Positions 1 to 64,000 of a stretch of DNA of 64,000 bases are shown here, in pieces; positions within the stretch are counted from its first letter, which is position 1; every line of letters starts with the position of its first letter. The stretch covers positions 1-64,000 of the forward strand of contig JAJRSD010000062.1 in assembly GCA_024278975.1 (NCBI GenBank), in the 5' to 3' direction. Under the pieces are notes generated by a model. That model saw only the letters and a program-made list of their open reading frames with translations, was not told the origin of the DNA and ran no database searches. Both the position numbers and the translations under genes were made by a program. Origin of the DNA: Bacteroidota bacterium (GTDB taxonomy: Bacteria > Bacteroidota > Bacteroidia > Bacteroidales > Prolixibacteraceae).

Positions 1-165
1 TCTTTTGTTGACACTCCTGTTGATTTACGTGGACGTTATCAGTATTTTACTGAAGCCAAAATACAAAAACTTCGCGATATTGGTTACACCAAACAGTTTA
101 TCGAACTCGAAGAAGGGGTTGATAAATACGTTAGTAAGTATGTGGCGGTCGAAGCCTGTTATTGA
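1..165 (+). CDS. hldD: ADP-L-glycero-D-manno-heptose 6-epimerase, C-terminal 54 residues (partial)
   Basis: The window opens inside an open frame that ends at TGA 163-165. The visible tail has the sequence VDTPVDLRGRYQYFTEA followed by an IGY motif, which is the typical C-terminus of HldD/RfaD epimerases. These NADP-dependent short-chain dehydrogenase-fold enzymes finish the activated heptose used for the lipopolysaccharide inner core. The catalytic and Rossmann parts lie outside the window, so the call rests on the tail alone. Confidence 0.72.
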   Translation, partial: SFVDTPVDLRGRYQYFTEAKIQKLRDIGYTKQFIELEEGVDKYVSKYVAVEACY

Positions 166-246
166 TTATCTTAACTTTTTTTAATCCCTCTCAGTTTGTT
201 TTTTGAATTCATTCGAATAATTCTAATTTTATAGAAAATATTCAAA

Positions 247-927
247 ATGAAAAAATCTCTTTTCCATCTTTTATTCCTGATAATAGTTGTTGGCGATCTT
301 GTTGGCGAGTTGTTGCAAATTAAATGGATAGATTATTCTTTTAAACCATTTATTCTAATTTGGATTGGCGGATATTTTTTGATGCACGCAAAAAATATTG
401 ATACTAAGGTAGTGCGGTTGGCAATGTTTGCGTTTATTTTTTCGTGGTTTGGCGACATGCTTTTAATGTTTAGCGAAATAGATTTTATCTATTTTATGGT
501 GGGATTGGTGTCGTTTCTAATAGCACAAATTTTTTATATTTTTCTTTTTCTGCGCACCATTAATATTTCGGGGAAAATGCCATTTCTGAAAAAGAAACCA
601 TTTTGGTTAATCGCATACATTGCGTTCGGATTAATTGTTTACACAATTTTATATGACCATTTAGATGCAGTTCTGAAGATCGCAGTTTTTGTTTATATGA
701 CGGCTTTATTAAGTATGTCGGCAATGGCACTTAACCGATTTGGAAATGGGCATCCAATAAGTTTTAGCTTGGTTTTTATCGGCTCGCTACTATTTGTTTT
801 ATCCGATACAATGATTGCTCTAAATAAGTTTCTGGCACCAATTCCGTACGAAGGGATTTTTATTATGACATCATATATTAGTGCCCAGTATTTTATTATG
901 CGAGGTTTACTAAAACAGTATGAATAA
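247..927 (+). CDS. YhhN/TMEM86-family membrane protein, lysoplasmalogenase-like
   Basis: This 226-residue protein is almost entirely hydrophobic, with about eight membrane segments. It carries the two conserved blocks of the YhhN family: SWFGDMLLM near residues 75-83 and GSLLFVLSDTMIALNKF near 179-195, each with an intramembrane aspartate. Characterised members hydrolyse the vinyl ether bond of lysoplasmalogen; many bacterial members are untested. It ends only four bases from the convergent M64 peptidase gene. The family call is good and the substrate is uncertain. Confidence 0.75.
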   Translation: MKKSLFHLLFLIIVVGDLVGELLQIKWIDYSFKPFILIWIGGYFLMHAKNIDTKVVRLAMFAFIFSWFGDMLLMFSEIDFIYFMVGLVSFLIAQIFYIFLFLRTINISGKMPFLKKKPFWLIAYIAFGLIVYTILYDHLDAVLKIAVFVYMTALLSMSAMALNRFGNGHPISFSLVFIGSLLFVLSDTMIALNKFLAPIPYEGIFIMTSYISAQYFIMRGLLKQYE

Positions 928-931
928 TTTT

Positions 932-2206
932 TTATTCTGAATAAAACCGAATTACTTTTCTGATTGCCTCCTCGCAAACCGGGCAAAATTTGCTGGTGTT
1001 ATTGCTTTTCATTCTACAGTCGATAAACGGGCTGTAAATTCCTTTACTCGTGTATCCGCCGCCTTCATAAACTCCAACTGTATTTTTATATTTCCCTTGT
1101 CGTGGAGTTGGAATCGAAACCGAATCTGCAACCATCTCTTTCCATTTAGAATCAAAATTTACCAGAGTAGTTAAATTGGGTTCCCATGGTTCTGTTTTCA
1201 GGTTGTAAAAATCTTCGTAGGCAACCGACGAATTGTAATATTCATCACCCAATCCTGCAAAACCGTGCCCAAATTCGTGAACAAAAACTTTGTCCGTAAG
1301 TTTATTGTCGGCGGTGCAAACCGATACGAAATTATAAAAGCCACCACCTCCGTAACGTTCTGTGTTTACCAAAACATAAATATGGTCGTACGGAACAACG
1401 GCAGCAGCATCGTAAATAGTTTTCATGTCGCTGGTTGTTAAATACCGTGCAATATCGAATGTGTAAAACGATGAATTGAAATGGGTGTTTTTATAAATAT
1501 TTTCACCCGGAATATCTGTTCCCGATTCAATGGAAGGAGTGAGGACTGCAGTAACATTAAAATTTTCTTTCTCCGATTTAAAAGGCTCTGCTTCAAATAA
1601 ATACTGTGTTACACGTTTGGCATCTTCTACAAATTTATACAATTCGAAACTAGTATAACCTTCAGCTAAAAATACCAGATCAACCTTGTTTTCGGGGTTG
1701 CCATTTTTAATAATCTCGATAGATTTATGCTGAGTTGTTGTTTCGTTTAAAATAAAATAATCTTTTGGATCTATTTCAGTTTGATAAATAGTTTTGAAAT
1801 TTCCTTCCCATTGTCGTGCTTCAATTTCGAGCCTGATCTCTTTTTTGGGAAAGGGGAAAATTGCTGCCTGATAAAAAGTCTTGTTAATTTCTTTTGCTTC
1901 GGCAGTAGTTTGCCACTCCTGAAAAAGTGTGCTAAAACCTTTCGAAAAAATTAAACTGTCCGAATTCAAATCGAAAACCCTGAATCTATATGAGCCATAA
2001 TTAAACTGGTCTGATAAGTTTTTTTTTGATCCAGCCCAGTATGGTTCTTGCTTTATCTGTTGCGGATAAACAGTTACCTCTTTATTGTTGCCTCCCAATA
2101 AAAAGTCAACTCGCATCGATTTATTTTCGAAATACTTTTCGAAATCTATTTGAGCAAAAGTACAAACAGGAATAAATAAAAGAATTGACAGAATCTTCAG
2201 TTTCAT
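932..2206 (-). CDS. Secreted M64-family metallopeptidase (IgA peptidase M64-like)
   Basis: The 424-residue product starts with a signal peptide (residues 1-18, ending CTFAQ). At about residues 310-321 it has HEFGHGFAGLGD, the extended HExxHxxxxxxD zinc motif, with His310, Glu311 and His314. An N-terminal beta-rich domain (about 25-150) precedes the catalytic part, as in the Bacteroidota M64 architecture. A Cys pair near the C-terminus (FCPVCEEA) may form a disulfide or bind metal. The family is named for Clostridium IgA protease, but Bacteroidota homologues have no established substrate. The start overlaps, head to head, the longest possible reading of the MscS gene. Confidence 0.85.
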   Translation of the reverse strand: MKLKILSILLFIPVCTFAQIDFEKYFENKSMRVDFLLGGNNKEVTVYPQQIKQEPYWAGSKKNLSDQFNYGSYRFRVFDLNSDSLIFSKGFSTLFQEWQTTAEAKEINKTFYQAAIFPFPKKEIRLEIEARQWEGNFKTIYQTEIDPKDYFILNETTTQHKSIEIIKNGNPENKVDLVFLAEGYTSFELYKFVEDAKRVTQYLFEAEPFKSEKENFNVTAVLTPSIESGTDIPGENIYKNTHFNSSFYTFDIARYLTTSDMKTIYDAAAVVPYDHIYVLVNTERYGGGGFYNFVSVCTADNKLTDKVFVHEFGHGFAGLGDEYYNSSVAYEDFYNLKTEPWEPNLTTLVNFDSKWKEMVADSVSIPTPRQGKYKNTVGVYEGGGYTSKGIYSPFIDCRMKSNNTSKFCPVCEEAIRKVIRFYSE

Positions 2207-2308
2207 TTTATACGCTTAAAAAATTATTTTTCAAAAGTAACATGCTTAATTTGCATTTTAAACATTTCCTTTTGTGGAAATTTTACATGCTTGTTTCATT
2301 TGTTTTTT

Positions 2309-2316
2309 TATTTTTG
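2309..2316 (+). promoter_or_regulatory. Candidate -7 element (TATTTTTG) for the MscS gene
   Basis: TATTTTTG matches the Bacteroidota primary-sigma -7 consensus TAnnTTTG and lies 30 nt before ATG 2347. No TTTG is found at the ideal upstream distance, so only the -7 part is supported. Its position argues for the 2347 start over the upstream TTG. Confidence 0.35.
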
Positions 2317-2346
2317 GTGAAATTAATAATAATCAGATATCTAATT

Positions 2347-3666
2347 ATGAGAAATGTCTATATTTTTTTACTGAACTATTTGCGCGATTTGCCCGGCACA
2401 GAATTTATGGCAAAACCATTAGCCGCATTTGTTTCTATCCTGTTAATTATTTTTGTTGCTTGGGTTGCACACTTTTTAACGCGACAAATTGTCGTACGTA
2501 TTGTTCACCGTGTTGCGAAACGAACTAAAACTGACTGGGACGATATTCTTGTGAAAAATAAAGTTTTCAGGGGATTAGCACATTTGGTTCCTGCATTTAT
2601 TTTATTTTTTACAGCAGATTTTTCTTATCCCGATCTACATCAGAATTTGAGCGAGTTGGATACTGCAACTTTTGAAGCATTATCGGTTGATTACTACTTT
2701 TCGTTGACCGGATTTATTGCAAGTATAGCACGAATATATTTCATCTTTATTATTGTTTTTGTTGCTAATTCAGTTTTAAATTCAGCAATGGAGATTTATA
2801 ATACAACAGAATATTCACACCATCGCCCCATAAAAGGGTATGTTCAGTTAGTGAAAATACTGGTTTATTTTATGGCTGGAATTATGATTATTTCAGCTCT
2901 TTTAGGCAAAGACCCGACAGTGCTTTTGGCAGGTTTGGGAGCACTGGCAGCCGTTCTTATTTTGGTTTTTAAAGACACAATTCTCGGATTTGTTGCATCC
3001 ATTCAACTTTCGGCAAATAATATGGTAAGTATTGGAGACTGGATTGCAATGAAAAGTCATGGTGCCGACGGAACAGTTACCGATATTACTTTAAATACAG
3101 TTAAAGTTCAGAACTGGGACAAAACGATTTCTACCATTCCAACTTATGCGCTAGTTTCCGAGTCGTTTAATAATTGGAAAGGGATGGAGGAGTCTGATGG
3201 AAGAAGGATTAAACGTGCAATTTCGTTGGATATGAGTAGCATTAAATTTTGTGATTCTGCCATGTTAAATCGTTTCGAAAAATTTGAATTAATTCGCGAT
3301 TATGTTATTCAAAAAGAGGATGAACTAAAAGGATATAATCAACAAAAAAATATTTCTGATGAAGATTTTATAAGTGGCCGGCATCAAACAAATGTTGGGA
3401 TTTTTAGAAAATATCTTGAAGTATATTTACGCCAGCATCCAATGATAAATTTAGATATGACCTTTTTGGTTCGACAGTTGCACCCAACCGGAAAAGGATT
3501 GCCAATTGAAATTTATGTCTTTTCGAAGGATCAGGCATGGGCAAATTACGAATCTATTCAAGCTGATATTTTTGACCATATTTTTGCAGTTATTCCAGAG
3601 TTTGAATTGAAAGTTTTTCAGGAACCATCGGGTTCTGATATATCGAGAATTGGCAGTTCAAATTAG
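2347..3666 (+). CDS. MscS-family mechanosensitive ion channel (YbdG-like)
   Basis: The 439-residue protein has several N-terminal membrane helices, then the pore-lining region and MscS beta domain: GLGALAAVLILVFKDTILGFVASIQL followed by VSIGDWIAMKSHGADGTVTDITLNTVKVQNWDKT, which is the MscS signature. Its length suits the YbdG type, which has extra helices and a long cytoplasmic tail. Such channels open under membrane tension during hypo-osmotic shock. The frame stays open upstream to a TTG at 2185, but that would overlap the divergent peptidase gene and its promoter space. I therefore use ATG 2347, which follows a -7 element. Confidence 0.85.
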   Translation: MRNVYIFLLNYLRDLPGTEFMAKPLAAFVSILLIIFVAWVAHFLTRQIVVRIVHRVAKRTKTDWDDILVKNKVFRGLAHLVPAFILFFTADFSYPDLHQNLSELDTATFEALSVDYYFSLTGFIASIARIYFIFIIVFVANSVLNSAMEIYNTTEYSHHRPIKGYVQLVKILVYFMAGIMIISALLGKDPTVLLAGLGALAAVLILVFKDTILGFVASIQLSANNMVSIGDWIAMKSHGADGTVTDITLNTVKVQNWDKTISTIPTYALVSESFNNWKGMEESDGRRIKRAISLDMSSIKFCDSAMLNRFEKFELIRDYVIQKEDELKGYNQQKNISDEDFISGRHQTNVGIFRKYLEVYLRQHPMINLDMTFLVRQLHPTGKGLPIEIYVFSKDQAWANYESIQADIFDHIFAVIPEFELKVFQEPSGSDISRIGSSN

Positions 3667-3813
3667 CTTGTATTTTCAATTTTACGAATTCAATAAAAAC
3701 AGGTGTAAATTACAGATTGTAATAATTATCGTGTTTTTTCGGTGTTGTACTTTTATTTTGTAAATAATTTATACATTTGTTCGTTAAATTGAAACTTAAA
3801 TACAGTCGCTCAT

Positions 3814-4296
3814 ATGGAAAAAAATGAATATTTGGAAAAGGCTGCCGACATTGATGGATTGGATGAAAAAATATTAAAACTCATTACAAAAAATGCAAGA
3901 ATTCCATTTCTCGAAGTTGCACGAGAGTGTGGCGTTTCGGGTGCTGCAATCCATCAAAGGGTGCAGCGACTTTTAAATGTTGGTGTAGTAAAAGGTAGCG
4001 AATTTATTGTTAGTCCACAAAAATTGGGTTACAATACTTGTGCTTACATGGGTATTTATCTCGAGAAGGCTAATTATCATAATAAAGTTGTTGCTGCTTT
4101 AAGAAATATTCCGGAGGTTGTCGAGTGTCATTATACAACCGGGCAGTATGCAATTTTTGTAAAAATTCAAACTAAAACAAACAAACATTTAAAGCGGTTA
4201 ATCGACAACGAACTTCAGGATGTTGAAGGAATTGCACGAACAGAAACATTTATTTCGCTCGAGATGGACTTTAAACGACAAGTTCCAATAAAATAA
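3814..4296 (+). CDS. Lrp/AsnC-family transcriptional regulator (paralog 1 beside amt)
   Basis: The 160-residue protein has an N-terminal winged-helix region (about 14-65) with the Lrp hallmark ILKLITKNARIPF and the recognition helix AAIHQRVQRL. A C-terminal RAM effector domain follows (about 75-150; VVECHYTTGQYAIFVKI). It is clearly paralogous to the protein at 5948-6415, sharing VVECHYTTGQYAIF and ETFISLE blocks. It converges on the ammonium transporter gene, suggesting control of nitrogen or amino-acid uptake, but that link is positional only. A TACATTTG -7-like element lies about 40 nt upstream. Confidence 0.87.
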   Translation: MEKNEYLEKAADIDGLDEKILKLITKNARIPFLEVARECGVSGAAIHQRVQRLLNVGVVKGSEFIVSPQKLGYNTCAYMGIYLEKANYHNKVVAALRNIPEVVECHYTTGQYAIFVKIQTKTNKHLKRLIDNELQDVEGIARTETFISLEMDFKRQVPIK

Positions 4297-4298
4297 AC

Positions 4299-4323
4299 AG
4301 AGGCTGGTAATTCCCCAACCTCT
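4299..4323. terminator. Hairpin between convergent Lrp and amt genes
   Basis: AGAGG(c)TGG and CCA(a)CCTCT form an imperfect stem around a TAATTCC loop, exactly between two convergent stop codons. The flanks are A/T-rich on both strands but lack a long pure T-run, so a bidirectional terminator is plausible rather than certain. Confidence 0.45.
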
Positions 4324-4337
4324 ATTTATCCAAAAAA

Positions 4338-5678
4338 TTAATATGTTATTTTGTGTGGCTTCTGAACGTAATCGTACGATTCGTCGTGTTGACTGATGTC
4401 GAGTCCTATTTTCTCTCCATGAGGCGAGATTCTTAGTGGAACTAACATATCAGTGATTTTATACATCAACAACGAACCTCCAAATGTAAATGCTCCAACA
4501 ATTACCAGTGTAAGTAAATGATATAAAAAGGTTGTTATTTCGCCATGTATTAATCCAACATCTTTTGCGAAAACTGCTGTCAAAAGCATACCTACAATAC
4601 CACCCATTCCGTGCGCCGGAAATACGTCAAGTGTATCATCTAATTTCGATTTTGTACGAAGTGTTATCGCATAATTACTAATTATTGCAGCACTTACTCC
4701 TATGAAAATACTTGCTCCAACACTAACAAAGCCTGCTGCCGGAGTAATTGCAACTAAACCCACAACCAACCCAATTGAAGCGCCAACTGCTGAAGGTTTT
4801 TTGCCTTTTGCCGCATCGTAAAAAATCCATGTTAACATTGCTGCCGCCGAAGCAGTGTTTGTATTAACTAAAGCCGAAGCTGCAATTCCGTTGGCTGCAA
4901 GTGCCGAACCGGCATTAAACCCAAACCACCCGAACCAAAGCATTCCGGCACCCAATAATATAAATGGGATATTTGCCGGTTTAAAATCTTTATTTGCATC
5001 CTTTCTTCGTCCCATAAATATTGCTCCTGCCAGAGCTGCAAAACCTGCCGACATGTGTACAACAGTTCCTCCTGCAAAATCCAGAACTCCCCAATTTCTT
5101 AAGAATCCATTTGGATGCCAGGTCCAGTGGGCGAGTGGTGCGTAAATAAATATTACAAATAAAACCATAAATAGCATGTACGCTCTAAATCTTACACGAC
5201 CGGCAAAAGAGCCTGTAATTAAAGCCGGAGTGATAATTGCAAATTTTAACTGGAACATGGCAAATAACGCAAATGGGAATGTTGGGGCAAAATCGGGATT
5301 CGTTCCTCCGCCAACTCCACGAAACATGAAAAATGTTAAGGGATTTCCAAACAGGCCAGTTCCTTCACCTCCTATACTATCGCCAAATGCAATGCTAAAC
5401 CCAACAACTACCCAAACAACGCTCACAATTCCCATTGCAATAAAACTTTGTAACATTGTCGAAATAATATTTCGCGACTGTGCCATTCCTCCATAAAAAA
5501 AAGCGAGGCCTGGAGTCATTAATAAAACCAAAGCAGTTGCGGTTAACATCCAGGCTGTGTCTCCCGAATCAATATTTGAATAATCCTGATTTTCTAGTCC
5601 AGTTGGGATAAATACACCCATAAAAGCAATTGCTACAAGTAAGGCCAATATTAGTTTCCAGCTAACTGATTTTTTCAT
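4338..5678 (-). CDS. amt: Ammonium transporter (Amt/MEP/Rh family)
   Basis: The 446-residue protein has 11-12 membrane segments. It has the Amt signature FAGGTVVHMSAGFAALAGA and both pore histidine contexts, PLAHWTWHPNG and FPAHGMGGIVG. The N-terminus MKKSVSWKLILALLVAIAFMG looks like a cleavable signal, as in E. coli AmtB. It imports ammonium across the inner membrane. In many bacteria amtB is cotranscribed with the PII gene glnK; no PII gene lies here, and two Lrp/AsnC genes flank the transporter instead. Confidence 0.93.
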   Translation of the reverse strand: MKKSVSWKLILALLVAIAFMGVFIPTGLENQDYSNIDSGDTAWMLTATALVLLMTPGLAFFYGGMAQSRNIISTMLQSFIAMGIVSVVWVVVGFSIAFGDSIGGEGTGLFGNPLTFFMFRGVGGGTNPDFAPTFPFALFAMFQLKFAIITPALITGSFAGRVRFRAYMLFMVLFVIFIYAPLAHWTWHPNGFLRNWGVLDFAGGTVVHMSAGFAALAGAIFMGRRKDANKDFKPANIPFILLGAGMLWFGWFGFNAGSALAANGIAASALVNTNTASAAAMLTWIFYDAAKGKKPSAVGASIGLVVGLVAITPAAGFVSVGASIFIGVSAAIISNYAITLRTKSKLDDTLDVFPAHGMGGIVGMLLTAVFAKDVGLIHGEITTFLYHLLTLVIVGAFTFGGSLLMYKITDMLVPLRISPHGEKIGLDISQHDESYDYVQKPHKITY

Positions 5679-5742
5679 TTTCTTATTCTTTATAATTTAT
5701 ATTATTTACATCTTTATGTTGTAAACATCCTGTTATTATCAG

Positions 5743-5750
5743 CAAAAATA
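5743..5750 (-). promoter_or_regulatory. Candidate -7 element (TATTTTTG) for amt
   Basis: The reverse complement reads TATTTTTG, matching TAnnTTTG, about 65 nt before the amt start. The region is very A/T-rich and there is no clear -33 TTTG, so this is a weak call. Confidence 0.28.
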
Positions 5751-5947
5751 TTAAATAATAATTCACAATATAGAATAAAGATAGAAAATAGGGTGTTTAG
5801 TTAACGAATTGATAACGGTGATAATTTTAAATTTAATTTGAATGACTTTTTTGATATGCCCTTTACTTTGTTTCTTTTCAATTCTTGATAATTATAAACG
5901 TTGGAATTATGATAGTTTTTAATACTTTTATTGGAAATTTGTAAGAT

Positions 5948-6415
5948 ATGACACTGAGGAATAAATTGGATGATATTGATTTAAATATTTTGGATATAAT
6001 AACCAAAAATGCCCGAATTCCGTTTAAAGATGTTGCTATTGAAGTTGGGATTTCGAGAGCTGCAGTTCATCAAAGGGTTAATCGGATGATTGATTTGAAG
6101 GTGATAGTTGGTTCAGGGTATCACATCGACCCTAAAAAGGTAGAATTCAGGACTTGTACTTATATCGGGATTTTCCTTGAAAAAGGAGGACTGTTTTCCG
6201 AAGTTGTTGAAGATTTAAAACAAATCCCGGAGATTGTTGAGTGCCATTATACAACCGGTCAGTACGCTATTTTTATAAAGGTTTATGCAAAAGACAACGA
6301 GCATTTGAAAACAATTTTAAGCGGGCAAATTCAAAAAATTTCGGGAGTTGCCAGCACCGAAACATTTATTTCGTTGGAGGAGTCGTTTAAAAGAGAGATT
6401 CAGGTAAATAGTTAA
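5948..6415 (+). CDS. Lrp/AsnC-family transcriptional regulator (paralog 2 beside amt)
   Basis: The 155-residue protein has an HTH region (about 8-60; IITKNARIPFKDVAIEVGISRAAVHQRVNRM) and a RAM domain with IVECHYTTGQYAIFIKV. By eye it shares well over half its residues with the regulator at 3814-4296, which points to a local duplication on either side of amt. It is transcribed divergently from amt, the usual place for a direct regulator, and its stop overlaps the convergent rlmB stop by four bases. Lrp/AsnC proteins usually sense amino acids; the ligand cannot be read from sequence. Confidence 0.87.
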   Translation: MTLRNKLDDIDLNILDIITKNARIPFKDVAIEVGISRAAVHQRVNRMIDLKVIVGSGYHIDPKKVEFRTCTYIGIFLEKGGLFSEVVEDLKQIPEIVECHYTTGQYAIFIKVYAKDNEHLKTILSGQIQKISGVASTETFISLEESFKREIQVNS

Positions 6416-7152
6416 TTTCGCTGGCGAACTGCTTCGTATATCATTAATGCAGCCGAAACCGAAACATTTAACGATTCAATTTTTCCGAGAATAGGAATTT
6501 TTAATTGCTCGTTGGCGATACTTAAAATCTGTTGCGAAATTCCATCATCTTCCGATCCCATTACAATTCCAACCGGACAATCAAAATCTGTGTCGGTGTA
6601 TAATTTATCACCCTTTTCGGTTGCCGCAACAATACGAATTCCTGAATCTATGAGAAACTGAACTGTTTTATAAAGATTATTGACCTTGCAAATTGGTAGA
6701 TTATGAAGTGCTCCAGCGGAGGTTTTAACAGCATCGGCACCAATTCGTGCCATTCCTTTTTCTGGAATAATTATGGCGTGAACACCTGCGCACTCTGCCG
6801 ATCTCACGATTGCACCAAAATTACGGACATCGGTAATTTGGTCGAGAATTAGAAGTAACGGATCTTGTCCTACTTCGTAAATACCAGGTAAAATATTTTC
6901 AATATTATCGAAAACAATGGGCGAAATAAATGCCAAAACACCTTGATGATTTTTTCGTGTTACCCTATTAATTTTTTCAACCGGAACCGATTGAACCAAA
7001 ATATTATTCTCTTTAATAAGTAACTGAAGTTCTTTAAATAACTCGTTATTTAATCCTTTTTTTACCAATATTTTATCAATGGTTTTGCCATTTTTAATTG
7101 CCTCGATTGCTGCTCGCGTTCCAAAAACAAAATCTTCTCTGTTCATTACCAT
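6412..7152 (-). CDS. rlmB: 23S rRNA (guanosine-2'-O)-methyltransferase RlmB-like, SpoU/TrmH family
   Basis: The 246-residue protein has an N-terminal substrate-binding domain (about 4-80) and a SPOUT catalytic domain. The three SpoU motifs are clear: NFGAIVRSAECAG (motif 1), VMGSEDDGISQQIL (motif 2) and ESLNVSVSAALMIYE (motif 3). RlmB methylates G2251 in the peptidyl-transferase loop of 23S rRNA; close relatives act on tRNA, so the exact position is inferred. It starts within a few bases of the upstream ABC-F stop, implying cotranscription. MVMN offers two possible ATG starts, 7152 or 7146. Confidence 0.87.
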   Translation of the reverse strand: MVMNREDFVFGTRAAIEAIKNGKTIDKILVKKGLNNELFKELQLLIKENNILVQSVPVEKINRVTRKNHQGVLAFISPIVFDNIENILPGIYEVGQDPLLLILDQITDVRNFGAIVRSAECAGVHAIIIPEKGMARIGADAVKTSAGALHNLPICKVNNLYKTVQFLIDSGIRIVAATEKGDKLYTDTDFDCPVGIVMGSEDDGISQQILSIANEQLKIPILGKIESLNVSVSAALMIYEAVRQRN

Positions 7153-9095
7153 ATTTTTTTATTTGTCCAATCTTCCAATTCTTCGTGTTGCTTTTCCCAT
7201 AACTCCATTGTTTGGCTGAGTTGAAGTTTTAGTTCATCATATTTCTGAAAAACTGAAGAGTCCTCTATTTTTTCTGGAGAAGCTAAAAGTTTATCCATCT
7301 TTTCAATATCATTTTCTATCGATGCAATTCCGTCTTCTGTTTTTATCACCAGTTTTTCAAGTCTCGAAATGTTCCTGCTTACTTTTTTCCTCTGCTCGAA
7401 ACTCATTGCATTCGATCTGTTTTTGTTAATTTGTTTGGTTGCGCGATTGGAGCCATTTGTTTTTTTTATCTCAATCTCTTTTAACGATTCTATTTTTTTT
7501 CGCTGAAGAAAATCAAATATTCCACCCAAATGTTGTTTTGCTTTTTTGTTTCTGAATTCATAAACACAATCAACCAAACCATCTAAAAAATCGCGGTCGT
7601 GCGAAACTATAATTACTGTTCCGTCGAATTTAATCAGGGCATTTTTTAATATCTCTTTCGAACGCATATCGAGGTGATTTGTCGGTTCGTCAAGAATTAG
7701 AAAATTTACAGGTTCCAGCATCAACCGAATCATTGCAAGCCTCGATTTTTCACCACCACTCAATACTTTTACTTTCTTATCTATCTCTTCTCCCCTAAAA
7801 AGAAATGCTGCTAAAATATCTCTGATTTTAGTTCGTATTTCTCCCACGGCAATCTCATCAATTGTTTCAAAAATTGTTAGGTCTTCATTTAAAAGTTGAG
7901 CCTGATTTTGAGCAAAATAACCAATCTTAACATTATGACCAAGAGTAAGTTCTCCATCATATTTTAGCTCTTTCATTATAATTCTCGAAAGGGTAGTTTT
8001 GCCTTCACCATTTCGTCCTATAAATGCTACCTTCTCACCATTTTCAATAGTCAAATCAATATCATTTAATACAACATTTTTATCAAACGATTTGCAAATA
8101 CCTTTTGCCGAAACTACAACTCTACCTGACCGGGGTGCTGGTGGAAAGTTTAATTTTAGTGCTGAATTATCTACTTCTTCAATTTCAATCCGGTCGAGCT
8201 TTGCCAGTTGTTTAACTCTCGATTGAACCTGAACGGCTTTGGTCGCCTGATATCTGAATCGTGCAATAAACCGTTCGGTATCTTCAATCATTTTTTGCTG
8301 ATTACGATATGCAGCCAACTGCACTTCGCGTTGTTCTTCTTTCCAGGTAACAAACTTCGAATAGTTCATTTTTTGGTCGGTAATTTTACCCAGCGATATT
8401 TCGATAGTTCTGTTACAAACTGCATTTAAAAATGCTTTGTCGTGCGAAACTAAAACAACGGCACCATTATAATTCTTAAGAAAATCTTCAAGCCACTGTA
8501 TCGATTCGATATCTAAATGATTTGTAGGCTCATCTAATAAAAAAACATCGGGTTTTTGTAAAAGTAGTTTGGCTAATTCAACTCGCATTCTCCAACCTCC
8601 ACTAAATTCAGAAGTTTGTCTGTTAAAATCACTACGTTCAAACCCTAATCCTAAAAGTGTTTTTTCTAATTCGGCCTCGTAATTCTCGCCTCCTAACAAA
8701 GCGTATCTTTCGTTTAGCTCGGTTAAAAAATCCAGGTTATTTAAATATTTATCCGAATGATAATCTTCACTTTCGGTAATTTCTTTATTTATTTGAGTTA
8801 TATTTTTTTCGAGCTGAATTAATTCTCCAAATGCCTGAACCGTTTCATCTTTTAGAGTTTTTGTATCAGTAATGTGCATTTGTTGCGGCAGGTAACCAAT
8901 GGAAGTATCTTTGGGAATACCAACAACTCCGGAAGTTGGATTCTCCTCTTTAGTAATTATTTTTAGCAGTGTAGTTTTTCCGGCACCATTTTTCCCTATC
9001 AATCCAATTCTGTCTTTCGGATTAATTAGAAAACTTATCTCTTTGAAAAGTTCAAAACCACCAAAACTTAAATTTATCTTATCTAACGAAATCAT
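7146..9095 (-). CDS. ABC-F family ATPase (Uup/YdiF-like)
   Basis: The 649-residue soluble protein has two ABC cassettes and no membrane segments. Cassette 1 has Walker A GKNGAGKTT near residue 37, a signature near FSGGWRMRVELA, and Walker B LLDEPTNHLD. Cassette 2 has GRNGEGKTT, LSGGEKSRLAMI and LILDEPTNHLD. An ABC-F linker (about 240-310) joins them and a coiled coil (about 560-645) ends the protein. This is the Uup/YdiF/EttA layout of ribosome-associated translation factors; antibiotic-resistance ABC-F members share it, so the role is open. It is followed immediately by rlmB, another ribosome-related gene. Confidence 0.88.
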   Translation of the reverse strand: MISLDKINLSFGGFELFKEISFLINPKDRIGLIGKNGAGKTTLLKIITKEENPTSGVVGIPKDTSIGYLPQQMHITDTKTLKDETVQAFGELIQLEKNITQINKEITESEDYHSDKYLNNLDFLTELNERYALLGGENYEAELEKTLLGLGFERSDFNRQTSEFSGGWRMRVELAKLLLQKPDVFLLDEPTNHLDIESIQWLEDFLKNYNGAVVLVSHDKAFLNAVCNRTIEISLGKITDQKMNYSKFVTWKEEQREVQLAAYRNQQKMIEDTERFIARFRYQATKAVQVQSRVKQLAKLDRIEIEEVDNSALKLNFPPAPRSGRVVVSAKGICKSFDKNVVLNDIDLTIENGEKVAFIGRNGEGKTTLSRIIMKELKYDGELTLGHNVKIGYFAQNQAQLLNEDLTIFETIDEIAVGEIRTKIRDILAAFLFRGEEIDKKVKVLSGGEKSRLAMIRLMLEPVNFLILDEPTNHLDMRSKEILKNALIKFDGTVIIVSHDRDFLDGLVDCVYEFRNKKAKQHLGGIFDFLQRKKIESLKEIEIKKTNGSNRATKQINKNRSNAMSFEQRKKVSRNISRLEKLVIKTEDGIASIENDIEKMDKLLASPEKIEDSSVFQKYDELKLQLSQTMELWEKQHEELEDWTNKKIW

Positions 9096-9114
9096 ATAAA
9101 TATTTAAAAAATGC

Positions 9115-9122
9115 CAAAGATA
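9115..9122 (-). promoter_or_regulatory. Candidate -7 element (TATCTTTG) for the ABC-F/rlmB operon
   Basis: TATCTTTG on the minus strand matches TAnnTTTG and lies 19 nt before the ABC-F ATG. It would separate this operon's transcription from the candidate small RNA upstream, which ends in its own terminator. Confidence 0.38.
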
Positions 9123-9160
9123 ACGATTTAAGATAAACGAAGATTGAAAATGTTTAGAGC

Positions 9161-9328
9161 AAAAAAAATACCCTCGCGGGTAAAAAAAGAAGGAAGGGGA
9201 AAGCCCTATGGACGCTTTTTGAAGATGATTGATGATTTACAAACCCCTAAACACAAAACCAATCATAAATACAGAAGTTGCTTTCCCCTTATAAGTTTTA
9301 TTTTTGAAAATAAAACCAACCATTAAAT
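9161..9328 (-). ncRNA. Candidate structured small RNA with its own promoter and terminator
   Basis: Within a 417-bp gene-free gap, the minus strand has TATATTTG (9335-9342) as a -7 element and, about 165 nt downstream, a hairpin TACCC-GCGA-GGGTA (9169-9182) followed by eight Ts (9161-9168), an intrinsic terminator. Between them are a perfect 10-bp hairpin (9295-9304 with 9307-9316), a perfect 11-bp long-range stem (9194-9204 with 9280-9290, arm AAGGGGAAAGC) and a nested 7-bp stem (9225-9231 with 9260-9266). I do not recognise the family; 6S RNA or a lineage-specific RNA is possible. The 5' end is inferred from the promoter. Confidence 0.45.
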
Positions 9329-9334
9329 CAAGGG

Positions 9335-9342
9335 CAAATATA
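9335..9342 (-). promoter_or_regulatory. -7 element (TATATTTG) of the candidate small RNA
   Basis: A perfect TAnnTTTG match on the minus strand in a gap with no coding gene. The nearest minus-strand gene, the ABC-F gene, starts 240 nt further on and has its own -7 element, so this promoter seems to serve the small RNA. Confidence 0.4.
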
Positions 9343-9410
9343 GAGAACATCATTTTTACATAAAAATCATTTAGTCCTTAAAATGATGGTTTTGGCGAAT
9401 AGTGGTCGGT

Positions 9411-9429
9411 TTTTCCCATTATGGGAAAA
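9411..9429. promoter_or_regulatory. Perfect palindrome upstream of rlmD (possible operator)
   Basis: TTTTCCCAT and ATGGGAAAA form perfect 9-bp arms around a single T. The site lies about 84 nt before the preferred rlmD start and is not followed by a T-run. A homodimer binding site is the natural reading, but no regulator can be named. Confidence 0.35.
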
Positions 9430-9512
9430 TTGTGATTTTTTTGGGAATCGCTGAAAAAGAGAATAGGGATTTGTTTTCATTAAAAAGTTATATTTGTCGA
9501 AAAATTATTAGC

Positions 9513-10919
9513 GTGGGAAGAAAAAAGAAAAAGCCTTTGTATGAAGGTGTTACAATAGAAGATATAGGAGCCGAAGGTAAAGCTTTGGCTCGTGTTGGAG
9601 AGATGATTGTGTTTACAAAGTATGCAATACCCGGCGATGTGGTAGATTTGCAGGTTACAAAAAAACGTAAAAAATATCAAGAGGCATTTGTTACAAAGTT
9701 TCATGGATATTCGGAAAATAGAGTTGAGCCCTTTTGTGAGCATTTCGGGATTTGTGGTGGATGCAAGTGGCAACTACTTCCTTATGACAAGCAATTAATG
9801 TATAAACAAAATCAGGTTGAAAATCAATTAAAACGAATTGGTAAGATTGAGCTTCCTGAGATAGCTCCAATTTTAGGTTCTGAGAACGATACATTTTATA
9901 GAAATAAATTGGAGTTTACGTTTTCTAATAAACGATGGCTCTCTTTCGATGAGATTAAAAACAATACTGAAATTAAAGATTCCGATGCGCTTGGTTTTCA
10001 TATTCCCGGGTTATTCGATAAAATTATTACAATAAATAAATGTTGGTTGCAGCCAGAGCCATCAAATAAAATAAGAAATTTTATTTTTAAATATGCTGTT
10101 GATAATAAGTTGGAATTCTTTGATATTCGTGAGCAGGTTGGCTTTTTACGGAATTTGATTATCAGAACAAGTTCAACCGGAGAATTGATGGTAATTATTT
10201 CGTTTTATAAAGAGGACGAAACTATCCGAATAAGTTTGTTGGATGCTGTAAAAAATAGTTTTCCTGAAATAACTTCATTATTATATGTTATCAATACAAA
10301 GGGAAACGATACTATAACCGACCAGAATATTGAACTTTTTTATGGCAAAGAGTTTATTTTGGAGGAGATGGAAGGTTTGAAATTTAAAATAGGACCCAAA
10401 AGTTTTTATCAAACCAACTCGGCGCAAGCTTATAATTTATATAAAGTAGCACGCGATTTTGCAGGATTATCGGGCTCCGAAATTGTTTACGATTTATATA
10501 CCGGAACCGGAACAATAGCAAATTTTATTGCAAGCAAAGCAAAAAAGGTAATTGGCATCGAATATGTTCCTGAAGCAATTGAAGATGCAAAAGAGAATTC
10601 GTTACTTAATAATATCCAGAATACTTTATTTTTTGCCGGAGATTTGAAACTGGTGTTAGATAATAATTTTGTTCAACAAAATGGACAACCCGATGTTATT
10701 ATTACAGACCCGCCAAGGGCAGGAATGCATGCCGATGTTATTCAGACTTTACTTAATATATCTCCAACTAAGATTGTTTATGTAAGCTGCAATCCGGCTA
10801 CTCAGGCGCGCGATTTAGCACTCTTAGATGAAGTGTACAAAGTTAATAGAATTCAACCTGTTGATATGTTTCCACAAACACACCATGTTGAAAATGTGGT
10901 TCTTTTAACAAAAAAATAA
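9513..10919 (+). CDS. rlmD: 23S rRNA (uracil-5-)-methyltransferase RlmD/RumA-like
   Basis: The preferred 468-residue product begins at GTG 9513 (GRKKKKPLYEG); the frame is open to GTG 9402, but that extension resembles no family N-terminus and crosses a palindrome. A TRAM domain (about 5-60) precedes a 4Fe-4S cysteine cluster, CEHFGICGGCKW, with a further Cys in the tail of the cluster region. The SAM-binding domain has YDLYTGTGTIANFIA, TDPPRAG and the catalytic-loop cysteine in YVSCNPATQARDL. Relatives of this family make m5U1939 or m5U747 in 23S rRNA; which position applies here is not certain. Confidence 0.87.
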   Translation: MGRKKKKPLYEGVTIEDIGAEGKALARVGEMIVFTKYAIPGDVVDLQVTKKRKKYQEAFVTKFHGYSENRVEPFCEHFGICGGCKWQLLPYDKQLMYKQNQVENQLKRIGKIELPEIAPILGSENDTFYRNKLEFTFSNKRWLSFDEIKNNTEIKDSDALGFHIPGLFDKIITINKCWLQPEPSNKIRNFIFKYAVDNKLEFFDIREQVGFLRNLIIRTSSTGELMVIISFYKEDETIRISLLDAVKNSFPEITSLLYVINTKGNDTITDQNIELFYGKEFILEEMEGLKFKIGPKSFYQTNSAQAYNLYKVARDFAGLSGSEIVYDLYTGTGTIANFIASKAKKVIGIEYVPEAIEDAKENSLLNNIQNTLFFAGDLKLVLDNNFVQQNGQPDVIITDPPRAGMHADVIQTLLNISPTKIVYVSCNPATQARDLALLDEVYKVNRIQPVDMFPQTHHVENVVLLTKK

Positions 10920-11086
10920 TTTTTTATGTGGTGGAAATAACCTAATTTAGTGAGCCTAATTGCAACGCATTTGTAAATTAGTTAAAAATTGTGGTTCTTA
11001 TTGTCTTATTTTTAATCCTTATTTACTGTAATATTTTGCTGTAAATTTAAGTTGCTAGTGTTTTAAATCCTAAAAATCAAATAATT

Positions 11087-12634
11087 ATGAAAAAGTTATT
11101 TTTATTGTTATTGGCGGTACTTCCAATAATTCTTGTTGCGCAAAACAATTGCAATTTCTTCGAAAATGTAAAAGTTAAAATAGATAAAACGGAGTTGAAT
11201 ACTTCTGAAAGTGATTTTGGACCTTCGTTTGTAAATGGAGAATTGTGGTATTCAGCATTCGATGCGGAGGAGATTGAAAAATTATCTCAAGGAAAATCGA
11301 AAGAAATATTTTATAATTTATTTCAATCAAAATTAGATGAAAATGGAAATATTACTGGAAGTGCAAAAATGGAGTTGGTTGATATAAGCGAGGGTTATCA
11401 TGCCGGGCCGGTATCTTATTGTGCGAGAACCAAAGAACTTTTTGTAACACTTAGCAACTTTAAAGACCCTGACATTAGGAATAAAGTTTATCAAAAGGCA
11501 GATATTCGCCTTAAAATTATTATTGTAAAAAATATTAATGGTGAATGGGCATTAACAGGAGAATTACCATTTAATAATCCTACTTATTCTGTTGGGCATC
11601 CATCGGTTTCCATTACCGGAGATACTCTGTTTTTTACATCTAATATTCCTGACTTGGGGAAAGGAGCTACAGATATTTATATGACAGTTAGAAACAATGG
11701 TGTGTGGGGCGAAATGAAAAACTTAGGAAGCAATATCAATACTAATAAAAATGAGATGTTTCCCTTTTTGTTTAGAAATAATATGTTGATTTTTGCTTCA
11801 AATGGAAGGGAAAGTGGTAAGGACGATTTGGATTTATATTTTTCGTGTATCTCTAAAGATGGGTTTTCTACACCACAGAAATTAGATAGATTTAATACCG
11901 AAGCCGATGATTTTGGGTTAGTTATTCATAAGAATGAAGAAATTGGATATTTTACTTCTGGCAGAGTCGATGGTAAAGGAAGCGACGATATTTACAAAGT
12001 AGAATTTGATGGCATTTATAATTTGGAGTTAACCGTACTTGATAAAGCAACTATGAAAGAGATTCCAAATCCTAAGGTTAGTTTCGATGACAATGTTGTT
12101 GCTGTACTTGCAGGGTTGATACTTAAACGTGCATTAAAGAAAAATTCTACTTATGTTGCAACAACTCAAATTGATGGTTATATGAATTCATCGAAAACTA
12201 TAACAACGGTTGGAAAACCTTTTGGACTTATTAAAGAAACAATAATTGTTGAGAAAGTTGTTGTGGCTCAAGTATTTGAGATGAAAAATATTTATTACGA
12301 TTTCGATAAATGGGACATTTTACCGGAATCGGAAATTGAGCTCGACAAATTAGTAAAAGTATTGAAGGACAACCCAAGTTGGAAAGTTGAGCTGGGTTCT
12401 CACACCGATTGCAGAGGTGAAGATGCTTACAATGAAGTGCTTAGTCAGAAAAGATCTGACTCGGCAGTTGGATATGTTGTTAACGGAGGAATACAAAAAG
12501 ATAGAATTATTGCAAAAGGTTATGGCGAAAGTCAATTGGTTAACGAGTGTGACGATGGTGTAAGTTGCACGGAAGCCCAGCATCGCAAAAATCGTAGGAC
12601 AGAATTTAAAATATTAGAAATGGATGGGAAATAA
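11087..12634 (+). CDS. OmpA-family outer-membrane protein with PD40/WD40-like repeats
   Basis: A signal peptide (about 1-18, ending LVAQ) leads into a TolB-like beta-propeller region with repeats such as PSVSITGDTLFFTSNIP, FPFLFRNNMLIFASNGR and EEIGYFTSGRVDGKGSDDIY (about 30-310). A C-terminal OmpA domain follows (about 395-515; YYDFDKWDILPESEIELDKL, HTDCRGEDAYNEVLSQKR) that should bind peptidoglycan. This 515-residue layout is common in Bacteroidota and links envelope to cell wall. It ends at a strong terminator. Confidence 0.88.
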   Translation: MKKLFLLLLAVLPIILVAQNNCNFFENVKVKIDKTELNTSESDFGPSFVNGELWYSAFDAEEIEKLSQGKSKEIFYNLFQSKLDENGNITGSAKMELVDISEGYHAGPVSYCARTKELFVTLSNFKDPDIRNKVYQKADIRLKIIIVKNINGEWALTGELPFNNPTYSVGHPSVSITGDTLFFTSNIPDLGKGATDIYMTVRNNGVWGEMKNLGSNINTNKNEMFPFLFRNNMLIFASNGRESGKDDLDLYFSCISKDGFSTPQKLDRFNTEADDFGLVIHKNEEIGYFTSGRVDGKGSDDIYKVEFDGIYNLELTVLDKATMKEIPNPKVSFDDNVVAVLAGLILKRALKKNSTYVATTQIDGYMNSSKTITTVGKPFGLIKETIIVEKVVVAQVFEMKNIYYDFDKWDILPESEIELDKLVKVLKDNPSWKVELGSHTDCRGEDAYNEVLSQKRSDSAVGYVVNGGIQKDRIIAKGYGESQLVNECDDGVSCTEAQHRKNRRTEFKILEMDGK

Positions 12635-12658
12635 TAAATTCCTGTTTAATGCAAACGG

Positions 12659-12689
12659 AAAAGCTGCTTATTATTAAGCAGCTTTTTTT
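12659..12689 (+). terminator. Intrinsic terminator after the OmpA gene
   Basis: AAAAGCTGCTTA and TAAGCAGCTTTT form a perfect 12-bp stem with loop TTAT, followed by a run of Ts to 12689. It lies 25 nt after the OmpA stop and directly before the next start. Confidence 0.88.
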
Positions 12690-12712
12690 ATATTGGGTAA
12701 AATTATTTTACA

Positions 12713-13198
12713 ATGTCTCAAAAGATTAATAGTTTCAGTGGAGGTGGATACATTGAATTTGATACCGGCAATTTTGATGATTGGTGTGTATTTGTTACAA
12801 AACCTGATGGCGAACGTTTTGCTCCCACTGATGTGCACTATTTTTCGAGGATGCAGAAACTTGGTTCAAAATATGGTAGTCAAAAAATATACGACGATTT
12901 TGTTGTTATTTTCAATCGAACATCCAAAAATACAGACCCTCTTGTTTTCAAATTGATTTCTACTTTATGCGAATATTATAAAAATGACTCGCGGGAAATT
13001 GAAATTTGGTTTAACGTTTTATATGCCGGAATGATTGCTGAAGAAAATAAACAATTTGCAATTTTAAAAAAACGAATAAAGCGTTTGGGAATGCACCAGA
13101 TATTAATAGATAATCTTGAGCCTGAATTTGCCGCTAATTTTAGTAAGGGTAAAAAGTGGAGAGACCTTGATAAATTAATGAAATCAAAGGGATTCTAA
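12713..13198 (+). CDS. Conserved-looking hypothetical protein
   Basis: The 161-residue soluble protein starts MSQKINSFSGGGYIEFDTGNFDDWCVFV. It has no signal peptide or membrane segment; the first 90 residues look alpha/beta and the C-terminal half is helical and basic (KKRIKRLGMHQIL, KGKKWRDLDKLMKSKGF). I cannot assign it confidently to a named family. It starts 23 nt after a terminator, so it probably has its own promoter, although none is obvious in that short space. It converges on the RiPP locus. Confidence 0.7.
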   Translation: MSQKINSFSGGGYIEFDTGNFDDWCVFVTKPDGERFAPTDVHYFSRMQKLGSKYGSQKIYDDFVVIFNRTSKNTDPLVFKLISTLCEYYKNDSREIEIWFNVLYAGMIAEENKQFAILKKRIKRLGMHQILIDNLEPEFAANFSKGKKWRDLDKLMKSKGF

Positions 13199-13246
13199 GA
13201 AAAATGTGGTGTTTCGCATTTCCAGTTTTGTCAGAAGAAACGACAA

Positions 13247-13999
13247 TCAACAATGAACTCCCAACACAAAACCTCGTGTTTTTAAATCTTCAAGGAATTT
13301 GAATACTTCAGAACGAAGCATTTCGAGATCGTTAATTCCGAAGATATAAAGTATATCGTTAAAAATCTCTTCCAATGTTTTTTCAGCCAGAACGATATTT
13401 TCTATCAAAAAAGTAAAAAGTACCGACAGGTTTATAAACTGAACTTTCCCTGTCTCTTTTTCACGAAACAAAAGAAGAAAATAATCACCTTTTTTGTTTG
13501 CTGCTTCAAAAGGTTTTTCCAGATGAACAGGGTATTCCAATTTAATAATTTTATGTTCTGGGTTAACTGCAATTTTCTCTTTCAGCCAATCTTTTGTACT
13601 ATTAACTTGTGGGTAAGTATCGTCTTCCATCATGTATAATTCAACCTCCAGCCACTCGAAATAGAGGAGGTCGTTTAGAAATGGAAGATTAAATTTAGTT
13701 GTGTAATTTTCAGCTTTACAAAAATCGACAAACTCTTTTGGCATTCTCCAAACTTGCGGGTCGTTGCATTTATGACTGCTGAAATAATTATAAACCATTT
13801 CGTCCCAAATTTCAGTATCAATATATTTGAATGAAATAGGAAAAGTAGTTTCCAGAGTATCTTTTATAATATTAAAAACTAATCTTCTGTAATGAGGAAG
13901 ACGCTCCGGATTTGTTCCCAAAATTGCAACTTCTTTACCATCGCGGCAATATTGAACGAAGTTTGATTGCTGATTATATGTTTCTGTTTTCAATAACAT
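13247..13999 (-). CDS. hvfC: DUF2063-type RiPP maturation partner (HvfC/BufC-like)
   Basis: The 250-residue protein shows the DUF2063 pattern near the N-terminus: RLPHYRRLVFNIIKDTLETTFP, then WDEMVYNYFSSHKCNDPQVWRMPKEFVDF and FLNDLLYFEWLEVEL. DUF2063 proteins are encoded beside DUF692 oxidases, bind the precursor leader and form a complex with the oxidase. Its start overlaps the end of the DUF692 gene by 26 bases, so the two are translated together. The C-terminal half (about 140-250) is less typical and may be lineage-specific. The partner assignment is strong from context, moderate from sequence alone. Confidence 0.78.
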   Translation of the reverse strand: MLLKTETYNQQSNFVQYCRDGKEVAILGTNPERLPHYRRLVFNIIKDTLETTFPISFKYIDTEIWDEMVYNYFSSHKCNDPQVWRMPKEFVDFCKAENYTTKFNLPFLNDLLYFEWLEVELYMMEDDTYPQVNSTKDWLKEKIAVNPEHKIIKLEYPVHLEKPFEAANKKGDYFLLLFREKETGKVQFINLSVLFTFLIENIVLAEKTLEEIFNDILYIFGINDLEMLRSEVFKFLEDLKTRGFVLGVHC

Positions 14000-14819
14000 T
14001 TTTTGCCTCCCATTTTTTTGTCATTATAGCTTCGAGGTTATTTAACTCGTTTTGCATCTCCTCCATTTCGGGGATATTAAAATCGCGTTCCAGTAAAACC
14101 GGAACCTGATTAACTCTTTCCAGAGTCCACTCAAAAAGTTCGTAAACAGGGTCGATAATTGCTTCGCCATGTGTGTCGATTATTAAACTGGGCGACACTT
14201 TTGTGTGTCCTGCCATGTGAATGTATTCAACGTGGTCGAGCGGTAAATTTTCAATAAAAGTTTTTGCATCGTAATTATGATTAAATGCGTTTACAAAAAC
14301 ATTATTTACATCAAGCAAAAGTTTGCAATCTGCCTCTTTCACAACATTTGTTATAAAAGTAGCTTCATCCATTTCTGCTGCCACGGGCGTGTAGTACGAA
14401 ACATTTTCGATGGTAATTTGCCTGCCTAAATAATCTTGTACCTGTTTAATTCGTTGCGAAACATGTTTAACTGCATCCTCGCGAAAAGGAATTGGTAACA
14501 AATCGTATAAATGTGCATTGTCGCATTTCGAAAAGCTGAGGTGTTCAGAATATATTTCAATATTATACTCTTCTAAAAAGTGTTTTACATTTTTTAGAAA
14601 ATCCATATCTAATTCATCCGGACTACCAATTGACAGTGAGAGTCCGTGCGCAGTAATCGGATACATTTCTGCTAACTGGTTGAGTTGCTTTTTCCAGTAA
14701 CCCCCAATTTTCATCCAGTTTTCGGGAGCAAGTTCTAAAAATCCGGGCTTTAATACTGAACCCGAAAGGAACTCTTCCGCGAAATCTTTTCTGAATCCTA
14801 TGCCTGCTTTAATGCTCAT
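13974..14819 (-). CDS. hvfB: DUF692 multinuclear non-heme iron oxidase (MNIO), HvfB/BufB-like
   Basis: The 281-residue TIM-barrel protein carries the DUF692 signature: AGIGFRKDF, LELAPENW, AHGLSLSIG (His58), SEHLSF (His93), IENVSYY (Glu138), LLLDVNN (Asp170), HMAGH (His201, His205) and DTHG (Asp215, His217). These residues build the multi-iron site. Characterised relatives (MbnB, TglH, ChrH, HvfB, BufB) oxidatively rearrange cysteines in a precursor to oxazolone/thioamide or thiooxazole groups. The gene lies downstream of a Cys-rich precursor and is fused by overlap to its DUF2063 partner, so the KCGE cysteines are the likely substrate. Confidence 0.9.
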   Translation of the reverse strand: MSIKAGIGFRKDFAEEFLSGSVLKPGFLELAPENWMKIGGYWKKQLNQLAEMYPITAHGLSLSIGSPDELDMDFLKNVKHFLEEYNIEIYSEHLSFSKCDNAHLYDLLPIPFREDAVKHVSQRIKQVQDYLGRQITIENVSYYTPVAAEMDEATFITNVVKEADCKLLLDVNNVFVNAFNHNYDAKTFIENLPLDHVEYIHMAGHTKVSPSLIIDTHGEAIIDPVYELFEWTLERVNQVPVLLERDFNIPEMEEMQNELNNLEAIMTKKWEAKNVIENRNI

Positions 14820-14859
14820 TTTGTTAAATATTAATATTGTAGAATTTTATAAAATAGTG

Positions 14860-14893
14860 AAAAATAAGAGAGAAGAAACTCTCCTCTCTCTTA
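14860..14893 (-). terminator. Terminator-like hairpin between precursor and maturase genes
   Basis: On the minus strand, TAAGAGAG (14893-14886) pairs perfectly with CTCTCTTA (14872-14865), with a further A-T pair inside, followed by five Ts. It sits after the precursor gene and 40 nt before the DUF692 start. It could limit maturase transcription relative to the precursor. Confidence 0.6.
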
Positions 14894-14932
14894 GGGATTA
14901 TGAAGAAATAACCTACCCGTTTTGACTCGTTC

Positions 14933-15010
14933 TTTTGCACGCTAACTTCGTTAAAAAGCCTCGCCGTATCTATGCTATGCCTGCGTTTTTTGCCTTGTTA
15001 TCGCACAAAA
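14933..15010. repeat. Imperfect inverted-repeat element, about 78 bp
   Basis: TTTTGCACGCTAAC (14933-14946) and GTTATCGCACAAAA (14997-15010) are inverted copies with three mismatches. Inside are AAAAAGCCTCG and GCGTTTTTTGCC stretches that pair further. This looks like a small mobile or REP-type intergenic element inserted between hvfA and hvfB. Only one copy is visible in the window, so repetition is not shown. Confidence 0.4.
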
Positions 15011-15070
15011 TAACTTTGTCAATTCCAGTCATGTTATTCTCTTCATAATCTTTTACTCTAATTTCAAGAT

Positions 15071-15475
15071 TTACTTATCTTCACATTTTCCTTCCCCACA
15101 TTTCATCTCTTTACTTTTCGACTCGGTAGCAGCAGCTTTTTTGCTGGCTTTTTTACTTGAGCTTTTGGCATCTGCTTTTTTTACATCGCCTTTTCCCTCG
15201 CCGCACTTTCCCTCACCGCATTTGCCTTCACCACATTTTGCTTCAGCTTTTTTACCCTCGGCTTTAGCTTTTTTTGCAGCTTTTTCACCACATTTTGCTT
15301 CGTAGTTATTAAACTGACTTGTTTCGCTGTTTAAAATTTCAGTACGAACTTCCGCTCCCGAACCAAGCGCATTATAATCGAATAATCTTGATGCGTTTGG
15401 TGTTGCACTTAATGCTGTCACGCTTAATAATGCTCCTGCTACTAATGTTCCTTTAATCAAATTTGCTTTTTTCAT
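15071..15475 (-). CDS. hvfA: HvfA/bufferin-like RiPP metallophore precursor with KCGE repeats
   Basis: The 134-residue protein has a signal peptide (about 1-24), a leader-like segment (25-58) and a Lys/Ala/Gly-rich core with six cysteines at 62, 81, 86, 91, 126 and 131. Five lie in KCGE and the last in KCED; residues 79-95 hold three tandem five-residue repeats of the EGKCG type. This motif is the hallmark of HvfA precursors, whose Cys residues are converted to copper-binding oxazolone/thioamide groups by an MNIO. The spacing region 96-122 is Ser/Lys/Ala-rich. The maturases lie downstream and a sigma/anti-sigma pair upstream. The metal bound is not known. Confidence 0.87.
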   Translation of the reverse strand: MKKANLIKGTLVAGALLSVTALSATPNASRLFDYNALGSGAEVRTEILNSETSQFNNYEAKCGEKAAKKAKAEGKKAEAKCGEGKCGEGKCGEGKGDVKKADAKSSSKKASKKAAATESKSKEMKCGEGKCEDK

Positions 15476-15535
15476 GATATTAAATTTTAAATGAATAATA
15501 ATTTTTTAATTTTTATTAAGATTGATTACAAATAA

Positions 15536-15563
15536 TAGGACGACACTATTACTAAATCCTGAC
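15536..15563 (-). promoter_or_regulatory. Candidate ECF-type promoter of the metallophore precursor
   Basis: On the minus strand, GTCAGG (15563-15558) and CGTCCTA (15542-15536) are separated by 15 nt. Many ECF sigma factors recognise a GGA-type -35 and a CGTC -10 at about this spacing. It lies about 61 nt before the hvfA ATG, while an ECF sigma gene is encoded just upstream. No matching site is seen before the sigma gene itself, so autoregulation is not supported. Confidence 0.35.
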
Positions 15564-15586
15564 AAAAAATATAAAAAAATATTCTT

Positions 15587-15865
15587 TTATCCTTTAATGT
15601 ACTGATTTACAGTGATTTTAATTTGTGATTTTTTTTCTTCAGAAAGTGTTTCTTCAGAGTGAAGGTGTTTGCCTTTATAGAAATCAGTCATCGATTTGTC
15701 TATAATCTGGTTTTGATGGTCAAACTCGTGGCAACTTTTACACATCGATAAGTGAAGCTTTAATTGAATTCTATGTACAAGTTTCAGCTTTTTAAAACTC
15801 TTTACCGAGCTATAAAAAGTAGCCTGTTTACAGGTAAGCATTATTTTGTACATCAATTTTTTCAT
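15587..15865 (-). CDS. Small zinc-finger anti-sigma factor-like protein
   Basis: The 92-residue protein contains HLSMCKSC (about residues 38-45), an HxxxCxxC zinc-binding motif of the ZAS/zf-HC2 anti-sigma type, with another Cys near residue 12. It lacks a membrane segment, so it would be a soluble anti-sigma factor or redox/metal sensor. It starts 11 nt after the upstream sigma gene stop, implying one operon. The Cys/His cluster suggests that metal or thiol stress releases the sigma factor; that is inference. Confidence 0.72.
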   Translation of the reverse strand: MKKLMYKIMLTCKQATFYSSVKSFKKLKLVHRIQLKLHLSMCKSCHEFDHQNQIIDKSMTDFYKGKHLHSEETLSEEKKSQIKITVNQYIKG

Positions 15866-15876
15866 TCTAGTATCAT

Positions 15877-16464
15877 TTATTTATTATGCCATCGTTTCTC
15901 CAAACAACCATGCAGTTGCAGTTTTGCCCTGTGTATAATTGTCCATAAGTTAGACGGTGTAATTTCTAATTCCTTACAGATTTCTTTTGTACTGTACTCA
16001 TCAATGTTTTTCATACTAAAAACCTTTGCCCATTTTTCGGGAAGCAATGATAGACAAAGAATTAGAAACTGCATAAATTCTTCGCGTTCCATGAGTTTAT
16101 CAGCCGAAATATCCCAGTTTTCTTGTGTAGCTTCGTTATTCCATTGTCCCTCCTTTTTAAAGAACTGACCATAAAAAGAGTCGTCGTCAGTTTCAACAAC
16201 AGCACTACTTCTTTTAATCTCCTGATTAGTTTTTTTTCTGAAATAGTCGATTATTTTATTTCGAAGGATATTATATAACCACGATTTTTCCGGGCAGTCG
16301 CGCCTGAATTTGGCTAACGATTTTAATCCTGCCAAAAATGTTTCCTGCACCAAATCTTCTGCAATTTCGCGACTTTTTACACGGTATATTGCAAACCTGA
16401 AAAACTCATCAGAATATTCATCTACCCAAATATTGGGTTCGCATATAAATGTTTGTTTTTTAGC
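15877..16464 (-). CDS. ECF-type RNA polymerase sigma factor of the metallophore locus
   Basis: The preferred product is 195 residues from GTG 16464 (AKKQTFICEPNIWVDEYSDEFFRFA). The frame stays open to a GTG at 16575, but that extension has no family resemblance and overlaps an inverted repeat. Region 2 is clear (REIAEDLVQETFLAGLKSL, SWLYNILRNKIIDYFRKK), and region 4 has YSTKEICKELEITPSNLWTIIHRAKLQLHGCL. It is followed by a zinc-finger anti-sigma gene and the RiPP precursor, so it probably controls that locus. Confidence 0.85.
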   Translation of the reverse strand, partial: AKKQTFICEPNIWVDEYSDEFFRFAIYRVKSREIAEDLVQETFLAGLKSLAKFRRDCPEKSWLYNILRNKIIDYFRKKTNQEIKRSSAVVETDDDSFYGQFFKKEGQWNNEATQENWDISADKLMEREEFMQFLILCLSLLPEKWAKVFSMKNIDEYSTKEICKELEITPSNLWTIIHRAKLQLHGCLEKRWHNK

Positions 16465-16566
16465 CACGATTTGAAGGTAGAGAGTTTTTGAGTGAAAAAC
16501 AATAAAGTAGCGAAGTCTTTTAAATTCTTGTTTACAAGGGTTATTAAGATATTTATAAATTACAAT

Positions 16567-16600
16567 AATTGGCACTTAACAATCGGGTTTAGTGCCAATT
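16567..16600. promoter_or_regulatory. Perfect 10-bp inverted repeat upstream of grpE-dnaJ (candidate operator)
   Basis: AATTGGCACT (16567-16576) and AGTGCCAATT (16591-16600) are perfect inverted copies separated by 14 nt. A TAnnTTTG -7 element begins eight bases downstream, so the repeat covers the upstream promoter region of grpE-dnaJ. The inner GCACT/AGTGC halves match those of the CIRCE heat-shock operator, but CIRCE has 11 nt between them, not 14. Confidence 0.55.
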
Positions 16601-16607
16601 TGTCTTT

Positions 16608-16615
16608 TATATTTG
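16608..16615 (+). promoter_or_regulatory. -7 element (TATATTTG) of grpE-dnaJ
   Basis: A perfect TAnnTTTG match about 94 nt before grpE and directly downstream of the inverted repeat. No TTTG occurs at the normal -33 distance; the inverted repeat occupies that place. Confidence 0.5.
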
Positions 16616-16708
16616 CATGGCAAAATTATTGCTAACACAAGTATTCAAATTAAAAAAATCAATTTATCAAATAGCTTTAATTTGTTAGAATTTCAAATTG
16701 TATAGAAA

Positions 16709-17314
16709 ATGGAAGGTAAAAAAATAGATATTGAAACGGAAGAAAATCGGGAAGAGGTAAAAATTGAGACTCCAAACACTGAGGAGACAAACAGTTCGGA
16801 AAAGGAGAAATCTTCGGAAGATAAATCAGGGAAAAAGAAAAAATCTAAAAAGGATAAAAGAGAAGCTAAAATTGAAGAGTTGAATGAAAAACTTCAGGAA
16901 ATACAAGATAAACATTTACGTTTGCAGGCTGAATTCGACAACTTTCGTCGCCGGACAATTAAAGAAAAAGTTGATTTAATAAAATCGGGTGGCGAGTCAG
17001 TTTTGGTAAATATACTTCCGGTTATCGACGATTTTGAGAGAGCTTTAGATTCGTTAAAAAATGTTCCGGATGATGATGCCGGAAAACAAGGAACAACTCT
17101 TATTTACAATAAATTCGAAGAGTTTCTGAAACAGAATAGTGTAAAAGAGATTAACGCTTTGCATCAGGATTTTGATGTTGATTTGCACGAAGCATTAACA
17201 AAAATACCGGCTCCTAAAAAGAAGCTAAAAGGTAAAGTTGTTGATGTAATTCAAAAAGGATATTTGCTTAACGAAAAGGTAATCCGGTTTGCCAAAGTTG
17301 TAATCGGAGAATAA
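16709..17314 (+). CDS. grpE: Co-chaperone GrpE (nucleotide exchange factor for DnaK)
   Basis: The 201-residue protein has a disordered Lys/Glu-rich N-terminus (1-60), a long coiled coil (about 60-115; [16 protein letters not shown]) and the GrpE head ending RFAKVVIGE. GrpE releases ADP from DnaK and acts as a thermosensor. It is followed 14 nt later by dnaJ, forming a heat-shock operon; dnaK is not in this window. A perfect inverted repeat and -7 element lie upstream. Confidence 0.95.
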
Positions 17315-17328
17315 AGTTATTCAAAAAA

Positions 17329-18486
17329 ATGTCGAAAAGAGATTATTACGAAATTTTGGAAGTTGGCAAAAGTGCCAGTCCCGAAGAGATAAAAAAGGCT
17401 TACCGTAAAAAAGCAATTAAATTTCACCCCGATAAAAATCCGGGAGATGCTGCTGCTGAAGATAAATTTAAAGAGGCAGCAGAAGCATACGAAGTTCTTA
17501 GCAACCAAGAGAAAAAACAGCGTTACGACCAATTTGGGCATGCCGGAATGAGTGGTGCTGCCGGAGGTGGTTATGGAGGTAGCGGATTCTCTGACATTGA
17601 AGACATTTTCTCGTCGTTTGGCGATATTTTTGGTGGGCACTTTGGTGGGTTCGGAGGATTTGGTGGAGCTGGTCGCAGCAGAGGAAGTCGTCGTGTTAGC
17701 CGTGGTTCCGATTTACGAGTAAAAGTAAAACTCAATCTCAGTGAAATTGTTAACGGTGTTGAGAAAAAAATCAAAGTAAAAAAATACGTTGCCTGCCAAC
17801 ATTGTAGCGGAACAGGAGCAAAAAATGGCTCGGCACATTCAACTTGCGGAACTTGTCGTGGCTCGGGGCAGGTAACACGAATTCAGAATACAATTCTCGG
17901 TCAAATGCAAACTGCATCGGTGTGTCCCACTTGTCATGGCGACGGTAAAATGATAACCGATAAATGTACATACTGCGCCGGCGAAGGTGTTTTGCGCGAC
18001 GAAGAAGTTATAAGTATCAATATTCCGGCAGGAGTTGGCGATGGCATGCAACTTAATGTTTCGAATAAAGGAAATGCCGGACGACGTGGAGGAATAAACG
18101 GCGATTTGCTGGTAGTTATTACCGAAGAAGACCACCCCGAATTAGTTCGCGATGGCAACAATTTAATTTACGATCTTTTTCTTTCGTTCCCCGAAATAAC
18201 ATTGGGTAAAACTGCTGAAATACCAATAGTTGAAGGTAAAGTGAAAGTGAAAATAGATGCAGGAACTCAGCCCGAAAAAATATTTCGACTGCGCGGAAAA
18301 GGAATACCCGATGTTAATGGTTACGGAAAAGGCGATTTGCTGGTGCGTGTGCATGTCTGGATTCCAAAAAAACTAAATAACGAAGAAAAAAGAGCTTTAG
18401 AAAAACTTCAAAGTTCACCAGGTTTTCAAGGGGGGCCAACGGCGTCTGAAGAATCATTTTTTAAGAAAATGAGAGATATGTTTTAA
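17329..18486 (+). CDS. dnaJ: Chaperone protein DnaJ (type I Hsp40)
   Basis: All class-I parts are present in 385 residues: J-domain with HPD (about 33-35; [10 protein letters not shown]), Gly/Phe-rich segment (about 75-125), a zinc-finger domain with four CxxCxGxG-type repeats ([32 protein letters not shown]), and the C-terminal substrate-binding domains. It presents unfolded clients to DnaK and stimulates its ATPase. It is the second gene of the grpE-dnaJ unit. Confidence 0.97.
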
Positions 18487-18504
18487 TTGATTGAAAGTTT
18501 GAAT

Positions 18505-19020
18505 TTATTTGCAACTTTCTTTGAGAATATTTAATGCTAATGGAATGTCGGCAACAATTGAGCCTGCCGAAATTGTTGCACCCGAAAGAGCTGAAATTTC
18601 CTTCTTGTATCGTAATTCGCCCGATGAATAATTTTCGAATTGCTTTAACCACTTTTTTGAAGCAATCTCACCACCATGTTCCGAGCGGTATTTTATAACT
18701 CTAACCTTCTTAATTGAAAAATCCAAATTCACCACAATTAAATAATCAAACATATCGTACCGCCCTTTGGCTTGTGTGAAAATTGCGTATAAATCTTCAC
18801 CAGCACCCCTGCTAAAACGATAAATAATTAAAGGTGTACTCTTCCCCCAAAAATCGTCGAAATCAATTTTTTCAACTAGTAACACATCTTTCTCTTTCAG
18901 CGTAGATTTTATTATTTTTAAAACTTGCTTTTCAGAGTAAAAATCAGCACCATAACTCTGAGAAGTATCAGCTAACAAAAAGACTACTGAGAATAAAATT
19001 AAAACCTTCATTCGTATCAT
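18505..19020 (-). CDS. Secreted FMN-binding domain protein
   Basis: A signal peptide (about 1-24, ending QSYG) precedes an FMN_bind domain. HGGEIASKKWLKQFENYSSGE and EISALSGATISAGSIVADI match the NqrC/RnfG-type block, in which the SGAT threonine carries covalently linked FMN. The 171-residue protein is a single domain. The gene starts three bases after the porin stop, so porin and flavoprotein are one operon. A periplasmic electron-transfer role is likely; the partner is not visible. Confidence 0.82.
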   Translation of the reverse strand: MIRMKVLILFSVVFLLADTSQSYGADFYSEKQVLKIIKSTLKEKDVLLVEKIDFDDFWGKSTPLIIYRFSRGAGEDLYAIFTQAKGRYDMFDYLIVVNLDFSIKKVRVIKYRSEHGGEIASKKWLKQFENYSSGELRYKKEISALSGATISAGSIVADIPLALNILKESCK

Positions 19021-19023
19021 ATT

Positions 19024-20193
19024 TTAAAACCAAATACCAATTCCCATATTAAACATACCTGAAGAATATCCTGTGGCATCGCTAAAAAACTGATAGTCGG
19101 CCTTTAAAACAGCTCCGGAACTTAACCACCAACCAGCGCCAACAGTAATATCTGTACGATCGTATGCTCCGTTAATCTTTAATTTACCGTCTGTTTTTGC
19201 ATGAGTATTATACATTTCGTATCGTACAAACGGAACTATTTTTTGTTCAGTTTCAGTAGAATGCAACAAATTGTAACCTACTTCGGCATACCATCCAAAC
19301 AACTGGCTGCCCAAATCCTTTTCAGTAAAATTGTTATATTGATTTGTATTTTTAATATTTGCAAAATTTATTTGTCCGCGTGCTTCAAATCCACCAGAAA
19401 TATATCTGACATCAAATCCAATCATCGAAATACCAACAACCGAAGAGTCGGCAACACTAATTGCTCCCGAATTATCTTTATCAATTCCGTTGAACATTGT
19501 AGATTGCGACTTTCCATTATATGTACTAAAACCAAGTTTTAATCCTAATATTCCGTAATAGTCAACCTTTGTTGCTAAAGTTGGCGAACTTATAAACGAC
19601 TCGGCACCTTTTTGGCGGCCTTTGCGAAAAGCATCAGTTCCTCGAAATACGCCTGCACCATTGTAACCGTTAAAACCATTCATAATATACACCTGATATT
19701 TTACCGATGCATTATCTATTCTTCCTGTAAAACCGGCTCCTATTTCGCGCCAGGTTGTGGGAACTATTTTGGTATCCAGATTTGGACGTTCTACTCCATT
19801 AAATGTAGGAGGCTCGTGATATTCATTTATAATTCCCATTGGTACCAACATTAAACCTCCGCGAAAATCTAACCACGGTAGAATTTTATAACTTAAAAAC
19901 GCCTGCTCTACAAAAACTTCTTTTACATGTTCAACTTCTATTTCAGTAATAAAATTGGTACGTTCGTTAAAACGGTATCCAAACAATAATATCATTCGAT
20001 GAACATCTAACTTACCATTGCTGATTTTGCCATTGTTAATGGGTTGATTATAATCAATCTGTGCATAACCACCAATCTGAACTTTTGAATCTGAACCCGA
20101 GATTATTTTATCAGCCGTATTATGTGGAGCATCTTGTGCCTGCCCATAATTTATCGCTGCTAAAACAAAAATAATTGTTATTATTTTTTTCAT
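19024..20193 (-). CDS. OprO/OprP-like outer-membrane porin
   Basis: The 389-residue protein has a signal peptide (about 1-19, ending GQAQ) and a beta-barrel pattern of alternating strands ending in phenylalanine (NMGIGIWF). Blocks such as KVQIGGYAQIDYNQ, DVHRMILLFGYRFNERTNFITEIEVEH and FRGGLMLVPMGIINEYHEPPTF are typical of the phosphate-selective porin O/P family in Bacteroidota. Ion selectivity cannot be inferred; many homologues are not phosphate-specific. It is divergent from the Crp/Fnr gene. Confidence 0.82.
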   Translation of the reverse strand: MKKIITIIFVLAAINYGQAQDAPHNTADKIISGSDSKVQIGGYAQIDYNQPINNGKISNGKLDVHRMILLFGYRFNERTNFITEIEVEHVKEVFVEQAFLSYKILPWLDFRGGLMLVPMGIINEYHEPPTFNGVERPNLDTKIVPTTWREIGAGFTGRIDNASVKYQVYIMNGFNGYNGAGVFRGTDAFRKGRQKGAESFISSPTLATKVDYYGILGLKLGFSTYNGKSQSTMFNGIDKDNSGAISVADSSVVGISMIGFDVRYISGGFEARGQINFANIKNTNQYNNFTEKDLGSQLFGWYAEVGYNLLHSTETEQKIVPFVRYEMYNTHAKTDGKLKINGAYDRTDITVGAGWWLSSGAVLKADYQFFSDATGYSSGMFNMGIGIWF

Positions 20194-20220
20194 TATACTA
20201 TAAAACTATGATGAACAGCA

Positions 20221-20228
20221 CAAAATTA
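20221..20228 (-). promoter_or_regulatory. Candidate -7 element (TAATTTTG) for the porin operon
   Basis: TAATTTTG on the minus strand lies 28 nt before the porin ATG. A weak TTTAG-like -33 is about 22 nt upstream. Confidence 0.35.
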
Positions 20229-20350
20229 ATCTTTTTTATCTTAATTAAGTCTAAATTAAAATAAATCATTTTGTTATTTTGAGATAAAATGTTTATAATG
20301 CTGTTTATGAGGATATTATAATATAAATGCACGTGTTATTTAGAGAATCA

Positions 20351-20381
20351 TTTGCAAGTTTCTTTTACATCATTAATTTTG
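20351..20381 (+). promoter_or_regulatory. Primary-sigma promoter of the Crp/Fnr gene (TTTG-N19-TAATTTTG)
   Basis: TTTG (20351-20354) and TAATTTTG (20374-20381) are separated by exactly 19 nt, matching the Bacteroidota TTTG/TAnnTTTG promoter on both elements. The GTG start of the regulator follows 22 nt later. This is the best promoter match in the window. Confidence 0.7.
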
Positions 20382-20402
20382 TTTAATTAGGTTACAATAA
20401 TT

Positions 20403-21032
20403 GTGAAAAATTTTAATATTAAATACAACTTTCTTGAAAAAGAACTTCAGGATGAGATTGCGTCTATTGGAGTAAAAAAAACTTTCGAAGCTAACGAAAC
20501 AATAATTCGCGAGGGACAGTTTATCTCAAGTTTTCCGTTGGTAATAAAAGGTTTGGTACGAGTATCGAGAACCAACATCGACGGCAATGAATTGCTACTC
20601 TATTATTTAAGAGAAAATGAAGTTTGTGCAATGTCGTTAACTTGCTGTATGACACCCGTTACGAGTAATATAAATGCAGTTGCTGAGGAAAAATCGGAAG
20701 TGATTTTAATACCAGTAAAAATGCTGGATAATTGGATTTGCAAGTATCCAAGCTGGAAACAATTTGTAATGCAAACTTTTCATAACAGATTTCGTGAATT
20801 GATTGAAACAGTTGATTCGATTGCATTTATGAAACTCGATGAACGTCTGGTAAAATATTTTGCCGATAAATACAAAAATTCGGGTGTAACAACTTATACA
20901 GGCACTCATCAAAATTTAGCCTTAAAATTAAACTCATCGCGCGAAGTAATTTCACGTTTGTTAAAAAAACTGGAAAATGATGGTAAAGTTAAACTTTCGC
21001 GTAATTTTATTGATTATTATGAACTTATGTGA
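20403..21032 (+). CDS. Crp/Fnr-family transcriptional regulator
   Basis: The 209-residue protein starts at GTG 20403, just after a strong promoter. A cyclic-nucleotide-binding-like domain (about 15-120; TIIREGQFISSFPLVIKGLVRV) is followed by a C-terminal winged helix (about 145-205; THQNLALKLNSSREVISRLLKKLENDGKV). There is no N-terminal Fnr Cys cluster, but Cys residues occur at VCAMSLTCCM (about 76-85), a possible redox or metal site. It is divergent from the porin/FMN-protein operon, which it may control. Confidence 0.87.
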   Translation: MKNFNIKYNFLEKELQDEIASIGVKKTFEANETIIREGQFISSFPLVIKGLVRVSRTNIDGNELLLYYLRENEVCAMSLTCCMTPVTSNINAVAEEKSEVILIPVKMLDNWICKYPSWKQFVMQTFHNRFRELIETVDSIAFMKLDERLVKYFADKYKNSGVTTYTGTHQNLALKLNSSREVISRLLKKLENDGKVKLSRNFIDYYELM

Positions 21033-21155
21033 CTTATGTTACAGACCAATTTTCTAACTCTTACTTAATTTGTACCAGACAAATCAGAATAAATAGTTGG
21101 TTGCTATTTATTGAAAATTTTGGGTTATAAAATCGGTTAGTAGTTGAAGGTTGTT
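21033..21155. other. Gene-free stretch after the Crp/Fnr gene
   Basis: The 347-bp gap from 21033 to the serA start holds the terminator at 21156-21192 and an A/T-rich serA leader with GATATTTG, one base off the -7 consensus, near 21327-21334. I see no gene, RNA fold or repeat in the first 120 bases. Confidence 0.4.
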
Positions 21156-21192
21156 AAGCCGGGTTCACAGGAATCCGGCTTTTCTTTTTTTT
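21156..21192 (+). terminator. Intrinsic terminator between the Crp/Fnr gene and serA
   Basis: AAGCCGG and CCGGCTT pair, extended through a G-T wobble by TTC/GAA around an ACAG loop, followed by TTTTCTTTTTTTT. This is a strong intrinsic terminator. Confidence 0.88.
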
Positions 21193-21379
21193 AAATTGCA
21201 GATAACAGTTCTAAAATATACATTTCGTACCAATTATATAAAAAGAAAAAATCGACTAAATCCTATTAATGTTAATTTCATATTGAAAACTAATGTAAAA
21301 AGTAACCTCATTTTTATAATAAAAATGGTGATATTTGTTAACGTTTATTAGTTCAAAATCAACCTTAAAAATAATCCAG

Positions 21380-22552
21380 ATGTTTAAAATTCAAACTTTA
21401 AATGCCATAGATCCTGATGGGTTAAGCATTTTCCCACGAAATGATTATGAAATTGCCGATGATATTTCAGATCCTGATGCAATTATCTTGAGAAGTTTTA
21501 AAATGCACGACATGGAGCTACCATCGTCATTGAATGCAATTGCACGCGCAGGTGCCGGGGTAAATAATATTCCGCTCGAAAAATGTACCGATAACGGAAT
21601 AGTCGTTTTTAATACTCCAGGCGCAAATGCAAATGGTGTAAAAGAGTTGGTTATTGCCGGATTGATGCTTGCTTCGCGCGACATTGTTGAATCTGTAGTT
21701 TGGGCGAAATCATTAATCGGACAAGGAGACCAGGTACCATCGCTTGTTGAAAAAGGCAAGAAAAACTTTGCCGGTCAGGAAATTCAAGGAAAAACTCTGG
21801 CGGTAATCGGGCTGGGTGCAATTGGCGTTTTGGTTGCCAACGCTGCTAAAGCATTAGGAATGAATGTAATTGGATACGATCCTTATATTTCAGTAAAACA
21901 TGCTTTAGAATTAAGTCGTGAAGTTACCTGGATTGAAGGCATTGAACTGTTGCTTTCGCAAGCCGACTATGTGACAGTAAACATTCCATTAACTCCGGAA
22001 ACCAAAGGTTACATCAACAAAGAAAAATTTGCTATGATGAAGGACGATGTTCGTATCCTTAATTTTGCCAGAGGTGGATTAATTGATGTTGCCGATTTAA
22101 AAGATGCAATCGCATCTGGTAAAGTTGCAAAATATATAACCGACTTCCCCAACGAAGAGGAGCTTAAAATGGATGGCGTTATTTCCATTCCACACCTCGG
22201 AGCTTCAACAAAAGAATCGGAAACTAACTGCGCAATTATGGCAGTAAACCAAGTTCAAGACTATCTTGAAAACGGTAACATTGTAAACTCTGTAAACTTT
22301 CCAGAGGCAAAAATGGAACTTCACAACGAAGCCCGAATTTTAATTGCTAACAGAAATGTTCCGAATATGGTTAGTCAGATTTCGACTGTTTTAGCAGCCG
22401 AAGGAATAAATATCGATAATATGCTGAACAAGAAACGAGACGAAATAGCGTACAATATAATTGATGTTGACAAGCAGTCGGTAGATGAGTCGATTAAAGA
22501 AAAATTATTGGCAATCGATGGTATTTTTATGGTAAGAATAATACAAGCATAA
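21380..22552 (+). CDS. serA: D-3-phosphoglycerate dehydrogenase
   Basis: The 390-residue product from ATG 21380 has a 2-hydroxyacid dehydrogenase fold. The NAD-binding motif is VIGLGAIGVLVANAAKALGMNVIGYDP (GxGxxG near 150), and catalytic Arg, Glu and His appear in NFARGGLIDVADL, ITDFPNEEEL and ISIPHLGASTKESE. A C-terminal ACT domain (about 320-390) usually binds serine for feedback control. It makes 3-phosphohydroxypyruvate, the first step of serine synthesis. The frame extends upstream to 21335, but MFKIQTLN fits the family better. It is 13 nt from transketolase. Confidence 0.9.
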   Translation: MFKIQTLNAIDPDGLSIFPRNDYEIADDISDPDAIILRSFKMHDMELPSSLNAIARAGAGVNNIPLEKCTDNGIVVFNTPGANANGVKELVIAGLMLASRDIVESVVWAKSLIGQGDQVPSLVEKGKKNFAGQEIQGKTLAVIGLGAIGVLVANAAKALGMNVIGYDPYISVKHALELSREVTWIEGIELLLSQADYVTVNIPLTPETKGYINKEKFAMMKDDVRILNFARGGLIDVADLKDAIASGKVAKYITDFPNEEELKMDGVISIPHLGASTKESETNCAIMAVNQVQDYLENGNIVNSVNFPEAKMELHNEARILIANRNVPNMVSQISTVLAAEGINIDNMLNKKRDEIAYNIIDVDKQSVDESIKEKLLAIDGIFMVRIIQA

Positions 22553-22565
22553 ATAAAATAAAAAA

Positions 22566-24596
22566 ATGAGTAAAAGTATTGAAACTAAAGCAGCCGACAA
22601 CATTCGTATTCTCGCTGCAGCGATGGTAGAAAAAGCAAAATCTGGTCATCCCGGAGGAGCAATGGGTGGTGCCGATTTTATAAACATTTTATATACAGAG
22701 TTTCTAAACTACGATCCGTCTGACATGACATGGATTAACCGCGATAGGTTTTTTCTCGATCCTGGTCATATGTCGCCAATGTTATATGGCGTACTTTCAT
22801 TGGCAGGAAAATACAGCATGGAAGACCTTGCCAATTTCCGTCAGTGGGGAAGTGTAACTCCCGGTCATCCTGAAGTTGATGTTGAGCGTGGTGTTGAAAA
22901 TACATCTGGTCCGCTGGGACAAGGACATGCAATGGCAATTGGAGCAGCAGTAGCCGAACGTTTTTTAGTTGAACGTTTTGGAAATTGGATGGAACATAAA
23001 ATTTACACTTTCATCTCTGATGGTGGTGTACAAGAAGAGATTTCGCAAGGTGCCGGACGTATTGCAGGTTTCCTAGGATTGAGCAACCTGATTATGTTTT
23101 ACGATTCAAATGATATTCAGCTCTCAACTTCAACTGGTGATGTTACAAAGGAAGATACCGCAAAAAAATATGAAGCGTGGGGCTGGAAAGTTGTAACCAT
23201 CGAAGGTAACAACTCAGATCAAATTAGGAAAGCTCTAATAAATGCAAAAGCCGAAACCGAAAAACCAACCCTGATTATTGGCAAAACAATTATGGGGAAA
23301 GGTGCAGTTACCGAAACTGGCGAAAGTTACGAAGGGAAGTGCGAAACTCATGGAATGCCATTAACAAATGCAGGTGCTTCGTTTGCAAATTCGATTGTAA
23401 ATTTAGGTGGCGATGCAGAAAATCCTTTCCAGATTTTTACTGAAGTTAAAGATTTGTATGCAAAACGTGAAGCACAACTAACTGAAGCTGCCGCTGCTAA
23501 AAAAGCAGAACAGGCAAAATGGGAAGCTGCAAACCCTGAATTAGCGCAAAAACTAGAAAAGTTCTTCTCTAAAAATAGTCCTGAATTTGATTTTTCTTCA
23601 ATTCAGCAAAAAGAAAATACTGCAACCCGTGGTGCTTCGGCAACCGTTTTGGGAGCATTCGCTGAGAGTGTTGAGAATATGATAGTCGCTTCTGCCGACC
23701 TTTCAAATTCGGATAAAACAGATGGATTCCTGAAAAAAACCACCGCGTTTAAGAAAGGTGATTTTAGCGGAGCATTTTTACAAGCCGGAGTTAGCGAACT
23801 TACAATGGCATGCATGGCAAACGGAATGGCACTGCACGGTGGAGTTATCCCGGCTTGTGCAACATTCTTTGTATTTTCGGATTATATGAAACCTGCAATG
23901 CGTATGTCGGCACTGATGGGATTGCCCGTTAAATATATCTGGACTCACGATGCTTTCCGCGTTGGAGAAGACGGACCAACACACCAGCCCGTTGAGCAGG
24001 AAGCTCAAATTCGTTTAATGGAGAAACTAAAAAACCACAAAGGCAAAAACAGCGCGTTGGTTGTTCGCCCGGCTGATGGTAACGAAACAACGGTTGCATG
24101 GAAAATGGCTTTGGAAAATACAACCACTCCATCGGCACTGATTTTATCGCGCCAGAACATCACAAACTTACCCGTTGAAGGCGATGTTTACGAGGCTGCT
24201 TTAAGAGCTGAAAAAGGTGCTTATATAGTTAAAGAATGCGAAGGCACTCCCGATATTGTATTATTAGCAAGTGGTTCGGAAGTTGCAACTTTAGTTGAAG
24301 GTGCTGCCCTTTTAGAGGAAAAAGACAATCTGAAAATTCAAATAGTTTCTGTTCCTTCTGAGGGAGTTTTCAGAAATCAAACTAATGAGTATCAGGCAAG
24401 TGTTCTTCCTGTTGGAGTTCCTCGTTTTGGAATGACTGCCGGATTACCTGTAAACCTTGAAGGACTGGTTGGCGAAAACGGAAAAGTCTGGGGAATGGAA
24501 TCGTTTGGATACTCCGCTCCTTATACTGTTTTGGATGAAAAATTCGGATTCACAGCAGAAAATGTTTACAATCAGGTGAAAGAGATACTTGCATAA
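22566..24596 (+). CDS. tkt: Transketolase
   Basis: The 676-residue protein has an N-terminal thiamine-diphosphate domain (KSGHPGGAMGGADF, GPLGQGHAMAIGAA), a pyrimidine-binding domain with GVSELTMACMANGMALHG and DGPTHQPVEQE, and a C-terminal domain. The usual GDG of the cofactor motif reads SDGGVQEEISQGAG, so its first glycine is Ser; I believe this form is normal for one Bacteroidota transketolase group. The enzyme moves two-carbon units in the non-oxidative pentose phosphate pathway. It follows serA closely and ends at a terminator. Confidence 0.93.
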   Translation: MSKSIETKAADNIRILAAAMVEKAKSGHPGGAMGGADFINILYTEFLNYDPSDMTWINRDRFFLDPGHMSPMLYGVLSLAGKYSMEDLANFRQWGSVTPGHPEVDVERGVENTSGPLGQGHAMAIGAAVAERFLVERFGNWMEHKIYTFISDGGVQEEISQGAGRIAGFLGLSNLIMFYDSNDIQLSTSTGDVTKEDTAKKYEAWGWKVVTIEGNNSDQIRKALINAKAETEKPTLIIGKTIMGKGAVTETGESYEGKCETHGMPLTNAGASFANSIVNLGGDAENPFQIFTEVKDLYAKREAQLTEAAAAKKAEQAKWEAANPELAQKLEKFFSKNSPEFDFSSIQQKENTATRGASATVLGAFAESVENMIVASADLSNSDKTDGFLKKTTAFKKGDFSGAFLQAGVSELTMACMANGMALHGGVIPACATFFVFSDYMKPAMRMSALMGLPVKYIWTHDAFRVGEDGPTHQPVEQEAQIRLMEKLKNHKGKNSALVVRPADGNETTVAWKMALENTTTPSALILSRQNITNLPVEGDVYEAALRAEKGAYIVKECEGTPDIVLLASGSEVATLVEGAALLEEKDNLKIQIVSVPSEGVFRNQTNEYQASVLPVGVPRFGMTAGLPVNLEGLVGENGKVWGMESFGYSAPYTVLDEKFGFTAENVYNQVKEILA

Positions 24597-24619
24597 ATTG
24601 CACTATAATATTTCTATTG

Positions 24620-24656
24620 AAAAGGTGTTTCGAGTTTCGGAACACCTTTTTATTTT
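24620..24656 (+). terminator. Intrinsic terminator after tkt
   Basis: AAAAGGTGTT (24620-24629) and AACACCTTTT (24641-24650) form a perfect 10-bp stem with an 11-nt loop, followed by TATTTT. It lies 23 nt after the tkt stop. Confidence 0.85.
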
Positions 24657-24708
24657 GAAAATTTAACAAATTGACTAACAACTTATTTCAACATGAACCT
24701 ATTTTCTA

Positions 24709-24716
24709 TATATTTG
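24709..24716 (+). promoter_or_regulatory. -7 element (TATATTTG) of the GH109-like gene
   Basis: A perfect TAnnTTTG match 32 nt before the ATG and downstream of the tkt terminator. The -33 element is not clear. Confidence 0.42.
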
Positions 24717-24748
24717 CAATTCACTAAAAACATTTAAAAATATAAGTC

Positions 24749-26092
24749 ATGACTAAATCCAACAGACGATCATTTCTAAAAACCGCAACAGCCGCCGGAG
24801 CAGCTGCATTTATTGCTCCACAAATCTCAAGTGCAACTCCCTCATCAGTAACAAAACAACCTAAAGACGAAGTTAGCATCGCATTTATCGGATGTGGTGG
24901 TAGAGGCAGAGGGCATCTGAAAAGAGCCGCGATGACAGAAGGTGTGAAAATTGTTGCTTTTTGCGATATCGATCCGGAAGCAATTCCCAAGGCTCAAAAA
25001 GTTTTAACAGACAATGGACACTCCGAAGCAGAAGTTTATTCTGACGGTGAATATGCCTATTTAGAAATGTTGAAACGCGACGATATTGATGGTGTTATAA
25101 TTGCAACACCATGGTTGTGGCACACAAGAATGGCAGTGGCTGTAATGAAATCAGGGAAATATGCAGCCGTAGAAGTTTCGGCAGCAAACACAATGGAAGA
25201 GTGCTGGGATTTGGTAAACACCTCGGAAGAGACCGGAATGCCTTGTATGATTCTTGAGAACGTAAACTATCGCCGCGATGTTTTGGCAGTATTAAATATG
25301 GTAAAACAGGGTGTTTTTGGTGAAGTTGTTCATGCTCGCTGCGGATACCGCCACAGTTTACTAAATGTAAAATTCAACAAAGACCTTAAATTTGGAGAAG
25401 GCGCAAAAGGAGAAGCTCGCTGGAGAACACAACATTCGCTTAAGCAAAATGCCGATGTTTATCCTACTCACGGACTGGGTCCAATTGCTGCAATGTTAGA
25501 TATTAACAGGGGAAACCGATTTTTATATTTAACCTCAACAGCATCGAAAGCAGTTGGTTTGAAAGATTATATACAGGAACAAGGAGGCGAAGATCATCCT
25601 GCTGCAAAACTACCATGGAAACAAGGTGACGTAATTACTTCGGTTATAAAAACCACAAATGGCGAAACAATAATTGTAACTCACGATACCAATTTACCAC
25701 GTCCGTATTCGCTCGATTTTCATGTTGAAGGAACCGATGGGGTAACGAACTTTCATGGTGGCGGTAAAAATATTGCTGTTGAAGAAGAAGGTGGTCACAA
25801 ATGGGACGATTTTCAAAAATGGCAAGATAAATACGACCACCCACTTTGGAAAAAATATGGCGAGAAAGCAATGGGATCAGGGCATGGCGGAATGGATTTC
25901 TTTGTAACAAGAGAATTTATCAATGCAGTAAAAGAACAACGGCAACCAGTTATGGATGTTTATGATGCAGCAGCATGGAGTGCTGTTACTCCACTATCGG
26001 AAGCGTCGATTGCACAAGGAAGCGCACCGCAATATTTCCCCGACTTTACCAGAGGGAACTGGATAAAAAGGAAACCGATAACATTTGAATAA
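24749..26092 (+). CDS. Gfo/Idh/MocA-family protein, GH109-like alpha-N-acetylgalactosaminidase
   Basis: The 447-residue protein begins with a twin-arginine signal (NRRSFLKTATAAGAAAFIAP) and so is exported folded with its cofactor. The Rossmann start IAFIGCGGRGRGHLKRA binds NAD. The rest matches the GH109 subgroup: YPTHGLGPIAAMLDINRGNRFLYL, RPYSLDFHVEGTDG, GHGGMDFFVTREFINAV and VYDAAAWSAVTPLSEASI. GH109 enzymes remove alpha-GalNAc by an NAD-dependent oxidation-elimination mechanism, which would suit mucin-type glycans. Many similar proteins have untested activity. It stands alone between two terminators. Confidence 0.82.
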   Translation: MTKSNRRSFLKTATAAGAAAFIAPQISSATPSSVTKQPKDEVSIAFIGCGGRGRGHLKRAAMTEGVKIVAFCDIDPEAIPKAQKVLTDNGHSEAEVYSDGEYAYLEMLKRDDIDGVIIATPWLWHTRMAVAVMKSGKYAAVEVSAANTMEECWDLVNTSEETGMPCMILENVNYRRDVLAVLNMVKQGVFGEVVHARCGYRHSLLNVKFNKDLKFGEGAKGEARWRTQHSLKQNADVYPTHGLGPIAAMLDINRGNRFLYLTSTASKAVGLKDYIQEQGGEDHPAAKLPWKQGDVITSVIKTTNGETIIVTHDTNLPRPYSLDFHVEGTDGVTNFHGGGKNIAVEEEGGHKWDDFQKWQDKYDHPLWKKYGEKAMGSGHGGMDFFVTREFINAVKEQRQPVMDVYDAAAWSAVTPLSEASIAQGSAPQYFPDFTRGNWIKRKPITFE

Positions 26093-26105
26093 AATATCGA
26101 AATTT

Positions 26106-26136
26106 AAAAAGGTGTTCGGAAATGGACACCTTTTTT
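26106..26136 (+). terminator. Intrinsic terminator after the GH109-like gene
   Basis: AAAAAGGTGT pairs with ACACCTTTTT around TTCGGAAATGG, ending in a T-run, 14 nt after the stop. It resembles the tkt terminator in sequence. Confidence 0.82.
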
Positions 26137-26170
26137 ATTTACAATAATCTTAAATTATATCTGATTTTTT

Positions 26171-27037
26171 ATGTTGAAGAAGTTAAATATAACTGATTTT
26201 GTTATACTAATTTTCCTCGTTTTAAGTGGAATTCTGATAATGTTTGGGGCGAAAAAAACGGAGCACCTTTCAACATTAATCTTTGCCAGAATTGCTGCAA
26301 TTTCTACTATTTTTATACTCATTCAGCTAAATACAACCTATAAAAATAAAATCACTTCGTTTTTACGATATTTCTACCCACTACTATTTACTGCCTATTT
26401 TTATGGCGAAACCGGTTATTACAACAACATATTTTTTGCCGATTTAGATGAGTTGTTTATCAAGTTGGATCATTTGTTATTTGGGTTTCAACCATCATTA
26501 ATATTTAGTCAAAAATATGATAGTATTTGGTTTAGCGAGTTGATGTTTTTCTCATATTTTTCGTACTATTTAATTATAGTAGTTTTTCCGTTGATAGTTT
26601 ATTTTACAAACAAAGAGGAATTTGAGAGAACCTTTTTTATTATAATATTCTCATTTTATGCATATTATTTGATTTTTGTGATTTTCCCGGTTGTTGGACC
26701 TCAATTTTATTTTGCGCCAGAACAGGCAGGAATAGCTCATAATGGTTTTTGGGGAAAACTGATAAAATTCCTTCAGGATTCGGGAGAAACTCCAACGGGT
26801 GCATTTCCAAGTTCTCATGTAGGGATAAGCTGGATTATTCTTTTTGCATCGGTAAAATCGTATAAAAAGCTCTCTTTAATAATACTGCCGCTGGCATTAT
26901 TAATTTGCTTCTCAACCGTTTATATAAAAGCTCATTATGCTGTTGATGTTTTTGCCGGACTTATTTCGGCTGTACTTTTATATTTTGTCGGAAATATGAT
27001 TTACGAAAAATATCTAATCAAGGGAAAAAAGTTGTAG
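26171..27037 (+). CDS. PAP2-family membrane phosphatase
   Basis: The 288-residue protein has about seven membrane segments. It carries the PAP2 motifs GAFPSSHVGISW (about 214-225) and TVYIKAHYAVDVFAG (about 254-268), giving the catalytic histidines. The first KxxxxxxRP motif is not clear, as in the inositolphosphotransferase-like branch. Family members remove phosphate from lipid phosphates or transfer phospho-head groups at the membrane. The substrate is unknown. It ends five bases from the convergent SGNH gene. Confidence 0.82.
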   Translation: MLKKLNITDFVILIFLVLSGILIMFGAKKTEHLSTLIFARIAAISTIFILIQLNTTYKNKITSFLRYFYPLLFTAYFYGETGYYNNIFFADLDELFIKLDHLLFGFQPSLIFSQKYDSIWFSELMFFSYFSYYLIIVVFPLIVYFTNKEEFERTFFIIIFSFYAYYLIFVIFPVVGPQFYFAPEQAGIAHNGFWGKLIKFLQDSGETPTGAFPSSHVGISWIILFASVKSYKKLSLIILPLALLICFSTVYIKAHYAVDVFAGLISAVLLYFVGNMIYEKYLIKGKKL

Positions 27038-27042
27038 CTGTT

Positions 27043-27807
27043 TTACTCAACTGTCCGTAGCCATGCCTCCGCCATTAATTGCGCACCTGGCATTGCAGGA
27101 TGAACTCCATCGTGAGTCCAATAAGTTGCAGGCGCATGTTTTACAGCTTCTTCAAAAACTTTTTGAAATGGAACCCAGATTGTTCCAAACTCTTTGGCTA
27201 TTTTATGTGCTGCTGTCTGAAACTCTTTCATCGGGGCAACCCAACTCTCATCAACAACACTTGTATTTAAAACATAATATGGTTCGCAGATTACCAAATT
27301 TACAGAGGGAAATTCTTTAATTGTTCGCTGAATTAACTTTCGTAAATCATTTTCGTAAATTTCAACCGTTCCATCGTAATGCCCATCTCGAAAGTGCCAG
27401 TAATCGTTTACTCCAATTAAAATACTTAGCAAATTGGGTTTTAAATCGAGGCAATCTTTTTGCCAGCGGTCGGCAAGCTGATAAACTTTATTACCGCTAA
27501 TTCCACGATTATAAATAGTTAACTCCTTTTCGGGCAGAGAGTTTAACATTGATGAAGCTGCCAGAAATGCATATCCAGAACCAAACGAACCTGGATTATT
27601 TGAAAGTTCCTTCTCCCTTTCACGACCTGCATCTGTTATCGAATCACCTTGAAAAACAATAGTATCTCCTTTTGTTAAAATTGAATATTTATCTTTTGTC
27701 TCCTTAGAATTTGGAGAAACACACGATGAAACAATTGCCGGAATACTTCCAAGTGCTGTAACTCCGACTGCCGATTTTGTTAAAAATTTTCTACGAGATA
27801 GATTCAT
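27043..27807 (-). CDS. Secreted SGNH/GDSL-family hydrolase
   Basis: The 254-residue protein has SGNH blocks: FQGDSITDAG (Ser nucleophile, about residue 55), RGISGNKVYQL, LIGVNDYWH and the catalytic pair DGVHPAMPG near the C-terminus. The N-terminus is SRRKFLTKSAVGVTALGSIP followed by IVSSCV, a Tat-like and lipobox-like signal, so it may be a Tat-exported lipoprotein. Such enzymes often deacetylate carbohydrates in glycan-degrading bacteria; that role is inferred from the glycosidase-rich setting. Confidence 0.87.
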   Translation of the reverse strand: MNLSRRKFLTKSAVGVTALGSIPAIVSSCVSPNSKETKDKYSILTKGDTIVFQGDSITDAGREREKELSNNPGSFGSGYAFLAASSMLNSLPEKELTIYNRGISGNKVYQLADRWQKDCLDLKPNLLSILIGVNDYWHFRDGHYDGTVEIYENDLRKLIQRTIKEFPSVNLVICEPYYVLNTSVVDESWVAPMKEFQTAAHKIAKEFGTIWVPFQKVFEEAVKHAPATYWTHDGVHPAMPGAQLMAEAWLRTVE

Positions 27808-27833
27808 TTGGTTATCAGTTTTTAAATTAAAAT

Positions 27834-27841
27834 CAAAAATA
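27834..27841 (-). promoter_or_regulatory. Candidate -7 element (TATTTTTG) for the SGNH hydrolase gene
   Basis: A TAnnTTTG match on the minus strand 26 nt before the ATG; the -33 is unclear and the sequence is A/T-rich. Confidence 0.32.
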
Positions 27842-27865
27842 GAAAGAATAATAATAAAACAGCTT

Positions 27866-28927
27866 CTATTTCCAAATCTTATTCTTATTCAAAGCAGCCC
27901 GGTATTTTGCAGCATTTCTATTATGTTGCGATAGTGTTTTTGCGAAATTATGATACCCCGAAAAATCCTCTTTTGCACACATATACAAATATTTATGCTG
28001 CTCGTAATTTAATACTGCATCAATTGCTGAGGTTTCGGGAAACATAATGGGGCCGGGTGGCAAACCTGCATATTTATAAGTGTTGTATGGCGAGTCGATT
28101 TCGAGATGTTTATTTAAAACCCGTTTTAACGAGTAGTCGCCAACGGCATATTTTATGGTTGGGTCGGCCTGTAAAAGAATACCGCGTTTTAACCGGTTTA
28201 TATAAAGTCCCGAAACACGTTTTAACTCGTCTTTTTTTACAGTCTCCGACTGTACTATCGACGCAAGAATAATTACCTCTTCGGGCGAAAGATTTAGCTT
28301 TTTAGCTTTAGCTTTTCTATCGGCATTCCAAAAATTGTCGTATTCGATTTTCATTCTGGCAGCAAATTCTTTGGCCGAAGTTGTCCAGTAAAATTCGTAA
28401 GTATTCGGAATAAACATCGTCCTGAAAGTTTCGGTGTTAAAGCCAAATTCGGTAATTAATTTTTTGTTTGAGAATAAATTCAGAATAGAAATTGAATCTG
28501 CCCAGAGGTATTTACTAACCTTTCCGGCCAGATCTTCCTTAAAACGAACATTGTTAAAAGTTACATCAACAGGTTCCTGAATTCCTGCCCGTAGCATATT
28601 TACAACCTGATTTGTATTCATCCCAATTTCAAAAAGATACCGCCCCGGTTTAATAGCAGCCCGATAACTTTTCTTTTTCGAAATCCACTTAAAAGCCTTC
28701 TCGTTTATCAATACATTATTTATATGCAGGCTATCAGAAATTTGTTGAAAGGTAGTACCATCCGAAATATACAAAATGTAGTTATTTTTAATGTTTTCCT
28801 GAAAAACGTATTGATAAAGTTGATATGCACGGGTTCCGATAACAACAAATGCAATGGCAACAAATATTATTATAAACTTCCCAATTTTGGGAAATAACAT
28901 TACACGACTTTTTTGTTCGATTGACAT
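27866..28927 (-). CDS. mltG: Endolytic peptidoglycan transglycosylase MltG
   Basis: The 353-residue protein has one N-terminal membrane helix (about 16-36), a LysM-like subdomain (about 45-105) and the YceG/MltG catalytic domain. LASIVQSET (221-229) contains the likely catalytic Glu228, followed by INRLKRGILLQADPTIKYAVG and SPYNTYKYAGLPPGPI, all hallmarks of the family. It cleaves nascent glycan strands and is thought to set strand length. A -7 element TATTTTTG (28944-28951) lies 16 nt upstream. Confidence 0.93.
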   Translation of the reverse strand: MSIEQKSRVMLFPKIGKFIIIFVAIAFVVIGTRAYQLYQYVFQENIKNNYILYISDGTTFQQISDSLHINNVLINEKAFKWISKKKSYRAAIKPGRYLFEIGMNTNQVVNMLRAGIQEPVDVTFNNVRFKEDLAGKVSKYLWADSISILNLFSNKKLITEFGFNTETFRTMFIPNTYEFYWTTSAKEFAARMKIEYDNFWNADRKAKAKKLNLSPEEVIILASIVQSETVKKDELKRVSGLYINRLKRGILLQADPTIKYAVGDYSLKRVLNKHLEIDSPYNTYKYAGLPPGPIMFPETSAIDAVLNYEQHKYLYMCAKEDFSGYHNFAKTLSQHNRNAAKYRAALNKNKIWK

Positions 28928-28943
28928 GTTTTAATTTTTATCG

Positions 28944-28951
28944 CAAAAATA
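28944..28951 (-). promoter_or_regulatory. Candidate -7 element of mltG (TATTTTTG)
   Basis: A TAnnTTTG match on the minus strand 16 nt before the ATG, back to back with the flavodiiron promoter. Confidence 0.38.
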
Positions 28952-28975
28952 GTGGTTATTCATTAAAGTTTAGTA

Positions 28976-29005
28976 TTTCGTTCTATGTAAAAATAGTTAT
29001 TTTTG
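28976..29005 (+). promoter_or_regulatory. Promoter of the flavodiiron protein gene
   Basis: TATTTTTG (28998-29005) matches the -7 consensus; TTTC (28976-28979) lies 18 nt upstream as a near -33 element. The ATG is 27 nt downstream. Confidence 0.48.
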
Positions 29006-29032
29006 CACTCATTAAAATCAAATATAAAAACT

Positions 29033-30235
29033 ATGCAACAGGTAAATCTTGCTGATGATATTTATTATCTTGGTGTCAACGACCGCCGGACACAATTGTT
29101 CGAGAATATTTGGCCAATTCCACACGGTATTTCATATAGCTCTTATTTAATAGTCGACGAAAAAATTGCACTTATCGATACCATCGAGCGTTCGTTTATC
29201 GACGAATATTTAGATAGAATTGAAGATATTATTGGCGATAGAAAAGTTGATTATCTGATAATTAACCACATGGAGCCCGACCACTCGGGTGCGTTAAAGG
29301 CGATCATTCAAAAATATCCGGATATAATTTTGGTGGGTAATAAAAAAACATTCGGTTTTGTTGAGGCGTATTATATGACTCCCAAAAATACTGTGATGGT
29401 ACACGATAATCATACTTTAGATTTAGGGAAACACAAATTGCAGTTTCAAATGATTCCGATGGTTCACTGGCCCGAAACGATGGTTACTTTCGAAGAGATA
29501 AATAAAATACTCTTCTCGGGCGATGCGTTTGGAAGTTATGGAACACTTGACGGTGGTATTTTCGACGATGAGATAAATCTCGATTTTTACGAAATTGAAG
29601 TGATGAGATATTTTACCAATATTGTGGGTAAATATTGTCCGCACACACAGCGGGCAATAAAAAAACTGGCTCCGTTAGATATTAAAATGATTGCCGCCAC
29701 ACACGGTCCGATTTGGAGAACCGACCTTAACTGGATTCTTTCGCGCTACAACAAATGGAGTTCGTACGATTTAGACCGTGGAGTTGTAATTGTTTATGGC
29801 TCGATGTACGGAAATACAAAAAATATGGCTGAAGTAATTGCACGTCAGTTGGCAGTTCGCGGAATAAAAAATATTCGTGTTTACGATGCTTCAAAAACTC
29901 ATTCGTCGTATATTATCAACGACATTTTTAAATATAAAGGTTTTATTGTGGGCAGCGCTGCATATAATAATTCGCTATTTCCAAATGTCGAAATTCTACT
30001 ATCCACAATCGAACACATGGCACCGAAAAATCATCTGCTTGGTATTTTCGGTAACTATTCGTGGAATGGCGGCGGCGTTAAAAACCTTAAAACTTTTGCT
30101 GAAAAAATTAAGTGGGAAATGGTTTACGAGCCAATTGAAGAGAAAGGTGCACTTAAAACCAACACTCAGGATGAGCTTTTAAAACTTGCCGATGCAATGG
30201 CCGATAAATTATTGGAGACGACAGTACCGGAATAA
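29033..30235 (+). CDS. Flavodiiron protein (A-type; oxygen or nitric oxide reductase)
   Basis: The 400-residue product from ATG 29033 has a metallo-beta-lactamase-like diiron domain (about 1-245): NHMEPDHSG supplies the HxExDH ligands, with further ligands in MVHWPE, FSGDAFGS and AATHGPIW. A flavodoxin domain (about 250-395; VVIVYGSMYGNTKNMAEVIA) binds FMN. Such proteins reduce O2 or NO and protect anaerobes. There is no C-terminal rubredoxin, so electrons come from a separate donor. The frame opens upstream at a TTG that overlaps the promoter. Confidence 0.93.
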   Translation: MQQVNLADDIYYLGVNDRRTQLFENIWPIPHGISYSSYLIVDEKIALIDTIERSFIDEYLDRIEDIIGDRKVDYLIINHMEPDHSGALKAIIQKYPDIILVGNKKTFGFVEAYYMTPKNTVMVHDNHTLDLGKHKLQFQMIPMVHWPETMVTFEEINKILFSGDAFGSYGTLDGGIFDDEINLDFYEIEVMRYFTNIVGKYCPHTQRAIKKLAPLDIKMIAATHGPIWRTDLNWILSRYNKWSSYDLDRGVVIVYGSMYGNTKNMAEVIARQLAVRGIKNIRVYDASKTHSSYIINDIFKYKGFIVGSAAYNNSLFPNVEILLSTIEHMAPKNHLLGIFGNYSWNGGGVKNLKTFAEKIKWEMVYEPIEEKGALKTNTQDELLKLADAMADKLLETTVPE

Positions 30236-30252
30236 AATATTTTAGTATTTTT

Positions 30253-31641
30253 TTATTTCTGACTCACATTAAAAACGCTAAAACTTTTTACCTGCGGAGT
30301 GGCAGTTGACTCTTCAATAATCAATCTGATTTTATTTGTAATTATCGGTTCAAACCGTTGAATCCGTTTGTGACCGATACAACTTCCATCGCCAATTGTT
30401 TTCCATTTTCCTTTAACAAAAGCCTCAATTTTATATTTACGAATTCGTTCTCCGTTTTTAATATTTTCCTGAATTATTACGTGGTTAACCTCCTGTTTTT
30501 TTTGAAGGTTTAACTCCAGTTTATCTCCTTCGCCCGAGGTTGTTGCAACCGGATCAGAGAATCTCCGTTTTATTTCATCTCCCCACTCTTTTAATCTTTT
30601 TACATCGGGTTCGGGCATTAATCCGTTTGGGTCGGGTGTTAATCCTAAAATTAATGTTGAGTTGTGTCCCACAGAATTAATGTACATATTCATCAAATTC
30701 TCAACCGGGAAAATATGTGCTTCATCGCCGGGTTCCCAAAACCATTCGTGCCGTCCGTTATATCCGCGCAATGGTGCATCGCTCATTGCCGGCATCCAGT
30801 ATTTCCCATCGGGGTCGCCGTGTTTTAAAAGTTTCATTCGTTCTGCCTGCGTGTCGCCGCCATGAGAATATGGGTTTGGGAAAGTTGCCCAACACGGATA
30901 TGGAACAGTTCCCGACTCGGAACCTCCCCAGCGAACTTCTGCCAGTTGCAGGTTATGATAAAAAATAGCATTTGGCTGATATTTTTGTACAATTGGCAAA
31001 ACATCGGGTGCTCCGTTATCGGGGTGGTCTGCACCGCCATCAAACCAAATTTCGAACAAATCGCCATAATTTGTGCAGATTTCAGTTACCATTCCCTCAC
31101 ACATTTTTTTGTAATAATCCTGACGGTTCTTTTTGAAATCGCCCTCTCCATTTACCTGAAAATCGTGAACTCCAAAAAATGAATTCCAGCGGATACCAAT
31201 ATAAATACCCGGTTTAATGCCATATTTTCGGCACGACTCCACAAAATCTTTTACAACATCACCTTTTCCATCGCGCCAGTTTACTGCCTTTAAACAATAA
31301 GGATTTACCTCGCTTTGATAAAGTGCAAATCCGGTTTCGTGGGTTGCAGTTAAAATTGCAAATTTTGCTCCGGCTGCTTTCGCTGCACGAATCCACTGGT
31401 CGGTATCCAAATTTTTTGGGTTGAATATCTGATAATCGGGAAACGGGTCGATTCTGTTTTTGCCCTGTCCATATTTTTTACCATCGAAAACATGTAAATC
31501 GTAATGGAATACTACACCAATTTCAGCTTCCTGCCAGGCGAGTTGTTGTTTGTTTGGTGTGGGTGAATTGTAATTCTCGCTTTGCGAAAACACGTTTAAA
31601 TATGTAAAAATAATTAAGCATAAAAGATAACTACTTTTCAT
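30253..31641 (-). CDS. GH29 alpha-L-fucosidase, secreted
   Basis: The 462-residue protein has a signal peptide (about 1-19, ending VFSQ) and a GH29 TIM barrel starting WQEAEIGVVFHYDLHVF. The nucleophile lies in FEIWFDGGAD (Asp201). A C-terminal beta domain of F5/8-like character (about 340-462) follows, as in many GH29-B enzymes. It removes alpha-linked L-fucose. A second fucosidase of family GH95 lies 6 kb away and the PUL begins at 39.6 kb, so fucosylated glycans are likely targets. It ends 18 bp from the convergent flavodiiron gene. Confidence 0.9.
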   Translation of the reverse strand: MKSSYLLCLIIFTYLNVFSQSENYNSPTPNKQQLAWQEAEIGVVFHYDLHVFDGKKYGQGKNRIDPFPDYQIFNPKNLDTDQWIRAAKAAGAKFAILTATHETGFALYQSEVNPYCLKAVNWRDGKGDVVKDFVESCRKYGIKPGIYIGIRWNSFFGVHDFQVNGEGDFKKNRQDYYKKMCEGMVTEICTNYGDLFEIWFDGGADHPDNGAPDVLPIVQKYQPNAIFYHNLQLAEVRWGGSESGTVPYPCWATFPNPYSHGGDTQAERMKLLKHGDPDGKYWMPAMSDAPLRGYNGRHEWFWEPGDEAHIFPVENLMNMYINSVGHNSTLILGLTPDPNGLMPEPDVKRLKEWGDEIKRRFSDPVATTSGEGDKLELNLQKKQEVNHVIIQENIKNGERIRKYKIEAFVKGKWKTIGDGSCIGHKRIQRFEPIITNKIRLIIEESTATPQVKSFSVFNVSQK

Positions 31642-31686
31642 GATGTAGGAATTTACTTAATATGATTGCGAAAAATATTCATTTGC

Positions 31687-32276
31687 TTAAAAACTAGTTG
31701 TTACATCAATTAATTCTTCAATTGCATTTACAAATTGATTAAAACTATCAGATTTGTTATTTGCAATATCTAAATGATTCGATATCTCTTGAGACGTCTT
31801 TCTTTTTGATACAATCCCTCCTGTATTTAATTCAGGAACAATTTAAAGAGTAATTTACTTGGACTTACAATGCTGTCAATAAACCTAAATCGAGACTTGT
31901 TATTGTACTTCTCTGGAACAAACCGAGGATAAGCACATTTTATAGCATCCATATCTCCAAGAAACCACGCCTCAAGCTCATTGCAAACAATTCTAATTTT
32001 AAATGGGCATAGACACAAAAGAGCCACTTCTCCTAAAATTTTATTTTTAAGTACTTTGCAATCGTCACTATCTTGATCTCTTAATATAATAATTCTTGAA
32101 TTAGGGATACTACTAACACTTGGAATTGTTTTTTTTAGAGAGATATCTAAATCTTGCTTGCCCTGATGAACTAATATTTGAAAATAAACATCTGCTTTAA
32201 TTTCTTTGATTATTCTATTGATAACGGGCTTAATTGATGGTTCTTCAACATAAAAATATAGGGTTAAAGGATTCAT
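31687..32276 (-). pseudogene. DUF4276-family protein, frameshifted near its C-terminus
   Basis: The frame from ATG 32276 encodes 149 residues with the DUF4276 features IIILRDQDSDDCKVLKNK and CNELEAWFLGDMDAIKCAYP, then stops at 31827. In the shifted frame the protein continues VPELNTGGIVSKRKTSQEISNHLDI and on to a stop at 31687, a natural DUF4276 tail. One added base in the AAA run near 31842-31844 would restore about 196 residues. DUF4276 is thought to be TOPRIM-like and pairs with AAA ATPases; the start overlaps the upstream ATPase stop by four bases. True loss or a homopolymer sequencing error are both possible. Confidence 0.8.
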
Positions 32277-33493
32277 AAAATATCTAATTTCAAATTTGCA
32301 CCCTTGATAAAATTATTACGCCACAGCCATCCAAGTTGATTTCCTTCATTAAAAAGTTTAGAGACTAATTCATTTTCTTTTGCTGACTTGATCTGCGAAA
32401 AACCTCCACTTTCCTTTTCAATAAAGAATAATTCATTTAGTTGAACTGCATTTACAAAATCAGGAGAATGAGTTGATACAAAAACCTGTCCTCCGCGAAT
32501 TGAATAATCTCGAATTTCTTCTGCTAACTCAATTAATAAATCGGGGTGCAAATAATTTTCTGGTTCCTCGATGCAAAGTAGAGGATGTGGATCAGAATCG
32601 TACAGTAGCACCATGTATGCAAACATTTTCATTGTGCCATCAGAAACATATCTGGCTATAAAAGGGTCTTTAAAATTATTATCCTGAAACTTTAAAACAA
32701 TTCGACCATCTTCTGTCTCTATTGCTTCAACTTTATTAATACCAGGAATTCGTTTTGGTAAATTACTTAAAATTTTGTCGAAAATAGCAGGATTATTTTC
32801 CGCAATATATTTTGTTACTTGGGCAAGATTGTCTCCTGAAGTGGATAAATGTTCCGAAACACCTATGTCTCCTATTCTCCTACTTTCATTAATTGTAAAA
32901 TTTGATATATACCATTTCTCGAGAAGCGTTCTAAAACTACTAATTGCCCTAAATTGTTCAAACTGCCCCAATCCTTTAATTGCCAGAATATCAGGACTTG
33001 AGAGTTTTTGATATTCACGTTTTTCCACAACACCCTCATTGCCATACTGTTCCTCGTTTAGAATCGCATCGCCTTCACCTTCCTTGAAATCTAGAAAGTG
33101 CCAGGGTTTTCCCCAGCCTTTATTTCCTCGTCTATATTTTAATAATTCTCTTAAAACAATTGCTTTGTTCTTTTTAAACCCAATTTCAATTGAATACGTG
33201 ATAAGAGGTGAAGCTCCCTTGAATTCATTGGGATTTCGAAACTTTATTTCGAAAAAAATCGTATCTTTTTCTTTATTGCATCCTCTTGACAATAATTCCG
33301 TTGCCCCCCCTCTTCTATTAACCGCAATTGTAACATTATTTTGTAGTGCATCACTAAGAAATCCAAATACATCGAACAGTGAGGTTTTTCCACTTCCATT
33401 TGTTCCCAAAAAAACGCACATAGTGGGAAGATTCTTAATTGTAGCATCTTTGTAAACTTTGAAATTTCTGATTTTAAGACTTTCAATTTTCAT
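32273..33493 (-). CDS. AAA/OLD-like ATPase paired with DUF4276 (putative anti-phage pair)
   Basis: The 406-residue protein has an ABC/SMC-type ATPase fold: FKVYKDATIKNLPTMCVFLGTNGSGKTSLFD (Walker A about 30-38), a signature region near VSDGTMKMFAYMVLL, Walker B LLCIEEPENYLHPDLL and the switch motif STHSPDFV. This is the AAA_21/AAA_15 class used by OLD, Gabija-like and PARIS-like systems. It is followed with ATG/TGA overlap by DUF4276, predicted to be TOPRIM-like, suggesting an ATPase sensor with a nuclease-like effector. It sits as an island among glycosidase genes. Defence is inferred. Confidence 0.85.
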   Translation of the reverse strand: MKIESLKIRNFKVYKDATIKNLPTMCVFLGTNGSGKTSLFDVFGFLSDALQNNVTIAVNRRGGATELLSRGCNKEKDTIFFEIKFRNPNEFKGASPLITYSIEIGFKKNKAIVLRELLKYRRGNKGWGKPWHFLDFKEGEGDAILNEEQYGNEGVVEKREYQKLSSPDILAIKGLGQFEQFRAISSFRTLLEKWYISNFTINESRRIGDIGVSEHLSTSGDNLAQVTKYIAENNPAIFDKILSNLPKRIPGINKVEAIETEDGRIVLKFQDNNFKDPFIARYVSDGTMKMFAYMVLLYDSDPHPLLCIEEPENYLHPDLLIELAEEIRDYSIRGGQVFVSTHSPDFVNAVQLNELFFIEKESGGFSQIKSAKENELVSKLFNEGNQLGWLWRNNFIKGANLKLDIL

Positions 33494-33549
33494 AAATAAT
33501 TTTTAAAAGAATAAATATACTTTTTTATCTTCTATATGAAAGTTTAAAT

Positions 33550-34458
33550 TCAAAAAATATTTTTAAACACTACTCCAACCGGATAATGGTCGGAAAGATA
33601 CCAATTTGGTTCTTTATTATATACTTCGGCTGCAATACATTTTTTAGCCATTTCCGGCGAAACCATAATATAATCGATTCGCTCTAAACGGCTAACCAGC
33701 TCCTCATCGGTTTCATTATTAATTTCCCCCAACGAGCGTGCCGGGAAACTGCCCCTTTCTGTTATTCCGTTTGTAAATTTTTGACATACATCGATTAATG
33801 GAAAAGATAAAAAGCTGGATAATACGGCAAAATCAAATTCGTTATTAACTAAATTTCCGGTTTCAGGTTTGTCGGCATTCGACTTTCGCATACGTTTTAG
33901 CAATACCTCGTTTTTATACAAATCGGCATCGAATGGCGAGAGCGTATTAAAATCGCCCATTACTAAATATCGTGGATTGTTTTTTGCAACTTCTGTTAGT
34001 TTTTGAAGAATAATTTTAGCCTCTTCTCTGCGCTTTTTAAAACTCCCAGGCGATAGGTGAATAACAAAAACATCAATTCCCCCGGTTTTGCAATGCAACG
34101 CTCCGTGGTGCATTCCCTCAAATATTTTCTCTTTTATTTCAATGGGAAATACCGATGTTATACCAACAGAATATCCACTCTCTTTTAACAGAACAGAGTA
34201 TTTGTGCCCCCAGTTTTTTGCATCTTCCCGTAGCTTTTCGGGAGTATATTTACATAGCTCCTGCAACCCTACAACCGATGGATTTTGTTCTTTTATCCAT
34301 TCAACTAAATTTGCCCTTCTAACTTCATCGTTTCCCCAGTCGTAACCATTCCAGATATTGTAGGTGATAACTTTAAGTTTCTCCTCTTTGACCTGACTAA
34401 TTCCCTTAAAACTAAACAGGATTAGTAAGATAATAAAATATGAATTTCGTTTTTTCAT
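33550..34458 (-). CDS. Secreted endonuclease/exonuclease/phosphatase (EEP) family hydrolase
   Basis: The 302-residue protein has a signal peptide (about 1-22, ending KGISQ) and the EEP-fold motifs LKVITYNIWNG, VVGLQEL, YLVMGDFNTLSPFD and YLSDHYPVGVVF, which hold the metal-binding and catalytic Asn, Glu, Asp and His residues. The fold covers DNases, sphingomyelinases and inositol phosphatases; export suggests a phosphoester in the periplasm or outside. It lies between the ATPase/DUF4276 pair and a glycosidase-like gene and cannot be pinned to a substrate. Confidence 0.83.
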   Translation of the reverse strand: MKKRNSYFIILLILFSFKGISQVKEEKLKVITYNIWNGYDWGNDEVRRANLVEWIKEQNPSVVGLQELCKYTPEKLREDAKNWGHKYSVLLKESGYSVGITSVFPIEIKEKIFEGMHHGALHCKTGGIDVFVIHLSPGSFKKRREEAKIILQKLTEVAKNNPRYLVMGDFNTLSPFDADLYKNEVLLKRMRKSNADKPETGNLVNNEFDFAVLSSFLSFPLIDVCQKFTNGITERGSFPARSLGEINNETDEELVSRLERIDYIMVSPEMAKKCIAAEVYNKEPNWYLSDHYPVGVVFKNIF

Positions 34459-34553
34459 TTAGAATATTTTTAATGATTTTGCTAATTTAATAAGTAAATT
34501 TATGCCATTGATTTATAGACTATTCTTTTTCTAAATCAGTGAATCAGTGGCTT

Positions 34554-35603
34554 TTAATTTTGAGATGGCTGCCTGTGAACTCTTTTTAAAACATAACTAA
34601 CCGTTGTTTCACCACCATAAATATTATATCCCGATGGTGCGTATAAATAGGCAGGATTTCCGTTCAGCATTAAAACCTGTGGTCGTTCAAGTTTAATCAT
34701 CGAGCCGTAAATGCGTCTTGCTTTTTTCGTATCAATATCCGGAATGTATTTTTTGAGAGGGAAATATCCCTGCTCTTTTTCATCGAAATGAATTCCATCG
34801 TCCGACTTCCAAAGAATACCGCCTCCCTTTTCAATTAGTCCATGATTATCTGTTGTGAGCAGACATATTTTACCGTCCATTACAAATGCATATCCATCTT
34901 CAACAGCCTGGTTATTTCGGGTTACCGGAAACGGAAGCTGAACATACGGACCTTCGGGATTTTCGGCAATGGCAACTCCCATTTTACCCTGCTGCGATTT
35001 AAAATAGAGAAAATAACCACCATCGGGATGTTGTAAAAAAGCGGGATTATTTACTCCGTTAGAAGATTTATAATTCCAATAATCGGGATTTTGTGGAGGT
35101 GATAAAATCAATCCATCTTTGCCCACCCTTTTCCATGGTCCGTTTAAACTTCCCGAAACAGCCAGCCCGATACATTGATTTGGTCCATGAGCAGGAGGTT
35201 TGGGATTATTATTTCCGATATAAAAGAGATAATATTTGTTCCCCACTTTATGAATTGCCGGATTGTGTGCCCCGAATTTATCCCAGGTCTCTTTTCCAGT
35301 TCCGGTTAAAGCCACATCAGAAAAAGTAAACGGACCTTCAGGTCTGTCGGCAACGTAATGTGCAATTTCGCTGTGCGAGCGCCAGCCTGGTTCAACTTTT
35401 AACTCACCCGGCCAGCGAGCCACAAAAAGATGTACTTTGCCTTCATTATCCATAATTGGCGAACTCCCCCAAATTGTATAACCGGGCTCTTCAACTGCAA
35501 TTCCAATGTATTCCCAGCTTTTGGCAAAATCTGTTTTTATCGACTGACCATTTGTGGTTGCGATGAGCAAAAACAGAATAATTGTAGTTTGAAAATATTT
35601 CAT
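34554..35603 (-). CDS. Secreted five-bladed beta-propeller glycoside hydrolase-like protein
   Basis: A signal peptide (about 1-19, ending TTNGQ) precedes a propeller with repeated GH43/GH117-like strands: YTIWGSSPIMDNEGKVHLFVARW, GAHNPAIHKVGNKYYLFYIGNN, GVNNPAFLQHPDGGYFLYFKSQQ and EDGYAFVMDGKICLLTTDNHG. The recurring small-residue/Pro blade starts and acidic residues fit a glycosidase of this superfamily. I cannot fix the family or linkage. The 349-residue length is normal for a single-domain propeller. It is likely part of the fucosidase neighbourhood. Confidence 0.75.
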   Translation of the reverse strand: MKYFQTTIILFLLIATTNGQSIKTDFAKSWEYIGIAVEEPGYTIWGSSPIMDNEGKVHLFVARWPGELKVEPGWRSHSEIAHYVADRPEGPFTFSDVALTGTGKETWDKFGAHNPAIHKVGNKYYLFYIGNNNPKPPAHGPNQCIGLAVSGSLNGPWKRVGKDGLILSPPQNPDYWNYKSSNGVNNPAFLQHPDGGYFLYFKSQQGKMGVAIAENPEGPYVQLPFPVTRNNQAVEDGYAFVMDGKICLLTTDNHGLIEKGGGILWKSDDGIHFDEKEQGYFPLKKYIPDIDTKKARRIYGSMIKLERPQVLMLNGNPAYLYAPSGYNIYGGETTVSYVLKRVHRQPSQN

Positions 35604-35637
35604 ATAAATGGTTTTTTAATATTTTGCATCCATATTA

Positions 35638-36783
35638 TTACGCAGACAAGAATTTTTGATACGACCATATTTTAATATTTTTTGTGTAAGGCATCTCATC
35701 TCCCTGATACAATAAATAGCCTGTATCGTTTTTCTGAAAAATTTTCTCAATTGGTTTTATCATTGAAGGTTTAAAAGTGCTCGTGCTTTTAATCTCAATT
35801 AAATCTTTAGATAAACCTTTATCAATTAATAAATCAATTTCAAGAGAATTATTCGCCCTGTAAAAATAGAGGTCATAAAAACTCCCTGAATGTTTTAGCT
35901 GCTTTTTGATTTCAGAAACAACGTAATTCTCGAAAATTGGTCCTGCAAGTGGCCCGTCTTCATAAATCAATTGCGAATGTACTCCGGTTAAAAAAGATAC
36001 CAGTCCTGTATCGTAAAAATACAGCTTATTCGATTTTGTGATTCGTTTATTATAATTTTTATAATAGGGAGGCAATAAAAATATAATATAAGATGCTTCC
36101 AATATTGAAACCCACCGTTTTACTGTGGGAACTGAAATGCCCAGTGCATTTGAATAATGGCTGTAATTAAGAAGTTGCGCACAGTTTGATGCTAGCATTT
36201 TAAGCAATCGTCTAAAGTCAGTCAAGTCGCCAATATTTGAAATAGCCCGGACATCTTTTACCAAATAAGTTTCTAAATATGAATCGTACCAACTCCTGCT
36301 TTCGGCGTAATTATTTATAACTACACTGGGGTAACAACCTTGAAATTGTGATGGAGTTATATCCGAATTAATAATCTCCTGATATTGAAAAGGCAGCAAT
36401 GACAATAGTCCAATTCTTCCTGCAAGGCTTTCGGTAATAAAAGTCAACATCGAAAACTGAGCAGACCCTGTTAATATAAAACGTCCGTTTCTTCTATCTT
36501 TATCAACCAACCTTTTTATGTAACTAAATATATTTGGCACATTCTGAACTTCATCGAAAATTACTTTATCATTATAAATTGACATAAATTTTTCCGGATC
36601 ATCGTTAAATTGGCTTATATACCTGTAATCATCAAATGTTACATATCGGAAATTATTATGAAACATACTTTTCAACATCGTTGATTTCCCGGATTGACGG
36701 GGACCAGTTATACCAACAACCGGAAAAACCTCCAAATAATCCATCATCTTTTTCTCCAGTATGCGTGGAATATATTTATTCAT
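35638..36783 (-). CDS. AAA-family ATPase with DUF4143 domain
   Basis: The 381-residue protein has Walker A GPRQSGKSTM (about 28-37), Walker B VIFDEVQNVPNIFSYIK, sensor LTGSAQFSML and the DUF4143 C-terminal part, which ends in a PD-(D/E)xK-like strand set, NNSLEIDLLIDKG and LIEIKSTST. These proteins are common, often multicopy accessory genes in Bacteroidota, of unknown function. The sequence just upstream of its start is duplicated about 134 bp away, hinting at loss or capture of a second copy. Confidence 0.87.
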   Translation of the reverse strand: MNKYIPRILEKKMMDYLEVFPVVGITGPRQSGKSTMLKSMFHNNFRYVTFDDYRYISQFNDDPEKFMSIYNDKVIFDEVQNVPNIFSYIKRLVDKDRRNGRFILTGSAQFSMLTFITESLAGRIGLLSLLPFQYQEIINSDITPSQFQGCYPSVVINNYAESRSWYDSYLETYLVKDVRAISNIGDLTDFRRLLKMLASNCAQLLNYSHYSNALGISVPTVKRWVSILEASYIIFLLPPYYKNYNKRITKSNKLYFYDTGLVSFLTGVHSQLIYEDGPLAGPIFENYVVSEIKKQLKHSGSFYDLYFYRANNSLEIDLLIDKGLSKDLIEIKSTSTFKPSMIKPIEKIFQKNDTGYLLYQGDEMPYTKNIKIWSYQKFLSA

Positions 36784-36842
36784 TTAGTGTTATTTTAATA
36801 TCAAATGTTAAAATTACAATATATTTAAGTTAAATACAAATC
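36781..36842. repeat. Direct repeat, copy 1 (DUF4143 start region)
   Basis: About 61 bp beginning with the complement of the DUF4143 start codon (CATTTAGTG) is almost identical to 36915-36976, with only a few substitutions and one single-base indel. It includes the probable promoter and leader of the ATPase gene. Confidence 0.75.
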
Positions 36843-36914
36843 ATGTATTTAGTTTTTTGGAATTGGTGAGTTTAGAGTTTTATTGAAAGTCGGAGTTTCC
36901 AACCATATTATACT

Positions 36915-36976
36915 CATTTTAGTGTTATTTTAATACCAAATGTTAAAATTACAATATATTTTAGTTAAATAGAAAT
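36915..36976. repeat. Direct repeat, copy 2
   Basis: Near-identical copy of 36781-36842, displaced by about 134 bp. The segment between encodes only a short minus-strand frame, from ATG at 36915-36917, of about 22 codons beginning MSIIWLETPTF. The 289-bp gap also holds a small hairpin (37051-37067, TGCGACT/AGTCGCA) just after the GH95 stop and a CTCC/GGGGGAG inverted repeat near 37005-37030. Confidence 0.75.
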
Positions 36977-37072
36977 TGAGTGTTTTCTGGCAAGCACCCC
37001 ACTCCCCTTGTTTGTAACGAGGGGGAGAGAGAGTTTCCTAAAGATAGTAGTGCGACTATAAGTCGCAACTTT

Positions 37073-39391
37073 TTATTTCAAAGCCAATCCTCCATCCAAA
37101 ATTTTAGTTTCCCCGGCACCTAATTCAATCACGGAAACCAAATTTCCGTATATAATTTTACAAGGATTTCCGTTCAGCGACTTAATTTTCAAATCGACTA
37201 ATTTGCCACTTTTCCATTCAATATCTACTTCGAAACCACCGCGTGTACGTAATCCTTTTACACTTCCATTTCCCCATGCGTTAGGCAGTGCAGGTAGAAT
37301 TTGTAAAACTCCGTTATGACTTTGTAGCAACATTTCGGCAATTCCGGCAGTTGCTCCAAAATTCCCGTCAATCTGAAATGGAGGGTGGTTGTCGAACATA
37401 TTGGGGTGTGTAGATTTACGGTAAAGAGCCTGAATATTTTCGTATGCTTTTTCGCCATCTTTTAGGCGAGCATAAAAGTTAATAATCCACGCACGACTCC
37501 AACCGGTGTGGCCGCCGCCGTGCTCCAGTCTTCCGGCGAGTGATTTTTTTGCTGCCTCCATCCATTTTGTATCATCTGGATTTGTAAACTCCTCGCCCGG
37601 GTAAAGTGCGTAAAGATGCGACATGTGGCGGTGTCCGGGTTCAACCTCCTTAAACTCTTCCGACCACTCCAGAATTCGCCCATCGGAACCAATTTGCGAA
37701 GGAGTTAAGTTTTGCAGCATGGTTTTTAGCGTGTCCGAAAAACTTTTATCGACACCGAGAATTGCCGAAGCTTTTATGGTATTTGAAAACAGTTCACGAA
37801 TAATTTCGTGGTCCATTGCAGGTCCCATACAAACTGCGGCACGCTTTCCGTCGTCGTACGAAAACTGGTTTTCGGGCGACATGCTTGGTCCCGAAACCAG
37901 CAACTCTGTTTTCGGATCTTCAACCAAAAAGTCCACAAAAAATAGTGCAGCATCTTTTAAAACCGGGTACGCCTTCTCTTTTAGAAATTGTTTATCGCCG
38001 GAGTAATCATAATTCTCCCAAAAATGGTCGGTACACCACGCAAAACCCATGGGCCACATTCCGTAACCCGTTTTTCCAATTGGGTCGGTGTATTTCCAAA
38101 TATCGGTTGTGTGGTGTGCCACAACTCCGCGGCAACCGTAAACTTCTTTCGCGGTAATTGCCCCTCGTTTTCGCAAACCATCAACAAATTCGAAAAATGG
38201 CTGCTGACATTCGGCAAGATTTGTAACCAATGCCGGCCAGTAGTTCATCTGGATATTTATATTGATGTGATAATCTGCATTCCAGGGCGGATTTAATTTT
38301 GCAGCCCAAAGTCCTTGCAAATTAGAAGGTAAATTCCCTGCGCGCGACGAACTGATTAAAAGATATCTGCCATATTGAAAATAGAGCTCTGTAAAATGCG
38401 AATCTGTTTCTCCATTTTTTATCCGAGTTAATCTTTTGTCGGTTGGTAAATTTAAAGTGTCGGCTTCGTTTAAAGCTAAATCAACACGATTAAACAAATT
38501 CTGATATTCAGAAATATGGTTTGATTTTAATTTTTCATAAGAAATTTCAGTGGTATTTTTTATGTCGGCAGCCGACGTTTCAATCTCATCTTTACCCCAA
38601 AAATCAGTTCGTGCCGCGATATGAATTTCCACCTCATCGGCATTTTTAACAATTAAACCTGTATCGGTCGATGCAATTTCTCCTCCCGTAGCATCAACCG
38701 AAACCACCGATGCAAAGTGTGTTCCTTTACCTTCGTATTGCGCAAACCCGGTCATTAAAATCTGATTCCCTGAAACCGAAATTTGTTCTGCTTCGCCGGG
38801 GCGGTTAAGCGAAGCAGAGAAACTTAATTTCCCTTTTTCCGATGCCGTTAGTTTAATTACAATAATCTGGTTGGGAGCCGACGCAAAAACTTCGCGTTTA
38901 TATTTTACACCCGCTGCTTCGAACCCGGTAGTTGTAATTGCAGTACGCAAATCGAGAGTTCTTTTGTAATTCGAAACGTTGTTGAGTTTGGTAAACTGAA
39001 GGTGTAAATCTCCCAAAGTCTGATAGGTGTGACTGCCGGATTCAAGACGGGTTCCCATTATTTTTTCCTGTGCCAGACGGTCGCCTTCGGCATATTTACC
39101 ATCGAATAGTAGTTGACGGACTTTATCAAGATTTTCCAGTGCTTCAGGATTTGCACGTTTAACCGGTGCACCTGTCCAAACCGATTCTTCATTTAGTTGA
39201 ATCCGCTCGTTTTCGATACCCCCGAAAACCATTGCACCCATTCGCCCGTTTCCAATTGGCAGTGCTTCCACCCAATTATCGGCAGGCTTATCGTACCACA
39301 GTTTTAGGTCGCGTTGTTGTTGTATTGTTTCTTTGTTGCAGGCTTGAAAAACAATGGCTAAAATAATTACGGTAAAAAATAGTTTGTTCAT
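37073..39391 (-). CDS. GH95 alpha-L-fucosidase/alpha-galactosidase, lipoprotein
   Basis: The 772-residue protein has a lipobox (IVFQAC, Cys18) and a GH95 N-terminal beta domain ([39 protein letters not shown]), followed by the helical catalytic barrel. Catalytic-region motifs include [17 protein letters not shown] (paired Asn), [24 protein letters not shown] and [16 protein letters not shown] (Asp). GH95 enzymes invert alpha-1,2-fucosyl linkages such as those on mucins and milk oligosaccharides. The lipid anchor suggests the cell surface or outer-membrane inner face. It is transcribed away from the PUL sigma gene. Confidence 0.93.
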
Positions 39392-39445
39392 GTATTAATT
39401 TTTTGATGATTTGTTTATTCTGATAAAGAAAACCAATACTTCGCA

Positions 39446-39453
39446 CAAAAATA
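39446..39453 (-). promoter_or_regulatory. Candidate -7 element (TATTTTTG) of the GH95 gene
   Basis: A TAnnTTTG match on the minus strand 55 nt before the ATG; the -33 is unclear. Confidence 0.33.
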
Positions 39454-39579
39454 GTGATTTAATTTTACTAAGTATTTATTTGAACACCTCAATAATTTCA
39501 CTTTGAAACACTCATTTTAAAAACCTGCGGGACTTAGCGACAACGAAGTTCATTTTAATGTACTTGTAGATATTGTTTT

Positions 39580-39587
39580 TATATTTG
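39580..39587 (+). promoter_or_regulatory. -7 element (TATATTTG) of the PUL sigma gene
   Basis: A perfect TAnnTTTG match 19 nt before ATG 39607. A TTG lies closer than normal for -33. Confidence 0.45.
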
Positions 39588-39606
39588 CATTACAATTTGA
39601 GCTAAA

Positions 39607-40194
39607 ATGACGATAAACGAATATGCTTCTGATCGGGAATTGGTAGATAACCTCAACAGAGGAGATCTGGAAGCTTTCGATTTGATTTTTAAGAAGTATG
39701 GCGATCGGCTATTTGGATTTGCATTAAAATATTTAAAATCGAAAGAAGAAGCTGAAGGACTTGTTCAGGATGTTTTTATTAAAATTTGGGAAACCCGAAA
39801 AAACCTTAAAAAGGAATCTTCCCTCAAGTCTTATCTTTTTACTATCGCCTATCATAATATGTGCGGGGTTTTTAGAAAAAAACAGATTCATGAAAAATTT
39901 AAAGATGAAGTTGGATTTACTAAAAACCATTCGGTTGATTTGGGGGAACAGTTGGAATACAAGTCAACATTGGAACATGTTGATAAGTTAATCGAAAAAC
40001 TACCGGAGAAGCAGAAGATAATACTTATTAAAAGCCGAAAAGAAGGAAAAAGCACAAAGGAGATTGCCGATGAAATGAACCTCGCTCCCGGCACAGTCGA
40101 TAACCAAATATCAAAAGCCCTAAAATTTTTACGTAAAAACTTGTCGGATAAAAACTTCGGTGTACTACTATTCTTTGCTATTTTTATTCAATAA
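39607..40194 (+). CDS. FecI-like ECF sigma factor of the PUL
   Basis: The 195-residue protein has region 2 (AFDLIFKKYGDRLFGFALKYLKSKEEAEGLVQDVFIKIWE, LKSYLFTIAYHNMCGVFRKK) and region 4 (EKLPEKQKIILIKSRKEGKSTKEIADEMNLAPGTVDNQISKALKFL) of the Bacteroidota ECF/RpoE expansion family. The C-terminus is hydrophobic. With the FecR gene downstream and an STN-containing SusC, this is a trans-envelope signalling cascade: substrate in SusC signals via FecR to this factor, which should activate the susC operon. Confidence 0.92.
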   Translation: MTINEYASDRELVDNLNRGDLEAFDLIFKKYGDRLFGFALKYLKSKEEAEGLVQDVFIKIWETRKNLKKESSLKSYLFTIAYHNMCGVFRKKQIHEKFKDEVGFTKNHSVDLGEQLEYKSTLEHVDKLIEKLPEKQKIILIKSRKEGKSTKEIADEMNLAPGTVDNQISKALKFLRKNLSDKNFGVLLFFAIFIQ

Positions 40195-40369
40195 AATATA
40201 TTCTTGTAAGAGCTTGTCAATAAGTTATTTGTATTTCATCTTGCAAAAAAAATAAAAAAAGATCATTTTTTTTAGTGAGATTTTACTTTGCCGTGGCTAT
40301 TACTTAAAAGAGGAAAAGAAATTATTGATTTCCATAGATTAATAGTTTAGTTAGTTAATTAGTTAAAAA

Positions 40370-40399
40370 AAAATCCTCCTTGAAACAGAGGGGGATTTT
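40370..40399 (+). other. Stem-loop before fecR
   Basis: AAAATCCTCCT and AGGGGGATTTT form an 11-bp stem with one wobble and an 8-nt loop, ending 15 nt before the FecR ATG in the 219-bp sigma-fecR gap. It is not followed by a T-run. It may set FecR translation or message stability. I see no gene in that gap. Confidence 0.45.
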
Positions 40400-40413
40400 A
40401 AAAGTTAAAAAGA

Positions 40414-41460
40414 ATGTTCAATCAATCCGATATAGATAAAATGAAACGTTTCAGCAAAGGGCTTTCCAATGCTGAAGAAACCCGGCACATCTATTCCCTA
40501 TTTTCAGAAAATGAAGGGAAAGGGGAATTTAAGCAACATATTCAAAAAGAATTTAATGAATACTTAAAAAACCACCCGGACGAAAACCATAACCTCTCTT
40601 ATTTGCTCGACCGTATCCATCATACAATTCATAAAAACGAGAATCGAAAAAAACAGACGGTAGTAAAAAGAATTTTCCGGTGGTATTCGGTGGCAGCAGC
40701 TGTTTTATTAATACCGATATTGATAGCCGGAAGCATCTGGTTTGTTGGAAAGGATCAGGAGGAAATAATTGTTGCCGAAAGTCCGGTAATCTCAACTCTG
40801 TTTGCCCCTCTTGGATCGCGTATCAGTTTTTCTCTGCCCGATGGAACCAAAGGATGGCTAAACAGTGGCTCATCGCTGGAATATCACATTCCTTTTAATA
40901 ATAACAGACAGATTACTGTTTCGGGCGAAGCGTGGTTCGATGTAACGCACGATGCCAATCATCCGTTCGAGGTTACTGCCGGTGGGTCGAAAGTAAAAGT
41001 TCTGGGAACAAAATTTAACCTCAATGCTTATCCCGATGATAACTATATTGAAGTGGTACTCGAAGAAGGGAAAGTTGAGTTTTCTGCATCTGGATTCTCG
41101 TCGGATGTTGTAATGAAACCCGATGAACGTTTGGTATTTATCGATGGTGCTATAAATATTAATGTAACAGATGCTTCAAAATTTGCTGCATGGAAAGAGG
41201 GAAAACTCGTTTTCCGGGGCGACCCAATGTTTGAAGTAGCACGGCGTATCGGACGGTGGTACAATGTTGATGTTGAGCTGGGAGACAAGGAATTGGAAGG
41301 CTACGTGTTTCGGGGAACTTTTCAGGATGACTCGCTTGAAGAGGTACTCCGCTACTTGAGTATGACATCGCCAATTCGTTACCGGATTATCGACCGAAAA
41401 CAACGCGATGACGGAACAATACAAAAAAGGAGAGTGGTACTATACAAGAAAAACATATAA
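40414..41460 (+). CDS. FecR-family anti-sigma factor
   Basis: The 348-residue protein has a cytoplasmic N-terminal part (1-88), a single membrane helix (about 91-111; AAAVLLIPILIAGSIWFV), then the periplasmic FecR domain (SLPDGTKGWLNSGSSLEYHIPF, GEAWFDVTHDANHPFEVTAGGSKVKVLGTKFNLNAY) and a C-terminal DUF4974 region (LVFRGDPMFEVARRIGRWYNVDVELG). It relays the signal from the SusC STN domain to the sigma factor. Confidence 0.93.
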   Translation: MFNQSDIDKMKRFSKGLSNAEETRHIYSLFSENEGKGEFKQHIQKEFNEYLKNHPDENHNLSYLLDRIHHTIHKNENRKKQTVVKRIFRWYSVAAAVLLIPILIAGSIWFVGKDQEEIIVAESPVISTLFAPLGSRISFSLPDGTKGWLNSGSSLEYHIPFNNNRQITVSGEAWFDVTHDANHPFEVTAGGSKVKVLGTKFNLNAYPDDNYIEVVLEEGKVEFSASGFSSDVVMKPDERLVFIDGAININVTDASKFAAWKEGKLVFRGDPMFEVARRIGRWYNVDVELGDKELEGYVFRGTFQDDSLEEVLRYLSMTSPIRYRIIDRKQRDDGTIQKRRVVLYKKNI

Positions 41461-41485
41461 CAAATCTAATTTAAACTTAAGTAAA

Positions 41486-41598
41486 ATGAAAAAACGAGAC
41501 GGACCTTAATGAAACAAAAAAAAGGAAATCGCTCCAACGATCTCCTTCAAAAAAAACTTTTTAAAATTTTTTTAACTTTTAATATTACAAATTTATGA
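41486..41598 (+). other. Two tiny overlapping leader ORFs linking fecR to susC
   Basis: ATG 41486 opens a 7-codon frame (MKKRDGP) whose stop overlaps the next start in TAATG at 41507-41511. That frame runs 29 codons (MKQKKGNRSNDLLQKKLFK...) and its TGA overlaps the susC ATG as ATGA at 41595-41598. Such overlaps are typical of translational coupling. A GGAAATCG/CGATCTCC stem lies within. Whether they are translated is not known. Confidence 0.35.
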
Positions 41599-44500
41599 AA
41601 AAAATTGAATTTTTTTATGAATGTGATTTCCATTACTTAAAGAAAACATTCAAAATCATGCGAATTACTGTATTTTTACTACTTGTATCAATCCTTCAAA
41701 CCTTCGCAAACGATACTTATTCTCAGACAACCCGGCTCTCCCTCGATTTTACAAACACTAAATTGGCGGATGTTATGGATGAAATAGAAGAGCAATCGGA
41801 GTTCTTTTTCCTGTTTAATGAAAAGCTAATTAAAACAGATCGGAAAGTTTCCATGTCGGTTACTAATCAAAAGATCGACAAAATACTTGATAAGCTTTTT
41901 AGCGGAACCGATGTAGTTTATACTATTACAGACCGTAAAATTATTCTTGCACCCTCGTTTTTATCCGAAAGTGTACAGCAACAAAAGACCATAACAGGAA
42001 TAGTGACGGATGAAAACGGAGAACCGTTACCGGGAGTAACCGTTACTATTAAAGATTTGGCAGAGGGAACTGTTACTAATTTTGATGGAGTCTATAATCT
42101 TAATTTATCTGTTGACGCACGGGTGCTCGTATTTTCCTACATTGGAATGAAAACAATTGAGGTTGAAATTGCAGGACAAACAAATATTGATATCATCTTA
42201 CAGGAAGACGTAACAGGTATTGATGAGGTTATTGTGGTTGGATATACGGCAAGAAAAAAATCGACCTTAACAGGTGCTATTTCCACTGTAGATATGTCGG
42301 ATTTGGAAAAAACAAGGGTATCTAATGTTTCGCAAGCATTGCAAGGGCAAATTGCTGGAGTACAAGTAACTTCCAGCTCGGGAGCTCCGGGCGATCCCAT
42401 ACAAATACGTATTCGTGGAGAAGGAACTATTGGTAATAACAACCCATTGTATATCATAGATGGTATCCCTTCGCGTGATATTACCTTTTTAAATCAGGCT
42501 GATATTAAATCAATGACCGTATTAAAAGATGCGGCAGCGGCAGCAATTTATGGATCAAGAGCTTCTGGCGGCGTGGTGTTAATTACAACCAAAAGTGGAA
42601 CAAAAGGGGAGCTAAATATTGATGTGAATTACTATTCCGGAATTCATAATGTTTCCAATCTTCCTACTATGTTAAATGCTGATCAGTATATGAATACCCT
42701 TGAAAAAGCGTGGAACAATTCTTATACAGGTTCAAATCCTTATACAGCAGACAAAGGCAGATCTGATTTTGGTGATACTAATTGGCTCGATGAATTATTC
42801 GAACAAGGGAAATCGCAAAATTTGCAATTCACTGCTAGTGGAGGAACTGATAAAGTACAGTTTTTAATGTCGTTGGGTTATTATAATCAAGATGGGATTG
42901 TAGTTTATGATAATGATAAATACCAAAGACTAAATTACAGGACCAATATTAATGTTGATTTAACAGATCGTTTTAAAATTGGGACAAACCTTCAGTTATC
43001 ACATTCTATACAAGATAAAACAGCCGCAAAAGGAGAAAGCCTTATTAGGTTTGCTTTATTAAGAGCACCTGTTATACCAGTTCTCAAAGACGTGAATGAC
43101 CCTACTTATTCTGAAAGAGACCCTTATACTGACATGCCGTTTTTTACACAAGACGGATATGATACAGGATTAAACAGGACGATGTATGAAATGGTAGGTA
43201 ACCCGATTGCACAAGCCTTTTTTACTGACGACAAGCGGAAAATATATAAAACATTTGGGAATGTTTATGGAGAGTATGCATTTTTGAAAGATAAGGAATT
43301 GAAATTCAGGACCAATGTTGGTATAGATTTAACACTTTTCCACAATAAAGCATTTAATGAAAATTATGGAGATGACGATGGTGATGGAAGTGATATTGAT
43401 AAAGGGTTGGGCAGACGAAACAGGCCTAATAATTTGAATGAAGAAAGAGGAGAAGCACGTACCATTACATTTAACAATACATTAAATTATGCTAAAACCT
43501 TTAATGAGAAACATGACTTTAGTGCAATGGTAGGTACAGAATATATTAATAGTTTCGCATCTTCGATTGGCGCCAGCAGAGCACGTTTCCCATTTACAAC
43601 TAATGAATTCAGATATTTAGATTACGGAGGTTCGGAACTTAACCTTTGGAATAGTGGGACTGCTTCAGAATGGGCACTGTTTTCATTGTTCAGTTCAGCA
43701 TCATACGTGTTTGATTATAAATATATGGTTACTGCTAACGTAAGGGCCGATGCTTCTTCAAGATTTGCTGAGAACAATCGTTGGGGATACTTCCCTTCAG
43801 TGTCAGCAGGATGGAGAATTGATCAGGAAGAATTTATGAGCGATGTTGATTGGTTGACCAATTTAAAATTAAGGGCAAGTTGGGGTAATTTAGGAAATCA
43901 GGAGATTGATAATTATACATATTTAACTTTAATTAGTCAAACAGATGGTATTGTTAAAACAGACCGTTTTGGTAATCCTGATTTAAAGTGGGAAAGCTCT
44001 ACTCAATCAAACATAGGTGTTGATGTTGGCTTATTCAATAATAAACTGGCAGTAACAGCAGAATACTTCAAGAAAATTACTTCAGATATATTGTTGCCCA
44101 TTGGTTTGCCGTCTGTAGTTGGAGATGTACAACCTACTATTTTAAACGCCGGTGAAGTTAGTAACAAGGGATTTGAGTTTTCTTTAAATTACAGAAATTC
44201 AGACAACGAATTTAAATATAGCATAAATGCAAATTTTGCTACGCTGAATAACAATGTTGAAAAATTGCATCCAAATTTGCCTAATATTTCCGGAGATGTG
44301 ACAAGAACAACTGTAGGACAACCATTAAATTCTTATTATGGATATAAAATGGTTGGAATTTACCAGAATCAGACTGAAATAGATAGCCATTTAAGTGGGA
44401 CAGTAAACCCAAGTGAAAAGCCGGGAGATATTAAATTTAAAGATGTAAATGGTGATGGGATAATTAGCCCTGATAAAGACAGGGAATTTATTGGATCTCC

Positions 44501-44966
44501 AATACCAACCTTAACTTATGGATTATCTTTCTCATCAACGTATAAAGGATTTGATTTTTCTATGCTTTTTCAAGGCGTGGGAGGTGTTGACAGGTACAAC
44601 GATGGAAAAAAAATAGTAGATTATGATACGCGTCCTTTTAACTATACAACAGCTATTTTAGGAGCTTGGGATGGTGAAGGAAGTACTAATTCTATGCCTA
44701 TAGTAGCATTTTATGATAATGGTAGCAGTAAAGTTTCCAGTATTTTTGTTGAGGATGCTTCTTATTTCCGTCTTAAAAATGTAGAAATTGGTTATACCAT
44801 AAAATCCATAAAAGGAATTAAAGATATGCGTCTTTATATATCTGGTCAAAATCTTTTTACTATAACAGATTATACTGGTTTAGACCCGGAAACTATTGAT
44901 TTAATGGATAAGGGAACCTATCCGTCATCAAAAGCATTTTTATTTGGTGTAAATATTAAATTTTAA
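41595..44966 (+). CDS. SusC-like TonB-dependent glycan transporter with STN domain
   Basis: The 1123-residue protein has a late signal peptide (about 22-39), an STN signalling domain (about 45-120; LADVMDEIEEQSEFFFLFNEKLI), a carboxypeptidase-like beta domain (about 131-205), a TonB box (DEVIVVGY near 210), a plug (about 215-330; LYIIDGIPSRDITFLN, MTVLKDAAAAAIYGSRASGGVVLITTKSG) and a 22-strand barrel ending FLFGVNIKF. The STN domain marks it as a regulated transducer working with the upstream FecR and sigma factor. It imports oligosaccharides across the outer membrane with the SusD-like lipoprotein. It is intact. Confidence 0.96.
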   Translation: MKKIEFFYECDFHYLKKTFKIMRITVFLLLVSILQTFANDTYSQTTRLSLDFTNTKLADVMDEIEEQSEFFFLFNEKLIKTDRKVSMSVTNQKIDKILDKLFSGTDVVYTITDRKIILAPSFLSESVQQQKTITGIVTDENGEPLPGVTVTIKDLAEGTVTNFDGVYNLNLSVDARVLVFSYIGMKTIEVEIAGQTNIDIILQEDVTGIDEVIVVGYTARKKSTLTGAISTVDMSDLEKTRVSNVSQALQGQIAGVQVTSSSGAPGDPIQIRIRGEGTIGNNNPLYIIDGIPSRDITFLNQADIKSMTVLKDAAAAAIYGSRASGGVVLITTKSGTKGELNIDVNYYSGIHNVSNLPTMLNADQYMNTLEKAWNNSYTGSNPYTADKGRSDFGDTNWLDELFEQGKSQNLQFTASGGTDKVQFLMSLGYYNQDGIVVYDNDKYQRLNYRTNINVDLTDRFKIGTNLQLSHSIQDKTAAKGESLIRFALLRAPVIPVLKDVNDPTYSERDPYTDMPFFTQDGYDTGLNRTMYEMVGNPIAQAFFTDDKRKIYKTFGNVYGEYAFLKDKELKFRTNVGIDLTLFHNKAFNENYGDDDGDGSDIDKGLGRRNRPNNLNEERGEARTITFNNTLNYAKTFNEKHDFSAMVGTEYINSFASSIGASRARFPFTTNEFRYLDYGGSELNLWNSGTASEWALFSLFSSASYVFDYKYMVTANVRADASSRFAENNRWGYFPSVSAGWRIDQEEFMSDVDWLTNLKLRASWGNLGNQEIDNYTYLTLISQTDGIVKTDRFGNPDLKWESSTQSNIGVDVGLFNNKLAVTAEYFKKITSDILLPIGLPSVVGDVQPTILNAGEVSNKGFEFSLNYRNSDNEFKYSINANFATLNNNVEKLHPNLPNISGDVTRTTVGQPLNSYYGYKMVGIYQNQTEIDSHLSGTVNPSEKPGDIKFKDVNGDGIISPDKDREFIGSPIPTLTYGLSFSSTYKGFDFSMLFQGVGGVDRYNDGKKIVDYDTRPFNYTTAILGAWDGEGSTNSMPIVAFYDNGSSKVSSIFVEDASYFRLKNVEIGYTIKSIKGIKDMRLYISGQNLFTITDYTGLDPETIDLMDKGTYPSSKAFLFGVNIKF

Positions 44967-44985
44967 TTTTTAAAAAATTTTAATT

Positions 44986-46467
44986 ATGAAAAATATATTT
45001 AAAAGTATAATTATTATTTTCTTCTTTACAACTTTTACAGGTTGTATAGATGAACTGGAAAAAGAACCAATTGGGCTACTAACCATAGATATGATTGATT
45101 CAAACCCTTCAGCAACAACTATAGAGTCTTCAGTAAAATCGGCATACCTTCCTTTTAAAAATACCTTAAATGGTATTATCCCCGGTTGGAAATGGAACTT
45201 GGGAACTGTATTTAGAAACGATATCGTTTTGCAAGACATCGCATCAAACGATATGAATAAAAAATGGAGCCCCGATGGTGACCAACCGTGGATGGATGAA
45301 GTAGGAAGTTTTAATTTCACGTCTGAGAACCAGGCTTTTAACGGAATATGGGTGTATGACTATGAAGGTATTAGCAGAGTAAACATTGCAATTGGTTTAT
45401 TAACAAATGCTGAAATAGTGCAAGGAGCAGGAATGAGTGATGCGCGTAAAAATCAACTATTATCAGAAGCTTATTTTATAAGAGCGTATTATTATTTTGA
45501 TTTAGTAAATAATTTTGGCGATGTACCTCTGGTACTTAAATCTCCTGACTCATTCGAGGAAGCTTTTGAAGTTTCAGTGAGAGCAGACGCAGATGTAGTT
45601 ATGGCACAGATAAGTAAAGATTTAACAGATGCCAAAGCAATAGCATCAAATGAAAAATATCCTGATGTTTCTGAACCATGGAGAGTTTCAAAAGGTGCTA
45701 TTATTGCATTACAAGCTAAAGTTGCATTATTTAGTGAAGAATGGTCAACAGTAGTTAGTTTAATTTCAGAGTTGGATGCGTTAGGAAATTATAGTCTTAA
45801 TGCTGAATATTTTGACAGTTTTGATGCGGACAAAGAGTTTACCAATAATGAGGTAATTTTTGCTTACGACCACCGTTCAGATGAAATTCCTAATAATACT
45901 AATGGACTTCGTTATGTAATTGGATGGGGATTTTTTGCTCCTACTACTGATTTTATGGCTGCCTTTGAACCAAATGACCCCAGATTATTATACACCACTA
46001 CGGGTACTCCGGATGATAAACGTTCATTTAAAATAATAGGGTCAACTACTGATATGATTGATTATGGTAATAAAGTATATATCCGCTATGCAGATGTATT
46101 GCTTTGGAAAGCAGAAGCCTTACTTGAAACATCAGACTATGCCGGAGCCATTACGATAATTAATCAAATAAGAGAACGTGCCAGAACCAGCTCCACTGCC
46201 GATGGCTCAGTAATACCTGCCGGAACGCTGGCAGACAGACCATATTCAACTGATAAATCTCAGGTAAAAGAATGGTTAATGCATGAAAGAAGAGTTGAAT
46301 TAGGTTTTGAATCTCACAGGTTTAACGATTTAAAAAGATGGGGAACGGCCAAAGCAGTACTTACTGGACTTGGGAGGAATTTCCAAGATCACAACTACCT
46401 GTATCCGATACCTCAACTTGACATAGACAAGTCTGGTGGATCTATTACACAGAATCCGGGGTATTAA
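44986..46467 (+). CDS. SusD/RagB-like glycan-binding lipoprotein
   Basis: The 493-residue protein starts with a lipobox signal (FFTTFTGC, Cys20) and shows the SusD TPR-rich pattern: SEAYFIRAYYYFDLVNNFGDVPLVL, VSKGAIIALQAKVALF and VYIRYADVLLWKAEALLE, ending MHERRVELGFESHRFNDLKRWG and LYPIPQLDIDKSGGSITQNPGY. It forms the lid of the SusC channel and binds glycan at the surface. It starts 19 nt after susC. The tail matches the remnant at 50.9-51.0 kb, showing a former second SusD. Confidence 0.95.
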   Translation: MKNIFKSIIIIFFFTTFTGCIDELEKEPIGLLTIDMIDSNPSATTIESSVKSAYLPFKNTLNGIIPGWKWNLGTVFRNDIVLQDIASNDMNKKWSPDGDQPWMDEVGSFNFTSENQAFNGIWVYDYEGISRVNIAIGLLTNAEIVQGAGMSDARKNQLLSEAYFIRAYYYFDLVNNFGDVPLVLKSPDSFEEAFEVSVRADADVVMAQISKDLTDAKAIASNEKYPDVSEPWRVSKGAIIALQAKVALFSEEWSTVVSLISELDALGNYSLNAEYFDSFDADKEFTNNEVIFAYDHRSDEIPNNTNGLRYVIGWGFFAPTTDFMAAFEPNDPRLLYTTTGTPDDKRSFKIIGSTTDMIDYGNKVYIRYADVLLWKAEALLETSDYAGAITIINQIRERARTSSTADGSVIPAGTLADRPYSTDKSQVKEWLMHERRVELGFESHRFNDLKRWGTAKAVLTGLGRNFQDHNYLYPIPQLDIDKSGGSITQNPGY

Positions 46468-46491
46468 TCATATTTTTGGAAAACAAGATGT

Positions 46492-46516
46492 CCCCGGTGT
46501 TGTATTTATACCGGGG
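46492..46516 (+). other. Stem-loop between susD and GH130 genes
   Basis: CCCCGGT and ACCGGGG form a perfect 7-bp GC-rich stem with an 11-nt loop in the 70-bp gap after susD. There is no T-run, so an mRNA-processing or partial attenuation point is likelier than full termination. It may give higher susCD than enzyme expression. Confidence 0.5.
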
Positions 46517-46537
46517 GTATCGTTTAATTTTATTAAA

Positions 46538-47677
46538 ATGAAAAAAAAACTATTTGTTATTTTACAGTTAGCATTGACTTTAGGAATAAGTTCATGTCAT
46601 GCTCAAACTGATGTAATTGAAAACTGGGAATTAAGTCCATTTGTTAAGGCAGATGATGTTAATCCTGTGTTAAAACCAAACCCTAAATCGGAATTTACCT
46701 GTCCAGTACGTCTCGAAAATGTCAGATGGGAGGAGAAAGATGTATTTAACCCAGCAGCGGTTGTTAAAGACGATAAAGTGTACTTATTATACCGTGCTGA
46801 AGATACAGTAGGAAAATTCCATGGGACATCCAGAATCGGCTTAGCAGTTAGTAATGACGGGCTTCATTTTGAGACAATGCCTGAACCAGTATTTTATCCT
46901 GATAACGATAAGTTTAAGATTTTTGAATGGGAAGGAGGTTGCGAAGACCCACGTATTGTTGAAGATGACAATGGGACATATTATATGACTTATACCGCTT
47001 ATGACGGTGATAAGGCTCGATTGTTTATTGCAACATCTAAAGATTTGATAAAATGGCAAAAACATGGATCCATCTTTAAGGAAACAGAAGGCGGAAAATA
47101 TGTTGCTATATGGTCAAAATCTGGCTCCATTGTAACTCGGCGTGTGGGTGATAAATTAATTGCAACCAAAATAAATGGTAAATATTGGATGTATTTTGGT
47201 GAATCTAATATTTATGCTGCAACATCAGAAAATCTTATTGATTGGTCTCCGGTTCAGGAGGAGGATGAAACTAAACAACACTATGATACAATGAGAAAAC
47301 ATATGGCATTTAAAATAATTTTTTCACCCCGAAAAGGGTTTTTTGACAGTGAACTGGTTGAGCCGGGACCACCTGCTATATCAACTGACAAAGGAATTGT
47401 ATTTATATATAACTCGAAAAACAGCAAAGATTTTGGAGATAAAAAACTGCCTGATGGAACCTATGCTGCTGGACAAGTCCTGTTAGATGCAAAAAATCCG
47501 CTAAACGTTATAGCCAGAACAGATGAGAATTTCTTTAGACCTGAGAAACCATACGAAATAACCGGACAGGTTGATAACGTAAGTTTTCTTGAAGGATTAG
47601 TTCATTTCAAAGGACAATGGTTTCTCTATTATGGTACTGCAGACTCAAAAATAGCAGTTGCTGTTAAATCACAATAA
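46538..47677 (+). CDS. GH130-family mannoside phosphorylase/hydrolase
   Basis: The 379-residue product from ATG 46538 has a lipobox-like signal (LGISSCHAQ) and the five-bladed propeller of GH130: WEEKDVFNPAAVVKDDKVYLLYRAED, EGGCEDPRIVEDDNGTYYMTYTAYDG, GKYWMYFGESNIYAATS, LVEPGPPAISTDKGIVFIYNS and VSFLEGLVHFKGQWFLYYGTADSKIAVA. GH130 acts on beta-mannosides, including the Man-GlcNAc core of N-glycans by phosphorolysis; extracytoplasmic members are usually hydrolases. The frame is open upstream into susD, but the signal peptide fixes the start. Confidence 0.88.
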   Translation: MKKKLFVILQLALTLGISSCHAQTDVIENWELSPFVKADDVNPVLKPNPKSEFTCPVRLENVRWEEKDVFNPAAVVKDDKVYLLYRAEDTVGKFHGTSRIGLAVSNDGLHFETMPEPVFYPDNDKFKIFEWEGGCEDPRIVEDDNGTYYMTYTAYDGDKARLFIATSKDLIKWQKHGSIFKETEGGKYVAIWSKSGSIVTRRVGDKLIATKINGKYWMYFGESNIYAATSENLIDWSPVQEEDETKQHYDTMRKHMAFKIIFSPRKGFFDSELVEPGPPAISTDKGIVFIYNSKNSKDFGDKKLPDGTYAAGQVLLDAKNPLNVIARTDENFFRPEKPYEITGQVDNVSFLEGLVHFKGQWFLYYGTADSKIAVAVKSQ

Positions 47678-47772
47678 AGCGGAAATACCCGACCTATCAT
47701 GTAAGACTTCAGAATTAATGAGTTATACTTTGTTTTCCATAGGCTAAGAAAGTTACCTGCAACTAGCAGAAA

Positions 47773-48588
47773 ATGACTATACTAAATATTGTACACCTTT
47801 GCCTCCTCTTGTGGATATCGTCCGGTTATAGTTTCCAAAGCAGAAAAAAAGAACCTGTTATACCTGCCCACGCACACAACGATTATGAACATAAACGACC
47901 GTTGAAGGATGCCATAAAATATAAGTTTAAAAGCATTGAAGTGGATGTTTTTTCTGTTGGCGATTCTCTTTTTTTAGCACACGACTTTAGTCAGATAAAA
48001 CCTGGAAAAACTCTTCGGGAATTATATCTGGATCCGCTTAAAAAAATAATTTCAAAGAATAACGGAACTGTATATGGGGGAGAAACTGAGTTGATTTTGC
48101 TTGTTGATATTAAAGATGAAGGCTTGAAGACTTATAAACTTCTGCATCAAATACTCGAAAGTTATAAATTTATGCTCACATCATATAATCAAGATATAAA
48201 AAATCAGGGCTCAATTGCTATAATAGTTTCAGGTAACAGGTCTCTTGAATATATGAAAAATCAAGCAGTGAGATATGCCTGTTATGATGGGCGTATTTCA
48301 GATCTGAATTCAGGAATATCTTCTTCGTTAATGCCGTTAGTCAGTGACAATTGGCAGCACCATTTTAAGTGGGATGGTAAAGGCGAGATGCCTGCTGCCG
48401 AAAAAGACAAATTATTATTGACTGTGCAAAAAGCCCATAAAAATGGATATATGATTCGATTTTGGGCAACTCCTGATAAGTCAGGCATTGAACGAGATGC
48501 TGTATGGAATGAATTAAAAAATGCACATATTGACTTAATAGGTTCAGATGATCTAAAAGGACTACAAGCAATGTTTTTGAAACAATAA
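47773..48588 (+). CDS. PI-PLC/GDPD-like phosphodiesterase (AIM6-type)
   Basis: The 271-residue protein has an N-terminal signal (about 1-20) and a TIM-barrel start VIPAHAHNDYEHKRPLKDAIKYKFKSIEVDVFSVGDSLFLAHD, which is the catalytic HxHNDY...EVD pattern of the phosphatidylinositol phospholipase C-like family. MIRFWATPDKSGIERDAVWNEL closes the barrel. Family members cleave phosphodiesters; in PULs their substrate is unknown. It sits between GH130 and GH42 genes with short gaps. Confidence 0.8.
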   Translation: MTILNIVHLCLLLWISSGYSFQSRKKEPVIPAHAHNDYEHKRPLKDAIKYKFKSIEVDVFSVGDSLFLAHDFSQIKPGKTLRELYLDPLKKIISKNNGTVYGGETELILLVDIKDEGLKTYKLLHQILESYKFMLTSYNQDIKNQGSIAIIVSGNRSLEYMKNQAVRYACYDGRISDLNSGISSSLMPLVSDNWQHHFKWDGKGEMPAAEKDKLLLTVQKAHKNGYMIRFWATPDKSGIERDAVWNELKNAHIDLIGSDDLKGLQAMFLKQ

Positions 48589-48619
48589 ACTATATTTTTG
48601 AATTTAAAACACCTTAGAA

Positions 48620-50629
48620 ATGGGAAAAAATAAAAATGGTTTTCTAACATTAATGGCTTTAACATTGCTAATCTCTATCGCAACTCAATTAAAAGGTCAG
48701 CCTCCAACAATTGGGGCACAAGTATTTATTGAACCAGATCAAAACAAACACGATGTAGAAGTATGGTTTAAATTATTGGAAGCTCACAATATGCAGGTAT
48801 GCCGCATACGACTATTTGAAGAACATGTTAACCAAGGAAATGGGGGCTGGGATTTTTCAATATATGACTTTGCCTTTGAAATGGCGCAAAAATATGGAGT
48901 TAAAATTATGGTTACACTATTTCCGTTAGACAATAGTGTTGGAGGTTTCAAATTTCCAAAAGATCAGGAACACCAAAAGTCTATCGAAAAATATATCCGT
49001 AAAACAGTGAAACATTTCAAGGATCACCCTGCTTTGGACACTTGGGTACTGCAAAATGAACCAGGCACTAATGAGTATTCTCGAAATGACTACTCACTAC
49101 CAAAATTTGAAAAATTCAAAACAGAGCAAAAAAAGAAGGTATGGAATGGATATATGAAAAATTATCCTGAATTTGAGTTGTTTTGGCGAGATTATACAAC
49201 AGAGTACCTTGGCTGGATTGCAAAAATAATAAGAGAAGAAGACCCAAATGCGATAACACACGTCAATAATCACATGCTTTTTTCAAACTTGCAGCAATAT
49301 GATTTTTCTCGATGGATGCCTTTCCTTTCAACTTTAGGGGCCTCTATTCACGCTTCATGGCACTTAGGCTACTTTATGAGAAACCAATACACGATGGCAA
49401 TTGCGGCTAATTGTGATATTATTAGCAGTGCCGCAGAGCCTAAGCCGTTCTGGGTAACCGAGTTGCAGGGAGGTACAAATATTTTTAGTGGCTTTAATCC
49501 GTTATGCCCTTCAGAGGATGATATTGCACAGTGGCTATGGACTTGTATTGGTTCTGGTGCCGAACGTACTATTTTTTGGACATTAAACGCCAGAGCTTCT
49601 GGTGCAGAAGCAGGAGAATGGGGAATGGTTACTTATCAGAACAGGGCAACAGACAGGCTAATCATGTCTGGAAATATAGCCCAAGTATTAGCAAAGGAAA
49701 AAGTTTTTTTCGAGAAAGCCAAGACTGTAAAATCTGATATAACCCTACTTTATTCGCCCGAGTCTATGATTATGTTCTCAGACAAAATAATGTCGTCGCA
49801 ATTTGAAGAAGATATATTGGGACGGAATAAAGGTGCTCACATTAAATCCATGTTATCTTACTATGAAACTTTATCAGAGATGGGCATTTCATGTAATATT
49901 AAACAAATGGATAATTTTGACTGGGAAATAAAAACGGATAGCCCCAGAATCGCCATTCTTGCCAATATGTTATCTATCCCAAAAGAATTTATAGACAATC
50001 TATACACATTTGTTGGTAATGGTAATAAATTAATAGTAACAGGGTTGAGTGGTTTTTATGATGAAAATATGCACAATGTTTATATGAGTTCAGATCCTTT
50101 CAGGGAACTTTTTGGGGCAACACTTGAAGAGTATAAATTCGTAGGTAACAATTTTGATATCCAGTTGACTGATTCTAATGTCTTATTACCTGCACATATG
50201 GTTAAAGGAATAATTAAAACCGACAAGGCAAGCGAAATTGGGACATTAAGTGGTAACGTAATCGCAGTCAGAAATAAATATGGAAAAGGTGAAGTCGTTT
50301 GGATTCCTTCACTCATTGGTCTTGGTTCGTGGCAAAAAAACAATGACTCTTTTGCTTCCTTTATTATAGAGGAGATAAAGGAGACCGTCCGGCAGTTACC
50401 CTTTACATTATTAAGACATAGCAAACATGTTTTGCTAAGAACCATGAAATCAGACGAAGACTATCTTACTGTTCTAATCAATATGGAAGCCAAAAATATA
50501 ACTGTCGGTCTTGAGGGAAATATTGACAAGAGAGCTAGGTTAATCTTTGGTGGAAAACTTATTGAGAATATTGATATTAGGAATATTCATCTTGCACCAC
50601 AAGAAACGGTTGTAATCATATGGCAATAA
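48620..50629 (+). CDS. GH42-like beta-galactosidase, secreted
   Basis: The 669-residue protein has a signal peptide (about 8-26, ending LKGQ). The catalytic TIM barrel holds the acid/base in LQNEPG (Glu147) and the nucleophile in WVTELQGG (Glu281), consistent with clan GH-A family 42. A trimerisation-like Rossmann domain (about 365-560; IAILANMLSIPKEFIDNLYTFV) and a small beta domain follow. It likely removes terminal beta-galactose or a related sugar. It is followed by a 720-bp stretch of gene debris and hairpins. Confidence 0.85.
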   Translation: MGKNKNGFLTLMALTLLISIATQLKGQPPTIGAQVFIEPDQNKHDVEVWFKLLEAHNMQVCRIRLFEEHVNQGNGGWDFSIYDFAFEMAQKYGVKIMVTLFPLDNSVGGFKFPKDQEHQKSIEKYIRKTVKHFKDHPALDTWVLQNEPGTNEYSRNDYSLPKFEKFKTEQKKKVWNGYMKNYPEFELFWRDYTTEYLGWIAKIIREEDPNAITHVNNHMLFSNLQQYDFSRWMPFLSTLGASIHASWHLGYFMRNQYTMAIAANCDIISSAAEPKPFWVTELQGGTNIFSGFNPLCPSEDDIAQWLWTCIGSGAERTIFWTLNARASGAEAGEWGMVTYQNRATDRLIMSGNIAQVLAKEKVFFEKAKTVKSDITLLYSPESMIMFSDKIMSSQFEEDILGRNKGAHIKSMLSYYETLSEMGISCNIKQMDNFDWEIKTDSPRIAILANMLSIPKEFIDNLYTFVGNGNKLIVTGLSGFYDENMHNVYMSSDPFRELFGATLEEYKFVGNNFDIQLTDSNVLLPAHMVKGIIKTDKASEIGTLSGNVIAVRNKYGKGEVVWIPSLIGLGSWQKNNDSFASFIIEEIKETVRQLPFTLLRHSKHVLLRTMKSDEDYLTVLINMEAKNITVGLEGNIDKRARLIFGGKLIENIDIRNIHLAPQETVVIIWQ

Positions 50630-50712
50630 CAGCACATAAGAGATGTACCTTGCTGTTGCAGGCAAGTGGGTTGAAATTGCTACTTTTGTTTACAAGCATC
50701 CCCTTTACCAAA

Positions 50713-50751
50713 TAGGTCATAGAAAATTACAGAATAATTTTCTATGACCTA
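50713..50751. repeat. Perfect 17-bp inverted repeat with 5-nt loop
   Basis: TAGGTCATAGAAAATTA (50713-50729) and its exact inverse (50735-50751) flank CAGAA. It lies 84 nt after the GH42 stop. There is no T-run on either strand, so although it could end transcripts it may also be the trace of an inserted element. Confidence 0.8.
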
Positions 50752-50757
50752 ATCTGG

Positions 50758-51015
50758 GTGGATTATATCTTCAGGTTTTGGGGAAGCAGCTCGTCCAGCC
50801 TGTTTACTTTGTGGTGTGGTATTACTTCTAACACTTTTTTTAGCCACTTTACTTTAAAATATGAAGTTGAGCCAGAATCAGGAATTGAATACATTTGCCC
50901 AAATAAGGGCGGTGATTTTGAAAATCCTGTATTTGAAGATAAATACTATCTATGGCCAATTCCTGTAAGTGCCAGATCACAAAATCCTGCTTTAGGGCAA
51001 AACCCTGGCTGGTAG
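50758..51015 (+). pseudogene. Remnant of a SusD/RagB-like gene (C-terminus only)
   Basis: The open frame ends FENPVFEDKYYLWPIPVSARSQNPALGQNPGW, the standard C-terminal signature of SusD/RagB proteins (compare YLYPIPQLDI...QNPGY in the intact gene upstream). The first half of the frame has no SusD likeness and no lipobox. The rest of the gene, and any matching susC, is missing. This is a relic of a second SusCD pair. Confidence 0.78.
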
Positions 51016-51056
51016 TATAACTAGCAAATTGAGGATTTATTAAATTATGTTATTAT

Positions 51057-51109
51057 ATTCACCGGGTGACTTGTTGGGTAACATCCAAATAAATAGTCAC
51101 CCGGTGAAT
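51057..51109. repeat. Perfect 15-bp inverted repeat, long hairpin
   Basis: ATTCACCGGGTGACT (51057-51071) and AGTCACCCGGTGAAT (51095-51109) are exact inverses around a 23-nt loop. It lies 42 nt after the SusD remnant stop, so it may be the old terminator. A further TTAACC-GTT-GGTTAA palindrome follows at 51120-51134. I see no gene in 51110-51349. Confidence 0.8.
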
Positions 51110-51349
51110 TAATAATTAATTAACCGTTGGTTAAGAATCACATTTCTGGTATCATTCTGAACGATGAAAACCTGCTGCCAATAGGCAGTGAATCTGTTAC
51201 CAACATAAGATGGTTGCAGGTCTCTCACTATTAGGAATTTGAAATGATATTACCCATCAAAATATATTGGACTTGACATCTATGATATTAAGAAAACCAT
51301 AATAAGACAGGAATGTCATTTTTTAGAGGCACAATGAAAAATAACAATT

Positions 51350-51571
51350 ATGAAGAATAAGCTAATAAAGTTTACGGGAATATTTTTATCACTATTTTAT
51401 TCCATCTCTTTAACTTCATGTAATGATGAAAATAACAGCTATAAATCAATAAATTCATTCGAAAAATACAGAGAGCTTAGGGCAGAAAAACTTAATAAAC
51501 CCAGCACAGTTATTCATAATAACGATGGTTGTGATATATTGTATTTTCCAATTAATGTGAAATATTGCTAA
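51350..51571 (+). pseudogene. Orphan N-terminal fragment of a secreted GH-like protein
   Basis: The 73-codon frame encodes a lipobox signal (SISLTSC) followed by SFEKYRELRAEKLNKPSTVIHNNDGCDILYFP. This matches the N-terminus of the gene at 52428 (YRELRQEKLNQPRPVIHNNDGCDAYLFPSD), then breaks off into a few unrelated codons. Either a truncated duplicate or the residue of recombination between tandem paralogs. Confidence 0.78.
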
Positions 51572-51652
51572 AACATGGTTTTGAATTTAGCATCAGAAAG
51601 AATTGATTGCTACCTGTGTTACTAAATAAAAACAAATTAGAGGAAACTAAGT

Positions 51653-52441
51653 ATGATCGAAATTATGAAGCCTAAAATATCATTTTCTGCAATTCTAATA
51701 TTCATTCTCATTTTTTTCTCCTATTGTAAAGTTCCCGATAAGGAAATGACACCTGGCCTACTCCTGACTTTCGATGACCGGAATATGTTGCATTGGGAAA
51801 AACAAATCCCTTTGTTTGAGAAATACGATGCCCATGTAACTTTTTTTATCGATCATTTTGATGAACTTACAACTGAACAATTAGAGGCATTACAAAAATT
51901 AAGAAATGCAGGTCATGCCATTGGTTGCCATGGTCTGAAGCACCGTAACGCAGCAGAATACAGTGAGGAATATTCCATTGAGAAATATATTTCGGATGAG
52001 ATTGCCCCGGCAATAGAATCGATGAATAAAATGGGATTTTTCCCTACATCTTTTGCTTACCCATATAGCAAGCGAAATGAAAAAACTGACAATGAATTAC
52101 TGAAATATTTTCGTCACCTCCGATGTGGTAGCCCTGTTAAAGGAGAAATAGTAAAAACAGAGAGGTATTTTGTTAAAATTGAAGATGTTCATAAAAAGGG
52201 GAGGTTAGATGGTGCCAGTTTCCACCCTAAATCAAAGATCGACGAATTGGTTTCTCAGGCAAAAAAAGCCATAGATAGAATTTCGAAAAATGGAGAGTTG
52301 CTGGTTTTGTATGCTCACGACATACGTAACGAAAGTGAAGATGGACCTAAACATTTTATAACTATTGATGCATTAGAAGAAATTTTGTTGTATTCAAAAA
52401 TAAATCACATTAAATTATATTCTTTTGATGAACTTCCTTAA
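51653..52441 (+). CDS. Polysaccharide deacetylase-family (NodB-like) lipoprotein
   Basis: The 262-residue protein has a lipoprotein-like signal (IFFSYC) and NodB motifs: LLTFDDRN (motif 1, Asp-Asp), GHAIGCHGLKHRN (motif 2, HxxxH), FAYPYSKRN (motif 3) and LLVLYAHDIRN (motif 5). These metal-dependent enzymes remove acetyl groups from carbohydrates. It lies between the two copies of the GH-like family and ends 14 bases into the next gene. ATG at 51665 is an alternative start. Confidence 0.83.
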   Translation: MIEIMKPKISFSAILIFILIFFSYCKVPDKEMTPGLLLTFDDRNMLHWEKQIPLFEKYDAHVTFFIDHFDELTTEQLEALQKLRNAGHAIGCHGLKHRNAAEYSEEYSIEKYISDEIAPAIESMNKMGFFPTSFAYPYSKRNEKTDNELLKYFRHLRCGSPVKGEIVKTERYFVKIEDVHKKGRLDGASFHPKSKIDELVSQAKKAIDRISKNGELLVLYAHDIRNESEDGPKHFITIDALEEILLYSKINHIKLYSFDELP

Positions 52442-54091
52442 TAAAAAGCAAAGTAATGATTTTGCCAAGCCTATATTGTTGGTTTGCCTAATTGTTTTTA
52501 TGTTGTTTCTTTCGTGTAAAAAAGGAGCAAAGCCAGAGAATGAGGCTATAACCAGCCTTCAGACATACCGGGAATTAAGGCAGGAAAAACTCAACCAACC
52601 ACGACCTGTTATTCATAATAACGATGGTTGCGATGCATATTTATTTCCATCAGACAGGGAATTTTCTTTAACAAATTTCCTTGATTATCGTTCAGTTGGA
52701 TTGAAAGGCACAGATGTAAGCACAATATCCTATTGTACCATAGCTTCTTCTTTGGGCAATTTACGCATAACACTAAAGTTGGTGAGTTTCTTACATTGCA
52801 ACATAACAGGCCCGGCAAAAAGAATATCACTCCTGAATTTGTCAAGCTGGGAACCGACCCGTTGGAAGTAACCTGCAAGTTTGCACATGAAAATGGCTTT
52901 GAATTTTTTTGGTCAAACCGCATAAACGACACCCATGATTCCGGGCATCGACCAGACAAGCCTTACGAGCGTTGGTCTAAGTTGAAAACGGAACATCCCG
53001 AATACCTTTTTGGAGCGTGTGGTGAAAGTTTGCCACATGGTCGTTGGAGTGCCGTAGATTTTTCGCATAAGGAAATTCGTGATTTATGCTTACAATATTA
53101 TACCGAAGTATGTGAAAACTACGATGTTGACGGAATTGAACTGGATTTTTTCAGGCACCTTTATCTGTTTAAGAATGTAGCCAGAGGAGGAATTGCAACA
53201 GCAACTCAACTCGATATGTTAACAGATATGCTTACCCAAATCAGGGAAATGACTGAAAGGGTAGGAATGAATAAAGGTAACCCAATCTTAGTATTGGTAA
53301 GAGTCCCCGATTCGGTAGAATATTGCCGTAGCATTGGCATCGATTTGGAAAAATGGATGGCGAAAGGATTGGTCGATATTGTTGTAGGTAGCGGTTATTT
53401 CCGACTTAACCCGTGGAAATACTTAGTTAGTCTGGGTAGCAAGTATGGGGCGAAGGTTTATGCAGGGTTAAGTGAGCCACGGGTAAAAAAAGAGAACCCG
53501 CTGCTTAAAAGGTTGCAAAACCCTGTATTTCGTGCCCGTTCTGCTGCTGCCTGGCAAGCGGGTATTGATGGACTTTATATTTTTAATGAATATAATACCC
53601 GGAGCAAATACCTTTCTGAAATTGGAAGTGCAAGTAAGCTGAAAAGTAAAAATAACCTCTATTTTGTCACATACCGTATCGCAAACCCAGGGTCATACTT
53701 AAAAGATGGAGCTCAATATTCTACTCTTCCTTTGTTAACGCCATCAAACCCTATAAACTTAGATTCGAAGCCAATAACATTATCATTAGAAATAGGAAAT
53801 GAAAGTGCTCCCGCAAGAGTTTCATTAATTCTTTATTTAAACGAGAAATATTCGGGAGGATTAAAAGCAAACCTTAACGGCATTCTGTTAAAATATAAGA
53901 AATGTACGGATGATGGACTTATTGTTTTTGAAGTTCCAATAGAGTCAGTAAAACAAGGTGAAAACAAATTAACATTTAGCTATGGGAATGAACAAAAAAA
54001 ACTAACACTACTGGATGCCGCAATCCTTTTTTACCGCAATCCTGACGATTTAGATACAAAAAAACTGGCAACTCTTTGTTTTGATAATTAA
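52428..54091 (+). pseudogene. Secreted TIM-barrel, glycoside hydrolase-like protein, frameshifted
   Basis: The frame from ATG 52428 gives a lipobox signal (LFLSC), YRELRQEKLNQPRPVIHNNDGCDAYLFPSD and SVGLKGTDVSTISYCTIASS, then leaves frame near 52750. From 52751 another frame carries on FGQFTHNTKVGEFLTLQHNR through a TIM-barrel-like body (NGFEFFWSNRINDTHD, YDVDGIELDFFRHLYLF, DGLYIFNEYNTR) to 54091. Adding one T to the TTT run at 52751-52753 restores about 554 residues. VDGIELDFFR holds candidate catalytic acids. I do not know its family or substrate. Mutation or homopolymer error are both possible. Confidence 0.82.
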
Positions 54092-54103
54092 AAAATAGAT
54101 GTA

Positions 54104-54382
54104 ATGAATGTAAAACACTATTTCGTAACTTTATTATTAATACCTTTTTCATTATTTGCTTCTAGTCCACTGATACAAGTTACAGAAATATGGGATAATG
54201 CCCCACACAATGCTTTTACAGATTTAATTAGGTACAATAATAAGTTTTACTGCACCTTCAGGGAAGGTACAGGACATGTTCCCGGAGAAACAGGTGAAGA
54301 TGGAAAGATAAGAATATTAATAAACTGTTTCAATCTCAAGCGAAAAGTAATATCGGTAAATTTTGAAATATGTTATGGTTAA
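54104..54382 (+). pseudogene. Truncated sialidase-like (BNR) protein, N-terminal part only
   Basis: The frame has a signal peptide (about 1-20, ending LFASS) and the start of an exo-sialidase-like propeller: VTEIWDNAPHNAFTDLIRYNNKFYCTFREGTGHV and GEDGKIRIL. It then runs into about 20 unrelated codons and stops at 92. Full members are several hundred residues. The downstream sialate lyase and symporter fit a former sialidase at this spot. Confidence 0.72.
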
Positions 54383-54411
54383 AAATTGAAATACTAACTG
54401 AGAGTTTATAA

Positions 54412-56190
54412 ATGAAAAAACATAATACAATTATTATTGAAGCGGAAAGCTTTGATAATTTAGGAGGTTGGGTAATCGACCAGCAATTTATGGATTATAT
54501 GGGTTCGCCATTTTTACTAGCGCACGGAAAAGGAATTCCTGTGGAAGATGCTGTAACAAAAATTACTCTTCCAAAAACCGGCATCTATAAAGTTTGGGTA
54601 CGCACGCGCGATTGGGCAGCTCTATGGAAAAACGAGGTTGCAATCAATGGGAATGTATATCAGTCACCCGGTAAATTTAAATTAATTGTTAACGGGCAGC
54701 CTCTCGAAACCACGTTTGGAACAGAAAAAGCCGAGTGGCACTGGCAATACGGGGGCGAAATAGATATCTCAAAGACAGAATGTAAACTACAACTTCACGA
54801 TTTAACCGGATTCGAGGGACGTTGTGATGCAATTATCTTTTCTCAGGACTCTCAATTAATTCCACCAAATAGTTTATCCGAACTCAACTCATTTAGAAAC
54901 AGATTGTTGGGAAATACTGAGGAGCCTGAAAATAAGGGAGAGTTTGATTTTATTGTTGCAGGTGGTGGAATTGCGGGAATTTGTGCTTCTGTTGCTGCAA
55001 GCAGAAAAGGGCTCAGAGTTGCTTTAATACACGACCGTCCGTTGGTTGGAGGTAATAATAGTTCCGAAGTTAGAGTTCAGTTGGGAGGAGGAATAAAGCT
55101 ACCTCCCTATCCCGAAATTGGTAATGTGGTAAACGAACTTGACCCGCATTTTAGACAAAATGCAAGACCAAAAGAACGTTATAAAGACTGGCTAAAAACG
55201 AATATTGTAAAAAACGAATCGAATATCGAGTTGTTTTTAAATACACATGCAACGTCTGTTGAAATGAACGGGAATAAGATTTCATCAGTTACTGCCCATG
55301 AAATTGTAACCGGTAAAAGCATAAAATTATCAGCTCCTGTTTTTGCTGATTGTACAGGAGATGCAACTATTGGGTTTCTGGCCGGAGCAGAATATCGAAT
55401 GGGCAGGGAAGCAAGAAAAGAGACAGGTGAAACACTGGCTCCTGCCAAAGTCGATAATTTAACAATGGGAACTTCGGTAATGTGGTACTCGGTAAAAAGA
55501 AAGGGTGAATTCGAATTCCCGGAGACTCCGTGGGCAGTTCAGTTTAACGAAAAAACATGTCAGAAGGTAATTCGAGGCGACTGGAATTGGGAACTTGGTC
55601 TCGGTCGCAATCAGATTTCAGAAGCTGAATTTATTCGCGATTATGGTTTTAGAGTAATCTACGGAAACTGGTCGTTTCTGAAAAATAGAAGTAAATTCAA
55701 AGATGAATATAAAAGTCGTCGATTAGAGTGGGTTTCATACATTGGAGGTAAAAGAGAATCGCGCAGACTTATGGGAGATATTGTTCTGCAACAACAGGAT
55801 ATAGAAAATAACAAATCGTTTCCTGATGCCTGTGTTACAACTACCTGGACTTTTGATTTGCATTATCCAAAAGTTATAGATGGATTAAAAGAGGAAACAT
55901 TCAGAACAATAGCCAGGAAAAAGAAAATTAATCCTTACACGATTCCTTTCAGATGCCTCTATTCTAAAAATATAGAAAATTTAATGATGGCCGGCCGGAA
56001 TATAAGTGTTACACATGTGGCTTTAGGTACCGTGCGCGTAATGAAAACAACCGGAATGATGGGTGAAGTTACCGGACTTGCAGCAGTATTATGTAATAAG
56101 TACAACACTACACCTCGCAAAATTTACGAGAATCATTTATTGGAATTTACTGAAGAGTTTAAAAGAGGGGTGCCACCCGCATCCGTATGA
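54412..56190 (+). CDS. FAD-dependent oxidoreductase with N-terminal beta domain
   Basis: The 592-residue protein lacks a signal peptide and is likely cytoplasmic. Residues 1-150 form a beta-sandwich-like module (IIIEAESFDNLGGWVIDQQFM, GIYKVWVRTRDWAALW), followed by an FAD_oxidored-type domain with IVAGGGIAGICASVAASRKG (GGGIAG 184-189), LIHDRPLVGGNNSSEVRVQLGG and a C-terminal FAD motif LMMAGRNISVTHVALGTVRVMKTTGMMGE. Such proteins are frequent in glycan-use loci, but their substrates are mostly unknown. Next to a sialate lyase-like gene and symporter, it may oxidise a modified sialic acid or related sugar; this is inference. Confidence 0.82.
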   Translation: MKKHNTIIIEAESFDNLGGWVIDQQFMDYMGSPFLLAHGKGIPVEDAVTKITLPKTGIYKVWVRTRDWAALWKNEVAINGNVYQSPGKFKLIVNGQPLETTFGTEKAEWHWQYGGEIDISKTECKLQLHDLTGFEGRCDAIIFSQDSQLIPPNSLSELNSFRNRLLGNTEEPENKGEFDFIVAGGGIAGICASVAASRKGLRVALIHDRPLVGGNNSSEVRVQLGGGIKLPPYPEIGNVVNELDPHFRQNARPKERYKDWLKTNIVKNESNIELFLNTHATSVEMNGNKISSVTAHEIVTGKSIKLSAPVFADCTGDATIGFLAGAEYRMGREARKETGETLAPAKVDNLTMGTSVMWYSVKRKGEFEFPETPWAVQFNEKTCQKVIRGDWNWELGLGRNQISEAEFIRDYGFRVIYGNWSFLKNRSKFKDEYKSRRLEWVSYIGGKRESRRLMGDIVLQQQDIENNKSFPDACVTTTWTFDLHYPKVIDGLKEETFRTIARKKKINPYTIPFRCLYSKNIENLMMAGRNISVTHVALGTVRVMKTTGMMGEVTGLAAVLCNKYNTTPRKIYENHLLEFTEEFKRGVPPASV

Positions 56191-56244
56191 TAGATGTACC
56201 TCAATAAGCTAAATAAAATCGATTAACAAATAAAACTAAAATTG

Positions 56245-57171
56245 ATGTCAGAATTTACAAAAATAGAAGGGTTAATTGCGCCTGTTTTTACCCCGATGAA
56301 AGAGAATGGAGATATAAATCCTAAAGTTATCTCTCGCTATGCCAACGATTTAAAATCGAAAGGGTTAAAGGGAGTTTTCATATCAGGTTCGTCGGGAGAA
56401 GGTGTACTGATGACAACTGAAGAACGGAAAATTATAACGGAAACATGGGCAAAATATACAAACAATGAATTTAAATTAATCGTTCATGTTGGTAGTACAA
56501 GTTACCGCGAATCCCGTGTGTTGGCTGCTCATGCAGCAGAAAATGGTGCCTGGGCAATTTCTGCCATGGGGCCCACTTTCCTTCAACCTAAAACTACAAA
56601 AGACCTGGTGGAGTATTGCAGGCAAATAGCATCGTCAGCACCTGAAATACCTTTTTATTATTATCATATTCCGGTGCGTACAGGTATCAATATTTCTATG
56701 CCGGAGTTTTTAAAAGAAGGAGCTAAAGTTATACCAAATCTTGCAGGAATTAAATTTACTCACTCTAATTTTATGGAGATGCAACAATGTATTGCACTCG
56801 ATAAAGGGAAATTTGATATTACACACGGTCAGGATGAAGTTTTGATTTGTGGTTTGGCTATCGGAATACGCGGGGCAATAGGAACGAGTTATAATTTCAT
56901 TCCAGGGTTATATACAGAAATGATGAACCATGTAAATATGGGGGAAATGGCAGAAGCGAGAAAGCTTCAACAAATTTCTGTAAATATCCTTAAAATTGTT
57001 GCAGCCTACGGTGGGGGGATAGTCGCAGGTAAAGCAATTGAAAAGATGATTGGTATCAACTGTGGTCCGTGTAGGTCACCTTTACGAAGTTTGAATTCTG
57101 AAGAGTATAAATGCATGGAAGAAGAACTGAAAAAAGCAGGTTTCTTTAACCTGATTGCAAATAAAACCTGA
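56245..57171 (+). CDS. nanA: N-acetylneuraminate lyase-like aldolase (DHDPS/NAL family)
   Basis: The 308-residue product from ATG 56245 is a TIM-barrel class I aldolase. GSSGEGVLMTTEER (about 48) binds the keto-acid carboxylate, the Tyr of FYYYHIPVRTG (about 139) and the Schiff-base Lys of AGIKFTHSN (about 170) are present, and DEVLICGLAIGIRGAIGTSYNF is typical of the NAL branch. It would split sialic acid into ManNAc and pyruvate. It lies 3 bp before the symporter, so uptake and breakdown are coupled. A related keto-acid sugar substrate cannot be excluded. Confidence 0.82.
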   Translation: MSEFTKIEGLIAPVFTPMKENGDINPKVISRYANDLKSKGLKGVFISGSSGEGVLMTTEERKIITETWAKYTNNEFKLIVHVGSTSYRESRVLAAHAAENGAWAISAMGPTFLQPKTTKDLVEYCRQIASSAPEIPFYYYHIPVRTGINISMPEFLKEGAKVIPNLAGIKFTHSNFMEMQQCIALDKGKFDITHGQDEVLICGLAIGIRGAIGTSYNFIPGLYTEMMNHVNMGEMAEARKLQQISVNILKIVAAYGGGIVAGKAIEKMIGINCGPCRSPLRSLNSEEYKCMEEELKKAGFFNLIANKT

Positions 57172-57174
57172 TAA

Positions 57175-59628
57175 ATGATGAACGGGAGAAAAAGCGTATT
57201 TTATTTATTTATAATAATATCATTTTTATTATTAAGTGGATGTAATTCAAGTAAGAAACGTTTCGTTTCGGATACTTTACGTGAGGAAACTGTAAATAAT
57301 TTACAATCAGTTTTATATGGTAACTCAAGATGGGAAAAAGTGCATGCGGCAGAGTTCTTGCTTAACCTTGGCTATGCGAATAATGTTTACGATATTTTTA
57401 TAGAGGAGGAAAAACAAAAAGGAGACGAATACTATTACCGTATAGGCATCTGGCGGGTACTGGCACAAGCATCATTGAACCCGGAAGAAAAGCAACAATG
57501 GCTTGATTCCATTGCAAAAGTATTCAAAAACCCCAAAAGCCCGGATCAAATCCATGCTACTGAATCTCTGGCTAAGCTTGGAGTGTCGCCATATACCATT
57601 AGTGCTGAAACAACGGATTCAATTCTTAATGGTACACATAACATATTGTGGATTTATACCTTATGGGGTAGTGCTTATACATCGGTCATGGAAATGAGCG
57701 ATGTTAAAACAAAATTAGCAAATGTTGTTGCACAAAAAAATGAACCAACTAAAGTTAGGAGGTTGGCTGCCTATGCCTTGCGCAACTTGAAAGAAATAGG
57801 AACCCTGAATTGGGACTTGTTGATTAATGCTGCGTGTAATGAACCTGATAGTTCATTAGCATATTCATATATTTTAAGTAGTGCCTTGGTAAACATACCC
57901 AAGGACTCGATTTTGTCTAAACGAGTACAAAATTGCAGAGTCGAACTGGAAAAAATTGCTGGCACTCCCGGCATTCCAGGTCGATATGAGGCACTATCTG
58001 CACTCGGAGAAATAGGTGATAACGAGCACCTTCCATTACTCTCATCTTTAATTGAAAATCATGGGATTAAGCTTGGCAATAATATAGATTTTAGTGTAGC
58101 GGCATCTAATGCAATATTACGAATAGACCGTAGGCAGAAATATACTTTGACGGGAATAGATTGGGGTGTGATTGCTCTTTTTGCTATTGGAATGCTTTTA
58201 GTCGGTTGGTATTATTCCAGAAAGACAAAAAATACTGAAGATTATCTTTTGGGAGGTAGAAAAATGAAACCAATGGCAGTTGGGTTATCATTATTTGCTA
58301 CGATGATTAGCTCGTTAAGTTATCTTTCTTACCCTGGAGAAATGATAAAAAATGGGCCGGTCTTTTTTATAGGTATGTTGATTTTCCCTCTTGTATATTA
58401 TATCGTCGGCTGGTTTCTGATTCCTAAATTTATGGAGATGAAGGTGACTAGTGCCTATGAGTTACTTGAGAAGAAGCTGGGGCTAAGTGTCAGGATACTT
58501 GCATCATTTTTTTTCCTGACGCTGAGGTTTCTTTGGATGGCTACAATAATTTATATGACAATAAATATTGCATTAACTACCATTGTTGATGTTTCGCCTT
58601 CTTATACTCCTTTCATAAGCATTTTATTAATGCTACTAACAATATTATATACCTCAATGGGCGGATTTAAAGCTGTTGTTACTACTGATGTCATACAATC
58701 AGTCGTATTATGGGGAGGGGCATTCTTTACGATTGTTGTCGTAATAATGCATTTCCACTCTTTCACCTCATGGCTGCCGGATCATTATTTAGCTCACTGG
58801 AGCCCTCTAAAATGGGGGGTTGATATACAGGAAAGATCTACAGTCGGTAATGCCATGATCATGCTCTTAGTTTGGTTCATCTGTACAAATGGCTCCGACC
58901 AAATGGCAGTACAAAGGTACTTATCAACCAAAGATGTCCAGGCTGCAAGGCGTACTTTTGGTATTTCTTTAATAGCAACCTTTATTGTAAAAATATTTTT
59001 AGCAGTAGTTGGATTGGCGATGTTGGCATATTTCATAGACAATCCTCATTTCTTAATTGATGGTCAAACTTTAACAGAACAAGCGGATAAGCTATTCCCA
59101 AAGTTTATATTGGTGGGTTTACCCATTGGTATTTCAGGATTAGTTGCTTCGGGGATACTTGCAGCTGCAATGTCAAGCCTGTCGTCTGGATTAAATTCCT
59201 CATCATCAGTAATAAATGAAGATATTATTAAACGTTTGGCTCCACGCTATGTCTCTTCAGATCCTTTAAAACAGGTAAAAAAAATATCTGTCTTTGTAGG
59301 CATTATTGCTATATTAATAAGCTTAGCCATAGGCAATGTACAGGGAAATATGTTAGATATAGTAATTAAAGTTGTGAACCTTTTTGTCGCACCATTATTC
59401 GTATTGTTTGTTATGGCAATTTTTGTCCCTTTTGCAACCAGCAAAGGAACTGTTATTGGTGGCTTATTAAGTGTCGCAATGGCTGTGTCTGCAGCATTCT
59501 GGGAATTTATGGGAGTAAAAGTACTTTGGATTATGCCTTCTGCTCTCATTGTAGGAATTATTGCCGGGGTAGTTGCCAGTGGTGTTGAAAAAGTTATTCT
59601 GAAAATTAGAATCCATTATGGGAATTAG
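57175..59628 (+). CDS. Sodium/solute symporter (SSS) with lipoprotein-like helical N-terminal extension
   Basis: Residues 1-23 are a lipobox signal (LLLSGC, Cys23). Residues about 24-325 form a helical, HEAT-like repeat region (VHAAEFLLNLGYANNVYDIF, IHATESLAKLGVSP, VRRLAAYALRNLKEIG, ALSALGEIGDNEHLPLLSSL). The SSS transporter follows from about 327 (GIDWGVIALFAIGMLLVGW) to the end, with NTEDYLLGGRKMKPMAVGLSLFATMISSLSYLSYPGEM and a further dozen membrane helices. The usual SSS protein is about 500 residues, so 300 extra residues face the periplasm. It likely imports sialic acid or a related sugar. Confidence 0.87.
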   Translation: MMNGRKSVFYLFIIISFLLLSGCNSSKKRFVSDTLREETVNNLQSVLYGNSRWEKVHAAEFLLNLGYANNVYDIFIEEEKQKGDEYYYRIGIWRVLAQASLNPEEKQQWLDSIAKVFKNPKSPDQIHATESLAKLGVSPYTISAETTDSILNGTHNILWIYTLWGSAYTSVMEMSDVKTKLANVVAQKNEPTKVRRLAAYALRNLKEIGTLNWDLLINAACNEPDSSLAYSYILSSALVNIPKDSILSKRVQNCRVELEKIAGTPGIPGRYEALSALGEIGDNEHLPLLSSLIENHGIKLGNNIDFSVAASNAILRIDRRQKYTLTGIDWGVIALFAIGMLLVGWYYSRKTKNTEDYLLGGRKMKPMAVGLSLFATMISSLSYLSYPGEMIKNGPVFFIGMLIFPLVYYIVGWFLIPKFMEMKVTSAYELLEKKLGLSVRILASFFFLTLRFLWMATIIYMTINIALTTIVDVSPSYTPFISILLMLLTILYTSMGGFKAVVTTDVIQSVVLWGGAFFTIVVVIMHFHSFTSWLPDHYLAHWSPLKWGVDIQERSTVGNAMIMLLVWFICTNGSDQMAVQRYLSTKDVQAARRTFGISLIATFIVKIFLAVVGLAMLAYFIDNPHFLIDGQTLTEQADKLFPKFILVGLPIGISGLVASGILAAAMSSLSSGLNSSSSVINEDIIKRLAPRYVSSDPLKQVKKISVFVGIIAILISLAIGNVQGNMLDIVIKVVNLFVAPLFVLFVMAIFVPFATSKGTVIGGLLSVAMAVSAAFWEFMGVKVLWIMPSALIVGIIAGVVASGVEKVILKIRIHYGN

Positions 59629-59681
59629 AAAATATATTTTATAGAAAACTACCAATTAAATATTAAAATAAATTTGCAATC

Positions 59682-61565
59682 ATGTAGAGATTTCATTTTT
59701 ACACCTTACTGTTTCTTTTAAATTTTGCGCCAGTTATTGTTCAGGCTCAGGCTGTTTCAGAACTATTAGAGACGATTCCTCAGAATCAAATAGAATTGAA
59801 AGGATACGTTGGAGAGCAAACCAATCTGATAATCAACAATAGGGTTCTGGCGCAAGATTATGATTATCTGGTGGAACCGTTCCGCCATAAAAATGAAACC
59901 AAGTACTGGCAAATGGAGTTTTGGGGTAAATGGATGCTTGGGGCAGTTGCAGCATGGGAATATACACACGATGCAAAGATTATGGATAATATGAGCGAAT
60001 CTATAAGCAGTATCATCGAGACTCAACTACCCAATGGATATATAGGCAATTACCCTGTTGAAAACCAGCTAACACATTGGGATATCTGGGGGAGAAAATA
60101 TGTATTGTTGGGTTTACTCCGCTATCATGACATTACCAATGATAAAAGAGCCTTAAAAGCAGCACGAAAGGAAGCAGATTATCTGCTTTCGCAGGTTGGT
60201 CCGGACAAAGTAAACATCGTTGAAACAGGCAACTATCACGGCATGGCAAGCAGTTCGGTTCTTGAACCTATTATGATGCTTTACAATAAAACGAACGACA
60301 GTAAATATCTTGATTTTGCAAAATACATCGTAGCTCAGTGGGAAACTCCCGATGGCCCACAACTGATTGCCAAAGCTCTGGCAGGAGTACATGTGGCCGA
60401 CCGGTTTCCTCCACCAAAAAGTTGGTTTTCACCGGAAAACGGACAGAAAGCTTATGAAATGATGTCATGCTATAACGGACTATTGGAATTATATAAGGTA
60501 ACAGGAACTACTGATTATCTGAAGGCTGTAGAGATGACGATACAGGATATAATGGATGAAGAAATAAATATTACCGGGTCAGGAACTTCTTTCGAATGCT
60601 GGTATCATGGTAAAGAAAAGCAGACGACACCAACTTTCCATACCATGGAAACGTGTGTGATGACCACATGGATGAAGATCAATTATGATTTGCTTCGTCT
60701 TACCGGCAAACTGAAGTATGCTGATAATATTGAGATTACTTATTACAATGCACTGATAGCCTCTACACGATATGGGGGATCAGAGATTGCAAAGTATAGC
60801 CCTTTGGAGGGATTCCGGGGAGATCATGACAAACAATGCGGTATGGACATAAACTGTTGCATTGCAAATGGCCCGCGTGGATATATGATGATGCCTCGCT
60901 ATGCGGTATTAACTTCTGCTGATGAAGTTTATGTTAACTTATACACAGAGTTTTCTGCGACACTTGCACTTACTCAAAAAAATGAAATTGTTCTTGATCA
61001 AAAGACAAATTACCCGGAAGGAGATAAAATTCAATTGACCGTTTCTCCTGACAAGCCTGAGCAGTTTACTATTGCTTTGCGTATTCCAAACTGGAGCATT
61101 CAAAACTCTCTTATGGTGAATGGAGAAAAAGTCGATGGAGTTACTTCTGGAAGTTATGTGAAAATAACCCGCACATGGAAGAAAGGCGATCGTCTTGAAT
61201 TGCAACTTGATCTTCGTGGTCGTTTGGTAAAACTGAACGGACATGCTGCTATTTTGAGAGGTCCTATTGTTTTGTCTCGTGATTCAAGATTCGAAGACGG
61301 CTTTGTAGATGAAGCAGCTTTAATTCAGCACGATAATGGCATAGTTGATCTTCAGGTTTCGGATTATAAACCCAAAGAAGTTTGGATGTCTTTTACAGCG
61401 CCATTAAAGCTTGGTACTGGCGTAGCGGCAACTACTGACCCTGCATCACAAATCCATTTTTGTGATTTTGGCTCGGCAGGTAACACCTGGGATAAGAGTA
61501 CCAGATACAAGGTATGGATCATCGAACCAATTAACGTAATGAATACAGAGTACAAATCTTACTAA
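59682..61565 (+). pseudogene. GH127-like beta-L-arabinofuranosidase (DUF1680) with amber codon 2
   Basis: From ATG 59682 the frame reads Met, TAG, then a normal signal peptide (RFHFYTLLFLLNFAPVIVQAQ) and the mature domain, so the second codon is a stop. One base change (for example AAG to TAG) explains it. The body is intact: YWQMEFWGKWMLGA, the Glu-x-Cys pair HTMETCV and the Cys pair MDINCCIANGPRG, matching the GH127 zinc/nucleophile site, plus a C-terminal beta domain. The next in-frame start candidate is TTG 59796, which removes the signal peptide. TAAATTTG lies just before the ATG. Confidence 0.83.
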
Positions 61566-61608
61566 TTAGGGATAGAATATTTTTGTAGTAAACAGAAAAA
61601 ATAATAAA

Positions 61609-61701
61609 GTGAAAAAGTCTGTAGAAATAATATTACTGATTCAACTTATATTGATTAGCTCCTTTTTTAACCAAGGCTTTTCTTATATCCAAATGTATTA
61701 A
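61609..61701 (+). pseudogene. Possible signal-peptide fragment of a lost gene
   Basis: GTG 61609 opens a 30-codon frame reading KKSVEIILLIQLILISSFFNQGFSYIQMY, a textbook signal peptide with no mature part. The 352-bp gap 61566-61917 otherwise holds A/T-rich sequence with no gene I can see. This may be the N-terminus of the next PUL gene, deleted when the locus eroded. Confidence 0.35.
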
Positions 61702-61917
61702 TTTTTCAACTTGGAGAAAATTCATCATTCGATTCAATAAAAACATCAGTACTATTTGAAAAGAGATACATAGAATTAATCAATTATATTACTTAGCAAA
61801 TCACCACACACTAATACGTCAATTTATGGAGATAGAAAGTGGTCTTGGGCACGAAAAGTAAAGGCAAAATTACAAGTTAAAACGGAGTACTTATTTTTTT
61901 GCAATGCCTAAATAGCC

Positions 61918-62598
61918 CTAATCGCCCCCACGTTTGGTTTCAATAATTACAACCCCATTTGCTCCGCGAGAGCCATAAATAGCTGAACTCCCGTCTTTAA
62001 TAATACTTATACTTTTAACCTGATGTGGAGAAAGAGAATTTAATACGCTGTTATCGGAGGCTATTCCATCGACAACAATTAATGCAGCCGAACTGCTGTT
62101 AATCGAGTTTTCTCCGCGAATAATAATTTCGTTGTTTACAATTTGTACACTTGCAAACCTACCTAGAATCAGGTCGTACATATTTGTATAGTTCGAAAAA
62201 TCGAAATCTTTATTGTTTAAATTCGACACTGCATTTAGTTTATCTCTATCGGTAACATGGCCGTAACCGATGGCATATTCGCGATTTTTTTCGCCCTGTT
62301 TCAGCTTTAAGTTAATAGCTGCAAATTTAATGAGAGGTGTTAGTTTTACTTTCTGGCTATTAAAACCATTTGCTTTTACTTTCACTTTATCGATGTTGTT
62401 GCATGCCACCGAAAAATTTCCCAACGAGTCGGAAAATACAATTTGCTTTGTACTGTAAACCTTGATACTTGCATTCATTACCGGAATGCTATCGAAAGTG
62501 GTAATCCTGCCAAAAATGACTTTCTCCTGTGCGTAACTTTGTTTTTCAACAAAAAACAGAAACGCAATTGCAATTATAAATATCTGTTTTACTGTCAT
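61918..62598 (-). CDS. Orphan TonB-receptor plug-domain protein
   Basis: The 226-residue protein has a signal peptide (about 1-23, ending SYAQ), a carboxypeptidase-regulatory-like beta domain (about 25-100; FGRITTFDSIPVMNASIKVY) and a TonB receptor plug (about 115-225; ILGRFASVQIVNNEIIIRG, ALIVVDGIA, SISIIKDGSSAIYGSRGANGVVIIETKRG). No barrel follows: the frame ends with the plug and the next gene is unrelated. It is either a true free-standing plug protein, a form I know from other Bacteroidota, or the stub of a SusC-like gene. Confidence 0.83.
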   Translation of the reverse strand: MTVKQIFIIAIAFLFFVEKQSYAQEKVIFGRITTFDSIPVMNASIKVYSTKQIVFSDSLGNFSVACNNIDKVKVKANGFNSQKVKLTPLIKFAAINLKLKQGEKNREYAIGYGHVTDRDKLNAVSNLNNKDFDFSNYTNMYDLILGRFASVQIVNNEIIIRGENSINSSSAALIVVDGIASDNSVLNSLSPHQVKSISIIKDGSSAIYGSRGANGVVIIETKRGGD

Positions 62599-62651
62599 GT
62601 GTGGTAAATATTTAGTGTCAAATTAATTGCGAATGTTATATATTTTATAAG

Positions 62652-63596
62652 TCAATTTTTTTTAGTTGTAACAACCCTTTTTACACGGTAAGGTTTTTTA
62701 TTTTGAGATTCGAAATAAGTACGCATTTGTAACTCTGCAATTATTCCTATTGTAACAAACTGAATTCCTCCCATCACCAAAAGAATGCCAAGTAAAAGAA
62801 GCGGTTTTCCCCAAATATCGTGACCAAGAATTTTTAATATTAACATGTAAAAATTAATGATTGCGCCAATTCCGAAAGTTACAATCCCGATTGTACCAAA
62901 AAAGTGCATCGGGCGTTGCAGATATTTTTTAAAGAATACCATTAAAATCAAATCGCTCATTACACGGGTTGTGCGACTTAAATTATATTTCGAATCGCCA
63001 AACTCTCGTGGTCTGTGATTTACATCGACCTGAGTTATTTTAGTTGCCCCCTCGAAAGTAATTAATGCCGGAATGTAACGATGTAATTCGCCATAAATAT
63101 GGATACTTTTAATGGTCTCGTTTGTAAATATTTTTAGCGTACAACCCAAATCTTTCATGTGTATTCCGGTTGATTTACGAATCATATAATTGGCAATTTT
63201 TGATGGTACCTTGCGTAAAAACATTCCATCTTTTCGGTTGGCACGCACACCGGCTACCATTTCCCACTCGTCGTCTTCCATCATTTTAAGCATCATCGGA
63301 ATATCGGCCGGGTCGTTTTGTAGATCGCCATCGAGAAGCACAACAAATTCGCCTTCTGCTTGATCGATTCCTGCTTGCAATGCAGAACTCTGACCGTAAT
63401 TTCTTTTTAATTCAACCAAAATAAAACGGTTGTCATCAATATTTTTAATCTCTTCGCGCGTATTATCTGTTGAACCATCATCAACAAAAATGGCTTCAAA
63501 ATCGTAATCGTTTAAAGCATTTTTTATCTGTTCCGAAAGGGGTTTAATGTTTGACTCCTCATTCCAAACACAAATTACCAGCGATAGTTTTTTCAT
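62652..63596 (-). CDS. GT2 family glycosyltransferase (DPM1/GtrB-like)
   Basis: The 314-residue protein has a GT-A domain with LSLVICVWNEESNIKPL, VDDGSTDNT and VLLDGDLQNDP (DxD-type metal site), then two C-terminal membrane helices (about 235-290; FFGTIGIVTFGIGAIINFYMLIL, LLLGILLVMGGIQFVTIGIIAELQMRTYFE). This layout belongs to polyprenyl-phosphate glycosyltransferases, which make lipid-linked sugar donors for the cell envelope. The sugar is unknown. Confidence 0.9.
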   Translation of the reverse strand: MKKLSLVICVWNEESNIKPLSEQIKNALNDYDFEAIFVDDGSTDNTREEIKNIDDNRFILVELKRNYGQSSALQAGIDQAEGEFVVLLDGDLQNDPADIPMMLKMMEDDEWEMVAGVRANRKDGMFLRKVPSKIANYMIRKSTGIHMKDLGCTLKIFTNETIKSIHIYGELHRYIPALITFEGATKITQVDVNHRPREFGDSKYNLSRTTRVMSDLILMVFFKKYLQRPMHFFGTIGIVTFGIGAIINFYMLILKILGHDIWGKPLLLLGILLVMGGIQFVTIGIIAELQMRTYFESQNKKPYRVKRVVTTKKN

Positions 63597-63677
63597 TCGT
63601 ATATATTTACATTAAACAACTAAATGTCAATCTTTTACTACTCTCCCTCTTTCCCCTTTCTTCGCGAAGAGAGGGAC

Positions 63678-63717
63678 GATAATTTTGTGGTCAGATTTAT
63701 CTGACTGCAAAATTATC
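63678..63717. repeat. Long near-perfect hairpin (19-bp arms)
   Basis: GATAATTTTGTGGTCAGAT (63678-63696) and ATCTGACTGCAAAATTATC (63699-63717) pair with two mismatches around TT. It is near C/T-rich and GAGAGGG sequence like that at 37.0 kb, suggesting an intergenic repeat family. Confidence 0.65.
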
Positions 63718-63954
63718 AGGGTGAGTAATCCAAATCTAACAACCCATTTTCAGTAAGCACTCATATAGAACTCCTTTTGTAGTCGCTCCTTTAAATTTAG
63801 CACTACGGAGATCCGGGTTTCATGTGTTTATAATTATTTATTTTTTAACGGCAACATATGTATCTCGCTTATAATCATTCACCTCCCGCTAAATCGGGAC
63901 AAGTTGTGTGCCAAATTTTGCCATGCTCGTTTCATTGCTAATAGTTTATTTTGT

Positions 63955-63985
63955 CGTCATGCCGAACTTGTTTCGGTATCTATTT
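63955..63985. repeat. REP-like sequence (GTCATGCCGAACTTGTTTCGG)
   Basis: CCGAA and TTCGG form a small hairpin inside a sequence like GTCATGCtGAAcTTGTTTCaGcATCT, an intergenic repeat I believe is common in Bacteroidota genomes. Only one copy is visible here, so the repeat status is from recall. Confidence 0.35.
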
Positions 63986-64000
63986 TTATCTATTTAACAG

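What the first reader, a model, noticed from the sequence alone, without database searches (positions are those of the whole stretch)
13247..16464. Complete MNIO-RiPP metallophore locus with dedicated sigma/anti-sigma control
Five minus-strand genes fit one system: ECF sigma, soluble HxxxCxxC anti-sigma, secreted precursor with six Cys in KCGE/KCED repeats, DUF692 iron oxidase and DUF2063 partner. Known HvfABC and bufferin systems convert such Cys to oxazolone/thioamide or thiooxazole metal ligands, mostly described in Proteobacteria. A Bacteroidota version under its own sigma factor, with a split repeat array (three tandem repeats plus separated ones) and no visible DoxX-type gene, is worth study.
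Basis: partly seen in the sequence, partly recalled or inferred. Interest (0 to 1): 0.85.

Follow-up and report, generated by a model that had tools for sequence, protein, structure and literature searches.

The report
Copper-peptide operon with self-reading sigma switch
A Bacteroidota genome carries a known kind of operon that should make a copper-binding peptide, and the gene for its dedicated sigma factor appears to hide, inside the codons of its own DNA-binding helix, a promoter that turns on the sigma factor's inhibitor.

Summary
In detail: five minus-strand genes (13247-16467) encode an ECF sigma factor, a soluble zinc-type (ZAS) anti-sigma, a six-Cys KCGE precursor, an HvfB-family MNIO and a DUF2063/HvfC-like partner. 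This is an HvfABC / EGKCG captophorin locus; the likely chemistry is Cys to 5-thiooxazole, for copper or thiol stress.

Sigma/anti-sigma control of such genes is not new (Neisseria, Haemophilus). "No DoxX" is local: 50 of 80 related loci carry it downstream of hvfC. Split Cys arrays are ordinary (4-8 Cys).

Beyond the finding: a probable sigma promoter, TGTAAGG-N15-CG(T/A)C, lies before the precursor in 47 of 53 loci with the sigma gene and 4 of 24 without. A second copy lies inside the sigma gene, in the codons of its own HTH, before the anti-sigma gene: 53 of 53 sigma genes (synonymous redraws reach at most 17), and 34 of 39 related sigma genes with no hvf gene in view. Codons over its two boxes are the four most synonymously conserved of 185. 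One locus outside the training set has the sigma but neither site. Built-in negative feedback is the best reading; no transcript or product was measured. C. glutamicum rshA is a precedent for the arrangement.

The parts
15877..16467 (-). ECF sigma factor (TIGR02943-like, probably ECF group 13); GTG start likely but not proven
   Evidence: Pfam Sigma70_r2/r4_2 over cut-off; TIGR02943 149.5 bits, below its cut-off 162.2; sigma plus anti-sigma stand upstream in 50 of 72 related loci with at least 1.5 kb upstream
15953..15978 (-). in-gene promoter-like site TGTAAGG-N15-CGTC inside the sigma gene, in the codons C164-K-E-L-E-I-T-P-S172 of region 4; begins 113 nt before the anti-sigma start
   Evidence: score 26.6 with a matrix made without the window; same place in 53 of 53 sigma genes; codons 171, 172, 164, 165 are the four most synonymously conserved of 185 columns
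15587..15865 (-). soluble ZAS-type anti-sigma factor, C12-X25-H38xxxC42xxC45
   Evidence: sequence; C12, H38, C42, C45 invariant in six aligned sequences, window included; same spacing as MseR C4/H30/C34/C37 and RsrA C11/H37/C41/C44 given in PMC2893595
15539..15564 (-). promoter-like site TGTCAGG-N15-CGTC upstream of the precursor, begins 89 nt before its ATG
   Evidence: score 18.7 with a matrix made without the window; the two best sites of the window are the in-gene one and this, the next scores 10.1
15071..15475 (-). HvfA-like precursor, 134 aa, probable Sec signal (read by eye, no predictor run), conserved LFDYxxLGSGxEVR segment, six Cys in KCGE/KCED motifs
   Evidence: NF050137 over cut-off; [LM]G[STN][GAR] segment in 76 of 77 relatives, the other cut by its contig start
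14865..14893 (-). hairpin plus T-run between precursor and MNIO gene; likely leaky terminator that keeps precursor above enzyme
   Evidence: terminator-like site (5 such sites in the stretch, shuffles 2.1 on average); -15.9 kcal/mol, z -2.49 for the 61-nt stretch; similar hairpin in 53 of 76 relatives, 20 shuffles 0-10, anti-sigma/precursor gaps 4 of 48
13974..14819 (-). HvfB-family MNIO (DUF692) oxidase
   Evidence: PF05114 341 bits, NF003818 389.3 over cut-off 360; best solved relative PDB 3BWW, E 1.2e-72
13247..13999 (-). DUF2063 / HvfC-like partner protein (PME type 1), overlaps the MNIO gene by 26 nt
   Evidence: PF09836 and NGO1945_C over cut-off; NF050145 131.1, below its cut-off 142

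Best explanation
This is an HvfABC-type captophorin locus. The precursor is made with a Sec-type leader, HvfB with HvfC oxidises its KCG cysteines (most likely to 5-thiooxazoles), and the exported peptide binds copper in the envelope. Expression is set by the ECF sigma, held by a soluble zinc anti-sigma. When the anti-sigma's Zn-thiolate site is disturbed (oxidant, electrophile or metal), the sigma is freed and reads two TGTAAGG-N15-CGTC promoters. One lies before the precursor gene and gives much precursor and, past a leaky hairpin, less enzyme. The other lies inside the sigma gene, in the codons of its own -35-binding helix-turn-helix, and drives the anti-sigma gene and what follows, giving built-in negative feedback. 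Shown by sequence: gene families, synteny, promoter motif, its co-occurrence with the sigma gene, nucleotide-level constraint on the in-gene site, the hairpin. Inferred: that this sigma reads these sites, the feedback, the thiooxazole product, copper binding and the inducing signal.
For: Families. Synteny: precursor in 77 of 80, hvfC in 79 of 80, ECF plus anti-sigma in 50 of the 72 loci with at least 1.5 kb upstream. Site before hvfA in 47 of 53 sigma-bearing loci (window counted) against 4 of 24 without (Fisher 1.1e-9, not corrected for kinship). In-gene site, with a matrix built only from sites upstream of hvfA: 53 of 53 sigma genes, 96-114 nt before the gene end; synonymous redraws mean 10.5, highest 17 of 53. 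The Lys165 codon is AAG in 50 and AAA in 1 of 51 Lys there, while pooled Lys usage in these genes is 746 AAA to 286 AAG; the residue before Ser172 varies (S, P, A, T) but its codon ends in G in 92%. Rare boxes are shared by both sites of a locus: CTAC in L027, TGTCAGG and CAAC in L091. Three flavobacterial loci with almost no anti-sigma/hvfA gap (L059, L075, L096) have no hvfA site but keep the in-gene one. Of five sigma-bearing loci outside the training set, four have both sites: G099 19.9 and 28.0, G051 15.6 and 20.8, G134 26.3 and 23.6, G460 26.7 and 28.1 (hvfA, in-gene). Sigma control of hvf genes by experiment elsewhere: PMC2893595, PMC7907618. 5-thiooxazole and copper: PMC13097082, PMC13419390.
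Against: The fifth held-out locus, L214 (G105, HvfB match below cut-off), has sigma, precursor, hvfB and hvfC but no site over 12, neither in the sigma gene nor before the precursor. The window's hvfA site reads TGTCAGG, off the commonest form. Six of 53 sigma-bearing loci lack a scored hvfA site (L059, L063, L067, L075, L096, L099; L063 shows one with a 16-nt spacer), and 4 of 24 loci without the sigma keep one (L020, L035, L056, L078). The -10 tetrads of the two sites are identical in only 26 of the 47 loci that have both. The kinship-controlled test of sigma/promoter linkage is not significant: 6 supported pairs, 4.3 same way, 0.1 opposite, median p 0.125. No genome-wide excess of the pattern: own genome 4 matches vs 3 for the reversed control, 31 vs 35 with one mismatch; six relatives 26 vs 48. 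The HvfC, HvfA-equivalog, TIGR02943 and anti-sigma models score below their cut-offs. Nothing here measures transcription, modification or metal binding.
Confidence: 0.75

Rival explanations
1. The in-gene site is not a promoter; the codons of C-K-E-L...S-N are conserved for another nucleotide-level reason (mRNA structure, translation coupling to the anti-sigma gene, pausing), and the match to the hvfA promoter is a coincidence of codon choice.
For: C, E, L, S and N are conserved as amino acids too, so part of the motif comes free: synonymous redraws still give 10.5 of 53. The site also sits in sigma genes with no hvf gene in view (34 of 39). In 21 of 47 loci the -10 tetrads of the two sites differ.
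Against: Both boxes and the 15-nt spacer equal those of a site found independently before hvfA, and the four extreme codons lie exactly under the boxes. In L027 and L091 rare boxes match between the two sites. All 41 sigma loci show an anti-sigma-like ORF, as an anti-sigma promoter would need.
Confidence: 0.15
2. The product carries another cysteine modification or binds another metal (bufferin-like, oxazolone/thioamide, zinc, gold), or stays unmodified as a metallothionein-like chelator.
For: The bufferin maturase model is close (NF050167 288.3 vs cut-off 310). None of the papers listed by my searches (capped lists) reports a measured product of this type from Bacteroidota.
Against: The HvfB model is over its cut-off and the repeats are KCGE/EGKCG, the type shown to carry 5-thiooxazole in H. 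influenzae, N. gonorrhoeae and Fontimonas products.
Confidence: 0.2
3. The sigma/anti-sigma pair is a general envelope redox sensor and hvfABC is only one client; the locus is not metal-dedicated.
For: Related pairs with no hvf gene in view stand before genes that read, by eye, as MsrA (L246), YceI-like proteins (L232, L247) and an AhpC/TSA-like protein (L226). In relatives the motif also precedes DoxX (L128), DUF4395 (L105, L125) and a thioredoxin-like protein (L106). HOCl induces the Haemophilus cluster through RpoE2.
Against: In this genome only 4 exact sites exist, two of them at this locus, so any wider regulon here is small; the pattern shows no excess over its control.
Confidence: 0.4

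Closest known systems
Neisseria rpoE operon NMB2140-NMB2145 (gonophorin locus in N. gonorrhoeae)
   Same: MNIO, DUF2063 partner and precursor with an ECF sigma and a soluble ZAS anti-sigma in one operon; same Cys/His spacing in the anti-sigma (PMC2893595 passages; gene identities through PMC7907618, and PMC13097082)
   Different: has a DoxX-like gene; the operon is reported as autoregulated as a whole, whereas here no site is seen before the sigma gene (window 6.4 in 220 nt) and one is seen inside it; no in-gene site is described in the passages read
H. influenzae hvf cluster under RpoE2/HrsE
   Same: EGKCG precursor with six modifiable Cys, HvfB, HvfC; a sigma with a small ZAS anti-sigma controls the cluster (PMC7907618, PMC13419390 passages)
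   Different: sigma is encoded elsewhere in the genome; DoxX-like gene present
Fontiphorin and other captophorins (Pseudomonadota), Buf_EGKCG/oxazolin class
   Same: KCG repeats, MNIO plus PME1 partner, signal-peptide leader (PMC13097082, PMC12452194)
   Different: Bacteroidota precursors share an LGSG-type segment (76 of 77); the one Pseudomonadota precursor read here (Moraxella plasmid) lacks it
SigH/RshA of Corynebacterium glutamicum
   Same: a sigma-dependent promoter for the anti-sigma gene lies within the sigma coding region (PMC3489674 passages)
   Different: other phylum; the passages read do not place it in the helix-turn-helix codons or report conservation across a phylum

Membership tests
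HvfABC / EGKCG captophorin (oxazolin class) | HvfB-type MNIO | tested here: met
   NF003818 389.3 bits, cut-off 360
HvfABC / EGKCG captophorin (oxazolin class) | DUF2063/PME1 partner next to it | tested here: met
   PF09836 and NGO1945_C over cut-off; the HvfC equivalog model is below its cut-off (131.1 vs 142)
HvfABC / EGKCG captophorin (oxazolin class) | precursor with repeated KCG motifs | tested here: met
   NF050137 25.6, cut-off 19.5; the HvfA equivalog model NF050188 is far below (25 vs 95)
HvfABC / EGKCG captophorin (oxazolin class) | Sec signal peptide on the precursor | tested here: inconclusive
   basic start and hydrophobic stretch read by eye in the window and in precursors listed; no predictor run
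HvfABC / EGKCG captophorin (oxazolin class) | DoxX gene in the cluster (common, not universal) | tested here: not met
   no such ORF beside the locus; that DoxX type not matched in the genome at E 1e-5; present in 50 of 80 relatives
HvfABC / EGKCG captophorin (oxazolin class) | 5-thiooxazole on Cys and Cu binding | not testable with these tools
   needs MS, UV, NMR
Bufferin (BufB) | bufferin maturase model over cut-off and a DUF2282 precursor | tested here: not met
   NF050167 288.3 vs cut-off 310; precursor has no Pfam match at E 1; the 6/12-Cys profile was not on hand
ECF group 13 with ZAS anti-sigma | soluble anti-sigma with C/H-X23-26-H-X3-C-X2-C | tested here: met
   C12-X25-H38-X3-C42-X2-C45, invariant in six aligned sequences; motif as quoted in PMC7907618
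ECF group 13 with ZAS anti-sigma | sigma assigned to group 13 by that classification's models | not tested
   models not on hand; nearest NCBIfam TIGR02943 149.5, below cut-off 162.2

The most novel reading that the evidence does not exclude
The sigma gene is self-reading. The codons of the helix-turn-helix that binds -35 DNA are themselves a promoter read by the sigma they encode, firing the anti-sigma gene that follows; this feedback is written into the protein sequence across Bacteroidota and Ignavibacteriota, hvf-linked or not. The Lys/Gln choice at residue 165 follows the codon AAG/CAG and so the promoter base A/C: in 55 sigma genes, Lys goes with TGTAAGG in the neighbouring site in 47 of 49 and Gln with TGTCAGG in 6 of 6. 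That link rests on a single change of the residue on the tree, so whether the residue reads the base or the promoter dictates the residue is open.
Probability: 0.65. Interest if true: 0.75.

Novelty: new variant of a known kind. Interest (0 to 1): 0.6.

Why it matters
It extends a copper-peptide class described mostly from Pseudomonadota to a wide set of Bacteroidota and Ignavibacteriota. It gives a concrete promoter motif by which the class and its possible co-regulated genes can be sought. It also makes a neat question directly testable: can one DNA stretch serve both as the code for a DNA-reading helix and as the site that helix reads, and does that lock the feedback of a stress switch in place over long evolution?

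Tried and rejected
Wider regulon by pattern alone: not supported, no genome-wide excess (own genome 4 vs 3 control, 31 vs 35 with one mismatch; six relatives 26 vs 48). Autoregulatory site before the sigma gene: none scored in up to 220 nt (window 6.4, others at most 5.3), though sigma starts were called mechanically. A residue-base code (Lys/Gln to A/C): strong by count, but one change on the tree. Remnants of the sigma gene in the 24 loci without it: tblastn with sigma and anti-sigma proteins of ten loci found only a 36-aa anti-sigma piece in L058, where a site of 26.1 also survives. DoxX elsewhere in the genome under the sigma: four DoxX-family matches, best site near them 9.3. Literature for an in-gene promoter before an anti-sigma gene: two searches (15 of 19 and 4 of 4 papers listed) gave C. 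glutamicum rshA and, as a looser parallel, Caulobacter sigV inside cabp. Literature for Bacteroidota members: of the papers listed (4 of 5; 10 of 23) I recognised none on this type; PMC12636315 concerns the ChrH type of MNIO, of which I saw the listing and the start of the abstract only. PMC12452194 and PMC13097082 show no 'Bacteroid' in the text searched; figures and supplements were not seen.

Rows dropped or counted with doubt. One search left out one upstream region under 60 nt (L084); three loci had no precursor in view (L021, L068, L089). Its 24 loci 'without sigma' include L035 and L086, whose contigs are too short upstream to judge. L036's sigma gene is split over two frames in the assembly; only its 3' piece was used, and it was left out (52 of 53 genes). 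One search used 41 sigma genes: 12 and 29 of the 30 loci (L224 is the same gene as L131). Two of them (L245, L253) are hvf-linked and are taken out of the 34-of-39 count; 'no hvf gene in view' means none within the 1.5-kb flanks. One (L250) had its motif misplaced by my search and counts as a miss, with L131, L242, L243 and L249. One search scored A and C alike at motif position 4; with them scored apart L178 and L181 fall to 11.3 and 10.4. One search used 41 of the 47 hvf-linked loci (my word search missed sigmas with CKDL or CKEV) and 14 others. The 80 loci are the nearest of 281 confirmed, not an even sample. In the phylum sample 26 of 394 genomes had any match and 7 were over the cut-off, the window's own among them; of the other six, four show sigma, anti-sigma and precursor, one a precursor only and one neither.


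Full report
WHAT IS THERE. Profile searches name the MNIO as HvfB family (NF003818 389.3 bits, cut-off 360; PF05114 341 bits), the partner as DUF2063 with the NGO1945 C-terminal domain, the precursor as a KCGExKCG protein (NF050137 over cut-off) and the first gene as an ECF sigma factor. The nearest solved relative of the MNIO is PDB 3BWW, which PMC13097082 also names as an MNIO with a PME1 neighbour. The anti-sigma scores below curated cut-offs, but has C12-X25-H38xxxC42xxC45, invariant in the window and five aligned relatives, with the same spacing as MseR and RsrA as given in PMC2893595. The assembly is 99.6% complete with one MNIO and one KCGE match. Named relatives (Draconibacterium, another Prolixibacteraceae MAG) are 82-85% identical in HvfB, so the window most likely comes from that family; this is inference.

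HOW WIDESPREAD. In 100 genomes of the same family 7 have HvfB, the window's own among them. All seven have A, B and C together, and six have the sigma pair beside them. In a phylum sample of 394 genomes 26 have any match and 7 are over the cut-off, own included. A scan of genome contigs with the family alignment confirmed 281 relatives and kept the best 80, titled Bacteroidota or Ignavibacteriota taxa, one Bdellovibrionales MAG and one unnamed bacterium. Of these 80, 77 show the precursor and 79 the DUF2063 gene. ECF plus anti-sigma stand upstream in 50 of the 72 loci with at least 1.5 kb upstream, and in 52 of 80 overall. A DoxX gene lies downstream of hvfC in 50 of 80, 46 within 120 nt; its absence here looks like a local loss. 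Precursors carry 4 to 8 Cys, and 76 of 77 share an [LM]G[STN][GAR] segment after the leader, the exception being cut by its contig start. This segment is a candidate recognition site for HvfC (inference). Four Chitinophaga precursors have KC[A/S/T] in place of KCG.

THE PROMOTERS. Word counts upstream of the precursor gave TGTAAGG in 37 of 77 regions, against 0.5 expected from Markov shuffles, with CGTC at a fixed distance. The matrix is TGTAAGG-N15-CG(T/A)C(T)A; sites of score 12 or more begin 55 to 102 nt before the ATG. It is present in 47 of 53 loci with the sigma gene (window included) and in 4 of 24 without. Control for kinship leaves few independent contrasts: 6 pairs, direction 4.3 to 0.1, not significant. 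Scanning the window with a matrix made without it, the two best sites of 64 kb on both strands are one inside the sigma gene (15978, 26.6) and the one before the precursor (15564, 18.7); the next is 10.1. The in-gene site codes for C164-K-E-L-E-I-T-P-S172 of sigma region 4. That this is the helix-turn-helix which meets -35 DNA is recalled knowledge of sigma factors. With the matrix built only from sites upstream of hvfA, 53 of 53 sigma genes hold such a site 96-114 nt before the gene end. Redrawing synonymous codons from pooled usage gives a mean of 10.5 and at most 17 of 53. Among 185 codon columns the four with the greatest excess synonymous identity are 171, 172, 164 and 165, the codons under the two boxes. 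Where the residue before Ser172 changes among Ser, Pro, Ala and Thr, the third base stays G in 92%. Rare boxes occur in both sites of the same locus in L027 and L091, but over all 47 loci with both sites the -10 tetrads are identical in only 26. Three flavobacterial loci whose anti-sigma and precursor genes nearly touch have no separate precursor site but keep the in-gene one. Of five sigma-bearing loci not used in training, four have both sites and one, L214 (HvfB match below cut-off), has neither.

A PROPERTY OF THE SIGMA FAMILY. Related sigma genes with no hvf gene in their 1.5-kb flanks carry the in-gene site in 34 of 39 (A and C scored alike at position 4); the window genome's own paralogue does not. 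All 41 loci show an anti-sigma-like ORF. Nine of the 39 have both the in-gene site and a further site 272-316 nt past the sigma gene, and L242 has one at 267 nt. The genes there read, by eye, as YceI-like proteins (L232, L247), a membrane protein followed by MsrA (L246), a YHS-type protein (L229) and a small Cys-rich secreted protein (L248). This agrees with the redox regulons of Neisseria and Haemophilus, where MsrAB is another main target. So the switch is probably a general envelope thiol/oxidant switch to which hvfABC was hitched, rather than one invented for the peptide (inference).

EXPRESSION RATIO. Between precursor and MNIO genes lies a hairpin with a T-run (14893-14865). A similar feature occurs in 53 of 76 relatives, against 0-10 in 20 rounds of shuffles and 4 of 48 anti-sigma/precursor gaps. 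A leaky terminator that keeps substrate above enzyme fits (inference).

WHAT IS KNOWN. Captophorins (bufferins, oxazolin, fontiphorin, bulbicupramide, gonophorin) are Cu-associated peptides with 5-thiooxazoles made by MNIO plus PME1; oxazolin's oxazolone/thioamide was revised to 5-thiooxazole (PMC13097082, passages and section 7; PMC13419390, passages). The landscape paper finds sigma and NrsF genes in Buf1 but not Buf2 clusters, and EGKCG precursors mostly in Pseudomonadota with core and DoxX genes (PMC12452194, passages and section 15). Sigma plus ZAS anti-sigma in one operon with these genes was described in Neisseria in 2010, and in trans in Haemophilus in 2021. A sediment Moraxella plasmid also has a sigma-70 factor gene beside hvf genes. 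A sigma-dependent anti-sigma promoter within a sigma gene is known from C. glutamicum. Two literature searches for the in-gene arrangement listed nothing that I recognised on Bacteroidota; the library lacks most subscription papers and the lists are capped, so absence is weak evidence.

VERDICT. The locus is a Bacteroidota member of a known class with a known kind of control. The in-gene promoter, placed in the codons of the DNA-reading helix and held at nucleotide level across this sigma family, is the surprising part and is directly testable. On re-checking I added the counter-example L214 and the 26-of-47 box agreement; I left the odds as they were, since 53 of 53 and the codon test still stand.

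Noticed in passing
L215:2352-2594 (minus), site at 2691: A second captophorin-like precursor type (CKSKDGCKGKDG repeats) beside an MNIO below the HvfB cut-off, with a ZAS anti-sigma-like ORF nearby and a strong TGTAAGG-N15-CGAC site 97 nt before the start.
   Followed up: partly
L248, 351-656 nt past the sigma gene end: Small secreted Cys-rich protein (8 Cys, HVCTADCK-like motifs) behind a sigma/anti-sigma pair and its promoter site; no hvf gene within the 1.5-kb flank. Possible unmodified metal binder.
   Followed up: no
G000:C30:62292-62317 (L100) and G000:C90:79499-79524 (L103): The other two exact sites of the window's genome lie 51 and 49 nt before a Crp/FNR-type regulator and a DUF427 protein. 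Possible small regulon; the count does not clearly exceed the control.
   Followed up: partly
L105 (G099), L125 (G010), L128 (G051), L106 (G026): In relatives the motif stands before DUF4395 proteins (two genomes), a DoxX protein away from hvf, and a thioredoxin-like protein.
   Followed up: partly
L047:8943-9503; also L050, L061, L073: A second, different ECF sigma gene lies downstream of hvfC; in L047 and L073 a strong site sits 42 nt before its start, which suggests a sigma cascade.
   Followed up: no
window 16567-16600: 14-nt inverted repeat AATTGGCACTTAAC / GTTTAGTGCCAATT with a 6-nt gap, between the sigma gene and the divergent genes at 16709 on (GrpE- and DnaJ-like, by eye); looks like an operator, distantly like CIRCE (recalled).
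   Followed up: no
L220 (Moraxella sp. plasmid NZ_CP135142.1): hvf cluster on an 11-kb plasmid, with an IS4-family transposase gene annotated between the MNIO and DUF2063 genes and a sigma-70 factor gene next to it.
   Followed up: no
G000:C52:3135-3674 (L131): The window genome's paralogous sigma/anti-sigma pair lacks the in-gene site (TGT ACC CAA, score -1.1) while most relatives examined keep it.
   Followed up: partly
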